This document shows positions 1 through 51,391 of a stretch of 51,391 nucleotides of DNA, one piece after another. Within the stretch, counting starts at the first letter, position 1; the number at the start of each line of letters is the position of its first letter. The notes beneath the pieces are model-generated. The model was not told the DNA's origin, made no database searches, and saw only the letters and a program-made list of their open reading frames with translations. A program made the position numbers and the translations under genes. Source of the stretch: Microbacteriaceae bacterium X2B (GTDB lineage Bacteria > Actinomycetota > Actinomycetes > Actinomycetales > Microbacteriaceae); assembly GCA_005502445.1 (NCBI GenBank), contig SCPB01000014.1:1-51391 (forward strand), given 5' to 3'.

Positions 1-17
1 ACCCCCGGCACCCCGCC

Positions 18-85
18 CGAGTGAGCGGGCTTTTCACGAGTGCACGTGAACATCCACGTGCACTCGTGAAAAACCCGTTCACTCG
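18..85. terminator. 31-bp inverted repeat, probable bidirectional terminator
   Basis: Two 31-base arms (18-48 and 55-85) pair with only two mismatches around a 6-base loop. The right arm contains the stop codon of the minus-strand membrane protein gene. On the plus strand a shorter GC stem ending at about 30 is followed directly by TTTT, the usual look of an intrinsic terminator. The arms contain GTGCACGTG-type sequence and a nested palindrome TTCACG-N6-CGTGAA (33-50), so a protein binding site is an alternative. Confidence 0.55.
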
Positions 86-858
86 AGGTGCGGATCGGCG
101 GGGGAAGCATCGCTCGCGCGGGCGAGCAGCTCGCGCGCGAGCCGCGTCGACCCGACGACGGCCGCGGGCATGACGAGGATCGCGCCGCCGGGCAGGAGGA
201 AGAACAGCTGCGTCATGACCCCGAAGCCGAGCTCACGGGCGCGCGATCCGCGCAGGAGCCGGCGCCGCGCATCCCGCCCCAGCCCCCGGGCCTGGAACGG
301 TCGCTGCGTGAGCTCGCGCGCGAGCAGGTGGCCGCCCAGGACGGCGCCCAGGATCGGGGCGGCGATCGCTCCCACGACCGGGATCACGCCGACGACGAGG
401 GTCGTCAGCCCGTAGCCGACGGCCCGCAGCACCAGGAGTGCGGTGTCGCCGATCGAGCGCCAGAAGCCGAACGGTGCCGGGGTGTACCCGCCGAGATCCG
501 CCTCGGTGCGCCGCCAGATGCGCTCGTAGAAGGGGTCGCCGACGAGCAGCGTGAGTGTCGTGAACGTGTAGAGGGCGAGCACGCCGACGCCGATGACGAC
601 CGCGGCGCCCGCCGCGCCGCGCAGGAGCTCGCGTTCGTTCCGCCCCCAGGTCTCGGCGAACGGAGTGATCCACGCGGCGATCGCGGAGACGTTGGCCGCG
701 AGAATCACGACGACGATGACGACGACGGTCGCGGCGATGACGGCCGGGAGCATCCCGAGGGCCATGACGCCCGGTCGCCGCCGCCACATGCCGAAGCCGC
801 TCCAGACCAGCGCGGCCCCCGCGAGCAGCTCGCGCACGACGTTCCGACGACGGCTCAC
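79..858 (-). CDS. EI24 domain-containing membrane protein
   Basis: A 259-residue integral membrane protein with about four to six hydrophobic segments (roughly residues 30-55, 82-105, 140-175, 212-238). The GDPFYERIW stretch near residue 106 and the overall layout fit the EI24/CysZ-like family, whose members are often annotated as sulfate permease-like, although the actinobacterial ones have no proven role. The start is a GTG that follows a TAGCGT -10 box by six bases, so the mRNA is probably leaderless. The stop codon lies inside a long inverted repeat. The divergent neighbour is a spermidine-synthase-like gene with no clear functional link. Family assignment is fairly sure; function is not. 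Confidence 0.8.
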   Translation of the reverse strand: MSRRRNVVRELLAGAALVWSGFGMWRRRPGVMALGMLPAVIAATVVVIVVVILAANVSAIAAWITPFAETWGRNERELLRGAAGAAVVIGVGVLALYTFTTLTLLVGDPFYERIWRRTEADLGGYTPAPFGFWRSIGDTALLVLRAVGYGLTTLVVGVIPVVGAIAAPILGAVLGGHLLARELTQRPFQARGLGRDARRRLLRGSRARELGFGVMTQLFFLLPGGAILVMPAAVVGSTRLARELLARASDASPADPHLE

Positions 859-864
859 GCGTCA

Positions 865-870
865 ACGCTA
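865..870 (-). promoter_or_regulatory. -10 box of leaderless EI24 gene
   Basis: TAGCGT on the minus strand, six bases before the GTG start. This spacing places the transcription start at or next to the start codon. Confidence 0.5.
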
Positions 871-935
871 GCGCCGCGGCGGGGGAGGGCGGCCACCCAT
901 GGGGACTCCCGCCTCCCTAGCGCCGACACGCCGTC

Positions 936-941
936 TACGCT
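936..941 (+). promoter_or_regulatory. Possible -10 box of spermidine-synthase-like gene
   Basis: TACGCT about 49 bases before the GTG start of the next gene. It would give a leader of roughly 40 bases that includes the ribosome site. No convincing -35 was seen. Confidence 0.35.
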
Positions 942-989
942 GAGTCGTCTCGGCGTCTCCGATCAGCCGTCGACGCCCGGGAGGCACAG

Positions 990-1712
990 GTGCATCGCTT
1001 CGAGGAACTCGCATTCGAACAGACTCCGATGGGCGAGGTCTCGCTGCGCCGTCGGCACGAGCCCGCCGTCGACGCCGAGGTGTACGAGGTCAAGCTCGGC
1101 GACGAGTTCCTCATGTCGAGTCTCTTCACGGTCGCGGAGGAGGAGCTCGCCCGCCTCGGCCTCGCCGCCGTCGACGCCTCGCTCGGCGACGAGCTCGACA
1201 TCGTCGTCGGCGGACTCGGTCTCGGCTATACGGCGGTCGCCGCGCTCGAGGACGACCGGGTGGGGTCGATGGCCGTGATCGACGCGCTCCCGGCGGTCAT
1301 CCACTGGCACAACCGGCAGCTGCTCCCCGTCTCCGAGCGCCTCATGTCCGATACCTGCACCCGACTCGTGCACGCCGACTTCTTCGCCGTCGTCCGCGGA
1401 GAGCCGGGGTCGATCGTCGGTCTCCCCGAGCGGTTCCACGCGATCCTGCTCGACGTCGACCACTCGCCCCGGCATCGGCTCGACCCCTCCCACGCCGACC
1501 TGTACACGGCCGAGGGCCTCCGGCGCCTCGCGCGGCACCTCCTGCCCGGCGGCGTCTTCGCGCTGTGGAGCGACGACGAGCCCGAGGCGTGGTTCCTCGA
1601 TGTTCTCCGCGCGGTGTTCGAGCGGGTCGAGGGTCACACCGTCGCCTTCCCCAACCCGATCACGGGCGGCGAGTCGACGAACGGCGTGTACGTCGCCGTG
1701 CTCGCCGGGTAG
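990..1712 (+). CDS. Spermidine synthase-like protein (aminopropyltransferase fold)
   Basis: A 240-residue protein with the Rossmann-type SAM/decarboxylated-SAM binding fold of the spermidine synthase family. Visible are the glycine loop VGGLGLGYTA (about residues 73-82), an acidic residue after the next strand (VIDALPAVI) and an ILLDVDHSP strand near residue 155. It lacks the longer N-terminal beta domain of classical SpeE, so a methyltransferase or an unassigned polyamine-type reaction is equally possible. The GTG start is supported by GGGAGG five bases upstream. The gene ends nine bases from the convergent FAD-dependent dehydrogenase gene. Actinobacteria often carry such stand-alone homologues of unknown substrate. 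Confidence 0.75.
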   Translation: MHRFEELAFEQTPMGEVSLRRRHEPAVDAEVYEVKLGDEFLMSSLFTVAEEELARLGLAAVDASLGDELDIVVGGLGLGYTAVAALEDDRVGSMAVIDALPAVIHWHNRQLLPVSERLMSDTCTRLVHADFFAVVRGEPGSIVGLPERFHAILLDVDHSPRHRLDPSHADLYTAEGLRRLARHLLPGGVFALWSDDEPEAWFLDVLRAVFERVEGHTVAFPNPITGGESTNGVYVAVLAG

Positions 1713-1721
1713 AGTGCGCCG

Positions 1722-3083
1722 CTAGAAGACCTTGCCCGGGTTCATGATGCCGAGCGGGTCGAAAACGCCCTTGATGCGGCGCTGAAGCTCGAGCTGCGGG
1801 GCGCCGAGCTCCTCCTCGAGCCACCGTCGTTTGAGCGTCCCGACGCCGTGCTCGCCCGTGAGCGTGCCGCCGAGCCGCACCGCGGCGCGGAAGAGCTCGC
1901 CCGCGGCCTCCCAGATCACCTCGGGCACCTCGTCCCCGGCGTACAGGAAGTTCGGGTGCAGGTTGCCGTCTCCGGCGTGCGCGACGGTCGGGATCTCCAC
2001 GCCGTGCCGCTCGGCGATCCGCGCGATCTCCGCGAACATCCGGGGCAGCGCCGTTCTCGGCACCGCGATGTCCTCGATGAGCACGTCCGCCTGCGCCGCC
2101 ATCGCGGGGTGGAAGGCCCGGCGCACCGCGAGCATCCGCTCGCCCTCCTCGGCGTCGTTCGTCAGCTCGGCCGTGCCGCCGTGCGCTCGCACGATCGCGA
2201 GCGCCCGCTCGGCCTCGGCCGGCGCCGACGCGCCGTCCGTCTGCACGAGCAGGTGGGCGCTGCCGGGGGAGCGCTCGGGCAGCTCGAGGTGCCTCAGGAT
2301 GCGCGCGAGCGCGGGTGCATCGATGATCTCCATCGCGGCGGGGCGCAGGTGCGCGGCCGTGATGGCGGCGGATGCTGCGGCCGCCTCGATCACGGAGGGG
2401 AAGTACGCGCCGATGGTCGCCGGCACCCCCGTCGGCAGCGGCACGAGCCGAACGATCGCCTCGACGACCACGCCGAGCGTGCCCTCCGAGCCGATCATGA
2501 GTGCGGTGAGGTCCAGGCCCGTGACCCCCTTGACTGTGCGGTGGCCGAGCTCGAGCAGGGTGCCGTCGGCGAGCACCACCGTCGTACCCAGTACGGCCTC
2601 GCGCGTGACGCCGTACTTCGCGCACAGCAGCCCGCCGGCGTTGGTCGCGATGTTGCCGCCGATGGTCGAGATCGCGCGACTCGCTGGGTCGGGGGCGAAG
2701 AACAGCCCCGTGGGCGCGAGCGCGGCGTTGAGAGCGGCGTTGATCACGCCGGGCTCGACGACGGCGAGCTGGTCGGCGGCCGAGATCTCGACGATGCGGT
2801 TCATGCGCGCGGTCGACAGCACGATCTCGCCCTCGCCGGCGGCCGCCCCGCCGGTGAGACCCGTGCCGGCGCCGCGCGGCACCACGGGCACGCGGTGCTC
2901 GGTCGCGATGCGCAGGGCCGCTTGCACGTCGGCCGTCGAGCGCGCGTGCACGACCGCGAGCGGCCGGCCGTCGCGCCGCTGCCCCGAGTGGTCGCCGCGC
3001 AGGCGCTCGAGCTCGGCGGGCTCGGTCGAGACCGCGTCGCCGAGCGCTGCGCGGAGGGCGTGCAGCGCGGTCGGGCCGGTCAT
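1722..3083 (-). CDS. FAD-linked oxidase, D-lactate/glycolate dehydrogenase (GlcD) type
   Basis: A 453-residue flavoprotein. The N-terminal PP-loop FAD-binding domain shows PRGAGTGLTGGA (about residues 53-64) and TIGGNIATNAGG; the C-terminal FAD-oxidase domain shows HAGDGNLHP and GTLTGEHGVG, the conserved catalytic-region motifs of GlcD and D-lactate dehydrogenases. It should oxidise a 2-hydroxyacid (D-lactate, glycolate or D-2-hydroxyglutarate) and pass electrons to the respiratory chain. I chose the ATG whose first bases overlap the stop codon of the upstream membrane-protein gene (ATGA); the reading frame stays open far upstream but that part is the shadow of the neighbour. Exact substrate cannot be read from the sequence. 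Confidence 0.88.
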   Translation of the reverse strand: MTGPTALHALRAALGDAVSTEPAELERLRGDHSGQRRDGRPLAVVHARSTADVQAALRIATEHRVPVVPRGAGTGLTGGAAAGEGEIVLSTARMNRIVEISAADQLAVVEPGVINAALNAALAPTGLFFAPDPASRAISTIGGNIATNAGGLLCAKYGVTREAVLGTTVVLADGTLLELGHRTVKGVTGLDLTALMIGSEGTLGVVVEAIVRLVPLPTGVPATIGAYFPSVIEAAAASAAITAAHLRPAAMEIIDAPALARILRHLELPERSPGSAHLLVQTDGASAPAEAERALAIVRAHGGTAELTNDAEEGERMLAVRRAFHPAMAAQADVLIEDIAVPRTALPRMFAEIARIAERHGVEIPTVAHAGDGNLHPNFLYAGDEVPEVIWEAAGELFRAAVRLGGTLTGEHGVGTLKRRWLEEELGAPQLELQRRIKGVFDPLGIMNPGKVF

Positions 3084-3775
3084 CGGTTGCGGGTGCGGTC
3101 GGCGAGCCAGAACAGCCCGGCGATCATCGCGAACGTCGCGGCCACGAGAAGAGCTGTCGCGGGCGACGATGCGGATGCCGCGGGCACGGCTCCGGGGGGA
3201 ACCTCCGGCCCGACGAGCGTGAGCCTCAGCGTGCCGAGCGCGAGCCCCGCGCCGGCGGCGGCGAAACCGAGGCCGAGGCCGATGATCGCGATTCCGCGAT
3301 CCGTGCCGGCGGCGAGCCGGCGCACCCGGGCGCGCGTCCACACGACGGCAGCACCGATCCAGAGAACGAAGGCCGCCGTGAGCGGGTCGAGCATGGTCGG
3401 CAGCAGGCTGTCGCCCGCGAGGACCAGGCGGACGGCCATCGAGAGCGTCACGGCGATGACTGCGGCGACGAGCACCCAGCGGAACCGCTGACCGATCGCG
3501 CGCCAGCGCAGCGCGTGGAGGATGAGCGGCGCCGCACCGAACCACAGCACCGGCGCGATGTCCACGAACAGCAGCACGACCTCGCCCGGTCGGTCGAAGG
3601 ACGTGTCGCCGAGACCCAACTGGAAGGAGAGCCCGCCGACCACGACCGACACGAGGGCGCTGAGCAGGAGAGCCCGCATGACCGAGGCCGAGCGGGTGGT
3701 CCACCCGGGGCCGGCGTAGCCCGTCGCCTCGTCGGGCAGGGGTGGGGCATCCGCCCTCGATGCGTCGTCGCTCAC
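3080..3775 (-). CDS. Hypothetical membrane protein
   Basis: A 231-residue protein with a short charged N-terminus and about six predicted membrane segments (roughly residues 35-53, 68-88, 100-120, 130-147, 160-182, 205-224). I recognise no family. It is translationally coupled by a 4-base overlap to the FAD-linked dehydrogenase downstream, so it may help place that enzyme at the membrane or accept electrons; this is inference from position only. No haem or metal ligands stand out. Confidence 0.72.
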   Translation of the reverse strand: MSDDASRADAPPLPDEATGYAGPGWTTRSASVMRALLLSALVSVVVGGLSFQLGLGDTSFDRPGEVVLLFVDIAPVLWFGAAPLILHALRWRAIGQRFRWVLVAAVIAVTLSMAVRLVLAGDSLLPTMLDPLTAAFVLWIGAAVVWTRARVRRLAAGTDRGIAIIGLGLGFAAAGAGLALGTLRLTLVGPEVPPGAVPAASASSPATALLVAATFAMIAGLFWLADRTRNR

Positions 3776-3811
3776 GATCGCGATGCTACGCCGAGAGGCT
3801 GGGCCCGCTCC

Positions 3812-5263
3812 TCAGCTCGTCGTCGCCCGCTGGACGAATCCGGCCCGCTGCTGCGCGCCCCACTCCGAGGGCCGTGAGAGGATCGCCCGGATCAGGCCCG
3901 TGGTCCGCCAGACGGCGTGGGGGAAGTAGAACAGGATCGGCTCGAGGAAAGCCGTCAGCATGAGGCGCCGCATCGACCGGGCGGAGCGGTAGTCGGCCGT
4001 CGCCGCGAGCTCGATCGCGATCGCGAGCAGCGAGGTCGCGACGGCGACGAAGTACGAGATCGCGATCGCGAGCCCGATGACCTCCCACGGGATGATCCCG
4101 AGCGCGCCGGTGAGGATCGAGAGGGCGAACGCTGCGAGCACGAGCGGTGCGCCCCACTGCTCGAAGAGCCAGAAGTAGGGCAGTGTCAGCATGCCGAGGG
4201 AGCCGTAGCGCGGGCGCAGCATCATGTCGCGGGCGGAGCGCAGCAACTCGCCGAGCCCTTGCGACCAGCGCTTGCGCTGGCGGGCGACGGCCGACCATGT
4301 CGACGGTGTCTCCGTCCAGCACACGGGCCGGGCGACGAACACGATGCGGTACGGCTCTCGCTCGGAGCGGTGATGGCGGTGTGCGGCGACGACGAGCTCG
4401 GCGTCCTCGGCGAGACTCCTGGCGTCGAGGCCGCCGAGCCCGATGAGGGTGTCGCGGCGGAACACGCCGAAGGCTCCCGAGATGATGAGCAGGCCCTTGA
4501 TGGACGACCAGCCGGCGCGGCCGACGAGGAAGGCGCGGAGGTACTCGAGAACCTGGATGCGCTCGATGAGCCGGTCGGGCACTTCGACGCGGTCGACCTC
4601 GGCCTCGATGAGCACGGACCCGTTGGCGGGGCGGACGATGCCTCCCGAGGCCACGACGGTCGGGTCGTCGATGAAGGGCTGCACGACGTGCAGCAGCGCG
4701 GTCGGCTCGAGGATCGAGTCGCCGTCGATCATGCAGACGAGCTCATGACGGGCGAACTGCAGCGCCGCGTTGACGGCGTCGGCCCGGCGCCCCGAGGAGG
4801 TCTTGCGGATCAGCAGTGCGTCGCGCTCGTGGAACTGCCAGAGCGCTTCGATCGGCTTGAGAAGCGGCAGGGGGTTGAGCGGTTCGAGGTCGACGGGGCT
4901 CGTCGCGAACCGCTCGCGCAGCACGTCGGAGGTTCCGTCGCTCGAGCCGTCGTCGACGATGATGATCTGCACTTGCGGGTACTGCAGGCGCAGGAGGGAC
5001 TCGACGCAGGCGACGACGCCGGCGCTCTCGTTGTGGGCAGGGACGAGGATGCTCACTCCCGGTGTGAGCGGGCTCGCGAAGGTACCCGAGAGCAGGTCGT
5101 CCGAGGCCCACCGACGCTCGTCGGCGATCGCACCGATCGCACGGACGACGATCGTGACGGAGAACAGCTGGTAGAGACCGAAGTAGAGCGCGAACACGAT
5201 CGTCGTGACGAGCAGCGTCGTGCGCACGATGTCGACGACCACCGGATCAAGACCCTCGATCAT
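3812..5263 (-). CDS. Processive family 2 glycosyltransferase (exopolysaccharide synthase)
   Basis: A 483-residue membrane glycosyltransferase. After a first membrane helix (about 16-40) come the GT2 core motifs: SILVPAHNE (71-79), VDDGSSDG (103-110), the DxD-type D180-G-D182, the acceptor-site acid in AEDAEL (285-290) and the QxxRW motif of processive synthases, Q329-R-K-R332-W333. Four further hydrophobic segments follow (about 355-470). The order resembles PgaC/IcaA and hyaluronan synthase, so it probably polymerises a beta-linked polysaccharide from a UDP-sugar and exports it. It is the last gene of a coupled operon with a HEAT-repeat protein and a response regulator. The ATG overlaps the stop codon of the HEAT gene (ATGA). 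The sugar cannot be predicted. Confidence 0.88.
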   Translation of the reverse strand: MIEGLDPVVVDIVRTTLLVTTIVFALYFGLYQLFSVTIVVRAIGAIADERRWASDDLLSGTFASPLTPGVSILVPAHNESAGVVACVESLLRLQYPQVQIIIVDDGSSDGTSDVLRERFATSPVDLEPLNPLPLLKPIEALWQFHERDALLIRKTSSGRRADAVNAALQFARHELVCMIDGDSILEPTALLHVVQPFIDDPTVVASGGIVRPANGSVLIEAEVDRVEVPDRLIERIQVLEYLRAFLVGRAGWSSIKGLLIISGAFGVFRRDTLIGLGGLDARSLAEDAELVVAAHRHHRSEREPYRIVFVARPVCWTETPSTWSAVARQRKRWSQGLGELLRSARDMMLRPRYGSLGMLTLPYFWLFEQWGAPLVLAAFALSILTGALGIIPWEVIGLAIAISYFVAVATSLLAIAIELAATADYRSARSMRRLMLTAFLEPILFYFPHAVWRTTGLIRAILSRPSEWGAQQRAGFVQRATTS

Positions 5264-6090
5264 GAGAGGACCGCGAGGGCCTCGGCGACGTGGTGGCGCA
5301 CGATCGCGTTGCCCTCGATCGCCGCGCGCCGCTGCAGGGGCTCGACGGCACGTCGAGTGCCGATCCGCCGCAAGGCGTCGACGGCCGCGATCCGCACGAG
5401 GACGTCGTCGTGATCGAGCGACTGCAGAGCGTACGGCTGCACCGCGGCGATGCCCGCCGCGCTCCCGGTGCTCAGCGCCACTCGCAGGCCGTCGGGGTCG
5501 CGCGTGCTCCACGCGGCGTGCAGCGACTCGGCGTCGAGCAGCCGGCAGCGCATGATGGCGATCGAGGCGACGAGGGGCGGGAGCCGGCGTTCCTCGCGGC
5601 AGGCGGCGGCCATCACGGGCTCGATCGCCTCGTCGCGCCCGGTCGAGCCCCACTCCAGGGCCGTGGTGCTGCGCACGCGCAGATCGGCGTCGTCGAGCAT
5701 CCGGATCAGGACGCTCATCGACGGCTCGACGGTGGATCGGACATACAGGCGGACGGCGCGCGCGCGCTCGATCGGCCGGCGGCTGCGCATGCCGCGGCGC
5801 GCGACGAGGGGCGCGCCGTTGTCGCGCAGCCAGCACTGGATCGCCTCGCGATCCTCGCCGCGCACGCGCGAGGCGACCGAGGCGATCGCGTGCAGTGTCA
5901 CCGTCGATCTCGGGGCCGGGGCTCCCTCGCCGGCGACGAGCAGCGTTCGGAGGATCGCCGAGACCTCGGTGCGGCGCCCGCGGGCGCGGCGGTCGCCCGC
6001 CGCGATGCGCGCCCGCACGACGAGGACGATCACGATCAGCAGTGCACACAGCCCCATCGCGGCCCAGCCGGCGACGATGAGCGCGGTCAT
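5260..6090 (-). CDS. Membrane-anchored HEAT-repeat protein
   Basis: A 276-residue protein with one N-terminal membrane helix (about residues 4-27), a short arginine-rich stretch and then alpha-helical HEAT-like repeats over about 60-276, clearest in the segments with ADLRVRSTTALEWG and HDDVLVRIAAVDALRRIG. HEAT repeats are protein-binding scaffolds. It overlaps both neighbours by four bases, between a receiver-only response regulator and a glycosyltransferase. The likely job is to link the phosphorylated receiver to the synthase at the membrane. No enzymatic motif is seen. The role is inferred from architecture and operon position. Confidence 0.78.
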   Translation of the reverse strand: MTALIVAGWAAMGLCALLIVIVLVVRARIAAGDRRARGRRTEVSAILRTLLVAGEGAPAPRSTVTLHAIASVASRVRGEDREAIQCWLRDNGAPLVARRGMRSRRPIERARAVRLYVRSTVEPSMSVLIRMLDDADLRVRSTTALEWGSTGRDEAIEPVMAAACREERRLPPLVASIAIMRCRLLDAESLHAAWSTRDPDGLRVALSTGSAAGIAAVQPYALQSLDHDDVLVRIAAVDALRRIGTRRAVEPLQRRAAIEGNAIVRHHVAEALAVLS

Positions 6091-6458
6091 CGCGGTCGGG
6101 CGAGCAGGGCCGTCACGCGCAGGAGGAGCTCGCGAGGGCTGAAGGGCTTCGTGACGTACTCCTCGGCGCCGGCGGCGAAGGCCCGCTCGACGTCGACCTC
6201 CTGCGCTCGCGCGGTCAGCATGAGCACGCGCGTCGTCGCGAGCCCGGGATCCGACCGGATGTCACGGCACACCTCGAGCCCGTTGCGGCGCGGCAGCATC
6301 CAGTCGAGCACGACGAGGTCGGGGTGGTCGGCGACCGCGCGAGCCAACGCGGCTTCGCCGTCGAAGACGCTGACGACCGCGTGCCCGGCCGCCTCGAGCT
6401 TCATCGCGACGAGCTCGTTGAGGTCCTCATCGTCATCGGCGATGAGTATCGTCGCCAT
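6087..6458 (-). CDS. Single-domain response regulator
   Basis: A 123-residue CheY-like receiver with no output domain. The acidic pocket is D8-D10 (IADDDED), the phospho-acceptor is D52 (VVLDWMLP), and the switch residues T82 (MLTAR) and K104 (YVTKPFSP) are all in place. It should therefore be phosphorylatable and act by protein contact rather than DNA binding. It heads the operon with the HEAT protein and the GT2 synthase and lies divergent from a histidine kinase gene 93 bases away, the obvious partner. A purine-rich ribosome site (GGGAGGGGG) precedes the ATG. Confidence 0.9.
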   Translation of the reverse strand: MATILIADDDEDLNELVAMKLEAAGHAVVSVFDGEAALARAVADHPDLVVLDWMLPRRNGLEVCRDIRSDPGLATTRVLMLTARAQEVDVERAFAAGAEEYVTKPFSPRELLLRVTALLARPR

Positions 6459-6551
6459 CTCGCCCCCTCCCTGGCGATGCAGCGTGTCGCCGTGTCTCGC
6501 GAGAACGCTCGCGGCTACGACGATAATGCAGTCGAGGCGAGAGGGGCTTCC
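6459..6551. promoter_or_regulatory. Divergent promoter region of the response-regulator operon and the kinase
   Basis: 93 bases separate the two divergent starts. A ribosome site is clear on the minus side and a weaker one (GAGAGGGG) on the plus side. No confident -35/-10 pair was seen, but both promoters should lie here. Confidence 0.5.
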
Positions 6552-8582
6552 GTGATCGGTGCGAGTCTGGCGTCGCGATACCGACGGCTGAGTTCACGGG
6601 CGCAGCTGCTGCTCGGCGTGGCTGTGCTCGTCGTCGTCGTCGCGCTCGCTGCGTTCAACGCCTCGGTCTTCGAAGTGGCGGGCCGCAGTCCGCTGTGGGC
6701 GCCCGCGCTCGGGATCGTCGCGGCGCTCGCGCTCGTGGTCCCGCGTCGTCGTCGCACTCTCGCGATCATTGCCGGCTCGCTGGCGATCTCGGTCGGAGCG
6801 TCTCTCGTCGGGCGGCCCCTCGACTTCGCGGCCGTGCTCTTCGTCGTGCGCATCGCCGAGTTGCTGCTGTACTGCCGGTTGCTCGATCGATCGGGTCACG
6901 GGCTCAGCCTCGACACGGCGCGACGGGTATTCCGGCTTCTCGGCGCCTCCCTCGCGGCCTCCGCGATGTTCGGAGCCGGCGTCACCGCGTACCGCGCCGT
7001 GCGCGGGTTCTCCGGGGTCGACGTCATCGCCTACGACTCGTTCATCGCCCATCTCGTCGCGCTCCTCATCGTGACGCCCATCGTGTTCGCGCGCCCTCGC
7101 CATCGCGGGCACGCGAGGCTCGTCGAGGCCGCCGCCCAGTCGGCCCTGCTTGCGATCGCCGTCGGCGTGGTGTTCTCGCCGCTCAACTCTCTGCCGCTCG
7201 CCTTCGTGACGTTGCCCCTGTTCGCGTGGGCGGCTCTCAGGGTGTCCGGTATGGCCGTGACGGTCCAGCTCGCGCTGGTGGCGGTATCGACCTCGTTCGC
7301 CACTCTCGCCGGTTGGGGGCCGTTCAGTGCTCCTGGCCTGGGCGAGCGCTTCTCGATCGCCCTGCTGCAGGTCTACCTGGCCATCTTGGCCGGCTCGACC
7401 CTCGTGCTGTGGGCCAAGCGCGTCGAGAGCGAAGCCCGGGCCGAGCGCGCCGTCGCGAAGGATCGGCTGCTGCGTCGCGCCGTCGAGCAGGCGCAGACGG
7501 CCTTCCTGCTCGTCGAGCGACTCGACGACGCCTTCATCGTCGTGCAGGCGAACGACCACGGACTCCGTGCGCTCGGCATGGATCCTAAGAACGAGTACTT
7601 CTCCACCTCCTCCGACATCAACATCGCCCTGCCGGAGGACCACCCGCTCATCCCAGGGCTGGTGATCGCGAACGGGCCGCAACGGCGATGGCAGGGCGAG
7701 CTCGTGCTCGAGGCGCTCAACGGCCGGGCCGAGGCGGAGGTCGCGATCGAGCGCGCGGCCGACGAGGTCGGCGATGTCATCTCCGTCGAGCTCACCGACG
7801 TGACGGAGGCGCGCAAGGAGGATCGCCGCCTGCGCGCGCTCGTCGAACGCGAGCGAGCGCTGTCGGCCCAGTACCAGGAGCTCTCGCGCCAGAAGGACGA
7901 CTTCGTCGCCTCCATCAGTCACGAGCTGCGAACTCCGCTCGCCAGCATCGTCGGCTACGCCGAGTTGCTCGACGAGACGGAGCTCGATTCCGGTCAGCGA
8001 CGATTCGTCGAGACGATCATGCGCAATGTCGGCCGCCTCCAGGATCGGGTCGAAGAGCTGCTCTCGGCGGCGAAGCGCGCGGCCGACTCGGTCGACCACC
8101 CGCATCCGCTCGCGATCGACGCGATCGTCGGTCACATCGCCGACGACCTCCGCCCCGTCGCCGCGGCGCGCCGGATCGATATCCGCGTGGACGCCTCGGC
8201 ACGATGGCTGCCCGAGGTCGTCGCCACCGAGGATGCCGTGACGCGGGCACTGACGAACATCGTCGCGAACGCCGTCAAGTTCTCGCCCTCGGGCACGATG
8301 GTCACGATCTCCGGGGCCGTCGACGACCGTTTCGTCGCGATCGCCGTGGCTGATCAGGGCCCCGGCATCGGTCGACCCGAGCAGGAGCGTGTCTTCGAGC
8401 GCTTCTATCGGACGGAGGAGGCCGCGACGAACGCGACCCCCGGCACGGGACTCGGCCTCTCGATCGTGAGAACCCTGCTGGAGGGCATCGGCGGAACGGT
8501 CTGGGTCGAATCCGACGGCGCGAACGGCAGCACCTTCCATCTTCGTTTCGTTCGCGCGCTCGACCTCGACGCCGAGGTGTGA
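6552..8582 (+). CDS. MASE1-type membrane sensor histidine kinase
   Basis: About 676 residues from a GTG that follows GAGAGGGG; an in-frame ATG at 6478 would add about 25 residues. The first 290 residues hold about eight membrane helices with the MASE1-like pattern of an integral sensor. A PAS-like region (about 315-420) and a helical linker follow, then the dimerisation/phosphoacceptor domain with H457 in SISHELRTPLASIVGYAELL. The ATPase domain shows the N box (NIVANAVKFSP), G1 (DQGPGIG), F (RFYRT) and G2 (GTGLGLSIV). It should autophosphorylate on H457 and pass phosphate to the divergently encoded receiver protein. The signal is unknown; MASE1 sensors are tied to diverse extracellular cues. 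Confidence 0.88.
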   Translation: MIGASLASRYRRLSSRAQLLLGVAVLVVVVALAAFNASVFEVAGRSPLWAPALGIVAALALVVPRRRRTLAIIAGSLAISVGASLVGRPLDFAAVLFVVRIAELLLYCRLLDRSGHGLSLDTARRVFRLLGASLAASAMFGAGVTAYRAVRGFSGVDVIAYDSFIAHLVALLIVTPIVFARPRHRGHARLVEAAAQSALLAIAVGVVFSPLNSLPLAFVTLPLFAWAALRVSGMAVTVQLALVAVSTSFATLAGWGPFSAPGLGERFSIALLQVYLAILAGSTLVLWAKRVESEARAERAVAKDRLLRRAVEQAQTAFLLVERLDDAFIVVQANDHGLRALGMDPKNEYFSTSSDINIALPEDHPLIPGLVIANGPQRRWQGELVLEALNGRAEAEVAIERAADEVGDVISVELTDVTEARKEDRRLRALVERERALSAQYQELSRQKDDFVASISHELRTPLASIVGYAELLDETELDSGQRRFVETIMRNVGRLQDRVEELLSAAKRAADSVDHPHPLAIDAIVGHIADDLRPVAAARRIDIRVDASARWLPEVVATEDAVTRALTNIVANAVKFSPSGTMVTISGAVDDRFVAIAVADQGPGIGRPEQERVFERFYRTEEAATNATPGTGLGLSIVRTLLEGIGGTVWVESDGANGSTFHLRFVRALDLDAEV

Positions 8583-8677
8583 GCTGCCTGGCAATGCCGC
8601 GAGATCGGTTGTGACGGCCACGGATTCTCGGCATCGTGGCTGGCTCGACGACCGCGACAACAGGAAAGGGGCATCCC

Positions 8678-8965
8678 ATGCTCACACTGACGCCGACCGC
8701 CAGCACCGTCATCGAGAACCTCGTCGCCCGTGAAGCCGATCCGCAGAACGCGGGTCTTCGCATCGACGGCGCGGCTCAGCGGGACGAGTTCGCGGTGACG
8801 GTCGAACCGGCACCGCTTCCGGGCGACCACGTCGTCGAGTCGGGCAGCGCTCGCGTCTTCCTCGAGCAGCACGCCTCGGTGGCGCTCGACGACAAGGTGC
8901 TCGACGCGCAGGTGAGCGACGAAGGCTCCGTCCGGTTCGCGATCGGAGATCAACAGGGGCTCTAG
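8678..8965 (+). CDS. HesB/IscA-like protein without cysteines
   Basis: A 95-residue protein of the HesB-like (IscA superfamily) fold: LTLTPTASTVIENLV at the start, AGLRIDG in the middle and a C-terminal DDKVLDAQ strand. True A-type Fe-S carriers use three cysteines; this protein has none, so it cannot bind a cluster in the standard way. Such cysteine-free versions are common in actinobacteria and their function is not established. The ATG is supported by GGAAAGGGG seven bases upstream. A strong hairpin follows the stop codon, so the gene is probably monocistronic. Confidence 0.82.
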   Translation: MLTLTPTASTVIENLVAREADPQNAGLRIDGAAQRDEFAVTVEPAPLPGDHVVESGSARVFLEQHASVALDDKVLDAQVSDEGSVRFAIGDQQGL

Positions 8966-8978
8966 CCCTTCGTATCCG

Positions 8979-9014
8979 CGGCGGCCGCGCTCCCGATCCG
9001 GGAGGCGGCCGCCG
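8979..9014 (+). terminator. GC-rich hairpin after the HesB-like gene
   Basis: Ten paired bases (8979-8988 with 9005-9014) continue, after one bulged base, into an inner five-pair stem. It lacks a full T-run, as many actinobacterial terminators do. Confidence 0.6.
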
Positions 9015-9084
9015 TTCGCGCGTCGATCGGACTCCGGGACCAAGGCCCCTCGACACTCGTACTCCACTCGACCAGGCTGAACGC

Positions 9085-10041
9085 ATGCCCGTCATCGAGA
9101 ACTCCCGCCTCGCCATCATCGGCGCCGGAGCCGTCGGCTCGTCGTTGGCCTACGCGGCCCTCATCCGCGGCTCCGCCCGCGAGGTCGCCCTCTATGACGT
9201 CGACGCCGCGCGCGCCGAGGCCGAGGTGCTCGACCTGGCGCACGGCACTCCGTTCACGGGGTCGAGTCGCGTGAGCGGGGGAGGCGATCTCGATGCGATC
9301 GACGGGGCGAACATGGTCGTCGTCACGGCGGGAGCCAAGCAGCACCCCGGTCAGAGCCGGCTCGATCTGGCCGGGATCAACGTCGGCATCCTCCGCCAGC
9401 TCATGCCCGAGCTCGTCTCCCGCGCCCCCGGCGCCGTGTTCATGCTCGTGACGAACCCCTGCGATGTGCTCGCGGTCGCCGCTCAGCGTTTCAGCGGCCT
9501 CGATCCCGCGCGGGTCTTCTCCAGCGGCACCGTGCTCGACTCGTCACGACTGCGCTGGCGGCTCGCCGAGCGGGTCGGGGTCGCGGCGTCCAGCGTGCAC
9601 GCGATGATCGTCGGCGAGCACGGCGACAGCGAGTTCCCGCTGTGGTCGCAGAGCCGCATCGGTCCGATCCCGGTGCGCGACTGGACCGATGAGGCAGGAC
9701 GGCGCCTCGGGGAGGATGAGCTCGACGCCATCGCCGACGAGGTGAAGAACGCCGCGTACACCGTCATCGCAGGCAAGGGTGCGACGAACTACGCGATCGG
9801 CCTCTCGGGTGCGCGGATCGTCGAGGCCGTGCTCCGGGACGAAGGGGCGATCCTTCCGGTCAGCTCGGTGCTGAGCGGCTACCACGGCATCGACGGAGTC
9901 GCCCTGTCGGTGCCCAGCATCGTCGACGCCGGCGGGGTCTCCCGCGTCCTCGACATCCCGTTCTCCGAGGCGGAAGAGCGTTCGCTGCACGCGAGCGCCG
10001 CCGCGATCCGCCGCTCGCTCCACGCGCTCGGGCTCTCCTGA
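9085..10041 (+). CDS. ldh: L-lactate dehydrogenase
   Basis: A 318-residue NAD-dependent L-lactate dehydrogenase, the usual family length. The N-terminal Rossmann motif is GAGAVGSS (about 13-20) with an acid at the end of the second strand (LYDVD) that selects NAD. The substrate arginine loop, the VTNPCDV strand, the DSSRLRWRL segment and the catalytic histidine in GEHGDSEFPLWS are present, which points to lactate rather than malate dehydrogenase. It interconverts pyruvate and lactate in the cytosol. A CAGGCT box six bases before the ATG suggests a leaderless transcript. Together with the FAD-linked dehydrogenase upstream the strain may handle both lactate isomers. Confidence 0.93.
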   Translation: MPVIENSRLAIIGAGAVGSSLAYAALIRGSAREVALYDVDAARAEAEVLDLAHGTPFTGSSRVSGGGDLDAIDGANMVVVTAGAKQHPGQSRLDLAGINVGILRQLMPELVSRAPGAVFMLVTNPCDVLAVAAQRFSGLDPARVFSSGTVLDSSRLRWRLAERVGVAASSVHAMIVGEHGDSEFPLWSQSRIGPIPVRDWTDEAGRRLGEDELDAIADEVKNAAYTVIAGKGATNYAIGLSGARIVEAVLRDEGAILPVSSVLSGYHGIDGVALSVPSIVDAGGVSRVLDIPFSEAEERSLHASAAAIRRSLHALGLS

Positions 10042-10095
10042 CGCCGAGCTCCGCAACGGCCGGTCGCCACAGCCGGGGATGGGGACGGGGATGCT

Positions 10096-10479
10096 CTACT
10101 CGCGCCCGCGCCACCGCTCGATGAGCCGCCGATCCCGTTTGGTCGGCCGACCGGCGCCGCGCTCGCGCAGCACGCCCAGCGGCCTCTCGGCTTTCGGCGG
10201 CGGCGGAGGAGTGCGATCGTCGTAGTGCTGCTGGGCGATCGGCGCGCTCGTGCGCTTGGCGATGAGCCCGGTGACCGCGACGACGCGCTCGCCGGCCGGA
10301 GTGTATGCGCGGATGACGTCGCCGGGCCGAACGGCCAGGGCGGGCTTCGCCGTCGAACCGTTGACCTTGACGTGGCCCGCTCTGCAGGCGGCCGTCGCGG
10401 CCGACCGGGTCGAATACAGGCGGATCGCCCACACCCAGGCGTCGACCCGGACGCTCGTCGGCGGGGGAGCGGCACTCAT
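10096..10479 (-). CDS. S4-domain RNA-binding protein (Hsp15/RqcP-like)
   Basis: A 127-residue basic protein with an S4 domain in its first 70 residues (VRVDAWVWAIRLYSTRSAA, then AGHVKVNG and VRPGDVI), the signature of Hsp15/HslR and RqcP. These bind 23S rRNA or tRNA-bearing 50S subunits and help rescue stalled ribosomes. The C-terminal tail is proline- and arginine-rich. A TACGCT box six bases before the ATG suggests leaderless transcription. It may be co-transcribed with nothing: the next gene upstream (topoisomerase IB) ends 48 bases away. Confidence 0.85.
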   Translation of the reverse strand: MSAAPPPTSVRVDAWVWAIRLYSTRSAATAACRAGHVKVNGSTAKPALAVRPGDVIRAYTPAGERVVAVTGLIAKRTSAPIAQQHYDDRTPPPPPKAERPLGVLRERGAGRPTKRDRRLIERWRGRE

Positions 10480-10485
10480 GGCTCC

Positions 10486-10491
10486 AGCGTA
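10486..10491 (-). promoter_or_regulatory. -10 box of leaderless S4-domain gene
   Basis: TACGCT on the minus strand, six bases before the ATG. Confidence 0.5.
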
Positions 10492-10527
10492 GGGGCGCCC
10501 TCCCGGGGTTCTCCGGTCGCGTCGAGA

Positions 10528-11502
10528 TCAGGCCAGCAGCTCGGCGAGCGCGGCGTCGCTCACGCGGCCGCGGCGGAGGGCGGCGGTCTGCCCGCGGCGG
10601 TAGCGCTCGAGCACGCGCGGGTCGATGTACGAGCCTCGCGCTACCGCGGGGGTGTTGCGCAAGCGCTCGGCGACCGAGACGACCGCGTCGCGGATCGCGC
10701 GCTCCTGCTCCTTCGCGACCGGCGTCGGGCCGCGCCGGGCCAGGTGCTCGGCCGCCTCTCGCGAGCCGATGAGGGTGCGGAGGTCCTTCGGCGTGATGCG
10801 GCACCCGGTCGCCTCGCGCAGGTAGGCCGACAGCGCGTTCGACGAGAGTCGATGGCCGCCGGCGCCGTCGACCCACTCGGTGACGCGTTCGGCGCGTCCG
10901 CCGTCGGGGAGGCGCGTCGAACGTGCGCGTCGCAGCGCCGTCGCCAGGTCGGGGTCGTCGAGCTCCGCTCGCCACCGCACCCCCGACTTGGCCGGAAAGT
11001 CGAAGGCGATCACCGTGCCCCTCACTCGCACGTGCCGCCAGGTGAGCGTGAGGGCTCCGACGGTGCCGCGCTCGATCGCATAGCGCTCCTCGCCGACCCG
11101 CAGGCCCAGCGCGTCGATGGTCCGCGCAGCGATCGCGAGGGCCCGCGCCTGGGGATCCTCGCCGCGCAGGTCGCGCGTGACCCGCGCCCGCATCATGGCG
11201 GTCGCGCCGGCGAGCTCCCGTACTCGGGCGTACTTGCGCCGGTCGGCTCGACGCGTCCACTCCTCGTGGTACCGGTACTGCCTCCTGCCGTCGTCGTCGA
11301 CGCCCACGGCCTGCACGTGACCCCGCTCGTCGGGGCAGATCCACACCTCGCGCCACGCGGGCGGGATCGCGATCGCGCCGATGCGCGCGCGCACCGCTGC
11401 GTCCGTGACCGGCCGGCCCCGCGCATCCAGGTATCGGAACCCGCGACCGTGCCGGACGCGGCGGATCCCGGGGTCGTCCGGTGTGCTGCGGCGCAATCTC
11501 AT
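10528..11502 (-). CDS. Type IB DNA topoisomerase
   Basis: A 324-residue poxvirus-type topoisomerase IB. The N-terminal domain has RRVRHGRGFRYLD and IPPAWREVWICP; the catalytic domain has the arginine motif LRVGEERYA, the KDLRT segment with its basic residue, and the active tyrosine Y292 in ARGSYIDPRVLERY. It relaxes supercoils through a 3'-phosphotyrosyl intermediate without ATP. The enzyme is patchily distributed in bacteria but common in actinobacteria and usually not essential. It lies between the S4 gene and the GH15 gene on the same strand, without overlap. Confidence 0.92.
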   Translation of the reverse strand: MRLRRSTPDDPGIRRVRHGRGFRYLDARGRPVTDAAVRARIGAIAIPPAWREVWICPDERGHVQAVGVDDDGRRQYRYHEEWTRRADRRKYARVRELAGATAMMRARVTRDLRGEDPQARALAIAARTIDALGLRVGEERYAIERGTVGALTLTWRHVRVRGTVIAFDFPAKSGVRWRAELDDPDLATALRRARSTRLPDGGRAERVTEWVDGAGGHRLSSNALSAYLREATGCRITPKDLRTLIGSREAAEHLARRGPTPVAKEQERAIRDAVVSVAERLRNTPAVARGSYIDPRVLERYRRGQTAALRRGRVSDAALAELLA

Positions 11503-11535
11503 CCGGTCAGGATGCCCGATGCCGGTCGGTCGCCG

Positions 11536-13314
11536 TCACCGGCTTGCGCGAACGCTCGCGACGGCATCCGCGGCCCGCACGAGCGCGAGGTGGGAGAGCG
11601 CCTGCGGCGTGTTGCCCATGTGCCGGCGCTCGACGACGTCGTACTCCTCCGACAGCAGGCCGACGTCGTTCACCAGCCCGACGAGGCGATCCATGAGCGC
11701 CTCGGCGTCGGCGAGACGGCCGCCGAGCGCGTAGTTCTCGACCAGCCAGAAGGCGCAGGCCAGAAAGGGATGCTCGTCGCCCGGCAGTCCGTCGACGCCC
11801 GACTCCGTGCGGTAGCGCAGCGGCAGCCCATCACGCAGCAGGGTCTGCTCGATGCGCGCGACCGTGGCGATCATGCGCGGATCGTCGTAGGCGACGAAGC
11901 CGATGTGCGCGAGCTGGAGCAGCGATGCGTCGGTCTCCGCCGTCTCGGCATGCTGCACGAACCAGCCGCCCTCGGCGACGCCGCGGTCGAGGATCTCGGT
12001 GCGCAGCTGATCGCGGCAGCGCTCCCAGCGCTCGACCGGCCCCAGCAGCCCGTGCTCGCGGACGGCGCGCACGCCCCGGTCGAACGCGGCCCAGAGCATC
12101 GCGCGCGAGTGCGTGAAAACGCGGTGAGGCCCCCGCATCTCCCAGATTCCGGTGTCGGGGCGGTCGAGGTTCGCCTCGGCGTAGCCGAGGAGCGCCACCT
12201 GCAGCGGCCACGAGAAGCCGTCCTCGGCGATGCCGAGCGAGCGTGCTCGGGCGAGCGCGACGAGAACCTCGCCGATGATGTCGCCCTGGAACTGCGTGTA
12301 GGCGGCGTTGCCGACGCGCACGGGAGCCGACCCGCGGTACCCGGGCAGCGACGGCAGCTCGTACTCGACGAGGTGGCGCTCGCCGCTGAGCCCGTAGACG
12401 ATCTGCACGTCGTCGGGGTCGCCGGCGATCGCCCGAAGCAGCCAGTCGCGCCACGCGGCAGCCTCGGCGTCGTAGCCGTGCAGCATGAGGGCCTCGAGGG
12501 TGAGCGCCGCATCGCGCAGCCACACGTAGCGGTAGTCCCAGTTGCGGCTGCCACCCATCTCCTCGGGCAGGCTCATCGTCGCGGCGGCGACGATGCCGCC
12601 CGTGTCCTCGTGCGTGAGGGCGCGCAGGACGAGCAGGGACCGAACGACATGGTCGTCGTGGGCGCCCGGCGCCGCGCACTTCTGCGCCCACTCGCGCCAC
12701 CACCTTCGCGTGCGGTTCAGCTGGCCGTCGACGTCGATCGGTTCCGGCGCCCGGCGGTGCGCGGGGAACCACGTCAGCACGGTGTCGACGGCCTCGCCCT
12801 CACGCACCGTGAACTCCGCGCGGTGGGCGTGGTCGGCGGCGCGGAACCGCACGCCGCGCACGATCACGGCGTCGGGCCCGGCGATCGCGATGAGGGCGGG
12901 ATTATCGTCGGTGCCGACCTGCCGCACCCAGGGCATCGCTCGCGCATAGTCGAAGCGGATGCGCAGCGACTGCTGCATCGGCACGGAGCCGCGAAGGCCG
13001 CGCACGCGGCGGACGACGTCGGCTCGACGGTCGCCGTGGGGCATCAGGTCGGTCACCTCGACCTCGCCGTCCGCGGTGCGCCAGCGCGTCACGAGCACGA
13101 ACGTGCCCGGTTCGTAGCGGCGGTCGACGCACTCCGCCTCGGCCGACGGCTGCAGCGTCCACTGCCCGTGGGCCTCATCGCCGAGCAGGGCCCCGAAGAG
13201 GGACGGCGAGTCGAATCGCGGCAGGCAGAGCCAGTCGATCGTCCCGGAGCGGCCGACGAGGGCCGCCGTGTGGCAGTCGCCGATGAGCGCGTAGTCCTCG
13301 ATGGGGTCGGGCAT
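11536..13314 (-). CDS. Glycoside hydrolase family 15 protein (trehalase/glucoamylase-like)
   Basis: About 592 residues of a GH15 enzyme. The N-terminus PIEDYALIGDCHTAALV and IDWLCLPRFDSPSLFGALLG is the conserved opening of the actinobacterial family; the (alpha/alpha)6 catalytic barrel follows with GSRNWDYRYVWLRDAALT and further on RDQLRTEILDRG. No signal peptide, so it acts in the cytosol, probably on trehalose or an alpha-glucan. I start at the ATG of MPDP, which matches the family; three upstream in-frame starts (up to 13368) exist. A remnant of a glucose-6-phosphate dehydrogenase gene lies divergent next to it; such a dehydrogenase is often a GH15 neighbour in related genomes, from memory. 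Confidence 0.9.
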   Translation of the reverse strand: MPDPIEDYALIGDCHTAALVGRSGTIDWLCLPRFDSPSLFGALLGDEAHGQWTLQPSAEAECVDRRYEPGTFVLVTRWRTADGEVEVTDLMPHGDRRADVVRRVRGLRGSVPMQQSLRIRFDYARAMPWVRQVGTDDNPALIAIAGPDAVIVRGVRFRAADHAHRAEFTVREGEAVDTVLTWFPAHRRAPEPIDVDGQLNRTRRWWREWAQKCAAPGAHDDHVVRSLLVLRALTHEDTGGIVAAATMSLPEEMGGSRNWDYRYVWLRDAALTLEALMLHGYDAEAAAWRDWLLRAIAGDPDDVQIVYGLSGERHLVEYELPSLPGYRGSAPVRVGNAAYTQFQGDIIGEVLVALARARSLGIAEDGFSWPLQVALLGYAEANLDRPDTGIWEMRGPHRVFTHSRAMLWAAFDRGVRAVREHGLLGPVERWERCRDQLRTEILDRGVAEGGWFVQHAETAETDASLLQLAHIGFVAYDDPRMIATVARIEQTLLRDGLPLRYRTESGVDGLPGDEHPFLACAFWLVENYALGGRLADAEALMDRLVGLVNDVGLLSEEYDVVERRHMGNTPQALSHLALVRAADAVASVRASR

Positions 13315-13381
13315 GCGCTCAGCCAACCCGAGCATCCTCCGAACTCGGTGCATATCGGTCCGAACCACCGACTGTCGCGCC

Positions 13382-13387
13382 TAGCGT
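13382..13387 (+). promoter_or_regulatory. -10 box of the decayed dehydrogenase gene
   Basis: TAGCGT seven bases before the ATG of the remnant gene. The promoter of the lost gene seems intact. Confidence 0.4.
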
Positions 13388-13394
13388 GGATCGC

Positions 13395-13518
13395 ATGAGC
13401 TCCGCCCGCAGCATCGTCATCCATCGGTGCCGCAGGCGACCTCACCGGCGGCGGGGCTCCGCTCGACGAGTACGCGGCGGGCTCCACGGGCCCCGCGACC
13501 TGGCCGCCGCTACGGTAA
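13395..13518 (+). pseudogene. Internally deleted glucose-6-phosphate dehydrogenase remnant
   Basis: The ATG is followed by codons for MSSARSIVI; after one extra C (13421-13422) the next frame reads IGAAGDLTG, together the typical nucleotide-binding start of a G6PDH (IVI-GAAGDLTG). The same frame then goes straight into APLDEYAAGSTGPATWP and a TAA, which looks like the C-terminal tail of the actinobacterial non-Zwf G6PDH group. So roughly 430 codons are missing and one frameshift is present. The remnant keeps its -10 box. The first reading frame stops mattering after about nine residues. The match is from memory of the family, not from alignment. Confidence 0.68.
13511..13516 (+). promoter_or_regulatory. 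-10 box of leaderless SDR gene
   Basis: TACGGT six bases before the ATG of the SDR gene. It lies in the last codons of the dehydrogenase remnant. Confidence 0.45.
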
Positions 13519-13522
13519 CGCC

Positions 13523-14281
13523 ATGACCACCGCTCTCATCACGGGCGCGACCGCCGGCATCGGCGCGGAGTTCGCCCGGCAGCTCGCCGCGCGCGGCGAC
13601 GACCTCGTCCTGGTCGCGCGAGGCGCCGACCGGCTGCAGACGATGGCCGAGGGGCTGCGGGGCGCCCACGGCGTGCGGGTCGAGGTCATCGCCGCCGACC
13701 TGCACGAGGAGTCGGGGGTCGCCGCGATCGAGCGCCGCCTGCGCGACGACGCGCATCCCGTCGACCTGCTCGTCAACAACGCCGGCTACGGCCTCGTCGG
13801 CGACTTCGCCGACAACGCCGTCGACGACGAGCGGCGGCACCTCGAGCTGCACGTCACGGTGCCGTTGCGGCTCAGCCACGCGGCGCTGCAGGGGATGCTC
13901 GCCCGCCGTCGTGGCCGCATCGTGCTGATCTCGAGCGTCGCCGCCTTCACCCCTCGCGGGAGCTACGGAGCGGCGAAGGCCTGGGGCGTCTCGTTCGCGC
14001 GCTGGGCGAACCTGCAGTACCGCCGCCGCGGTGTGAGCGTCACCGCGGTCGCTCCGGGCTTCACCCGCACCGAGTTCCATGAGCGCATGGGTGTGAGCAC
14101 GACCGGGATCCCCGGTTTCCTCTGGCTCGATGTGCGCGACCTCGTGCGTCTCGCACTCCGCGACATCGACCGCGGTCGCGCCGTCTCGGTGCCGACCGCG
14201 CGCTACAAGGTCGTCGTCGCCCTCGCCCGCGTGCTGCCGGCGCGCCTCGCGGCTGCCGGCAGCCTCGCGCCGAACCGCTGA
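13523..14281 (+). CDS. Short-chain dehydrogenase/reductase
   Basis: A 252-residue classical SDR. The cofactor loop is TGATAGIGAEFA (about 7-18), then a basic residue in VARGADRL that favours NADPH, the NNAGYG motif, the catalytic serine in VLISSVAA and the YxxxK pair in SYGAAKAWG. The C-terminal 40 residues are basic and hydrophobic (RYKVVVALARVLP), as in SDRs close to the membrane acting on lipids or ketones. I start at the ATG behind the TACGGT box; the longer open frame upstream runs through the dehydrogenase remnant and is not credible. Substrate unknown. It ends five bases from the convergent LRV gene. Confidence 0.88.
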   Translation: MTTALITGATAGIGAEFARQLAARGDDLVLVARGADRLQTMAEGLRGAHGVRVEVIAADLHEESGVAAIERRLRDDAHPVDLLVNNAGYGLVGDFADNAVDDERRHLELHVTVPLRLSHAALQGMLARRRGRIVLISSVAAFTPRGSYGAAKAWGVSFARWANLQYRRRGVSVTAVAPGFTRTEFHERMGVSTTGIPGFLWLDVRDLVRLALRDIDRGRAVSVPTARYKVVVALARVLPARLAAAGSLAPNR

Positions 14282-14286
14282 CCTGC

Positions 14287-14751
14287 TCAGTGGAGAGCGG
14301 CCTGCGCCTCGTCCGCGGCGAGGGACGCCTTCCACGCCACGAGCGCCCGCACGGTGCCGCTCTCGTCGTCGGCGAGACGCTGCATGACGTCGGCCGGCAC
14401 GAAGTAGTTGATGGCGACCCACGCGCGCACCGACTCCTCGGGGTCGGCGGCGAGTTCACGAAGGATGTCGCAGGGAGTGTGCTCGTTCTTCGCCACGCAG
14501 GCCCGCACGCTCGCGACCGGGTCGTGGGCGAGGGCCGCGTACACCGCTTCGGGCGCGTGGTACGACAGGGCGGCGCTCTCGCGGATCCGCGGGTTCGGGT
14601 CGGCGGCGAGACGTCGGATGCGCGCGATCTTCGACTCGGTGACCGCGGGGGAGAGGAACTGCGCGACGGGGTCGTGCGACTGCGACCGGGCCGGCGCGCT
14701 CGCGGCGAGCTGCCGCCGTTGAGCGGGAGTGTTGAAGCGGATGCACGACAT
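14287..14751 (-). CDS. Variant leucine-rich repeat (LRV) protein
   Basis: A 154-residue soluble protein. From about residue 40 it is made of 22-26-residue helical repeats with the pattern LAADPNPRIRESAA, LAHDPVASVRACVA, LAADPEESVRAWVA and LADDESGTVRALVA, typical of LRV/HEAT-like repeats that follow the phrase DP-xx-VR. These form a superhelical binding surface; partners are unknown. A TAGTCT box seven bases before the ATG points to a leaderless mRNA. The gene stands alone between convergent and divergent neighbours. Confidence 0.75.
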   Translation of the reverse strand: MSCIRFNTPAQRRQLAASAPARSQSHDPVAQFLSPAVTESKIARIRRLAADPNPRIRESAALSYHAPEAVYAALAHDPVASVRACVAKNEHTPCDILRELAADPEESVRAWVAINYFVPADVMQRLADDESGTVRALVAWKASLAADEAQAALH

Positions 14752-14758
14752 GCGCGGA

Positions 14759-14764
14759 AGACTA
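14759..14764 (-). promoter_or_regulatory. -10 box of leaderless LRV gene
   Basis: TAGTCT on the minus strand, seven bases before the ATG. Confidence 0.5.
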
Positions 14765-14809
14765 GCCCGCGCTCCCCGTCTCCGAGCCGTCGCGGGGCCG
14801 GCGCGTCAC

Positions 14810-14815
14810 TAGACT
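14810..14815 (+). promoter_or_regulatory. -10 box of leaderless CDP-alcohol phosphatidyltransferase gene
   Basis: TAGACT six bases before the GTG start. It should drive the phosphatidyltransferase-garA-merR operon. Confidence 0.5.
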
Positions 14816-14821
14816 GGCCGC

Positions 14822-15478
14822 GTGAGCGAGACCGAGGGCCGAGCGCGCGAGCCCCGCTCGAGGGCCAGCACGCGCGTGCTCACCGTTCCGAACGCGCTCA
14901 GCGCGATCCGACTCGGGCTGGTGCCGGTGTTCCTCGTGCTCGTGCTCACGGGCAACGACGTCGCCGCCCTGCTCATCATCGTCGCCTCGAGCGCCTCCGA
15001 CTACCTCGACGGGATCATCGCCCGTCGGTTCGGCCAGATCACGAGACTCGGCCAGCTGCTCGACCCCGCCGCCGACCGGCTGTTCATCTTCGCAGCCGTG
15101 TTCGCCCTCGCCGTGCGCGAGGTCGTTCCGTGGTGGCTCGTCGTCGTCATCGTGGGCCGCGACGCCATGCTCGTCGTACTCGGCATCGTGCTCGCGCAGC
15201 ACCGCTACGGCCCCCTGCCGGTCCACCACCTCGGCAAGCTCGCGACGTTCGCCCTGTTCTACGCCCTGCCGATCCTCGTTCTCGGCCAGGCGTTCCCGGA
15301 TGTCCGGTTCGTGTCGGACCCGATCGCGTGGGCCTTCGCGCTGTGGGGAGCGTTCCTGTACTGGTGGGCGGGCGCGCTGTACCTGCGCCAGACCCTAGAA
15401 CTGGTGGGGAATCGACCCGGAATCTCGGCGCCGGCATCGGATACGCTGAATCCCCTGAGGAGGTCAACTGATGGCTGA
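14822..15478 (+). CDS. CDP-alcohol phosphatidyltransferase (PgsA family)
   Basis: A 218-residue integral membrane enzyme. The family signature D-x2-D-G-x2-A-R-x8-G-x3-D-x3-D is complete: SDYLDGIIARRFGQI followed by RLGQLLDPAADR (about residues 60-86). About five or six membrane helices surround it. It moves a phosphatidyl group from CDP-diacylglycerol to an alcohol, most likely glycerol-3-phosphate (PgsA-like) or phosphatidylglycerol. The start is GTG after a TAGACT box, without a ribosome site. Its last eight bases overlap the garA-like gene. In mycobacteria pgsA2 lies near garA too, which supports orthology. Confidence 0.88.
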   Translation: MSETEGRAREPRSRASTRVLTVPNALSAIRLGLVPVFLVLVLTGNDVAALLIIVASSASDYLDGIIARRFGQITRLGQLLDPAADRLFIFAAVFALAVREVVPWWLVVVIVGRDAMLVVLGIVLAQHRYGPLPVHHLGKLATFALFYALPILVLGQAFPDVRFVSDPIAWAFALWGAFLYWWAGALYLRQTLELVGNRPGISAPASDTLNPLRRSTDG

Positions 15479-15995
15479 GAACCCGCCCGCACGCCCAGAA
15501 GGCGATGCCGAGCAGAGGGGGGTCGTCGCTCCCGGCGGCGAGAACACGGTCGCCTCTCCGGTCTACAACTCCTCCGAGACCACCGTGCACTACGGTCCCG
15601 ATTTCGCCGCGCAGCTCGCCGCGATGGAGGCCGGAGTCTCGGTCGAGGAGCAGGAGGCGATCGCGGCCCTGCCTTCCGGCTCGGCTCTGCTCATCGTGCG
15701 CCGGGGTCCGAACACCGGAGCGCGATTCCTGCTCGACGCCGATGTCACGGTCGCCGGGCGCCACCCCGACGCCGACATCTTCCTCGACGACGTCACCGTC
15801 TCCCGCAAGCATGCCGAGTTCCACCGCGACGGCACGTCGTTCTCGGTGCGCGACCTCGGGTCGCTCAACGGCCTGTTCTTCAACGGCGAGCGCATCGACG
15901 GCTCGGCGACCCTCGTCGACGGCTCGGAGGTCCAGGTGGGCAAGTTCCGTCTGACCTTCTACGCCTCGCGCGCCGACCGCCGCCCGGTCGCCTAG
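15471..15995 (+). CDS. garA: FHA-domain protein, GarA/OdhI-like
   Basis: A 174-residue forkhead-associated protein. Near residues 36-39 stands SETTVHYG, the counterpart of the N-terminal ETTS motif of GarA/OdhI whose threonines are phosphorylated by PknB/PknG-type kinases. The FHA domain covers about 72-165 with R97 (AGRHPDADI), S111-R112 (VSRKHAEF) and SLNGLFFNGERI. In mycobacteria and corynebacteria the unphosphorylated protein inhibits the E1 of 2-oxoglutarate dehydrogenase and adjusts glutamate metabolism; the same role is inferred here. AGGAGGT precedes the ATG at good distance. It overlaps the merR gene by one base. Confidence 0.88.
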   Translation: MAENPPARPEGDAEQRGVVAPGGENTVASPVYNSSETTVHYGPDFAAQLAAMEAGVSVEEQEAIAALPSGSALLIVRRGPNTGARFLLDADVTVAGRHPDADIFLDDVTVSRKHAEFHRDGTSFSVRDLGSLNGLFFNGERIDGSATLVDGSEVQVGKFRLTFYASRADRRPVA

Positions 15996-16705
15996 TGGCG
16001 GCCCGAACCGCCGCCGTTGCTCGCCGATCCGGGGCGGCATCGGCTCCCCTTCTCAGCATCGGCCAGGTGCTCGCCAAACTCAGCCCCGAGTTCCCCGATC
16101 TCACTCCCTCCAAGCTGCGGTTCCTCGAGGAGCGCCAGCTCATCTCGCCATCGCGCACCGAGTCCGGCTACCGCAAGTTCTCGCCCGGCGACCTCGATCG
16201 GCTGCGCTTCGTGCTGACCATGCAGCGCGACCACTACCTGCCGCTCAAGGTGATCCGCGGCTACCTCGACGACCTCGATGCCGGGCGCACCCCGAGTCTG
16301 CCGATGGGCGGCGCCGTGCCGATGCCCTCGATGCTCGCCACCGAGCGCCGCTACAGCCGCGACGAGCTCGCTCGCGAAGCGGGGGCGAGCGCCGCGCTTC
16401 TCGGCGACGCCGTCTCGGCCTCGCTCATCGCGCCGGCGGACACCTACGGCGACGAGACTCTGCAGGTGCTCCGCGCCCTCGTCGAGCTGCAGCGCTCCGG
16501 CATCGAACCGCGCCACCTCCGAGGCTTCCGCGCCGCCGCGGAACGCGAGCTCGGGCTCATCGAGAGCGCGCTCATCCCTGTCGCGCGCCGCAACGACCCC
16601 TCCTCCCGCGCGAAGGCCGCGGAGCTGGCCAGAGAGATCGCCGGGCAGCTCGAGGTCGTCCGCTCGAGTCTGATCCGATCGGCGCTCGGCAGGCTACAGT
16701 CGTAG
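15995..16705 (+). CDS. ftsR: MerR-family regulator (FtsR/Rv1828-like)
   Basis: A 236-residue regulator with an N-terminal winged helix-turn-helix of MerR type (about 20-90: LLSIGQVLAKL, LTPSKLRFLEERQLISPSRT, GYRKFSPGDLDRLRFV) and a helical effector part of about 130 residues. Its position directly after garA/odhI is that of Rv1828 and of corynebacterial FtsR, which activates ftsZ. The GTG start shares a base with the garA stop codon. The bifunctional-nuclease gene that I recall next to its mycobacterial homologue is missing here. The name is by synteny and general similarity. Confidence 0.82.
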   Translation: MAARTAAVARRSGAASAPLLSIGQVLAKLSPEFPDLTPSKLRFLEERQLISPSRTESGYRKFSPGDLDRLRFVLTMQRDHYLPLKVIRGYLDDLDAGRTPSLPMGGAVPMPSMLATERRYSRDELAREAGASAALLGDAVSASLIAPADTYGDETLQVLRALVELQRSGIEPRHLRGFRAAAERELGLIESALIPVARRNDPSSRAKAAELAREIAGQLEVVRSSLIRSALGRLQS

Positions 16706-16786
16706 CAGGGTCCGACACGCCGAGCCGCCGACGCGGATGTCGGCGGCGGTGATCGGGTGGCTCGCTAGTCTGGACGGCGTGATGGT

Positions 16787-16814
16787 AACCGTCACGTTGA
16801 CGATGAAGGTTAGG
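16787..16814 (+). promoter_or_regulatory. Candidate MerR operator before second merR gene
   Basis: TAACC (16787-16791) and GGTTA (16809-16813) form an inverted pair 17 bases apart, and inside lies GTCA-CGT-TGAC (16792-16802), a second dyad. Nested dyads just before a merR gene fit a MerR autoregulatory site. The right part, TGAAGGTTAG, resembles TGAAGGTTTA in the ftsZ promoter. Confidence 0.5.
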
Positions 16815-16822
16815 TAGAGGCC

Positions 16823-17368
16823 ATGAGCGAAGTCAGCCGCCGCGACGAACGGTACGACCTCGGCCTGCTCTTCACCGACGGTCTGCCCGAGCTCGACGAC
16901 CAGGCCGGCTATCGCGGCGCCGTCGCCGCCCGCGCCGCGGGCATCTCGTACCGCCAGCTCGACTACTGGGCGCGCACGCAGCTCGTCGAGCCGACGGTGC
17001 GCGGCGCATCCGGGTCGGGCACGCAGCGACTGTACGGGTTCCGCGACATCCTCGTTCTCAAGCTTGTCAAGCGACTGCTCGACACCGGAATCTCGCTGCA
17101 GCAGATCCGGACGGCCGTCAACCAGCTTCGCGAAGCAGGGGTCAGCGACCTCGCGCAGACGACCCTCATGAGCGACGGCGCGAGCGTGTATCTGTGCACC
17201 TCGGACGACGAGGTGATCGACCTCGTCAGCCGCGGCCAGGGCGTGTTCGGCATCGCGGTCGGCAAAGTCCTTCGCGAGGTCGAGACCTCGCTCGTCGAGC
17301 TCGACTCGACGGCGGGCGCCGACCCGGCCGACGAACTCGCCCAGCGTCGCGCCACCCGCGCGAGCTAG
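16823..17368 (+). CDS. MerR-family regulator (Rv1830-like)
   Basis: A 181-residue MerR-type protein. The helix-turn-helix spans about residues 28-98 (YRGAVAARAAGISYRQLDYW, then RLYGFRDILVLKLVKRLLDTGISLQQI), with a short C-terminal part rich in hydrophobic beta and helix segments (SVYLCTSDDEVIDLV, GVFGIAVGKV). It corresponds in place and size to Rv1830, the second MerR gene of the garA region. A nested dyad lies just before the gene, so autoregulation is likely. The ATG has AGGTAGAGG upstream. A GC hairpin follows the stop codon. Effector unknown. Confidence 0.85.
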   Translation: MSEVSRRDERYDLGLLFTDGLPELDDQAGYRGAVAARAAGISYRQLDYWARTQLVEPTVRGASGSGTQRLYGFRDILVLKLVKRLLDTGISLQQIRTAVNQLREAGVSDLAQTTLMSDGASVYLCTSDDEVIDLVSRGQGVFGIAVGKVLREVETSLVELDSTAGADPADELAQRRATRAS

Positions 17369-17375
17369 CCCCGCG

Positions 17376-17404
17376 CCCGCGCGCGATCGGCTCCGTCGCG
17401 CGGG
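17376..17404. terminator. Hairpin between convergent merR and parA genes
   Basis: Perfect 8-base arms CCCGCGCG / CGCGCGGG with a 13-base loop. It sits between two converging genes and could stop transcription from both sides. Confidence 0.5.
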
Positions 17405-17411
17405 AGGCCGC

Positions 17412-18215
17412 TCAGCGTTGCGCGTAGTCGCCGAGGCGAGCCGTCCGCATGACGCGCTCGAGCAGCTGGTCGAAGTTCCGAGCCATCTCCTGCGCGCTCT
17501 CGCCCGGCCAGATGTGCAGGGGTTTCGCCGCGCCCTGCGCCTGCTGCAGTGAGGTGCGCTCGGGCAGCTGCGGCGCGAGCACGAGGGGCCCGAACATGTC
17601 GCGGAGCTCCTTGATGCGGAACTGGTGCTCGAGGCTCTGCACCCGGGCGCGATTGACGATGATCCCGAGCGGCTGCAGCCTGGGCGACAGTCCGCGGCGG
17701 ATCTCCTCGATCGCCCGCAGGGCGCGATCGGCGGCCGCGACCGAGAACAGACCCGGCTCGGTCACGACCACGACGCGGTCGCTCGCCGCCCACGCGGTGC
17801 GCGTCAGGGCGTTGAGCGACGGGGCGCAGTCGATGAGCACGAGGTCGTAGTCGTTCTCGACGTGCGCGAGGGCCTCCTCGAGCTTCCAGATCTCACGGAT
17901 GCTCGGGTGCGGCCCGTCGAAATTGATCGCGCTCGGACTGCCGATGAGCACGTCGACGGTGCCCGACCGTCCCCGGGTCCAGCCCGAGGGGGCGATCGCC
18001 TGCCGCACGGTCTTCTCCTTCGGTGCGGCGAGGACGTCGGCCACGTTCAGCCGACCGGCGAGCTGGATGTCCATGCCGGTGGAGGCGTCGGACTGCGGGT
18101 CGAGGTCGACGACGAGCGTTCGCAACCCGCGGGAGAAAGCCGCGGATGCCAGCCCGAGCGTCACCGTGGTCTTCCCCACGCCTCCCTTGAGGGAGCTGAT
18201 GCTCAGTACGTGCAC
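17412..18215 (-). CDS. ParA-family ATPase
   Basis: A 267-residue deviant-Walker ATPase. The P-loop SSLKGGVGKTTVTLGLA stands at residues 7-23, followed by LVVDLDPQSDASTGMD and the Walker B strand LVLIDCAPSLNALT. It is the orphan ParA type without a ParB partner nearby; such proteins place chromosomes, plasmids or protein complexes. I use the GTG of VHVLSISS, preceded by GGTAGGG about nine bases away; a start 39 bases upstream is possible. It is divergent from pyruvate carboxylase; the two share a 120-base promoter region. Confidence 0.87.
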   Translation of the reverse strand: MHVLSISSLKGGVGKTTVTLGLASAAFSRGLRTLVVDLDPQSDASTGMDIQLAGRLNVADVLAAPKEKTVRQAIAPSGWTRGRSGTVDVLIGSPSAINFDGPHPSIREIWKLEEALAHVENDYDLVLIDCAPSLNALTRTAWAASDRVVVVTEPGLFSVAAADRALRAIEEIRRGLSPRLQPLGIIVNRARVQSLEHQFRIKELRDMFGPLVLAPQLPERTSLQQAQGAAKPLHIWPGESAQEMARNFDQLLERVMRTARLGDYAQR

Positions 18216-18236
18216 GAACAACGACCCTACCTTCAC

Positions 18237-18242
18237 TAGTCT
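18237..18242 (+). promoter_or_regulatory. Possible -10 box of pyruvate carboxylase gene
   Basis: TAGTCT about 94 bases before the ATG, giving a leader of roughly 85 bases. The leader shows no clear riboswitch structure. Confidence 0.4.
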
Positions 18243-18335
18243 GGAACCGCGCACCCACGCGCCGACGTCGGACCGCCACCACCGGCCAGTGCTCCCCTCC
18301 GCTGCCTGCCCGCAGTCTCACCTCGAGAGGAATCG

Positions 18336-21300
18336 ATGTTCCGCAAGATCCTGGTCGCCAACCGTGGTGAGATCGCGATCCGCGCCTTCCGCGCCGCCTA
18401 CGAGCTCGGGGCGAAGACGGTGGCCGTCTTCCCCCACGAGGACCGCAACTCGATGCACCGGCTCAAGGCCGACGAGGCGTATCAGATCGGCGAACCGGGT
18501 CACCCGGTGCGCGCCTACCTCGACGTGAGCGAGATCATCCGCGTCGCGAAGCTCTCGGGCGCAGACGCGATCTACCCCGGCTACGGGTTCCTGAGCGAGA
18601 ACCCCGACCTCGCCCAGGCCGCTGCCGACGCCGGCATCGTCTTCATCGGCCCGCCGCGCAGCGTTCTGGAGATGGCCGGCAACAAGGTCACGGCGAAGGA
18701 GAAGGCGATCGAGGCGGGCGTTCCCGTGCTGAGGTCGAGCCCCGCGACGACCGACATCGAGGTGCTCGTCGCCGCCGCTGACGAGATCGGATTCCCCGTC
18801 TTCGCGAAGGCCGTCGCGGGCGGCGGCGGGCGGGGGATGCGCCGGGTCGAGAAGCGGGACGACCTGCGGGCCGCCCTCGAGGCCGCCATGCGCGAGGCCG
18901 ACAGTGCGTTCGGCGACGCGACGATGTTCGTCGAGCAGGCCGTCGTGCGACCGCGCCACATCGAAGTGCAGATCCTCGCCGACGCGGACGGCGAGACCGT
19001 GCACCTGTTCGAGCGCGACTGCTCCGTGCAGCGCCGCCACCAGAAGGTCGTCGAGATCGCCCCGGCGCCGAACCTCGATGAGGATGTCCGCCAGGCGATG
19101 TACCGCGACGCGGTCGCCTTCGCGCGGTCGATCGGCTACGTCAACGCCGGCACGGTCGAGTTCCTGCTCGACACCGCGGGGGAGCGCGCCGGTCAGCACG
19201 TCTTCATCGAGATGAACCCGCGCATCCAGGTCGAGCACACGGTGACCGAGGAGGTCACCGACGTCGACCTCGTGCAGTCGCAGATGCGGATCGCCGCCGG
19301 GCAGTCGCTCGCCGATCTCGGCCTGCGGCAGGAGCAGATCCACCTTCGCGGCGCGGCTCTGCAGTGCCGCATCACGACGGAGGACCCAGCGAGCGGCTTC
19401 CGCCCCGACACCGGCAAGATCACGACCTACCGCTCGCCGGGCGGCGCCGGTGTGCGCCTCGACGGCGGTACGGTCGCCTCGGGCGCCCAGATCTCGCCGC
19501 ACTTCGACTCGATGCTCGCGAAGATGACGTGCCGCGGTCGCGACTTCGGCGCCGCCGTCGCCCGCGCCCGTCGTGGTCTGGCCGAGTTCCGCATCCGCGG
19601 CGTGACCACGAACATCCCCTTCCTGCAGGCCGTGCTCGACGACCCGCAGTTCCAGGCCGGCGACCTCAGCACCTCCTTCATCGACGAGCGCCCGCAGCTG
19701 GTGCGGGCGAACATCTCGAAAGACCGCGGCACCAAGGTGCTCAACTGGCTCGCCGATGTCACCGTCAATCACCCGAACGGGTCGGGAGAGGGTGTGATCG
19801 ACCCGGCGGCGAAGCTGCCGACGATCGACCTCGAGGCGGCCGCGGCCGCCGGATCCCGGGATCGCCTGCTCGAGCTCGGCCCCGTCGGGTTCGCTCGCGC
19901 TCTGCGCGAGCAGACCGCGCTCGCCGTGACCGAGACGACCTTCCGCGACGCGCACCAGTCGCTCCTGGCGACCCGCGTGCGCACGAAGGACCTGGTCGAG
20001 GTCATGCCGCACGTGGCCCGCATGACGCCGCAGCTGCTGAGCGTCGAGGCCTGGGGCGGAGCGACCTACGACGTCGCCCTGCGATTCCTGGGCGAAGACC
20101 CGTGGCAGCGGCTCGCGGCGATGCGCGAGGCTCTGCCGAACATCGCCATCCAGATGCTGCTGCGCGGCCGCAACACCGTCGGCTACACGCCGTATCCGAC
20201 CGAGGTGACCGACGCCTTCGTGCGCGAGGCGGCCGCGACGGGCATCGACGTCTTCCGCATCTTCGACGCCCTCAACGACGTCAGCCAGATGCGCCCGGCG
20301 ATCGACGCGGTGCTCGGCACGCAGTCGACGATCGCCGAGGTGGCGCTGTGCTACTCGGGCGACCTGCTCGACCCCGCCGAAGACCTGTACACGCTCGACT
20401 ACTACCTGCGGCTCGCCGAGCAGATCGTCGACGCGGGCGCGCACATCATCGCGATCAAGGACATGGCCGGGCTCCTGCGCGCCGGCGCCGCCGAAGTGCT
20501 CGTCGCTGCCCTGCGCGATCGCTTCGACCTGCCCGTGCACGTGCACACCCACGACACCGCGGGCGGGCAGCTCGCGACCCTGCTCGCCGCCGCGCGCGCC
20601 GGGGCGGATGCCGTGGACGTCGCGAGTGCGCCGATGGCCGGCACGACGTCGCAGCCCTCGCTCTCGGCTCTCGTCGCGGCGCTCGCCCACACCGAGCGCG
20701 ACACGGGCCTGAGCCTGCAGGCCGTGAGCGACCTCGAGCCCTACTGGGAGGCCGTGCGCCGCGTCTACGCGCCCTTCGAGTCGGGTCTCGCGGGCCCGAC
20801 CGGGCGTGTGTACAAGCACGAGATCCCGGGCGGTCAGCTGTCGAACCTGCGCCAGCAGGCCATCGCCCTCGGGCTCGGCGATCGCTTCGAGGTCATCGAG
20901 GACTGGTACGCCGAGGCCAACCGCATTCTCGGCCGCCCGACGAAGGTGACGCCCTCCTCGAAGGTCGTCGGCGACCTCGCACTGCAGATGGCCGCCGCGG
21001 GGGCCGACCCCGCCGACTTCGAGGCGCATCCCGAGAGGTACGACATCCCCGATTCGGTGATCGGGTTCATGGCGGGCGAGCTCGGCGACCTGCCCGGCGG
21101 CTGGCCCGAGCCCTTCCGCACCAAGGTTCTGGCGGGCCGCGACGTCAAGATCGGCACGACGCCGCTGACCGACGAGCAGAAGACGAAGCTCGACGGCACG
21201 ACAGACGAGCGTCGGCTCACGCTCAACCAGCTGCTCTTCCCGCAGCCCACCCAACAGTTCCTGCAGGTGCGCGAGCAGTACGGCGACCTCTCCGTGCTGC

Positions 21301-21734
21301 GAACCCCCGATTACCTCTACGGCCTCAAGCCCGGGGTCGAGCACGTCGTCGAGATCGAGCAGGGGGTCAGTCTGTTCGTGAGCCTCGAGGCCATCGGCGA
21401 GCCCGACGAGAAGGGCATGCGCAGCGTCATGGCCACGCTCAACGGGCAGATGCGCCCGGTGACCGTTCGCGACCGCTCGATCGCCGTCGACACCGTGCAG
21501 GCGGAGAAGGCCGATCCCGCCCAGCCCGGTCAGATCGCCGCTCCGTTCATGGGGGTCGTCACCCTCAAGGTCGGCGAGGGCGAGACGATCGACGCCGGCG
21601 CGACGATCGCGACGATCGAGGCGATGAAGATGGAGGCGGCGATCACGAGCCCCGTCGCCGGAACCGTTCGGCGAATCGCGATCCCGGCGACCCAGCAGGT
21701 GGAAGCGGGCGACCTGCTGGTCGTCATCGACTGA
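18336..21734 (+). CDS. pyc: Pyruvate carboxylase
   Basis: A full-length single-chain enzyme of 1132 residues. Biotin carboxylase fills about 1-450 (KILVANRGEIAIRAFRA, the glycine loop GGGGRGMRRV, ERDCSVQRRHQKV, FIEMNPRIQVEHTVTEE). The carboxyltransferase barrel covers about 525-800 (ETTFRDAHQSLLATRVRT and its metal site). The C-terminal carrier domain ends with the biotin lysine in IEAMKMEAAI about 43 residues before the end. It makes oxaloacetate from pyruvate, bicarbonate and ATP, the main anaplerotic step for the TCA cycle. GAGAGGAAT precedes the ATG. It is followed by a separately promoted ParA-like gene. Confidence 0.97.
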   Translation: MFRKILVANRGEIAIRAFRAAYELGAKTVAVFPHEDRNSMHRLKADEAYQIGEPGHPVRAYLDVSEIIRVAKLSGADAIYPGYGFLSENPDLAQAAADAGIVFIGPPRSVLEMAGNKVTAKEKAIEAGVPVLRSSPATTDIEVLVAAADEIGFPVFAKAVAGGGGRGMRRVEKRDDLRAALEAAMREADSAFGDATMFVEQAVVRPRHIEVQILADADGETVHLFERDCSVQRRHQKVVEIAPAPNLDEDVRQAMYRDAVAFARSIGYVNAGTVEFLLDTAGERAGQHVFIEMNPRIQVEHTVTEEVTDVDLVQSQMRIAAGQSLADLGLRQEQIHLRGAALQCRITTEDPASGFRPDTGKITTYRSPGGAGVRLDGGTVASGAQISPHFDSMLAKMTCRGRDFGAAVARARRGLAEFRIRGVTTNIPFLQAVLDDPQFQAGDLSTSFIDERPQLVRANISKDRGTKVLNWLADVTVNHPNGSGEGVIDPAAKLPTIDLEAAAAAGSRDRLLELGPVGFARALREQTALAVTETTFRDAHQSLLATRVRTKDLVEVMPHVARMTPQLLSVEAWGGATYDVALRFLGEDPWQRLAAMREALPNIAIQMLLRGRNTVGYTPYPTEVTDAFVREAAATGIDVFRIFDALNDVSQMRPAIDAVLGTQSTIAEVALCYSGDLLDPAEDLYTLDYYLRLAEQIVDAGAHIIAIKDMAGLLRAGAAEVLVAALRDRFDLPVHVHTHDTAGGQLATLLAAARAGADAVDVASAPMAGTTSQPSLSALVAALAHTERDTGLSLQAVSDLEPYWEAVRRVYAPFESGLAGPTGRVYKHEIPGGQLSNLRQQAIALGLGDRFEVIEDWYAEANRILGRPTKVTPSSKVVGDLALQMAAAGADPADFEAHPERYDIPDSVIGFMAGELGDLPGGWPEPFRTKVLAGRDVKIGTTPLTDEQKTKLDGTTDERRLTLNQLLFPQPTQQFLQVREQYGDLSVLRTPDYLYGLKPGVEHVVEIEQGVSLFVSLEAIGEPDEKGMRSVMATLNGQMRPVTVRDRSIAVDTVQAEKADPAQPGQIAAPFMGVVTLKVGEGETIDAGATIATIEAMKMEAAITSPVAGTVRRIAIPATQQVEAGDLLVVID

Positions 21735-21776
21735 GCCCGATTCAACCTTCGCCCGGCGACCCGCGCATTCGAGCGC

Positions 21777-21782
21777 TAAACT
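21777..21782 (+). promoter_or_regulatory. Possible -10 box of MinD/ParA-like gene
   Basis: TAAACT about 31 bases before the ATG at 21814; a good ribosome site (AGGAAGGGG) lies between. Confidence 0.4.
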
Positions 21783-21813
21783 GGGCCGTCCATCGAACAG
21801 GAAGGGGTCGCGA

Positions 21814-23124
21814 ATGGTCGCGAACCGCGCACAGGGCGACGAATCCGGCGTCCTCGACGAGCGCGAGCGCACCATCGACGACGGCCTCGAGCCTTCGGGC
21901 CACGACGACCTCGCGGTCGCGATCCCCGCGAGCCTCACCATCGAGGTCTCACTGCCGGCACCCGTTCATGAGCCTCCGGACGACGAGTCGGTCGTCGCGC
22001 TCATCGACACGGGCGTCGATCCCGCGGTCGCCGGGGTGATCGAGAGCGGGACATCGACGATCTCGCTCGCCGACCTGTCGCTCGCGGCGGTCACGACGCC
22101 CGCGAGCCCCGCCGACACCGGTTCGGTCGCAGTCTCCGACTATTCGCGACGCGACCGCATCGCCGGCGTCGACATGGGCCCCGAGTCCGCGGCGATGCTG
22201 ACGGCCGATCGACTCATCGATCCGCGGCGCGGGCCGCGATCGGCTCCCGAAGGCGCGTGGCAGCGATTCGTCTACCGTGCGACCTTCGCACGCGTCGACC
22301 TCGGCGACTCCGCCCGCGTAAGAGCGCGCAAGGCGCTCGATGCGCGGATCGACGCCGTGCTCGAGGGCGGGGCGCGATTCGTCCCGGTGCTGACGCGAAA
22401 GGGAGGGGTCGGCAAGACGACGATCACGACCCTGCTGGGGATGGCGCTGGCATCGGTCCGCGAGGATCGCATCATCGCGATCGACGCCAACCCCGATCGC
22501 GGCACGCTCTCCGAGCGCGTGACGAAGCAGACGCGCGCGACCGTGCGCGACGTCGTCAACCGGGCCGCGAGCATCCAGGGCTTCACCGACTTCACGAAGC
22601 TCGTCTCGCGCGACGCGACCCGCCTCGACATCCTCGCCTCCGACACCGACCCGATGCTCTCCGAGGCCTTCGACGAGAACGACTACAACGTCGTCGCCGA
22701 TCTCGCCGCGCGCTTCTACTCGATCGTGCTCACCGACTGCGGCACGGGCATCGTGCACTCGGTCATGCGCGCGACGCTGCGACGGGCCGACTCGATCGTG
22801 ATCGTGTCCGGCGGCAGCGTCGACGAGGCCCGGCTCGCCTCCGAGACGCTGACCTGGCTCGAGGCGAACGGCTACGGCCAGCTCGTCCGAAACGCCGTCG
22901 TGGCGATCAACACCGCGACCCAGGGCACCAATCTCGTCAAGCTCGAGGAGATCGAGGCCCACTTCGCCTCTCGGGTGCGAAAGATCGTGCGCATCCCCTA
23001 CGACGAGCAGCTCGCCGCCGGCTCGGTCATCCACTGGAACGACCTCGCCCCGCTGACGCGCCAGTCGGCGCGCGAGCTCGCCGGGCTCGTCATCGATGGC
23101 ATGCCCGAGCGCCGGGATTCCTGA
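21814..23124 (+). CDS. MinD/ParA-like ATPase with long N-terminal extension
   Basis: A 436-residue protein. Residues 1-140 are acidic, low in aromatic residues and probably disordered. The ATPase domain starts near 165 and has the deviant Walker A LTRKGGVGKTTITTLLG (about 193-209), the IIAIDANPDRGTLSERV switch and SIVLTDCGTGIVHSVM. This is the MinD/ParA type that I associate with type VII secretion proteins such as EspI, but no secretion genes are nearby. It may regulate a membrane complex. Eight bases separate it from the deformylase gene, so both are probably one transcript. Confidence 0.82.
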   Translation: MVANRAQGDESGVLDERERTIDDGLEPSGHDDLAVAIPASLTIEVSLPAPVHEPPDDESVVALIDTGVDPAVAGVIESGTSTISLADLSLAAVTTPASPADTGSVAVSDYSRRDRIAGVDMGPESAAMLTADRLIDPRRGPRSAPEGAWQRFVYRATFARVDLGDSARVRARKALDARIDAVLEGGARFVPVLTRKGGVGKTTITTLLGMALASVREDRIIAIDANPDRGTLSERVTKQTRATVRDVVNRAASIQGFTDFTKLVSRDATRLDILASDTDPMLSEAFDENDYNVVADLAARFYSIVLTDCGTGIVHSVMRATLRRADSIVIVSGGSVDEARLASETLTWLEANGYGQLVRNAVVAINTATQGTNLVKLEEIEAHFASRVRKIVRIPYDEQLAAGSVIHWNDLAPLTRQSARELAGLVIDGMPERRDS

Positions 23125-23132
23125 CCGCCGCG

Positions 23133-23630
23133 ATGACCGTCCGCCCCATCCGGCTCTTCGGCGACCCCGTCCTGCGGTCGCGCACCGACGATGTCGTGAG
23201 ATTCGACGATGCGCTGCGCCGGCTCGTCGACGACCTGCTCGACACCGTGAGGGTTCCGGGTCGCGCCGGGGTGGCGGCCAACCAGATCGGTGTCGGCCTG
23301 CGCGCCTTCAGCTACAACATCGACGACGAGATCGGCTACGTCATCAACCCCCGGCTCGTCGAGGTGCGCGGCGAGCCCGAGCCCGTCGACGAGGGGTGCC
23401 TGTCGATCCCCGGCTTCGGCTTCGCCCGCCGCCGACACCCCTGGGCCCGCGTCACCGGCGTCGATCTCGACGGCTCCCCGGTCGAGATCGCGGGGGAGGG
23501 TGTGCTGGCCCAGGCCCTGCAGCACGAGACCGATCATCTGGACGGCAAGCTGTACGTCGAAGGTCTCGAGCCGGAGGTCAAGCGCGAGGCGATGCGCGCC
23601 ATCCGTCACGCGGGGTGGTTCGTCCGCTGA
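23133..23630 (+). CDS. def: Peptide deformylase
   Basis: A 165-residue deformylase. The three active-site motifs are RAGVAANQIG (motif I), EGCLSIPG (motif II, metal cysteine) and QHETDHLDG (motif III, two metal histidines and the catalytic glutamate). It removes the formyl group from the N-terminal methionine of new proteins. The start is the ATG eight bases after the preceding stop; upstream open sequence belongs to the neighbour in another frame. It ends 11 bases from the convergent acyl-CoA synthetase gene. Methionyl-tRNA formyltransferase is not adjacent. Confidence 0.93.
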   Translation: MTVRPIRLFGDPVLRSRTDDVVRFDDALRRLVDDLLDTVRVPGRAGVAANQIGVGLRAFSYNIDDEIGYVINPRLVEVRGEPEPVDEGCLSIPGFGFARRRHPWARVTGVDLDGSPVEIAGEGVLAQALQHETDHLDGKLYVEGLEPEVKREAMRAIRHAGWFVR

Positions 23631-23641
23631 TCTGATGCCCC

Positions 23642-25468
23642 CTACTGCTGGAGCGAGATGCCCTGCGTCGACGGTGCGCTGGCGTACATCGCCTCGATCG
23701 CTCCGGAGAAGTCGTCCACGATGACGCCGCGCTTGATGCTCATCTTGGGCGTCAGGTGCCCGCTCGCCTCGGTGAACTCGACGGGCAGGATCGTGAACTT
23801 GCGGATCGACTCGGCGCGCGACACGCGGCTGTTCGCCGCATCGATCGATCGCTGGACCTCGGCGAGCACCTTCGGGTGCGCCACGGCGTCGGCGAGGGGC
23901 ATCGTGGCGTCCTCGCCGTTGTTGTTGAGCCAGACGGGCAGCATCTCGGGGTCGAGCGTCACGAGCGCCGCGATGAAGGGCTTCTGATCGCCGACGACCA
24001 CGACCTGGCCGACGATGGGGTTCGACCGGATGGGATCCTCGAGCGCGGCGGGGGCGACGTTCTTGCCGCCTGCCGTGACCAGGATCTCCTTCTTCCGGCC
24101 GGTGATCGTGAGGTAGCCGTCGTCGTCGAGCGCGCCGATGTCGCCGGTGCGGAACCACTCGCCGTCCATGACCTCGGCGGTCGCCTCCGGCTTCTTCCAG
24201 TAGCCGCCGAAGACGTTGACGCCCTTGACGAGGATCTCGCCGTCGTCGTCGATGCGCACGCCGACGCCGGGGAGGGCTGGACCGGTCGTGCCGATCTTGA
24301 ACTTGTTCACCAGGTTGACGGTCGCCGGGGCGGTCGTCTCGGTGAGGCCGTAGCCTTCGAGAATCCTGATGCCGAGGCTGCGGAAGAAGTGGCCGAGGCG
24401 CGGGCCGAGGGGCGCCGAGCCCGAGACGGCGTACTGCACGCGCCCGCCCATGGCGGCCTTGAGCTTCGAGTACACGAGCCGGTCGAAGATCGCGAACTGG
24501 AGCGAGAGCCCGAACGGCACGTGGCCGGCATCGAGCGCTTGGGAATGCGCGACGGCGACATCGGCCGCTTTCCGGAAGATCTTGCCCTTGCCGCCGGCTT
24601 CGGCCTTCTGCTCGGCGGAGTTGTAGACCTTCTCGAACACGCGCGGCACGGCGAGCAGGAAGGAGGGCTTGAACGAGCCGAGCGCCGCGAGGAGCTGCTT
24701 GGTGTCGGCCTGGTGGCCGACCTTCGCGCCGGAGTGCACGGCGAGGATGGAGATGAACCGCGCGAAGATGTGCGCCGTCGTGATGAACAGCAGCGTCGAC
24801 GAGCCGGGCGCGACGACCTCCTTCATCGCCACCGCGGCGTTGCGGCAGGTCTCGACGAAGTTGGAGTGGGAGAGGATGCACCCCTTCGGGGTTCCCGTCG
24901 ACCCCGAGGTGTAGATGAGCGTGGCCAGGTCGGCGCCCTTGGCCAGGCGGCGGCGCTTCTCGAGCTGCTCGTCGGTGATCGCCCCCGGGTCGGCGGCGAG
25001 CTTGTCGAGGTCGCCGAGATGCATCTGCCACACGCGCGTGACGTGCGGCAGGTCGCCCGCGACCTCGTCGTATCGGGCGAAGTGGTCGGCGGTCTCGACG
25101 ATAAGGGCGCGCGCGCCGGAGTCGTCCAGGATGTACTGGATCTGGCTCGGCGAGCTCGTCTCGTAGATCGGGACGAGCACGGCGCCGGCGAACCACGCGG
25201 CGAAGTCGACGAGCGTCCACTCGTAGCGGGTCTTGCACATGAACCCGATCTTGTCGCCGGGTTCGACCCCCGCGGCCATGAAGCCCTTGGCGAGGGCGAC
25301 CACCTGACGGTGGAACTCCCCGGCGGTGACGTCGCTCCAGCCGCCGTCGGCGGTCGGGAGCGAGAAGAGCGCGGCGTCGGGGTCGACCCTCACCCGGTCG
25401 ACGAGCAGATCGGTCGTGTTCGCATCGGGGTCGGGCGTGACGACGGCCGGGACGACGAATTCTTGCAC
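23642..25468 (-). CDS. Long-chain fatty acid-CoA ligase (FadD15-like)
   Basis: A 608-residue member of the AMP-forming adenylate family. Motifs in order: YTSGSTGTPKG (phosphate loop, about 190-200), the hydrophobic tunnel segment, GYGLTETTA (A5), the D of RTGDIGALDDDGYL, GRKKEILVTAGGKNVAP (A8 hinge) and SIKRG with the catalytic lysine near residue 583. It activates long-chain fatty acids as acyl-CoA through acyl-AMP. Starts at GTG with AAGGAG seven bases upstream. Near relatives plsC and aroG follow on the other strand, as fadD15, plsC and aroG do in mycobacteria. Confidence 0.92.
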   Translation of the reverse strand: MQEFVVPAVVTPDPDANTTDLLVDRVRVDPDAALFSLPTADGGWSDVTAGEFHRQVVALAKGFMAAGVEPGDKIGFMCKTRYEWTLVDFAAWFAGAVLVPIYETSSPSQIQYILDDSGARALIVETADHFARYDEVAGDLPHVTRVWQMHLGDLDKLAADPGAITDEQLEKRRRLAKGADLATLIYTSGSTGTPKGCILSHSNFVETCRNAAVAMKEVVAPGSSTLLFITTAHIFARFISILAVHSGAKVGHQADTKQLLAALGSFKPSFLLAVPRVFEKVYNSAEQKAEAGGKGKIFRKAADVAVAHSQALDAGHVPFGLSLQFAIFDRLVYSKLKAAMGGRVQYAVSGSAPLGPRLGHFFRSLGIRILEGYGLTETTAPATVNLVNKFKIGTTGPALPGVGVRIDDDGEILVKGVNVFGGYWKKPEATAEVMDGEWFRTGDIGALDDDGYLTITGRKKEILVTAGGKNVAPAALEDPIRSNPIVGQVVVVGDQKPFIAALVTLDPEMLPVWLNNNGEDATMPLADAVAHPKVLAEVQRSIDAANSRVSRAESIRKFTILPVEFTEASGHLTPKMSIKRGVIVDDFSGAIEAMYASAPSTQGISLQQ

Positions 25469-25510
25469 GGCAACTCCTTTGGCACCGTCGGAGGACAGGT
25501 TGTTCTCTCT

Positions 25511-25516
25511 ACTCTA
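25511..25516 (-). promoter_or_regulatory. -10 box of acyl-CoA ligase gene
   Basis: TAGAGT on the minus strand about 42 bases before the GTG start. It is back to back with the promoter of the sugar kinase gene. Confidence 0.4.
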
Positions 25517-25555
25517 GCCGTGCCGTGCGCGCGCGCGGCGGCTGATCCGCCTCAC

Positions 25556-25561
25556 TAGACT
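25556..25561 (+). promoter_or_regulatory. -10 box of leaderless sugar kinase gene
   Basis: TAGACT eight bases before the GTG start. No ribosome site exists between them. Confidence 0.5.
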
Positions 25562-25569
25562 CACTGCTC

Positions 25570-26523
25570 GTGCATGCTGTGGGAGTCGACATCGGCGGAA
25601 CGAAGATCGCCGGCGCGCTTGTCGCCGACGACGGGTCGATCGTCGTCGACGATCGACGGCCGACACCTGCCGGCGACCCCCACGAGATCGTCGAGATCGT
25701 CGTGGAGATGGTTCGGAGTCTCAGCGCCGGTCGTGATGTCGTCGCGGCCGGCGTCGCCGCCGCCGGGTTCATCGACTCCCAGCAGTCGACCGTGTACTAC
25801 GCGCCCAACATCAACTGGCGCAACGAGCCCTTCCGCGATCGGCTCCGCGAGCGCCTCGGCATGGACGTGACGATCGACAACGACGCGAACGCTGCGGGCT
25901 GGGCCGAGTTCCGCTTCGGCGCGGCTCGTGACGTGCGCGATATGACCATGCTCACGATCGGCACGGGCGTCGGCGGAGCGATCGTGACGGGCGATCGGCT
26001 GCTGCGCGGCGGGTTCGGGACCGCCGGAGAGCTCGGCCACCTCCGCGTCGTCCCCGACGGCCTGCCCTGCGGATGCGGCGCGCGCGGCTGCATCGAGCAG
26101 TACGGCTCCGGCCGGGCCCTGCTGCGCATGGCCAACGAGATCGCCGACGCCGGCGGCATCGGACTCGCCCTCGCCGATGCGCGCGAGCAGCACGGCAGGC
26201 TCGACGGGGGCATCCTCGCGGAGCTCATCAGCGGGCACGACCCGGGAGCCCTGCACGCCCTCGCCCAGCTGGGCCGGTGGCTCGGGCAGGCCTGCGCGAG
26301 CCTCTCCGCCGTGCTCGATCCCGCGATGTTCGTCTTCGGCGGGGGCGTCTCTGTCGCCGGCGACCTGCTGCTCGACCCCGTGCGCGAGGCCTACCTCGCC
26401 CATCTGCCGGCGCGCGGCTATCACCCGGAGCCCGTATTCGTGACCGCCCAGCTCGTCAACGATGCGGGCGTCGTGGGCGCTGCCGACCTCGCCCGCATCC
26501 ACGCCGCGAACCTCGACGGCTGA
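25570..26523 (+). CDS. ROK-family sugar kinase (probable glucokinase)
   Basis: A 317-residue ROK kinase. The phosphate-1 motif is VGVDIGGTKIAGAL (about 4-17); the catalytic aspartate lies in IDNDANAAGWAEF (about residue 105); the adenosine loop is GTGVGGAIV; the structural zinc site has GELGHLR followed by CGCGARGCIEQY. It most likely phosphorylates glucose with ATP at the entry to glycolysis, but N-acetylglucosamine or mannose cannot be excluded. The GTG start follows a TAGACT box directly, so the mRNA is leaderless. It may feed plsC transcription by read-through, though plsC has its own box. Confidence 0.88.
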   Translation: MHAVGVDIGGTKIAGALVADDGSIVVDDRRPTPAGDPHEIVEIVVEMVRSLSAGRDVVAAGVAAAGFIDSQQSTVYYAPNINWRNEPFRDRLRERLGMDVTIDNDANAAGWAEFRFGAARDVRDMTMLTIGTGVGGAIVTGDRLLRGGFGTAGELGHLRVVPDGLPCGCGARGCIEQYGSGRALLRMANEIADAGGIGLALADAREQHGRLDGGILAELISGHDPGALHALAQLGRWLGQACASLSAVLDPAMFVFGGGVSVAGDLLLDPVREAYLAHLPARGYHPEPVFVTAQLVNDAGVVGAADLARIHAANLDG

Positions 26524-26574
26524 GCGGCGGGGCATAGGGTTGAGGCCGGGCAGCACGAGCAGGAGGGAGCGACG

Positions 26575-27264
26575 ATGTTCTACTGGCTCATGAAGAACCT
26601 CGTCATCGGTCCGATCCTCCTGACGGTGTTCCGGCCCTGGGTGCGCGGAATCGAGAACGTCCCGCGGACGGGCCCGGTCATCCTCGCGAGCAATCACCTC
26701 TCGTTCGTCGACTCAATCTTCCTGCCGCTCGTGCTCGACCGGCGGGTCGTCTTCCTCGCCAAGAGCGACTACTTCACGGGCACGGGGCTGAAAGGCCGGC
26801 TCACGCGATTCTTCTTCGAGGCGAGCGGTCAGTTGCCCATCGACCGCTCGGGCGGCAAGGCGAGCGAGGCCGCGCTCAACACCGGGCTCCGCGTGCTCTC
26901 CGAAGGACTCGCGCTCGGCATCTACCCCGAGGGCACGCGCAGTCCCGACGGCGTCATGTATCGCGGCCGCACGGGGGTGGCGCGCATGATCCTGGAGTCA
27001 GGGGCCACGGTCGTGCCCGTCGCGATGATCGACACCGAGAAGGTCATGCCGATCGGCGTGCGGATCCCCAAGGTCCTGCGCCCCGGCATCGTCTTCGGCG
27101 AACCGCTCGACTTCTCGCGGTTCGCGGGCCTCGAATCCGACCGCTTCGTGCTCCGGTCGATCACCGACGAGATCATGTACGAGCTCAACCGCCTGAGTGG
27201 CCAGGAATACCACGACGTCTACGCGACGACCGTGAAGGACAAGCGCCCCGCGAACGCGCGCTGA
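26575..27264 (+). CDS. 1-acyl-sn-glycerol-3-phosphate acyltransferase (PlsC-like)
   Basis: A 229-residue acyltransferase with one N-terminal hydrophobic anchor. The catalytic HX4D is NHLSFVDS (about residues 41-48); the substrate motifs are FLAKSDYF, GQLPIDRSGG and YPEGTRSPDG (about 121-130); a fourth is VVPVAMIDTE. It adds the second acyl chain to make phosphatidic acid at the membrane. AGGAGGGAG lies upstream of the ATG, and TAGGGT near 26535 can be its -10. A homologue stands between fadD15 and aroG in mycobacteria, in line with a conserved lipid/aromatic gene block. Confidence 0.92.
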   Translation: MFYWLMKNLVIGPILLTVFRPWVRGIENVPRTGPVILASNHLSFVDSIFLPLVLDRRVVFLAKSDYFTGTGLKGRLTRFFFEASGQLPIDRSGGKASEAALNTGLRVLSEGLALGIYPEGTRSPDGVMYRGRTGVARMILESGATVVPVAMIDTEKVMPIGVRIPKVLRPGIVFGEPLDFSRFAGLESDRFVLRSITDEIMYELNRLSGQEYHDVYATTVKDKRPANAR

Positions 27265-27282
27265 GCGGCGTCGTCGCTCGGC

Positions 27283-27311
27283 TAGGCTCGATCGAGCGGC
27301 CTGCAGGCCGC
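27283..27311 (+). promoter_or_regulatory. aroG promoter and adjacent palindromes
   Basis: TAGGCT (27283-27288) can be the -10. It overlaps the palindrome CTCGATCGAG (27287-27296), which touches a perfect 16-base palindrome GCGGCCTGCAGGCCGC (27296-27311). The second one would open the leader RNA as a short hairpin or act as an operator. Confidence 0.45.
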
Positions 27312-27358
27312 ATCCGAGCCTCACCCCCTCTCCCTCTCGCAGCGAAGGACGTTCCACC

Positions 27359-28738
27359 GTGGTCGACCCGACCGAAACCGTCGTCTCCGCCGATCCCGCC
27401 GTGATCGCGGGGCTCGACCACTGGCGAACGCTGCCGATCAAGCAGCAGCCGAGCTGGCCCGACCCCGCGGCCGTCGCCTCCGCCTCCGCCGAGCTCGCCT
27501 CGATGCCGCCGCTCGTCTTCGCAGGAGAGGTCGACCAGCTGCGCGAGCGCCTGGCGCGCGCCGCGCGCGGCGACGCCTTCCTCCTGCAGGGCGGCGACTG
27601 CGCCGAGACCTTCGCCGGGGCGACGGCCGACCAGATCCGGAACCGCGTCAAGACGATCCTGCAGATGGCCGTCGTGCTCACCTACGGCGCCTCGATGCCC
27701 GTCATCAAGATGGGCCGGATGGCCGGCCAGTTCGCCAAGCCCCGCTCGAGCGACACCGAGACCCGTGGCGAGGTGACCCTCCCCGCCTACCGCGGCGACA
27801 TCGTCAACGGCTACGACTTCACGCCGCAGTCGCGCGAGGCGGACCCCGCACGGCTCGTGAAGGGCTACCACACGAGCGCATCGACGCTGAACCTCATCCG
27901 CGCGTTCACGCAGGGCGGTTTCGCCGACCTCCGCATGGTGCACAGCTGGAACAAGGGCTTCGCCGAGAACCCCGCCAACCAGCGCTACGAGGGCCTGGCG
28001 AAGGAGATCGACCGCGCCATCAAGTTCATGGAGGCGGCGGGAGCCGACTTCGACGAGCTCAAGCGCGTCGAGTTCTACTCGAGCCACGAGGGCCTGCTCA
28101 TGGACTACGAGCGCCCCATGACGCGCATCGACTCGCGCACCGGCCTGCCCTACACCACGAGCGCGCACTTCCTGTGGATCGGCGAGCGCACGCGCGACCT
28201 CGACGGGGCCCACGTCGACTTCTTCCGCCGCATCCGCAACCCCATCGGCATCAAGCTCGGGCCGTCGACGACTCCCGAGACGATGGAGCGGCTCATCGAC
28301 GTGCTCGACCCCGATCGCGAGCCCGGCCGCATCACCTTCATCACGCGCATGGGGGCGGGGCGCATCCGGGATGCCCTGCCGCCGCTGCTCGAGGCGATCC
28401 AGCGCTTCGACGCCACGCCGCTGTGGGTCTCCGACCCCATGCACGGCAACGGGCTCACGACCCCGACGGGATACAAGACGCGACGCTTCGACGATGTCGT
28501 CGACGAGGTGAAGGGCTTCTTCGAGGCGCACCGCGATGCCGGGACGCACCCCGGCGGCATCCACGTCGAGCTCACGGGCGACGACGTCACGGAGTGCCTC
28601 GGCGGCTCGGAGATGATCGACGAGCAGACCCTCGCGACGCGCTACGAGTCGCTGTGCGACCCGCGCCTGAACCACATGCAGTCGCTCGAGCTGTCGTTCC
28701 TCGTCGCCGAGGAGCTCAGCCGCGCGCAGCGCGCCTGA
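27359..28738 (+). CDS. aroG: Class II 3-deoxy-7-phosphoheptulonate synthase (DAHP synthase)
   Basis: A 459-residue enzyme, the usual length of the plant-like class II type found in actinobacteria. It has the metal cysteine in LQGGDCAETFA (about residue 81), the VKMGRMAGQFAKPRS-like block (IKMGRMAGQFAKPRS), the HTSASTLNLIRAF segment, SSHEGLLMDYE, and the C-terminal metal residues in SDPMHGNG and DDVTECLGG. It joins phosphoenolpyruvate and erythrose-4-phosphate, the first step of aromatic amino acid synthesis. The mycobacterial enzyme is feedback-regulated and complexes with chorismate mutase. The GTG start has GAAGGAC nine bases upstream. It ends ten bases from the convergent kinase gene. Confidence 0.95.
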   Translation: MVDPTETVVSADPAVIAGLDHWRTLPIKQQPSWPDPAAVASASAELASMPPLVFAGEVDQLRERLARAARGDAFLLQGGDCAETFAGATADQIRNRVKTILQMAVVLTYGASMPVIKMGRMAGQFAKPRSSDTETRGEVTLPAYRGDIVNGYDFTPQSREADPARLVKGYHTSASTLNLIRAFTQGGFADLRMVHSWNKGFAENPANQRYEGLAKEIDRAIKFMEAAGADFDELKRVEFYSSHEGLLMDYERPMTRIDSRTGLPYTTSAHFLWIGERTRDLDGAHVDFFRRIRNPIGIKLGPSTTPETMERLIDVLDPDREPGRITFITRMGAGRIRDALPPLLEAIQRFDATPLWVSDPMHGNGLTTPTGYKTRRFDDVVDEVKGFFEAHRDAGTHPGGIHVELTGDDVTECLGGSEMIDEQTLATRYESLCDPRLNHMQSLELSFLVAEELSRAQRA

Positions 28739-28747
28739 GGTCAGCCG

Positions 28748-30706
28748 CTAGAAGACGGCTCGGACGATGATGGTCGATCCGCGCAGTTGCCGCGTGCCGG
28801 CCTCGGGCTCGATGCTCGTGACGACCGCGAGGCCGTTGTCCCACTGGTCCTCGGGGATAACCGTGCGAACGTCGACCTGGAAGTCTGCAGCCAGGAGGAT
28901 GTCGACCGCTTCGCGGATGGTGAGGCCGACGACCTCCGGCACCTCCACGAGGTCGGGCCCGCGCGAGACGATGAGGGTGAAGGCGTCGCCCGGCCGGATC
29001 GGCCCCTCCTCGGCGGCCACGGCGCGCAGCACGAGGCCTTCGGCGATGTCGGTGGAGAACTCGGAATCCCCGCCCACGACCGCGGTGAGACCGAGCGCCT
29101 CGAACGCCGCGGCGGCGGTCGCCGGCTCGACGCCGACGACGTCGGGCAGCGGCCCGAGCGAGACGATGAGCGACACCTCCGTGCCGCGGAAGGACTCGCC
29201 GCCCTCGGCCAGGGCGGTCTCGGCGCCGTCCTCGCCGATCGAGACGACACCGATCGCGGAGCCGGGTGCGATCCCGGCGTCGATCTGCGCGATCGGCTTC
29301 TCGTCGACCACGAAGCCGGCGTCGTCGAGCAGCTGCCGGGCCTCAGCCTCCGGAACGCCGGCGATCGCGGGCACCGTGGTCGGCTCGGGACCCCGGGAGA
29401 CGATGATCGTCACGGTGCTCTCGCGCGGCACGGCCTCGCCCGCGGGCGGGTCGGTGCCGAGCACCTGCCCGGCGGCGATCTCGAGATCGAAGGCCCGCGA
29501 CATCTCGTCGCTCACGAGCAGGCCTTGGTCGAGCAGGCCCGCCCGGGCGGAATCAGGGGACTGGCCGCGGACGTCGGCGATCGTGACCATCGCGCCGGGC
29601 CCCGCGCCGAACCACCAGCCGATGCCGGCCGCGAGCCCCGCGAGGGCGAGGACGAGCGCGAGCAGGATCCAGCCCCGTCGGCGGCGAGACGACGTCGCGC
29701 GCGCGAGCTCGCCCGTCGCGGACGATGGCGCGCCGGGCGCCGTCGTCGCCGGCCCCGCACCGCCGCGTACGCCGAGCACTTGCGTCTCGGCCGTGCTCGA
29801 CCGGCTCACGAGCGGCGTCGTGAAGACCATGGTCTTCTGCGGCCCGGTCGCCGAGAGCGAGGTCTCGAGCGAGCGCGCGGTCTCGGTGACCTGATCGAGC
29901 AGGGCGCGCGCGTCGGCGGGCCGCTGCTCCGGGTCGCGTGCGGTGGCCCACAGCACGAGCTCATCGAGCTCGGCGGGCACGTCGGGGTTGATCGTGCTCG
30001 GCGCAGGAACCGAGTCGTTGGCGTGCTGGTAGGCGATCTGCATCGGCTGCTCGCCCTTGTACGGCTGCTCGCCCGTGAGCATCTCGAACATCATGATGCC
30101 GACGGCGTAGATGTCGCTGCGGGTGTCGGCGATGCCGCGCGTGACGAGCTCGGGCGAGAGGTAGGCGATCGTGCCGAGCAGCGCTGCGCCTGCTGCGGTC
30201 GCCGCCGAGGCAGCTCGCGCGAGGCCGAAGTCGCCGATCTTGATGCGGCCGTCGTCGGCGAGCAGCACGTTCTCGGGCTTGAGGTCGCGATGAACGATGC
30301 CCGCCTTGTGGGCGGCTGCGAGTCCGGCGAGGATCGCCTCGACGATGTCGATGGTCTGCTGGGGGGTCAGCGCCCCGTACTCCTGGAGCAGTTCGCGCAG
30401 GGTGATGCCGGGCAGGTACTCCATGACGAGGTACGCCGACTCGGCGTCCTGCCCCTGGTCGAACACGTTGACGACGTTGGGGTGCGCGAGGCGCGCGGCG
30501 GAGCGGGCCTCCTGGATGAACCGGGCCTTGAACTGGCTGTCGTCGGCGAGGTGGACGTGCATGATCTTGACCGCGACGAGGCGCTCCAGGCGTTGATCCG
30601 TGGCGAGGTAGACGGTCGCCATCCCGCCGCGCGCGATGCGTGACCGCACGTGGTACCGACCGTCGATGAGCCGCCCGATCATGGGGTCGGTCGTCGAGGT
30701 GCTCAC
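28748..30706 (-). CDS. pknL: PASTA-domain serine/threonine kinase (PknL-like)
   Basis: A 652-residue receptor kinase. Kinase domain about 18-275: loop ARGGMATVY, K47 (VAVKIM), HRD 139-141, DFG 159-161 and the GTIAYLSPE activation segment. A juxtamembrane stretch rich in Thr/Ser/Ala (280-340) is the usual autophosphorylation region. One membrane helix (346-366) leads to four extracytoplasmic PASTA repeats (372-652), which in relatives sense muropeptides or lipid II. Its place next to aroG and near an Rv2175c-like gene is that of mycobacterial PknL. Start GTG behind a TAGACT box by seven bases. It should tie envelope state to division and transcription. Confidence 0.93.
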   Translation of the reverse strand: MSTSTTDPMIGRLIDGRYHVRSRIARGGMATVYLATDQRLERLVAVKIMHVHLADDSQFKARFIQEARSAARLAHPNVVNVFDQGQDAESAYLVMEYLPGITLRELLQEYGALTPQQTIDIVEAILAGLAAAHKAGIVHRDLKPENVLLADDGRIKIGDFGLARAASAATAAGAALLGTIAYLSPELVTRGIADTRSDIYAVGIMMFEMLTGEQPYKGEQPMQIAYQHANDSVPAPSTINPDVPAELDELVLWATARDPEQRPADARALLDQVTETARSLETSLSATGPQKTMVFTTPLVSRSSTAETQVLGVRGGAGPATTAPGAPSSATGELARATSSRRRRGWILLALVLALAGLAAGIGWWFGAGPGAMVTIADVRGQSPDSARAGLLDQGLLVSDEMSRAFDLEIAAGQVLGTDPPAGEAVPRESTVTIIVSRGPEPTTVPAIAGVPEAEARQLLDDAGFVVDEKPIAQIDAGIAPGSAIGVVSIGEDGAETALAEGGESFRGTEVSLIVSLGPLPDVVGVEPATAAAAFEALGLTAVVGGDSEFSTDIAEGLVLRAVAAEEGPIRPGDAFTLIVSRGPDLVEVPEVVGLTIREAVDILLAADFQVDVRTVIPEDQWDNGLAVVTSIEPEAGTRQLRGSTIIVRAVF

Positions 30707-30713
30707 CCGCCCC

Positions 30714-30719
30714 AGTCTA
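30714..30719 (-). promoter_or_regulatory. -10 box of leaderless kinase gene
   Basis: TAGACT on the minus strand, seven bases before the GTG. Confidence 0.5.
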
Positions 30720-30755
30720 GGTCGGAGCCCGATGTCAGGGCCCGCGCCACACGGC

Positions 30756-32060
30756 CTAGGTCAGTTCGTAGAGCCAGGCCCAGGCGCTCGATTCCCACTT
30801 CGCATAGTAGTCGGGGTAGGCCGAGATCTGCACCGACTGGGCCGCCCGCGTCAGGCTCATCGACTGCCAGCCGGCGATGTCGAGCAGCCCGCGGGTGCGC
30901 TCGCCGTTCCCGAGGTAGAACAGCCGGGCAGCGTGGGCCGGATCCTGCAGCTGCTCGGGCGTTCCCCAGCCGGTGCTGGGCCGCTGCTGGAAGAGGCCGA
31001 CGGAGTCCCGGTCGCCCCACGAGAGGTTTCGCATCGAGGATTCCTGCATCGCCGTCGCGAGGGCGATGACGATGCCGTAGTCGGGGACGCCGAGCTCTCG
31101 ACCGACCCGGATGATCGTCGCGGCGTGGGTGCGCCCGTCCGCGCCGAGAGGGTGGATCGTCGGGGCCCCCGCGGAACTCGACCCGGCCACGGGAGCTGGG
31201 CCGCCCGGCAGCACAGGGCGCTCGGCGACGGGCATTGACGTCACGGCCGAGACGTTCTCGACGGCGGGCGCCGCGGCGGGCGCGGGCGGAGCGCTCGTCG
31301 TGCCCGGGATCACGAGCGACTGACCGGGGTAGATGATGCTCGACCAGCCGAGCCCGTTGGCGTCGAGGATCGACTGCGCCGAGACGCCGAAGCGGGCCGC
31401 GATCGCCGAGACGGTGTCGCCCGATCGGATCTGGTAGTTGCCGCCCGCGAGAACCGGGGTCGACGCGGTCGCTGCCTTCGTGGGGGCGTTCGTCAGCTTG
31501 AGCACCTGACCCGGGAAGATCACCGACTTCCAGCTGAGTCCGTTGAGGGCGAGCACGCCCGCGGTCGAGAGCCCGAAGCGGGCCGCGATCGCCGAGACGG
31601 TGTCGCCGGCTTCGACGACGTAGAGGGCGGGCGCGGCACTCGTCGCGACGGCAGCGGTGCTCATCGCGCCCGGGGTGATCGCGGCACCGACCTGGGCGAG
31701 CGCTGCGCGCAGCGTCGAGGCGCCGCCCGCCAGCTGCGGCTTCGGGGCGAGGGGCTTGCGCGGTGCGGCATGCGCCGGTTCGACAGGCCCCGTCAGGCCG
31801 AGACCGAGTGCGATCGCGCCCGTGAGAACGAGCGGCATCGTGCTGAGGGCTGCGCTGCGCGCACGCGTCGCAGCGCGCGGCGCCGTGCGGGTCGATGCGG
31901 GGGAGGCGGCGATCGGGTTCCGTGCGATCACCGCGCCCTGACGCGGGGCGAGCCCGCCGAAGACCGCCCGCGCGCGCGCCCGCGCCTCCTCCTGCTCGCG
32001 AGCCAGTCGTTCGTCGTCGATCGTGCACGACTGGTCGCCGTTCCGGCCGAGCTCGGTCAT
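30756..32060 (-). CDS. LysM-domain protein with transglycosylase-like C-terminus
   Basis: A 434-residue envelope protein. The cytoplasmic N-terminus is Arg/Ala-rich with a membrane or signal segment at about 74-98 (ending AHAAP, a likely cleavage site). Two LysM domains (about 147-189 and 209-251) bind peptidoglycan. The last 115 residues contain ATAMQESSMRNLSWGDRDSVGLFQQRPS, split by the family into a catalytic glutamate in QESS and the GLFQ motif seen in soluble lytic transglycosylase-like folds. It probably cuts or remodels the wall. I chose the ATG behind GGGAGGGG. It lies between pknL and its Rv2175c-like partner. Confidence 0.86.
   Translation of the reverse strand: MTELGRNGDQSCTIDDERLAREQEEARARARAVFGGLAPRQGAVIARNPIAASPASTRTAPRAATRARSAALSTMPLVLTGAIALGLGLTGPVEPAHAAPRKPLAPKPQLAGGASTLRAALAQVGAAITPGAMSTAAVATSAAPALYVVEAGDTVSAIAARFGLSTAGVLALNGLSWKSVIFPGQVLKLTNAPTKAATASTPVLAGGNYQIRSGDTVSAIAARFGVSAQSILDANGLGWSSIIYPGQSLVIPGTTSAPPAPAAAPAVENVSAVTSMPVAERPVLPGGPAPVAGSSSAGAPTIHPLGADGRTHAATIIRVGRELGVPDYGIVIALATAMQESSMRNLSWGDRDSVGLFQQRPSTGWGTPEQLQDPAHAARLFYLGNGERTRGLLDIAGWQSMSLTRAAQSVQISAYPDYYAKWESSAWAWLYELT
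31387..31607 (-). repeat. Identical 35-bp direct repeats in the two LysM coding segments
   Basis: 31387-31421 and 31573-31607 are identical over 35 bases and encode the SGDTVSAIAARFG-like core of each LysM domain. Identity at synonymous sites suggests recent duplication or gene conversion. Confidence 0.75.
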
Positions 32061-32233
32061 GGAGCCGTCCCCTCCCGTTGCCTTCGCGACCATCGTCGGC
32101 CGCACGCGGATCCCCGTCCGCCGTTACACATTAACACTGATGTGAACCAATGAGGCAAAAGTGATTTGCGTTTACATGTTCGTAACATACGGGCACGCGC
32201 ATCTCGGTCCGCGGTTCATGGCACCCTGGTTGC
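32061..32233. promoter_or_regulatory. AT-rich divergent promoter region with dyads
   Basis: This 173-base gap is far richer in A and T than its surroundings. It holds GTTA-N5-TAAC (32123-32135) and a perfect ATGTT-CGT-AACAT dyad (32176-32188). TAACAT (32183-32188) may be the -10 of the plus-strand gene and TAATGT (minus strand, 32128-32133) that of the LysM gene. The GTTAC/GTAAC half-sites resemble those I recall for the envelope regulator MtrA, but this is uncertain. Confidence 0.45.
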
Positions 32234-32572
32234 GTGACCGCTGACTCCAGCCGCTGGCTGACCGTCCCCGACCTCGTCGACCTGCTCGGGGTCTCGCCCG
32301 GCCGCATCCATCGCCTGCTGGAGGATCGCCAGCTGCTCGGCGTCCGCCGCGACCGCGTTCTCGTCGTGCCCGAGGAGTTCCTGCGCGAGGGCGAGCCGCT
32401 GCACGAGTTGCGCGGCACGCTCATCCTCCTCGCCGACAACGGTTTCACCGACGAGGAGGCGATGGACTGGATGCTGTCCGTCGACGATGTGCTCGGAACC
32501 TCGCCCGTCGAGGCTCTGCGGAGCGGTCGGAAGGCCGAGGTGCGCCGGGTCGCCCAGGCGATGGCGTTCTGA
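32234..32572 (+). CDS. Rv2175c-like DNA-binding protein
   Basis: A 112-residue protein. The first half is a winged helix-turn-helix (WLTVPDLVDLLGVSPGRIHRLLEDRQLLGVRRD, here at about 8-40), the second a helical domain (GTLILLADNGFTDEEAMDWML and SPVEALRSGRKAEVRRVAQAMAF). Size and pattern match Rv2175c, a DNA-binding substrate of PknL whose phosphorylation stops DNA binding. The kinase gene is two genes away on the opposite strand. It begins at GTG; a ribosome site is not clear. The regulated genes are unknown. Confidence 0.82.
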   Translation: MTADSSRWLTVPDLVDLLGVSPGRIHRLLEDRQLLGVRRDRVLVVPEEFLREGEPLHELRGTLILLADNGFTDEEAMDWMLSVDDVLGTSPVEALRSGRKAEVRRVAQAMAF

Positions 32573-32596
32573 CGACGAGGCGCGGATGCCGCCGTG

Positions 32597-33718
32597 TCAG
32601 TGCGCGCGGCGGGTCACGAGCTGCGACAGCCCGACGAGCTCGGAGCGGGCGGATCGGCTGAGCGGTGCGCTCTCGATCGCGGCGACCGCCTCGCGGACCG
32701 AGCGGGAGATCATCTGCTCGACCGTGTCGACCGCGCCGCTGTCGCGGATCGTCGCCTGCAGGGTCGAGATCTGGTGGTCGGTGAGCTCGGGGTCGCCGAG
32801 CAGCTCGTCGATCAGGCGCACCGCCGAACCGGGCAGGGCGCGTCGAGCGAGCGCGATGAGCACCGTGCGCTTGCCCTCGCGTAGATCGTCACCCGCGGGC
32901 TTGCCGGTGACGACGGGGTCGCCGAACACGCCGAGCAGATCGTCGCGCAGCTGGAAGGCGACACCGAGCGGCAGGCCGAAGGCGCGCAGAGCACTCACCT
33001 GCTCCGCCGTGCCGCCTGCCATCAGCCCGCCGAGCGCGAGTGGCGCCTCGATCGAGTACTTCGCGGACTTGTAGACCACGACGCGGTGGGCGCGGGGGAG
33101 CAGCTCATCCTCGGCCGCCGAGCGCCAGGCGACCTCCTCGAGGATGTCGAGGTACTGACCGGCCGTCACCTCGGTGCGCATGAGGTGGAACTCGCTCCGT
33201 GCCCGCCGCGTGGCGGAGCGGTCCGCGACCGCCGAGAGCCCCTCGGCGAGAAGCTCGTCGCTCCAGCCGAGGAGGAGATCGCCGAGCAGCAGCGCCGAGG
33301 ACATGCCGTACGACGGAGCGGAGCCGACCCATTCCCGCGCGACGTGATCGGCCTCGAAGCGCCGGTGGGCCGACGCCATGCCCCGGCGAGTGTCCGACCT
33401 GTCCATGATGTCGTCGTGCACGAGCGCCGCGGCGTGGAAGATCTCCAGCGCCGCCGCGAGCGAGACGACGGCGTCGAGCTCGGGGTGCTCGTCGAGATCG
33501 GCGAGCAGGTCGTCGGGTCTGACGGCGCCGGCGACGGAGTGCCACCCCCAGTAGGCGAAGAGAGCGCGGAATCGCTTCCCGCCGCTCAGCAGATCGCGGC
33601 TCGCCTCGATGAAGACGTCGAGTTCGTCGGCGACCGTGGAGAGGTGGTTCGCGCGGGCGGTCAGGAACTCGTCCAATCGTGCGTTGACCAGGTCGACTAA
33701 CCGCAATCTCTCAGGCAC
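32597..33718 (-). CDS. idsA: Polyprenyl diphosphate synthase (geranylgeranyl-type, IdsA-like)
   Basis: A 373-residue all-alpha prenyltransferase. The first aspartate-rich motif is DDIMD (102-106) with the GGKRFRAL block before it; the second is QLRDDLLGVFGD (about 265-276); YKSAKYSIEAPL lies between. It elongates isoprenoid chains from isopentenyl diphosphate, likely to geranylgeranyl diphosphate, for carotenoids, menaquinone or lipid carriers. The residues five and four before the first motif (AAALVH) are small, which permits long products. GTG start six bases after TAGGCT, so leaderless. In mycobacteria idsA2 lies in the same gene block. Confidence 0.92.
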   Translation of the reverse strand: MPERLRLVDLVNARLDEFLTARANHLSTVADELDVFIEASRDLLSGGKRFRALFAYWGWHSVAGAVRPDDLLADLDEHPELDAVVSLAAALEIFHAAALVHDDIMDRSDTRRGMASAHRRFEADHVAREWVGSAPSYGMSSALLLGDLLLGWSDELLAEGLSAVADRSATRRARSEFHLMRTEVTAGQYLDILEEVAWRSAAEDELLPRAHRVVVYKSAKYSIEAPLALGGLMAGGTAEQVSALRAFGLPLGVAFQLRDDLLGVFGDPVVTGKPAGDDLREGKRTVLIALARRALPGSAVRLIDELLGDPELTDHQISTLQATIRDSGAVDTVEQMISRSVREAVAAIESAPLSRSARSELVGLSQLVTRRAH

Positions 33719-33724
33719 TCGCCT

Positions 33725-33730
33725 AGCCTA
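33725..33730 (-). promoter_or_regulatory. -10 box of leaderless prenyl synthase gene
   Basis: TAGGCT on the minus strand, six bases before the GTG. Confidence 0.5.
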
Positions 33731-33746
33731 TCGAGCGCCGCGAGCC

Positions 33747-33752
33747 TAGAAT
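33747..33752 (+). promoter_or_regulatory. -10 box of DUF3040 gene
   Basis: TAGAAT about 50 bases before the ATG at 33802. A leader with the ribosome site AAGGGG follows. Confidence 0.45.
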
Positions 33753-33801
33753 GGTAAGACGGTGGGAACCTCCCAGCCCGTTCGTACCAAGGGGTCCACA
33801 C

Positions 33802-34185
33802 ATGCCGCTGTCGGAACAGGAGCAGCGTCTCCTCGAAGAGATGGAGCGCAACCTCTACCAGAACGACGCCGACTTCGTCGCGACCGTCTCCGGTCGCCGC
33901 GGTCGCCCGAACTACACCCAGATCGTGCTCGGTGCCCTCCTCTCCGTCGCCGGCGTCGCGACGCTCGTCGCGGGCGTCATCGTGCGTCAGCCCCTCGTGG
34001 GCGTCATCGGCTTCGCCCTGATGCTCGCCGGCGTCCTGCTCGTCCTCGCGCCGAGCGCCGGATCGACATCGTCCACTCGTGCTGCGACTCCCGATCGTCC
34101 CGGGTCGGCCCCGAAGCGATCATCGTTCATGGAGGCCATGAACGAGCGATGGGAACGTCGCCGCGACAGCGACCAGGGCACCTAG
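33802..34185 (+). CDS. DUF3040 membrane protein
   Basis: A 127-residue protein. The first 20 residues, PLSEQEQRLLEEMERNLYQND, form the hallmark of DUF3040 (split here by the usual ADFVATV segment); two membrane helices follow at about 36-55 and 59-78, then a Ser/Thr/Pro-rich and basic tail. Its mycobacterial counterpart is Rv2169c, also upstream of mraZ; function unknown, perhaps envelope-linked. The ATG has AAGGGG upstream. Its TAG stop codon is the target of an IS insertion: TA is the target dinucleotide and the G is the first base of the element, so the protein is unchanged. Confidence 0.88.
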   Translation: MPLSEQEQRLLEEMERNLYQNDADFVATVSGRRGRPNYTQIVLGALLSVAGVATLVAGVIVRQPLVGVIGFALMLAGVLLVLAPSAGSTSSTRAATPDRPGSAPKRSSFMEAMNERWERRRDSDQGT

Positions 34186-34210
34186 TGTCGCGCGTCATTA
34201 GTTAGTTGAC
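34185..34210 (+). repeat. Left terminal inverted repeat of the IS
   Basis: Starts GTGTCG and contains GTTGAC at its inner end; 19 of 26 bases match the right end. Confidence 0.75.
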
Positions 34211-34217
34211 AGTGTGG

Positions 34218-34239
34218 GATGATGAGTCATGTCATCATC
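34218..34239 (+). promoter_or_regulatory. Hairpin holding the transposase start codon in its loop
   Basis: Perfect arms GATGATGA and TCATCATC enclose the 6-base loop GTCATG, in which ATG is the transposase start. The structure could limit translation or bind the transposase. Confidence 0.5.
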
Positions 34240-35293
34240 AGTTGTGGAGCTCAGCGAGGCCGATCGTGCGCTGCTGACGTCGTGGACGCGATCCTCGACG
34301 GTGGCCTCGGGGCGGGCGGAACGGGCGCGGATCGTGTTGGCGGTCGCGGACGGGGCGGGCACCTCGGCGGTGTCGCGACGGCTGGGCGTGTCACGTCCGA
34401 CGGTGATCAAGTGGCGGGATCGGTTCGCGGCGAGCGGGGTGGTCGGACTGGAGGACGAGCCGCGCAGCGGCAGACCGAAGGTCATCGACGATGCGGCGAT
34501 CCTGGCGGCGACGCTGGATGCGCCGCCGGAGAGGCTCGCGGTCACGCACTGGTCCACCCGTCTGCTCGCCCGCCAGCTGGGCGTCGGGGACGCCACGGTG
34601 GCCCGGGCGTGGCGGAAGTACCAGGTGAAGCCCTGGCGGCGCGAGACGTTCAAGTTCTCCACCGATCCGCAGCTGGAGGCGAAGGTGCGCGAGGTGATCG
34701 GGCTGTATCTGGCGCCGCCGGAGAACGCGATCGTGTTGTGCGTGGACGAGAAGAGCCAGATCCAGGCGTTGAACCGCACCGCCCCGATCCTGCCGTTGCG
34801 GCCCGGCCTGCCGGAGAAGGCCACCCATGACTACAAGCGCAACGGCACCACGACGCTGTTCGCGGCACTGGAGGTCGCCACCGGGAAGATCACCGATAAG
34901 TGCTACGACCGGCACGGCAAGGCCGAGTTCCTGGACTTCATGAAACGCGTCGCCCGCGCCTACCCCGGGGAGCGCCTGTGTGTTGTCGCGGACAATTACC
35001 ACACGCACAAGCACGCCGAGATCCAGGCCTGGTTGGAGAAGAATCCCCGGATCACGATGCACTTCACCCCGACCTCGGGGTCATGGCTGAACCTGGTGGA
35101 GGTGTTCTTCGGCATCATCACCCGGCAGGCGATCCGCCGCGGCTCTTTCGACTCCGTGAAGGAACTCGTCACCGCGATCGAGCGCTTCATCCAGGGCTGG
35201 AACGACCGCTGTCGTCCCTTCAGCTGGAGCAAGACAGCCGACGAGATCCTTCCCCACGCCACCCGTCAACGAGATTCAGACGCACGACACTAG
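34229..35293 (+). CDS. IS630-family transposase
   Basis: A 354-residue transposase. The N-terminal helix-turn-helix region (about 30-125) contains VSRRLGVSRPTVIKWRDRF and the ARQLGVGDATVARAWRKY segment. The catalytic DDE domain has D173 (LCVDEKSQ), D255 (VVADNYHTHKH) and E291 (WLNLVEVFFG), with 35 residues between the last two. It cuts and pastes the element into TA sites. The gene has no stop codon of its own inside the element: the stop is TA of the target duplication plus the next host base, here G. The frame is intact and codon use is like the host. Confidence 0.92.
   Translation: MSSSVVELSEADRALLTSWTRSSTVASGRAERARIVLAVADGAGTSAVSRRLGVSRPTVIKWRDRFAASGVVGLEDEPRSGRPKVIDDAAILAATLDAPPERLAVTHWSTRLLARQLGVGDATVARAWRKYQVKPWRRETFKFSTDPQLEAKVREVIGLYLAPPENAIVLCVDEKSQIQALNRTAPILPLRPGLPEKATHDYKRNGTTTLFAALEVATGKITDKCYDRHGKAEFLDFMKRVARAYPGERLCVVADNYHTHKHAEIQAWLEKNPRITMHFTPTSGSWLNLVEVFFGIITRQAIRRGSFDSVKELVTAIERFIQGWNDRCRPFSWSKTADEILPHATRQRDSDARH
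35265..35290 (-). repeat. Right terminal inverted repeat of the IS
   Basis: Reads GTGTCGTGCGTC from the right end inward; partner of the left end. Confidence 0.75.
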
Positions 35294-35316
35294 CCCGCCC
35301 GCTCTCCCCAGTCCTC

Positions 35317-35349
35317 GTCGGGGGTCGACCGCATCGGTCGGCCCCCGAC
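35317..35349 (+). terminator. Hairpin terminator, originally of the DUF3040 gene
   Basis: 15-base arms (35317-35331 and 35335-35349) pair with a single G-U-type change around the loop CAT. It now lies behind the transposase gene and would also isolate the mraZ promoter. Confidence 0.65.
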
Positions 35350-35490
35350 TTCGTGTGCCGCGACCTCGACCGCGGTGCCGACTCCCCAAAGCGCTCCACT
35401 TCCCTCCCCGGGGCGTTCTCACTCCTTCTCTGAATCGTGGTGGGCGAGCAGCCGACCCGGATTCCGCGCGCGTACGGCCCGGTTCGACGC

Positions 35491-35516
35491 CCTTGCGCGC
35501 CCCCTCGGGCGCAAGG
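35491..35516 (+). other. Hairpin in the mraZ upstream region
   Basis: CCTTGCGC (35491-35498) pairs perfectly with GCGCAAGG (35509-35516). Role unclear: terminator, leader structure or protein site. Confidence 0.45.
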
Positions 35517-35626
35517 TGCGGCGAGTTTCCGGATCTTCGCGTGAATCCCTCCACCCCCTCTGCGCCAGTAATTCCGGGCCACGACGCCCCCATTTCGGGC
35601 TACAGTTGCTCAGGATCGTTGTTAAG

Positions 35627-35651
35627 TGGAGCATTGTGGAGTAAAGTGGAG
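35627..35651 (+). promoter_or_regulatory. MraZ operator, three TGGAG direct repeats
   Basis: TGGAG at 35627, 35637 and 35647, exactly ten bases apart, lies between the possible -10 box and the mraZ start. MraZ proteins bind short direct repeats of this type with 5-base spacers before their own operon, so this is very likely the autoregulatory site. Confidence 0.75.
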
Positions 35652-35692
35652 GTCACCAGGATCTTCCGGCCGGAGAAGAAGGGGGGCGAACC

Positions 35693-36124
35693 GTGTTCCT
35701 CGGCACGCACACCCCCAAGCTCGACGAGAAGGGCCGCATCATCCTCCCGGCCAAGTTCCGCGATGAGCTCGCCGGCGGACTCGTCCTCGCTCGCGGTCAG
35801 GAGCACTGCATCTACGTGTTCAGCGCCGCCGGTTTCGCCGAGCAGGTCGCGAAGATCAAGCAGGCTCCGCTGACGAGCAAGGTCGCTCGCGAATACGTGC
35901 GCCTCTTCCTCTCGGGCGCGAGCGACGAGATCCCCGACAAGCAGCACCGCGTGACGATCCCCGCGACGCTGCGCGACTACGCCGGCCTCGGCCGCGAGCT
36001 CACGGTCATCGGCGCCGGCGATCGAGCCGAGATCTGGTCGACGGAGGCCTGGAACGCCTACTACGCCGAACGGGAAGAAGCATTCTCGAACACCGAGGAG
36101 GAGGTGATCCCGGGCCTCTTCTGA
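35693..36124 (+). CDS. mraZ: Transcriptional regulator MraZ
   Basis: A 143-residue protein with two SpoVT-AbrB-like halves. The first opens with [24 protein letters not shown], the second around residue 75 with [22 protein letters not shown]; each has the conserved basic residue and G/R-I-x-IP core (here split as GRIILP and HRVTIP). MraZ forms a ring that binds direct repeats before mraZ and represses the division cluster. GTG start with AAGGGGGG eight bases upstream. The last residues are acidic (EEEVIPGLF). Directly followed by the RNA element before rsmH. Confidence 0.95.
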
Positions 36125-36157
36125 CCGCGAGAGCCGGACTCCCAGCCGTTTCCGCCC

Positions 36158-36227
36158 TGACATCCCTTCCCCGGTGCCAGGTCGCACGGATGGGGATCCG
36201 GACCCCGCGTTCCCCGATCCGGAATCC
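36158..36227 (+). ncRNA. mraW RNA motif-like leader element
   Basis: A stem (36158-36165 with 36173-36179, one bulge and one mismatch) closes a loop of exactly CTTCCCC (36166-36172). Further 3' a second hairpin (GGATCCGGA 36194-36202 with TCCGGAATCC 36218-36227, one bulge) carries another TTCCCC (36210-36215) in its loop and ends one base before the rsmH ATG. A CUUCCCC loop followed by a second UUCCCC before mraW/rsmH is what I remember of the actinobacterial mraW RNA motif. Confidence 0.6.
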
Positions 36228-36228
36228 G

Positions 36229-37179
36229 ATGACAGACATCCGCCACACTCCCGTGCTGCTCGAGCGCACGCTCGAGCTCCTCGCGCCCGTTCTCGAGCGC
36301 GAGGGGGCCGTCATGGTCGACGCGACGCTCGGCCTCGGCGGGCACGCCGCTGCCGCGCTCGAGCGGTTCCCCGCGCTCACCGTCGTCGGGCTCGACCGCG
36401 ACACCGATGCCCTCGCGGCGTCGATCGAGAGGCTCGCCGCGTACGGCGACCGCTTCCGCCCCGTGCACACCGTCTATGACGGGCTGCGCGCGGCGCTCGA
36501 CGCTCTCGGCATCGCCGCGGTCGATGCCGTGCTCTTCGATCTCGGGGTGTCGTCGATGCAGCTCGACGAGGCCGAACGCGGCTTCGCCTACGCGCAGGAC
36601 GCCCCCCTCGACATGCGCATGGATCGCACCTCGGGCGTCACCGCCGCCACGATCCTCGCCGAATACCCGGAGTCGGAGTTGCGCCGCATCTTCTACGCGT
36701 ACGGCGAGGAGAAGCTCGCCCCCCGCTACGCGCGCCGCATCGTCGAGGCTCGCGACGTCGAGGCGATCGAGCGCAGCACGCAGCTGAACCGGATCATCTT
36801 CGACGCGACACCCCGCTCGGCGTACCGCACCGGCCATCCGGCGAAGCGCGTCTACCAGGCCCTCCGCATCGAGGTGAACGGGGAGCTCGCCGCTCTCGAG
36901 GCGGCTCTTCCCGCTGCTCTCGACGCGCTCTCCGTCGGCGGTCGCATCGTCGTTCTCGCGTACCAGTCGCTCGAGGACCGCATCGTCAAGCGGGAGTTCG
37001 CGGCGCGCATCCGCTCGACGGCGCCCGCCGGACTCCCCGTCGAGTTGCCCGAGCACGCTCCCCGATTCCGGTTGCTCGTGCGCGGCGCCGAGCTCGCGAG
37101 CGAGCAGGAGCGCGCGACGAACCCGCGAGCGATCCCCGTTCGCCTGCGCGCGGCCGAGCGAGTGAGGCCGGCAGCGTGA
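36229..37179 (+). CDS. rsmH: 16S rRNA m4C1402 methyltransferase RsmH
   Basis: About 316 residues. [15 protein letters not shown] opens the protein, then the SAM motif [11 protein letters not shown] (about 28-38), [30 protein letters not shown] and [18 protein letters not shown], all typical of RsmH (MraW). It methylates N4 of C1402 in 16S rRNA. I chose the ATG of MTDIRHTP, which matches the family; an ATG at 36190 would add 13 residues but lies inside the RNA element. The stop overlaps the ftsL GTG (GTGA). The start has no clear ribosome site, which suggests control by the leader structure. Confidence 0.93.
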
Positions 37180-37817
37180 GCGCGGCGTTCGCCCCGACGA
37201 CCCCCCAGCGGTACGCGGCCCCGGCTCCCCGCCGGGGGCCGCGGCCCGTGGAGGTCGTGCCGACGCGTGCGCAGCGCCGGTCGCGACCGAAGGCGATCTA
37301 CGCCGTGGTGTCCACCGCGGGCGCCTTCGCGATCCTGCTCGCCCAGCTGCTGCTGTCGATCACCCTCTCCGAGGGCGCCTACCGCATCTCCGCCCTTCAG
37401 GGCGAGGCGGTCGAGCTCGACCGCAACGCCCAGATGCTCACGGAGAGCCTCGACACCCTGCGATCTCCGCAGAATCTCGCGGCCAACGCCGAATCCCTCG
37501 GCATGGTCGCCAACGCCAGCCCCGCATATCTGCGGCTGGCGGATGCGACGGTGCTCGGAGCGCCCGTCGCTGCAGGCGCCGGGGCCGGAGTGCTCGACGG
37601 GCGCGACAGCATGATCGGCAATGTGCTGCTGGCCGACGTGCCGCTGGTGACTCCGGCGTCGACAGGGGAGGCTGCGGGCGTTTCTGCCGGGCCGTCGACG
37701 TCGGGGTCGGTAGCCTCGGGCCCGACCGTACCGTCGGGCGACACGGCACCCGCGTCATCGGGCCAGGGAACTGCCCCCGCAGGCGCGACGACCATCCCGT
37801 CTCCGCTCACGAACTGA
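37176..37817 (+). CDS. ftsL: FtsL-like septum protein
   Basis: A 213-residue bitopic protein. The N-terminus is Pro/Arg-rich, one membrane helix spans about 40-62, and a leucine-zipper-like coiled coil (about 65-105: [18 protein letters not shown] and on to AESLGM) follows outside. The last 90 residues are Ser/Gly/Pro/Thr-rich and low in complexity, longer than in classical FtsL. Position between rsmH and ftsI is diagnostic. FtsL pairs with DivIC/FtsB and FtsQ to activate FtsWI. The GTG start overlaps the rsmH stop. Confidence 0.82.
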
Positions 37818-37824
37818 CCGCGCC

Positions 37825-37855
37825 GACCGCACGACCGCATCGAGACCGCACGACC
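37825..37855 (+). repeat. Two 12-bp direct repeats before ftsI
   Basis: GACCGCACGACC occurs at 37825-37836 and 37844-37855, a 19-base period in the 57-base ftsL-ftsI gap. Meaning unknown. Confidence 0.5.
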
Positions 37856-37874
37856 CTGGGGGGAGGACGCCAGC

Positions 37875-39647
37875 GTGATCGCCGTCCGCCGCACGCGCCG
37901 CCGACTCGCGCTGACCGTCGTGCTGCTCGCCGCGGTCATGCTCGCCTTCTTCGTCCGCCTCGTCGACATCCAGGTCGTACGAGCGGGCGAGCTCGCCGAG
38001 CAGTCGGAGGCCCGCCGGTCGATCCCGCAGACCCTGTACGGCGCACGTGGCGACATCACCGATCGCAACGGGGTCGTGCTCGCCGACACCGTCTACCGCT
38101 ACGACATCACCGTCTCGCCGCGATTCGTCGCCCCCTCGTCGATCGTCGACGAATCGTCGGATGAGCGCATCACCCGCACCGTGTGGGAGTCGCTCGTGCA
38201 GATCGGCGCGCTCACCGGGCAGGACCCCGCCGCCTTGCAGTCCCTCGTCGACGCCGAACTGGCCGCCGACCCCGACGACGACTTCGCCTACCTCGCCCGC
38301 GGCGTCGAGACCGAGGTGTATCAGGCGGTGCGCGAACTGCGGATCCCCTGGGTGTACTTCGAGCGGCAACCGGCGCGTTCGTACCCCAACGGCCAGGTCG
38401 CGGGCAACCTCGTGGGATTCCTCGGCACCGACGGGCCGCAGACCGGTCTCGAACTGTCGGCGGACGAGTGCCTCGACGCGACCGACGGCACATCGACCTA
38501 CGAACGCGGTGCCGACGGCGTGAGGCTGCCCGGCACGACGGTCGTCGACACGCAGCCGATCGACGGCGGCACGCTCGAGCTCACGATCGATTCGGATGTG
38601 CAGTGGTTCGCGCAGCAGGCGATCGCAGAGCAGGGCACCGCGATCGGCGCGGACTGGGCGACGGCTTTCGTCGTGCGCGTCGCCGACGGCGCGATCATCG
38701 CCGCCGCCGATTGGCCGACCGTCGATCCCAACGACGTCGACGGCACTCCCATCGACAACCTCGGAGCACGGAGCTTCACCGCCCCCTACGAGCCGGGTTC
38801 GACGATCAAGGCCCTCACCTTCGCCGCCCTCCTCGACGAAGGCGTCACGAATCCCCTCGAGCGCTTCACCGTGCCGGGGCGCTACTCGACGATCCTGAAC
38901 TACACGATCGGCGATGCGTGGGCTCACGGCGACCTGCCGCTCACGACGGCGGGGATTCTCATGAACTCATCCAACGTCGGCACCTCGATGCTCATCGAGC
39001 GCACGAGCCTCGAGCAGCGCGCCGAGATGCTCACGCGATACGGGCTCGGCGCGCCGACCGACGTGGGATTCCTCGGGGAGGAGGGCGGATACATCCAGGA
39101 TCCCGCCTCGATCGACGGCCACAGCGCCTTCACGCAGATGTTCGGCCAGGGCATGACGGCGACGAGCGCGCAGGTCGCGAGCGCATACCAGGCCATCGCC
39201 AACGGCGGTGTGCGCATGCCGCTCACCCTTGTCGCGGGCTGCCGGCGCACCGACGGAACCGTCACGATGCAGCCGACGGGCGAGGGCGAGCGGATCCTCT
39301 CGGAGGAGGCGGCCGACACGACCGTGAGCATCCTGGAGTCGGTCGTGACCGATGGCTTCCTGTCGTCGCAACTGACCATCCCCGGCTACCGAGTGGCCGC
39401 GAAGACGGGAACGGCCGAGGTCGCCGAGAACGGGCGATACGGCGGGCAGCGCATCGTCTCGCTCGCGGGCATCGCGCCCGGCGACGATCCCCGGTTCGTC
39501 GTCGTGGTCACCTTCGCGAAGCCCGATACGATGAAGACGTCGGCTGCCGCGGCGCCCACCTTCCGGTCGATCATGACGCAAGTGCTGAAGACGTTCCGGG
39601 TGCCGCCCTCGACGCAGCCCGCCCAGCGCCTGCCCCTCACCTGGTAG
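37875..39647 (+). CDS. ftsI: Septal transpeptidase FtsI (class B PBP)
   Basis: A 590-residue class B penicillin-binding protein. One membrane helix (about 10-32), the N-terminal module with RGDITDRNGVVLADT, then the transpeptidase domain with S309-T-I-K312 (EPGSTIKAL), S365-S-N367 and K510-T-G-T513. It cross-links septal peptidoglycan and pairs with FtsW. The start GTG follows a GGGGGGAGGA site. No PASTA domain at the C-terminus, unlike some actinobacterial PBP2 types. It is preceded by ftsL and followed 21 bases later by murE. Confidence 0.95.
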   Translation: MIAVRRTRRRLALTVVLLAAVMLAFFVRLVDIQVVRAGELAEQSEARRSIPQTLYGARGDITDRNGVVLADTVYRYDITVSPRFVAPSSIVDESSDERITRTVWESLVQIGALTGQDPAALQSLVDAELAADPDDDFAYLARGVETEVYQAVRELRIPWVYFERQPARSYPNGQVAGNLVGFLGTDGPQTGLELSADECLDATDGTSTYERGADGVRLPGTTVVDTQPIDGGTLELTIDSDVQWFAQQAIAEQGTAIGADWATAFVVRVADGAIIAAADWPTVDPNDVDGTPIDNLGARSFTAPYEPGSTIKALTFAALLDEGVTNPLERFTVPGRYSTILNYTIGDAWAHGDLPLTTAGILMNSSNVGTSMLIERTSLEQRAEMLTRYGLGAPTDVGFLGEEGGYIQDPASIDGHSAFTQMFGQGMTATSAQVASAYQAIANGGVRMPLTLVAGCRRTDGTVTMQPTGEGERILSEEAADTTVSILESVVTDGFLSSQLTIPGYRVAAKTGTAEVAENGRYGGQRIVSLAGIAPGDDPRFVVVVTFAKPDTMKTSAAAAPTFRSIMTQVLKTFRVPPSTQPAQRLPLTW

Positions 39648-39668
39648 GCCACCGTCGAGAAAGAGGTC

Positions 39669-41222
39669 GTGTTGTCCGGTCGCATACCCCCTGTCCTGCG
39701 GCCCGAGCACCCCTCCGCGCGGCCGCTCGGCGGGCTCGTCGACGCCTTCGCCCTCGAGGTCGTTCGCGGCCGCGTCGACGGCCTGGAGGTCACCGGCATC
39801 ACGCTCGCGACCGGCGACCTGCGACCGGGCGATCTCTACGTGGGCGTCCAGGGGCAGAACCGCCACGGCGCCGAGTTCGCGGCCGAGGCGGCCGAGGCCG
39901 GTGCCGTCGCGCTCCTGACCGATCGTGCGGGCGCGGTGATCGCCGAGGATGCCCCGCTCCCGATCCTCGTCGTCGACGACCCGCGCGCCGCCCTCGGCGA
40001 GCTCTCGGCGTGGGTGTACCGCACGACGGAGGAGCCGCCGCTGCTGCTCGGCGTCACGGGAACCAACGGCAAGACCTCCACGGCCTACCTGCTCGACGGA
40101 ATCCTGCGCCAGCTCGGTCTCGTCACGGGTCTGTCGTCGACCGCCGAGCGGAAGATCGGCGACCTGACCGTCGTCAGCCGGCTGACGACGCCCGAGTCGA
40201 GCGAGATGCACGCACTGCTCGCGCGCATGCGCGAGGCCGGCGTCCGCGCGGTCGCCGTGGAGGTCAGCGCTCAGGCCCTCAGCCGGCATCGGGTCGACGG
40301 CATCGTGTTCGACGTCGTCGGGTTCACCAATCTCAGCCACGACCATCTCGACGACTACGCCGACATGGAGGAGTACTTCCAGGCGAAGCTGCCGCTCTTC
40401 CAGCCCGACCGCGGGCGCCGCGGCGTCGTGTCACTCGACTCGGCGTACGGCGAGCGGGTCGTCGAGTCGGCGCGCATCCCGGTCACGACGATCACGGCGC
40501 GCGAGGGAGTCGACGCGGAGTGGCGGGTCGAGCTCACCGAGGAGCACCCCGCCCACACGGGATTCCGACTCAGCGGGCCCGGGGGGCAGTCGCTCGAGAC
40601 GCGCGTGCCGCTCATCGGCTGGCACATGGCCGCGAACGCCGGCCTCGCGATCGTCATGCTCGTCGAAGTGGGGTTCTCGCTCGACGTCATCGCCCAGGCG
40701 CTCGGCGATCATGGCATCGACGCCTACCTGCCCGGGCGCACCGAGCGGGTCTCGGGCGACCGCGGTCCGAGCGTGTACGTCGACTTCGGCCACAGCGCCG
40801 ACGCCTTCGAGCAGACTCTCGCTGCGGTGCGCCGGTTCACGACCGGCCGGACGATCATGGTGTTCGGCGCCGACGGCGACCGGGACGCCACGAAGCGCCA
40901 CGAGATGGCTCGGGTCGCCGCCGAAGGCTGCGATGTGCTCGTCATCACTGACCACCACCCGCGCTTCGAAGACCCCGCGGCGATTCGCGCGACGCTGCTC
41001 GAGGGCGCCGCGCTCGCGACGAACCACCCCGCGATCCACGAGGTGAGCCCGCCCGAGGCCGCGATCCGCGTCGCCGTCGGATTGGCTCAGGAAGGCGACT
41101 CGATCCTGTGGGCGGGCCCGGGCCACCAGGACTACCGCGACATCCGCGGAGTGCGCACCGAGTACTCCGCGCGCGACGAGGCCCGAGCGGCCCTCCGCGA
41201 GGCCGGCTGGCCGACCCGATGA
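39669..41222 (+). CDS. murE: MurE-type Mur ligase
   Basis: A 517-residue Mur ligase. N-terminal UDP-binding domain to about 120, P-loop GVTGTNGKTST (128-138), carbamylated lysine K240 (YFQAKLPLF), C-terminal domain with VDFGHSADAF. It adds the third residue to UDP-MurNAc-dipeptide. The substrate motif is D428-H-H-P-R432, not the DNPR of meso-diaminopimelate enzymes, and AGPGHQDYR replaces the usual GKGHE. This fits the variable diamino acid (or homoserine) of Microbacteriaceae type B peptidoglycan. AGAAAGAGG precedes the GTG start. Overlaps the next gene by four bases. Confidence 0.92.
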   Translation: MLSGRIPPVLRPEHPSARPLGGLVDAFALEVVRGRVDGLEVTGITLATGDLRPGDLYVGVQGQNRHGAEFAAEAAEAGAVALLTDRAGAVIAEDAPLPILVVDDPRAALGELSAWVYRTTEEPPLLLGVTGTNGKTSTAYLLDGILRQLGLVTGLSSTAERKIGDLTVVSRLTTPESSEMHALLARMREAGVRAVAVEVSAQALSRHRVDGIVFDVVGFTNLSHDHLDDYADMEEYFQAKLPLFQPDRGRRGVVSLDSAYGERVVESARIPVTTITAREGVDAEWRVELTEEHPAHTGFRLSGPGGQSLETRVPLIGWHMAANAGLAIVMLVEVGFSLDVIAQALGDHGIDAYLPGRTERVSGDRGPSVYVDFGHSADAFEQTLAAVRRFTTGRTIMVFGADGDRDATKRHEMARVAAEGCDVLVITDHHPRFEDPAAIRATLLEGAALATNHPAIHEVSPPEAAIRVAVGLAQEGDSILWAGPGHQDYRDIRGVRTEYSARDEARAALREAGWPTR

Positions 41223-41872
41223 GCACGGCCGTCCTGGTCGTCGATGACGTCGAGCACCGGCTCGACGGCGCGCTCGTGATGCTGCGGCAGGCGAGCGCGA
41301 CGGCGCTCATGCGCGTCGACGGCATCGGCGACGCGGCGGTCGCGGCCGCGGTCGACGCCGCGACCGCCGCGCTCGCTGCCGGTGCGACCCTCGACGAGGC
41401 GGCGAGGGCGGGCGAGCGCGTCGGGGAGATCCCCGGGCGCTGCCGCCGCATCCGCACCGCCGCAGGCGTCGTCGTCATCGACGACACGGCTGCGAGGCAC
41501 CCGGAGGAGGTGCGCCGCTCGCTCAAGGTCCTCGCCGACGCCACCCGCGGCCGCGGCCGCTCGTTCGCGGTGCTCGGCGAGCTCGAGAGCGAGCTGGGCG
41601 AGTGGTTCGATGACCACGACGGGCTCGGCCGGCTCGTCGTCCGACTCGACATCACGCAGCTCGTCGCCGTGGGGCACGGCGCCCGTCATACGAGCACGGC
41701 CGCCGGACTCGAGGGGTCGTGGGACGGAGAGTCGATCCTCGTCGACGACATCGACCGGGCCTACGATGAGCTTCGTGCACGGCTCGGGCCCGGTGACGCG
41801 GTGCTCGTGAGCGCGGCCGGAATCAGTCCGCTCGCCGCCCTCGTCGCACGACTGACGGAGGAGACCGCATGA
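41219..41872 (+). CDS. Partial MurF-like protein lacking the ATP-binding region
   Basis: A 217-residue protein at the murF position. Residues 1-75 resemble the end of a Mur central domain ([19 protein letters not shown] in place of the G-x-HN-x-xNA-x-AA helix); 76-217 resemble MurF domain 3: [27 protein letters not shown] (family: DDSYNANP), [14 protein letters not shown] (family: GDMLELG) and [15 protein letters not shown]. The UDP-binding domain and the P-loop GTNGKT of a roughly 450-residue MurF are absent, and the HN and NAN motifs are lost, so it cannot be a normal ligase. Clean 4-base overlaps with murE and mraY and an intact frame argue for a real, translated gene. Confidence 0.82.
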
Positions 41873-42966
41873 GAGCACTGCTCCTCTCGGGCGCCTTCGC
41901 GCTCGCCTTCACCCTGCTGCTGACGCCGCTGTTCATCCGACTGTTCAAGCGATTGGAGTGGGGCCAGTTCATCCGAGACGACGGCCCGCAGACGCACCAC
42001 ACCAAGCGCGGCACGCCGACCATGGGCGGCATCATCGTCATCGTCGGTTCGGTGCTCGGCTACTTCTTCGGTCATCTCGTCGACCAGACGGCGCCGACGC
42101 AGAGCGCGATGCTCGTGCTGCTGCTCATGGTCGGCCTCGGCGTCGTCGGCTTCGTCGACGACTTCACGAAGGTGCGCAATCAGCGCAGCCTCGGCCTCAC
42201 GGGCTGGGCCAAGGTCGCCGGTCAGGTCATCGTCGCCTCGGGCTTCGCGATCCTGGCGATCTCGTTCCCCGACGCCGACGGCCAGACGGCGGCCTCGACG
42301 ATGGTCTCCGGTGTGCGCGACATCCCGTGGCTCGACTTCGCCGCGCTCGGGGGCATCGGCATCGCCCTCTTCGTGATCTGGGTCATCGTCATCGTCGTGA
42401 GCACCTCGAACGCCGTCAACGTCGCCGATGGCCTCGACGGACTCGCGACCGGCGCGTCGATCCTCGCGATCGCCTCGTACATCATCATCGCGTTCTGGCA
42501 GTTCAACCAGAACTGCTTCAACGCCAACATCGATCTCGAGCTCGAGTACAAGTGCTACGAGGTGCGCAACGACTCGCTCGACATCGCGATCGTCTCGGCC
42601 GCGATCGCCGCCGCGCTCATCGGATTCCTCTGGTGGAACACCTCGCCCGCCCAGGTGTTCATGGGCGACACCGGATCGCTCGGCATCGGCGGCGCGCTCG
42701 CCGGCCTCGCGATCGTGACGCGCACCGAACTGCTGCTCGTGCTCATCGGCGGGCTCTTCCTCGTCGTGACCGGCTCGGTCATCGTGCAGCGCGTCTATTT
42801 CAAGCTCACCAAGGGCAAGCGCATCTTCCTCATGAGCCCGCTGCACCACCACTTCGAGCTCAAGGGTTGGGCTGAGGTCACGGTCGTCGTCCGCTTCTGG
42901 CTCATCGCCGGACTCTTCGTCGCCGTGGGCGTGGGCCTGTTCTACCTGGAATGGGTGAGCCAGTAG
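41869..42966 (+). CDS. mraY: Phospho-MurNAc-pentapeptide translocase MraY
   Basis: A 365-residue enzyme with about ten membrane helices. Signature motifs: [46 protein letters not shown] and the histidine loop [12 protein letters not shown]. Between helices an insertion with several Cys ([18 protein letters not shown], about 203-222) faces outside. It transfers phospho-MurNAc-pentapeptide to undecaprenyl phosphate to form lipid I. Its ATG overlaps the stop of the MurF-like gene (ATGA). Confidence 0.96.
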
Positions 42967-42968
42967 CC

Positions 42969-44462
42969 GTGAGCCGCCTCGATGAGCTGACCAGCTGGCA
43001 CCACGACTGGTCGGGCCTGCGCGTCGTCGTGCTCGGGCTCGGCGTCTCGGGCTTCGCCGCCGCCGACACCCTCGCCGAGAAGGGAGCGCGCGTGACGGTG
43101 GCCGCGCGCGATCCCGATGCCGATCGCGCGCGCATCCTGCCGGTCATCGGCGTCGACCTCGTCGTGATCGACGGCTCCGATGAGGATGCCCTGCCGACGC
43201 TCGCCGCGCTCGAGCCCGAACTGCTCATCGTGTCGCCGGGGTTCCGGCCCGACAACGCGATCCTGCTCTGGGCCGCCGAGCGGGATCTGCCCGTGTGGGG
43301 TGACATCGAGCTCGCCTGGCGCCTGCGCGACAAGATCGCGCCGGCCGCCGACTGGGTGCTCGTCACGGGCACCAACGGCAAGACGACGACGACCCGGCTG
43401 ACGGCGACGATGCTGCAGGAGGCGGGCCTGCGCGCCGCGCCGTGCGGCAACATCGGCGTACCGGTGCTCGACGCGGTGCGCGACCCGGCCGGGTTCGACG
43501 TGCTCGTCGTCGAGCTCTCGAGCTTCCAGCTGCATCAGCTGCCCGCTGCGGGCCCCGGCGCCCTGCATCCGGTCGCGAGCGTCTGCCTCAACCTCGCCGA
43601 GGACCACTACGACTGGCACGGGGGCGCGAGCGCCTACCGCGACGCCAAGGCGAAGGTGTACGCCCACACGCGCGTGGCGTGCGTCTACAACCGAGCGGAC
43701 GAGGCGACGATGCGCATGGTCGAGGAGGCCGACGTCGAGGACGGCGCTCGCGCGATCGGCTTCGGCGTCGACACACCCGGCCCGAGCGATGTCGGCGTCG
43801 TCGACGACATCCTCGTCGACCGCGCCTTCCTCGACGACCGGCGCAACTCGGCGCTCGAGATCGGCACGCTCGCCGACGTTCGGCTCGCCGGGCTGGCGAC
43901 CCCGCACGGTCTCGCGAACGCGCTCGCCGCCGCGGCACTCGCGCGCGCGGTCGGCGTGCCGCCGGTCGCCGTGCGCGACGGACTGCGCCGGTTCCGCGTC
44001 GACCACCACCGCACCGAGATCGTGCTCGACGCCGACGGCATCATGTGGGTCGACGACTCCAAGGCCACCAACCCGCATGCCGCGAACTCGGCCCTCAGCG
44101 CCTTCCGGTCGATCGTGTGGATCGTCGGCGGCCTGCTCAAGGGCGTCGACATCGACGCCCTCGTCGCGAGTCACCGCCATCGACTGCGCGCGGCCGTCGT
44201 GGTCGGCGTCGATCGCGAGGCCGTGCTCGCGGCGTTCGCGCGACACGCGCCGGATCTGCCCCTGTTCGAGGTCGAGGCCGACGACACTGAGCAGGTGATG
44301 CCGGTCGCCGTGCGGCTGGCCGGTGCCGCGGCGCGCGATGGCGACACCGTGCTCCTGGCTCCGGCAGCGGCATCCATGGACCAGTTCGCCGACTACGCCG
44401 ACCGCGGGCGCCGCTTCCAGGCGGCCGTGCGACAGCACCACGCCGAGTCGCAGGGCGGCTGA
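42969..44462 (+). CDS. murD: UDP-N-acetylmuramoylalanine-D-glutamate ligase MurD
   Basis: About 497 residues from the GTG two bases after the mraY stop; an ATG at 42951 would add six residues and overlap mraY. N-terminal GLGVSGFAAADTLA, P-loop LVTGTNGKTTTT (about 132-143), CGNIGVPVLD, ELSSFQLH, and the C-terminal DSKATNPHA and GGLLKGVD segments define MurD. It adds D-glutamate to UDP-MurNAc-L-Ala (or the glycine that starts many type B stems). Confidence 0.95.
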   Translation: MSRLDELTSWHHDWSGLRVVVLGLGVSGFAAADTLAEKGARVTVAARDPDADRARILPVIGVDLVVIDGSDEDALPTLAALEPELLIVSPGFRPDNAILLWAAERDLPVWGDIELAWRLRDKIAPAADWVLVTGTNGKTTTTRLTATMLQEAGLRAAPCGNIGVPVLDAVRDPAGFDVLVVELSSFQLHQLPAAGPGALHPVASVCLNLAEDHYDWHGGASAYRDAKAKVYAHTRVACVYNRADEATMRMVEEADVEDGARAIGFGVDTPGPSDVGVVDDILVDRAFLDDRRNSALEIGTLADVRLAGLATPHGLANALAAAALARAVGVPPVAVRDGLRRFRVDHHRTEIVLDADGIMWVDDSKATNPHAANSALSAFRSIVWIVGGLLKGVDIDALVASHRHRLRAAVVVGVDREAVLAAFARHAPDLPLFEVEADDTEQVMPVAVRLAGAAARDGDTVLLAPAAASMDQFADYADRGRRFQAAVRQHHAESQGG

Positions 44463-44510
44463 GGTCGACGGCAGAGGCACCGAGACGCGACCAGGGGAGG
44501 GGGAACCCGC

Positions 44511-45716
44511 ATGACGACGACACGCCCGACCCGGCGCACCCCGCCCGCGCCGGCCGACGCCCCGACCGGCGCCGCCGCGATCGTCGCGGTGCGGCGGCTG
44601 TTCACCGCCCAGAGCGCCGACTACATGCTCGTGCTCGGCACCACGGTGTTCCTCGTGCTGTTCGGCCTCGTCATGGTGCTGTCGAGCTCGTTCGTCCAGT
44701 CGGGCAAGGGCAACGACGGCGACTTCTTCGCCATCTTCCTGCGGCAGGGCCTCTTCGCCCTCGTCGGCATCCCGGTCATGCTGCTCGTCTCGAAGCTGCC
44801 CGTCGTGTTCTGGCGACGCTGGGCGCGCAACGCCGTGCTGCTCGGCCTCGGTCTGCAGCTGCTCGTGTTCACCCCGCTCGGCATCGAGTACGGCGGCAAC
44901 CGCAACTGGATCGAGCTGTTCGGGTTCAGCATCCAGCCCTCTGAGTTCCTCAAGCTCGCGCTCGTCATCTGGCTCGCGACGGTGCTCGCCGATCGTGCCG
45001 ATGCGTTCAGCGATTGGCGCAGCGTCGCAGTACCGGCGCTGCCGGTATCCGGCGTCGCGATCGCGATGGTGCTCCTGGGGCAGGATCTCGGCACGGTCGC
45101 GATCATGGTCGGCATCGTGCTCGGCGCCCTCTACTTCGCCGGGGCGCCGATGCGCTACGTCCTCGCTCTCGTCGGGGCCGGCATCGGCGGGGCGATCCTC
45201 TTCGCCCTCTCGGGCGCCTCGCGCTCCGATCGCATCAGCGCCTGGCTCAACGGCTGCACCCCGGAGCAGCTCGAGGATGTCTGCTGGCAGCCCATGCACG
45301 GCATGTGGGCGCTCGGTTCGGGTGGCGTCTTCGGTGTGGGCCTCGGCAATTCGGCGCTCAAGTGGTCGTGGCTGCCGCACGCCGAGAACGACTACATCTT
45401 CGCGATCATCGGCGAAGAGCTCGGACTCATCGGGTCGCTCGTCGTGATCCTGCTGTTCGCGGTGCTCGCCGTCGGGATGATCCGGCTCATGCGCGTCCAC
45501 ACCGACCCCCTTCGCCGCATCGCGACCGGCGCGGTGCTCGTCTGGATCGTCGGGCAGGCCTTCGTCAACGTCGCGGTCGTCCTCGGGCTTCTGCCGGTGC
45601 TCGGGGTGCCGCTGCCGCTGATGTCGGCGGGCGGTTCGGCGCTCGTCGCGACCCTCGTCGCGATCGGCGTCGTGCTGTCGATGGCCCGCGACGTGCAACC
45701 GAGGGCGCGAGCGTGA
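44511..45716 (+). CDS. ftsW: Septal peptidoglycan polymerase FtsW
   Basis: A 401-residue SEDS protein with about ten membrane helices. Typical motifs: [31 protein letters not shown], the long extracellular loop with [36 protein letters not shown], and the closing [11 protein letters not shown]. It polymerises lipid II at the septum with FtsI. GGGGAGGGGG precedes the ATG. The stop overlaps the murG start (GTGA). Confidence 0.95.
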
Positions 45717-46801
45717 CGACGGCGCTGCTCGCCGGCGGCGGCACGGCCGGCCACGTGAACCCCCTGCTGGCCCTCGCCGACCACTGGCGCGCGACCGAGT
45801 CCGCCTCCGCGCTTCTCGCGCTGGGCACCGAGGGCGGTCTCGAGACCCGACTCGTGCCGGCGCGCGGCTACGAGCTCCTCACGATCCCGCGCGCGCCCTT
45901 CCCGCGGCGCCCGGACGCCGCCGCGCTGCGCTTCCCCCGCCGGTTCCGCTCCGCGGTCGAGACGACGCGGAGCATCATCCGAGACCGCGAGGTGGATGTC
46001 GTGGTCGGCTTCGGCGGGTACGCCTCGGCCCCCGCGTACGTCGCCGCACGACTCGAGCACGTGCCGCTCGTCGCGCACGAGGCGAACGCCCGCCCGGGCA
46101 TCGCCAACCGCCTCGCCGGCTGGCTCGGCGGCAGCGTCGGCACGACCTTCCCGGGCACGCGGTTGCGCGGCTCGCGCCTCGTCGGCATGCCGCTGCGTCG
46201 CGAGATCGTCGAGCTCGACCGCCTGGCCGCGCGCCCCGCGGCCGTCGCCGAGCTCGGGCTCGACCCGGACATGCCGACCCTCCTCGTCACCGGGGGATCG
46301 ACCGGCGCCCGCCGCCTGAACGAGACGATCGGCGCGTCGATCGCGCGCATCCTCGGCACCGGCTGGCAGGTTCTGCACATCACGGGCCGCGACCGCGGCG
46401 GCGCCGACCCGGCCCTCCCCGGCTATCGCGTGCTCGAGTACTGCGACCGCATGGATCTCGCGTTCGCCGTGGCAGACCTCGTCGTCAGCCGGTCGGGCTC
46501 GGCGACGGTGAGCGAGCTCGCGGCTCTCGGGCTGCCGTCGATCCTCGTGCCCTACCCCGTCGGCAACGGCGAGCAGCGGCTCAACGCGCGCGAGCTCGTC
46601 GCCGCAGGGGGCGCGGTGCTCGTGGCGGATGCCGACTTCACCCCCGAGTGCGTCGCCGCGCAGCTCGTGCCGCTGCTCACCGGGCGCGCCGAGATCGCGC
46701 GCATGGCCGCCGCCGCGCAGACGGTGGGCCGCCGCGACGGCAGCGCCGCGCTGCTCGCCCTCGTGCGCGAGGCGATGGCCGCCGCCGACCGCGTAGGGTG
46801 A
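45713..46801 (+). CDS. murG: Lipid II synthase MurG (GlcNAc transferase)
   Basis: A 362-residue GT-B enzyme. N-domain loop [17 protein letters not shown] (about 5-21), [11 protein letters not shown] and [13 protein letters not shown]-domain [13 protein letters not shown], the UDP-GlcNAc site [24 protein letters not shown] and GEQRLNA. It adds GlcNAc to lipid I on the inner membrane face. GTG start coupled to ftsW. Its stop overlaps a possible GTG of murC. Confidence 0.95.
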
Positions 46802-46809
46802 ACGGCGAG

Positions 46810-48270
46810 ATGACGATCAAGCCCGACCCCTCGCTCGTCCTGCCCGACGAGCTCGGCCGACTGCACTTCGTCGGCATCGGCGGCTCGGGCATGAGCGGCA
46901 TCGCCCGCATGTTCCACGATCGCGGATTCGCCGTGACCGGCAGCGATCGCTCCGATTCCCCCACCGTTCGGACGCTGCGCGACCGGGGCATCCCCGTCGC
47001 GATCGGCCACGACGCCGCCCACGTCGGCGACGCCGACACGCTCGTGGTCACGGGCGCCCTCTGGCTCGACAACCCCGAGTACCAGGAGGCCCTGCGGCGC
47101 GGCCTGCCCGTGCTGCACCGCTCGCAGGCGCTCGCGTGGCTCGTGCGCGGCGAACGGCTCGTCGCCGTCGCGGGCGCGCACGGTAAATCCACCTCGACCG
47201 GGATGCTCGTCACGGCGCTGCGGGCCCTCGACCGCGACCCCTCCTTCGTCAACGGCGCCGTCATCCAGGGCGCCGGCACGTCGGCGGCCTGGGGCGATGG
47301 CGAGCTCTTCGTCGTCGAGGCCGACGAGTCGGACGGCTCGTTCCTGCTCTACGACGTGGGCGTCGCCCTCGTCACGAACATCGACACCGACCACCTCGAC
47401 CACTACGGCTCGGCGGCGGCGATCGACGACGCCTTCCTCTCGTTCGCGGCGGCGACGCGCGAGCTCGTCGTGCTCTCCGCCGACGACGCCGGAACGCGCG
47501 CGCTGCGCGACCGGCTCGTCCGGATCGACGGCGCCCCGCGCATCCTGACCTTCGGCGAGTCGGACGACGCCGATGTGCGCCTGACGGGGATCGGCGACGA
47601 GGGGCCGATCGCGTACTCGCTCGTCGCCGGCGGCGAGTCCGCCTCGGGCCTGCTCGCCATCCCGGGGCGCCACAACGCGCTCAACGCCGCGGGCGTCGTA
47701 GCCGTGCTGCTCGGCCTCGGCGCGCCGCTCGCCGGTGCGGTCGCCGCGCTCGACGGCTTCGCCGGCACGCAGCGCCGCTTCGAGTCGCACGGCGAGGCGG
47801 CGGGCGTGCGCCTCTACGACGACTACGCGCACCACCCGACCGAGGTCGCCGCGGCCCTGCAGACGGCCCGCTCGGTCGTCGGCGGGCACCGCGTCATCGC
47901 GGTTCACCAGCCGCACCTGTACAGCCGCACGCAGGCCATGGCGACGGAGTTCGCCGCCGTCTACGAGCGCCTCGCCGACCGCACGGTCGTGCTCGACGTG
48001 TACGGCGCACGGGAGGATCCGATCCCCGGCGTGACGGGCGCGCTCGTCTCCTCGGCCTTCACCGACGCGGCCCGGGTGGACTACCGCCCCGACTGGCGCG
48101 AGGCGGCAGCGCGGGTCGCCGAGATCGCGCGACCCGGCGACATCGTCATGACGCTGTCCTGCGGCGACGTGTACCGCATCCTGCCGCAGATCCGCGAGGC
48201 GATCCTCACGGCGCGGCCGGGCTATTCCGAGGATGCCGCGGTCGCCCCGGCCCCGGAGCGCCCCCGGTGA
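46810..48270 (+). CDS. murC: UDP-N-acetylmuramate-alanine ligase MurC
   Basis: About 486 residues from the ATG of MTIKPDPSL; a GTG at 46798 overlapping the murG stop would add four residues. [16 protein letters not shown] (about 20-35) is the UDP-binding loop, [13 protein letters not shown] the P-loop (T and T of the usual GTHGKTTTT replaced by A and S), [18 protein letters not shown] and the C-terminal [10 protein letters not shown] follow. It adds the first residue to UDP-MurNAc. Ends overlapping ftsQ. Confidence 0.95.
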
Positions 48271-49241
48271 AGCGCCCCGAGGGCTTCGATCGCGGGCGCG
48301 GGCCCGGCTCGGGCTCTCCGCATTCTTCTCGCCGACCCTCCTCCGCACCGGCGAGGTCGTCCGCGGCCTCGCGTCCCGCCGCGCCGCCACCGGACGTCGC
48401 CGAAGCGTCGACCGCGCGCCGCATTCCCCTTCGTCCGCTGGGCGATCCCGCTTCGGCTGCTCGACAACGGGCGGATCGGCTCGAACGCTCCGCTGCTCGG
48501 GCGGCGCGGCGCGCCGAACGGGCCGAGGTGCGGCGTTTCACGCGCCGCAGCCTCCGTCGCCGCATCCTCACCTGGGGCGCCGTCGGCACCCTCACGGCCC
48601 TTCTCCTCACGGTCGTCGTCGTGACCCTGTCTCCGCTCATGGCTCTCACCGACATCCGGGTCACGGGAACCGAGCGGATCGACCCCGCATCGATCGGCAC
48701 GGCCCTCGATCGGCACCGCGAGACGCCGCTCGCCCTTCTCGACGAGGCGGGCATCCGCGACGACCTGCGCGCGTTCCCGCTCATCCGCTCCTATTCGCTC
48801 GAGATCGTCCCGCCGCACGCTCTCGTGGTGCGCATCGTCGAACGGACCCCGATCGGCGCGGTCGAGCGCGGCGGCGTCTTCGAGCTCGTCGACGCCGCCG
48901 GAGTCGTCGTCGAGTCGAGCGCAGAGCGCCCCGTGGCTGCCGCGCTCATCCGTGCGGGCGACGCCGACCCCGATGAGGCGGCGTTCCGCTCGGTCGCCGA
49001 GGTGCTCGACGCCCTGCCCGACGCTCTCGCCGGTCGCGTCGATGTCATCACCGCCTCGACGCGCGACGATGTCGCCTTCACGATCCGCGATCTCGGTCAT
49101 CGCGTCGTGTGGGGGAGCGCCGAGCGCTCGGAGTACAAGACGCGCGTGCTCGAGGCCGCGATCGCGACGAACGATCCCGCCGTGCGCTGGCAGTTCGACG
49201 TCTCGGCCCCCGACAGCCTCATCGTGCGTCGCCTCGGGTGA
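48267..49241 (+). CDS. ftsQ: Division protein FtsQ
   Basis: A 324-residue bitopic protein. A long basic, Pro/Ser-rich cytoplasmic part (1-100), a membrane helix (101-121), then the POTRA domain (about 126-195: [31 protein letters not shown]) and the beta domain. It joins early and late division proteins. The GTG overlaps the murC stop (GTGA). The next gene, ftsZ, has its own promoter region. Confidence 0.92.
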
Positions 49242-49318
49242 TTCGGCGGCGCCGCAATCGCGCCGACACGCGGAGCGCCTGAGGCCGTGCCGCCGTCATG
49301 GCGCCTACCGTCGAGTCA

Positions 49319-49384
49319 GGAATACATACTGAGCATAACTTTATACCTCAACTGAAGGTTTAAGGTTTGACGCGGAGGCCGGAC
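49319..49384 (+). promoter_or_regulatory. ftsZ promoter region with candidate MerR operator
   Basis: An AT-rich island in very GC-rich DNA. It holds TATACC (49342-49347) as a possible -10, the imperfect dyad ACCTCAACTGAAGGT (49345-49359) and AAGGTTTAAGGTTTG, a direct repeat of AAGGTTT. TGAAGGTTTA here resembles TGAAGGTTAG before the second merR gene. Corynebacterial FtsR activates ftsZ from such a region, so a link to the merR genes is plausible. The ribosome site GGAGG (49374-49378) follows. Confidence 0.6.
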
Positions 49385-50524
49385 GTGACCAGCAACCAGA
49401 ACTACCTCGCCGTGATCAAGGTCGTCGGCATCGGCGGCGGCGGCGTCAACGCGGTCAACCGCATGATCGAGCTCGGCCTGCGCGGGGTGGAGTTCATCGC
49501 GATCAACACCGACGCCCAGGCTCTCCTCATGAGCGACGCCGACGTCAAGCTCGATGTGGGTCGCGAGCTGACGAGAGGCCTCGGCGCCGGCGCCGACCCC
49601 GAGGTCGGTCGCCGCGCCGCCGACGACCACGCCGAGGAGATCGAGGAGGCCCTCGCGGGTGCCGACATGGTCTTCGTCACGGCGGGGGAGGGCGGCGGTA
49701 CCGGCACGGGCGGCGCGCCCGTCGTCGCGCGCATCGCCAAGTCGATCGGCGCCCTCACGATCGGCGTCGTCACGAAGCCCTTCGGCTTCGAGGGCAAGCG
49801 ACGACAGGCCCAGGCGGAGGACGGCGTCGCGGCGCTCAAGAACGAGGTCGACACGCTCATCGTCGTGCCCAACGACCGACTGCTCGAGATCTCCGACCGC
49901 GGCATCTCGATGCTCGAGGCCTTCGCGACCGCCGACCAGGTGCTGCTCGCGGGCGTGCAGGGCATCACCGACCTCATCACGACGCCGGGCCTCATCAACC
50001 TCGACTTCGCCGACGTGAAGAGCGTCATGCAGGGCGCCGGAAGCGCGCTCATGGGCATCGGCTCGAGCAGGGGCGCCGACCGCGCCATCAAGGCCGCCGA
50101 GCTCGCCGTCGCGAGTCCGTTGCTCGAGGCGAGCATCGACGGCGCCCACGGCGTGCTCCTGTCGATCCAGGGCGGCTCCAACCTCGGCATCTTCGAGATC
50201 AACGACGCCGCCAAGCTCGTGCAGGAGGCCGTCCACCCCGAGGCCAACATCATCTTCGGCGCGGTCATCGACGACACGCTCGGCGACGAAGTGCGGGTCA
50301 CGGTCATCGCCGCGGGCTTCGACGGCGGCGAGCCGACGACGGTGCACAAGGATCGACGGTCGTCGTTCGTCGCGGCCGCTCCGGGCGAGCGCGTGACGGC
50401 GCATCCGGGCGACTTCGCGGCCGCTCCGGCCTCCGCGCCCGAGATCGCCGCGACGGCGCCCATCGATCCGCTCGAGGTCGAATCCGAGGACGACGACCTC
50501 GACATCCCCGAGTTCCTGCGCTGA
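49385..50524 (+). CDS. ftsZ: Cell division GTPase FtsZ
   Basis: A 379-residue tubulin homologue. [17 protein letters not shown] opens the GTPase domain; the tubulin signature [15 protein letters not shown] lies near residues 101-115; the T7 catalytic loop is [16 protein letters not shown]. The acidic linker ends in the C-terminal peptide [10 protein letters not shown], the docking site for SepF and others. I use the GTG six bases after GGAGG; a TTG upstream (49367) is less likely. It polymerises into the Z ring. Confidence 0.97.
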
Positions 50525-50528
50525 GGCG

Positions 50529-51209
50529 GTGACCGTCTCTCCCGAGCTCGCCGAACGGTACGCCGCAGTGACGGCGGGCATCGCCGAGGCCTGCGCGCGC
50601 GCCGGCCGGTCGAGCGACGAGGTCACGCTCGTCGTCGTGACGAAGTTCCACCCGGCCGCCCTCGTGCGCGATCTGGTCGAGCTGGGGGTGCGCCACGTCG
50701 GTGAGAACCGGCACCAGGATGCCGCTCCGAAAGCCGCCGAGCTCGCCGGGCTCCCGCTCACCTGGCACTTCGTCGGCCAGCTGCAGTCCAACAAGGCGAA
50801 GGCGGTCGCCCGCTACGCCGACGTCGTGCACTCGGTCGACCGCGCATCCCTCGTCGACGCGCTCGCGGCGGCCGATCGCCCGGTCGACGTCTTCCTCGAG
50901 GTCAACCTGACCGACGACGCGGGTCGCGGCGGAGCGGCGCCCGGGCAGATCGAGGGCCTCGCCGAGGCGGTGCTCGCGACCGAGCGCCTCCGACTGCGAG
51001 GGGTGATGGCCGTCGCGCCTCTGGGCGAGGATGCGCGGGCCGCGTTCGCGCGGTTGCGCGCCACCGGTGACCGCCTGCGGGCGATCGCCCCCGAGGCGAC
51101 CGACATGTCCGCGGGGATGTCTGGCGACTACGCGCAGGCGATCGCCGAAGGAGCGACACACCTGCGCATCGGCACGGCAATCACCGGAAAACGACCCGCC
51201 CCCCAATAG
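50529..51209 (+). CDS. PLP homeostasis protein YggS/YlmE
   Basis: A 226-residue single-domain PLP-binding TIM-barrel protein. The PLP lysine is K39 (VVVTKFHP); HFVGQLQSNKAKAV, LEVNLTDD and the C-terminal MSAGMSGDYAQAIAEGATHL followed by RIGTAITGKR complete the set. It controls free PLP and amino acid pools. GTG start four bases after ftsZ. In many actinobacteria pgeF (YfiH) lies between ftsZ and yggS; it is absent here. Confidence 0.93.
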   Translation: MTVSPELAERYAAVTAGIAEACARAGRSSDEVTLVVVTKFHPAALVRDLVELGVRHVGENRHQDAAPKAAELAGLPLTWHFVGQLQSNKAKAVARYADVVHSVDRASLVDALAAADRPVDVFLEVNLTDDAGRGGAAPGQIEGLAEAVLATERLRLRGVMAVAPLGEDARAAFARLRATGDRLRAIAPEATDMSAGMSGDYAQAIAEGATHLRIGTAITGKRPAPQ

Positions 51210-51242
51210 CCTGCAAGGGCACCACGACTCGAAGGACGCACG

Positions 51243-51391
51243 ATGACGAATCCGCTTCGCAAGACCATGGTCTACCTGGGCCTCGCCGATGAAGAGGTCG
51301 AGTACGACGCGCCCGCCGAGCAGCGCTCGCAGCACGCGCCCTCCGTCGCCGCAGTGCCGGCTCCCGGCCCGCAGCGTGCCCCCGTGACGCC
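51243..51391 (+). CDS. sepF: Division protein SepF, N-terminal part (cut by window edge)
   Basis: The first 49 residues are visible: the membrane-binding start [18 protein letters not shown] is diagnostic of SepF, followed by the variable linker rich in Ala, Pro and Gln. SepF tethers FtsZ to the membrane in bacteria without FtsA, as here. GAAGGA lies nine bases upstream of the ATG. The globular FtsZ-binding domain lies outside the window. Confidence 0.9.

Follow-up and report, generated by a model that had tools for sequence, protein, structure and literature searches.

In Microcella and several other Microbacteriaceae, the place of murF between murE and mraY is taken by a short gene for a stand-alone C-terminal MurF protein (termed here the stub), which is real, conserved and not ordinary: its product is predicted to fold, is apparently inactive, is under selection and carries one conserved segment. 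MurF is a textbook essential enzyme, and genome comparisons lend good support to the conclusion that, in stub-bearing lineages, canonical MurF has been replaced by a ligase of a different type (termed here the membrane MurF) encoded elsewhere. The reading favoured here, with moderate confidence, is that the stub is a non-catalytic pseudo-ligase adaptor kept for contact, catalysis having moved to the membrane MurF; the parts of this reading that we infer are the activity of the membrane MurF, the inactivity of the stub, the adaptor role of the stub and its partner.

The window (the whole stretch of DNA analysed, 51,391 nucleotides) belongs to the X2B genome (2.57 Mb, 113 contigs). Its genus is Microcella, the matching named records being M. 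alkalica, M. pacifica, M. alkaliphila, M. putealis and Yonghaparkia sp. Root332. It contains the following features:

39669..41222, + strand: murE, intact, the upstream neighbour, whose stop overlaps the stub start (Pfam Mur_ligase, Mur_ligase_M and Mur_ligase_C; named from place and resemblance)
41219..41222, + strand: ATGA, the 4-base murE/stub overlap
41219..41872, + strand: the stub, a stand-alone C-terminal MurF protein of 217 aa (Pfam, NCBIfam, alignment, AlphaFold, Foldseek)
41219..41434, + strand: residues 1-72, left over from the end of MurF domain 2, with the canonical HN residues lost
41435..41869, + strand: residues 73-217, MurF domain 3, with the whole Mur_ligase_C profile at 73-201
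41480..41503, + strand: residues 88-95, former ATP/catalytic loop, DDTAARHP versus NDAYNASP (of 53 stubs, none keeps N92 and two keep Y91)
41642..41734, + strand: residues 142-172, retained segment with R142, G152, A155 and EGSWxGES (165-172), kept in 53 of 53 stubs
41869..41872, + strand: ATGA, the 4-base stub/mraY overlap
41869..42966, + strand: mraY, intact, the downstream neighbour (position and homology in related loci; named from place and resemblance)

An earlier note, made from the DNA alone, had described a 217-codon gene with 4-base overlaps on both sides and no P-loop, and had read it as MurF domain 3 plus the tail of domain 2, with altered HN and NAN motifs; translation and domain searches confirm this description. 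Positions 41219-41872 (+) encode 217 codons and a stop, uninterrupted. The sole Pfam match is Mur_ligase_C (PF02875; 3.8e-11, residues 73-201), and the NCBIfam murF profile TIGR01143 aligns at its positions 222-415 of 418 (3.4e-17). Domain 1, which binds UDP-MurNAc, is missing, as there is no Pfam Mur_ligase match and the TIGR01143 match begins only at 222 of 418; there is likewise no P-loop and no PF08245 (Mur_ligase_M) match, either in the stub or at that place in the genome. The HN pair reads A39/A43 and YNA[S/N]P reads AARHP, so that the domain 3 catalytic loop [DN]D.YNA[NS]P is absent, DDTAARHP standing instead at what is presumably the ATP/catalytic loop of canonical MurF. Compared with MurF as defined by TIGR01143, the stub is alike in the fold of domain 3, in its murE-mraY position and in the sequence of the GRxVVRL...EGSWxGES segment, but unlike in having lost domain 1, the P-loop and the HN and YNANP residues.

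That the protein is related to Mur ligases at all, a point on which the reading in the earlier note depended, is upheld by profile and structure searches, which put MurF first. The top five matches in a PDB sequence search are MurF (best 4qdi, 3.2e-08); the AlphaFold model of the stub (from 48 sequences) is compact, with pLDDT 94.7 and pTM 0.90; and the nine best Foldseek matches of this model are MurF structures (E 6.1e-13 to 6.8e-11). Hence PF02875, AlphaFold and Foldseek all confirm a domain 3 fold of the MurF type. PAP11, the MurE-like subunit of plastid RNA polymerase, also occurs among both the PDB sequence and the Foldseek matches. Its role in that polymerase is non-catalytic; it resembles the stub in being a Mur ligase relative that serves as a subunit of another complex (for the stub, as proposed here), but it differs in being MurE-derived, full length and part of an unrelated complex.

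Five proteins of the X2B genome match Mur_ligase_M at E ≤ 0.001: MurE, MurD and MurC (all in the window), a FolC-like protein and the membrane MurF on contig C34, the names being given by resemblance. A split MurF gene was considered and rejected, because this search finds no N-terminal half in the genome. The earlier note had supposed that the real MurF is encoded elsewhere; a MurF-type ligase is indeed found on C34, of an unusual, probably membrane-anchored type:

G000:C34:129122-130696: the membrane MurF (P0002), 525 residues
L006:6386-9912 (G000:C34): a cassette of hydrolase, membrane MurF and Ddl-like ligase, after gpsA

The membrane MurF matches PF08245 (5.3e-27) and PF02875 (3.9e-09), has MurF as its best PDB matches (4.9e-27), and aligns with the curated murF profile at positions 62-402, without domain 1, scoring 187 bits, below the cut-off of 288.6. 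Its P-loop reads GSYGKTS, and it carries a domain 3 of its own with TYNSNP; residues D412, N416, N418 and P419 do not vary among 28 aligned membrane MurFs (28 of 30 chosen sequences, two being missed by the motif search). An unusual division of labour within the MurE/MurF pair, the other option that the earlier note had raised, is not supported, since the distant ligase has a P-loop and domain 3 of its own and no separate N-terminal MurF half was found. In place of the UDP-binding domain, the first about 160 residues contain roughly 4-5 hydrophobic segments by Kyte-Doolittle, a rough count because the scan also flags 365-387 inside the ligase part; these N-terminal segments are probably transmembrane and the protein membrane-anchored. 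The lack of any other MurF, together with the adjoining Ddl-like gene, suggests that the membrane MurF adds D-Ala-D-Ala.

Another Mur ligase without a UDP-binding domain is MurT (of MurT/GatD), whose substrates, according to two papers, are lipid II and lipid I and not the UDP precursors (PMC6113224, PMC6085368). In these sources MurT differs from the membrane MurF in that it has a zinc ribbon, works with a GatD partner and amidates D-Glu; the membrane MurF, for its part, has hydrophobic N-terminal segments and MurF as its best match. By analogy with MurT, the membrane MurF might act on a lipid-linked substrate. The order of steps might even be changed, such that the membrane MurF would add D-Ala-D-Ala to lipid-linked tripeptide after MraY while the stub would pass UDP-MurNAc-tripeptide from MurE to MraY; this arrangement is conceivable but unlikely.

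Upstream of the cassette on C34 lie genes read as leuC, murA, plsC and gpsA. The full-MurF genomes of the family that were examined have gpsA followed by a ddl-like gene in 10 of 10 cases, and the cassette genomes examined at gpsA have the hydrolase directly after gpsA in 10 of 12, the exceptions being G256, with ~2 kb between, and G143, where the membrane MurF starts ~3.2 kb past gpsA. These surveys indicate that the cassette occupies the site where relatives carry ddl. X2B also encodes a further Ddl (L037; G000:C31:21-911), whose identity to the ddl-like genes linked to gpsA in relatives is low, about 30-35%.

A stub match is present in all 25 other Microcella genomes, in two of which (G024, with residues 3-34 only, and G025) it consists of a contig-end piece, and 24 of the 25 Microcella loci read, X2B included, have a complete open stub. 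Altogether 53 complete, stop-free stubs were obtained from 53 Microbacteriaceae genomes in seven genera, fetched by homology and by place beside murE rather than by the EGSW motif: 24 from Microcella (151-220 aa), eight from g31 (150-216), eight from g97 (140-142), two from g72 (173 and 177), five from g67 (219-322), five from g109 (323-335) and one from g113 (337), a few start codons being ambiguous. Outside the 53 stand L157, where murE is at a contig end, and L025, a Microcella stub cut by the contig start. In the family, every membrane-MurF genome with a readable murE-mraY gap has a stub there; outside Microcella this amounts to 29 of 30 gaps, the 30th stopping at a contig edge. A recent deletion in one strain, which according to the earlier note would have undone its reading, is rejected, because the truncation is genus-wide and also occurs in other genera. 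In two genomes the stub is near to domain 3 alone (151 aa at L031:1089-1544 in G017, Microcella; 150 aa at L156:3042-3494 in G167, g31); most congeners of both have a stub of about 215 aa. G209 has, besides the MurE of its dcw cluster, a second MurE-like protein (G209:C53:20135-21574; 53% identity, E 1e-150).

Across the Microbacteriaceae, the membrane MurF (E ≤ 1e-60) occurs in 40 of 398 genomes and 7 of 85 genera; 352 of the 398 have a full MurF (E ≤ 1e-80). Both ligase types occur in G174 only (the lists were compared by eye and G174 was confirmed); this genome has the stub, the membrane MurF and a full MurF, the last lying elsewhere (L339:5252-8696) with a ddl-like gene after it. Genera g72 and g113 are mixed, with the cassette in some members and full MurF in others. 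Neither type passes these thresholds in seven of the 398 genomes, among them G168, with full MurF in two pieces, G144, which is 78% complete, and G108, with a truncated MurF. The latter (L338:3775-7330) is ~300 aa long (open frame 380 aa) and begins just before a P-loop-like GSVGKSTT; neither the membrane MurF nor gpsA was found in the G108 assembly. Within Microcella, the membrane MurF was not seen in G011 or in G025 (71% complete).

Across the phylum, the membrane MurF (E ≤ 1e-50) occurs in 29 of 396 genomes of Actinobacteria. Of 28 such genomes outside the family, 27 were tested (G092 included, G678 left out), and none has a full MurF above cut-off, which leaves the membrane MurF (loci L164-L190) as the sole MurF-type ligase observed in these members of several other actinobacterial families. 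A stub was not found in the four of these genomes that were checked (G092, G453, G531 and G709): in G092, from another family (L106, L105), murF is fully gone, murE overlaps mraY directly and the cassette lies away from gpsA; in the other three the spacing between MurE and MurD matches leaves, by arithmetic, room for mraY only. These observations bear on the possibility that the stub is a trans-complementing subunit, lending its domain 3 to the membrane MurF. Such a role would fit the lack of the EGSW segment in the membrane MurF, but the membrane MurF has its own domain 3 (PF02875) with four invariant residues and, in 27 of 27 genomes outside the family, occurs with no full MurF beside it; a subunit of this kind is quite improbable.

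Stub length (140-337 aa) and deletion endpoints vary between lineages, and domain 3 is always kept, even in the shortest stubs (140-151 aa). In the G209 stub and the two g72 stubs, the first 22 residues match the native MurF N-terminus with scores that, in each of the three cases, none of 200 shuffles attains; the same shuffle test finds no such match in any of 15 other stubs. The g72 stubs pass from this native start directly to domain 3; the G209 stub lacks domain 1 and the P-loop and has part of domain 2 left; the g67 and g109 stubs, like the truncated MurF of G108, start near the former P-loop; and the g97 stubs are domain 3 alone. An rpoB/rpoC tree was built for 60 genomes, of which four lack rpoC and four have only part of it. 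In this tree, stub lineages stand among full-MurF relatives in up to six places, several of them far apart, some of the deep nodes being weakly supported (0.01 near g97); Microcella groups with g31 as its sister (0.98), G177 lies beside G106 in g72 (0.95) and G209 lies among g113. A domain 3 gene tree meant to count truncations is poorly resolved, the fast stub branches clustering together. The membrane MurF tree groups g67, g72, g113 and g109 (97), which suggests that the cassette was possibly gained once there, spread by recombination, or was lost again in some members. Hence the stubs have several deletion structures, for which no exact number of events is claimed, and recombination of the cassette or regain of full murF may have contributed.

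Of the positions that show at least 95% conservation among 58 canonical MurFs, 13 are unchanged in all 53 stubs (G120, G137, R142, G152, A155, E165, G166, S167, W168, G170, E171, S172 and A181), and others are lost: N92 and M122 remain in none, Y91 in two and K198 in 13 of the 53, and, where the position is present, N43 remains in three of 43 stubs and H39 in six of 41. Because the 58 canonical MurFs were fetched by the pattern EGSW[DN]GES, their agreement at this motif is circular, by construction. Among 30 full MurFs fetched by profile, EGSW is present in 23, absent in six and unreadable in one (within the family it is present in 13 of 15, L052 lacking it and L070 not being read); the motif is thus an inherited and common, though not universal, MurF feature. 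In the stub model, R142 stands at the end of a helix that leads into a strand, and EGSW comes ahead of a strand; from this order of elements, rather than from coordinates, and assuming a parallel sheet, both would lie away from the former active loop. The conserved R142-EGSWxGES segment may be structural. Retention of G120, G137, G152 and A155, several of which fall at strand-helix junctions of the predicted fold, would also suit a ligand sensor, that is, a stub that would control MurE, MraY or the membrane MurF by way of a muropeptide or nucleotide that it still binds; loss of the ATP/catalytic loop (N92, Y91) and of K198 in most stubs makes ordinary Mur ligand binding unlikely, and a sensor of this sort is rather improbable.

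Selection was estimated by codon maximum likelihood (MGK+F3X4 and GY+F3X4) on 17 of the 24 Microcella stubs, nine of the ten long stubs and 17 of the 53 canonical MurFs. Under MGK+F3X4, omega for the Microcella stubs is 0.173 in domain 3 (lnL -4253.3 versus -4515.3 at omega 1) and 0.248 in the N part (-3590.7 versus -3678.8); for the long stubs it is 0.215 in domain 3 (-3220.2 versus -3354.8) and 0.229 in the N part (-4486.4 versus -4573.1). Fixing omega at 1 (with kappa fixed too) thus costs 262, 88, 135 and 87 log units, respectively, in the four stub sets. The corresponding GY+F3X4 values are 0.111 and 0.132 for Microcella and 0.120 and 0.084 for the long stubs, so that stub omega spans 0.08-0.25 across models. 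For canonical MurF, MGK+F3X4 gives 0.078 in domain 3 and 0.109 in the N part; against these values (0.08-0.11), the stub estimates of 0.17-0.25 imply faster evolution under a constraint that is relaxed though present. Pooled Nei-Gojobori ratios are higher than the codon-model values: 0.81 (N part) and 0.52 (domain 3) for Microcella stubs, 0.87 and 0.59 for long stubs, 0.545 and 0.333 for canonical MurF, and 0.277 for Microcella MraY. Erosion of the N part with retention of domain 3 was dropped as evidence: canonical MurF has a nearly equal contrast (median ratio 1.91 versus 1.68), and this, together with the long-stub GY values, means that the regional contrast proves nothing. Judged from these alignments, catalytic residues are lost while the stub fold is under purifying selection.

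Two explanations that require no function of the protein itself are affected by these estimates. The first is that murF became dispensable and that only an open frame is preserved there, letting ribosomes proceed to mraY by translational coupling, as the 4-base stop/start overlap at the end of 49 of 53 stubs might suggest. Coupling needs no particular protein, yet omega is low, the likelihood gains over omega 1 are large and 13 residues are unchanged; moreover, G092 achieves a murE/mraY overlap with murF wholly removed. The codon models and retained residues already largely refute this explanation, which is very unlikely. The second is that the stub is a pseudogene in slow decay, with which the stubs that are shorter than those of most congeners (151 aa in a single Microcella genome, 150 aa in a single g31 genome) and the weaker constraint relative to canonical MurF are consistent. 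All 53 complete copies are open, though the rpoB/rpoC tree sets several lineages far apart, and the shortest stubs keep domain 3; decay is disfavoured by the codon models and retained residues and is most improbable, in line with the earlier note, which had argued from the intact coupled frame. Selection and residue retention suggest that the stub may act as a partner or regulator, as that note had proposed.

The adaptor reading would run as follows. A cassette with the membrane MurF would have arrived at the gpsA-ddl site and made canonical MurF activity redundant; the old murF would then have shed domain 1 and the P-loop, and ligase activity with them. Domain 3 of Microbacteriaceae MurF may have a second function, most likely a protein contact docking the cytoplasmic machinery for precursors (MurE, MraY or MurG), that the membrane MurF would not provide, so that domain 3 would have stayed under purifying selection as a small, folded protein coupled to murE and mraY. 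This is the best explanation for the presence of a stub in every readable membrane-MurF genome of the family, for the omega values and residues kept, and for varied deletions that all keep domain 3. Against it stand the membrane MurF without a stub in G092, the presence of all three proteins in G174, the faster evolution of the stub relative to canonical MurF, the absence of EGSW from some full MurFs and a possibly structural role of the conserved segment.

The proposal also draws on MurF-MraY and MurE-MurF-MurG contacts in other bacteria and on the encoding of the stub between MurE and MraY. One source describes a MurE-MurF fusion and a MurG scaffold in Bordetella pertussis and a MurF-MraY contact in Caulobacter (PMC6420597). 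As there described, these complexes resemble what is proposed for the stub in that domains of the MurF family serve as partners for contacts within a precursor complex, and differ in that MurF is active there and the stub is an apparently inactive domain 3 only. Among the matches listed by a literature search covering papers outside subscription, no title or abstract concerns a truncated MurF or membrane MurF in these bacteria, and 'murF' does not appear in the main text of the Pontimonas genome paper (PMC6106888).

These lineages provide an apparent natural experiment, with several deletion structures, in which the catalytic part of MurF has been separated from its C-terminal domain and the latter kept. 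A protein of 140-217 residues makes the old question of non-catalytic roles of Mur ligases in the precursor complex directly testable. More generally, the replacement ligase raises the testable possibility that, in some actinobacterial groups, the last peptide step may take place at the membrane.
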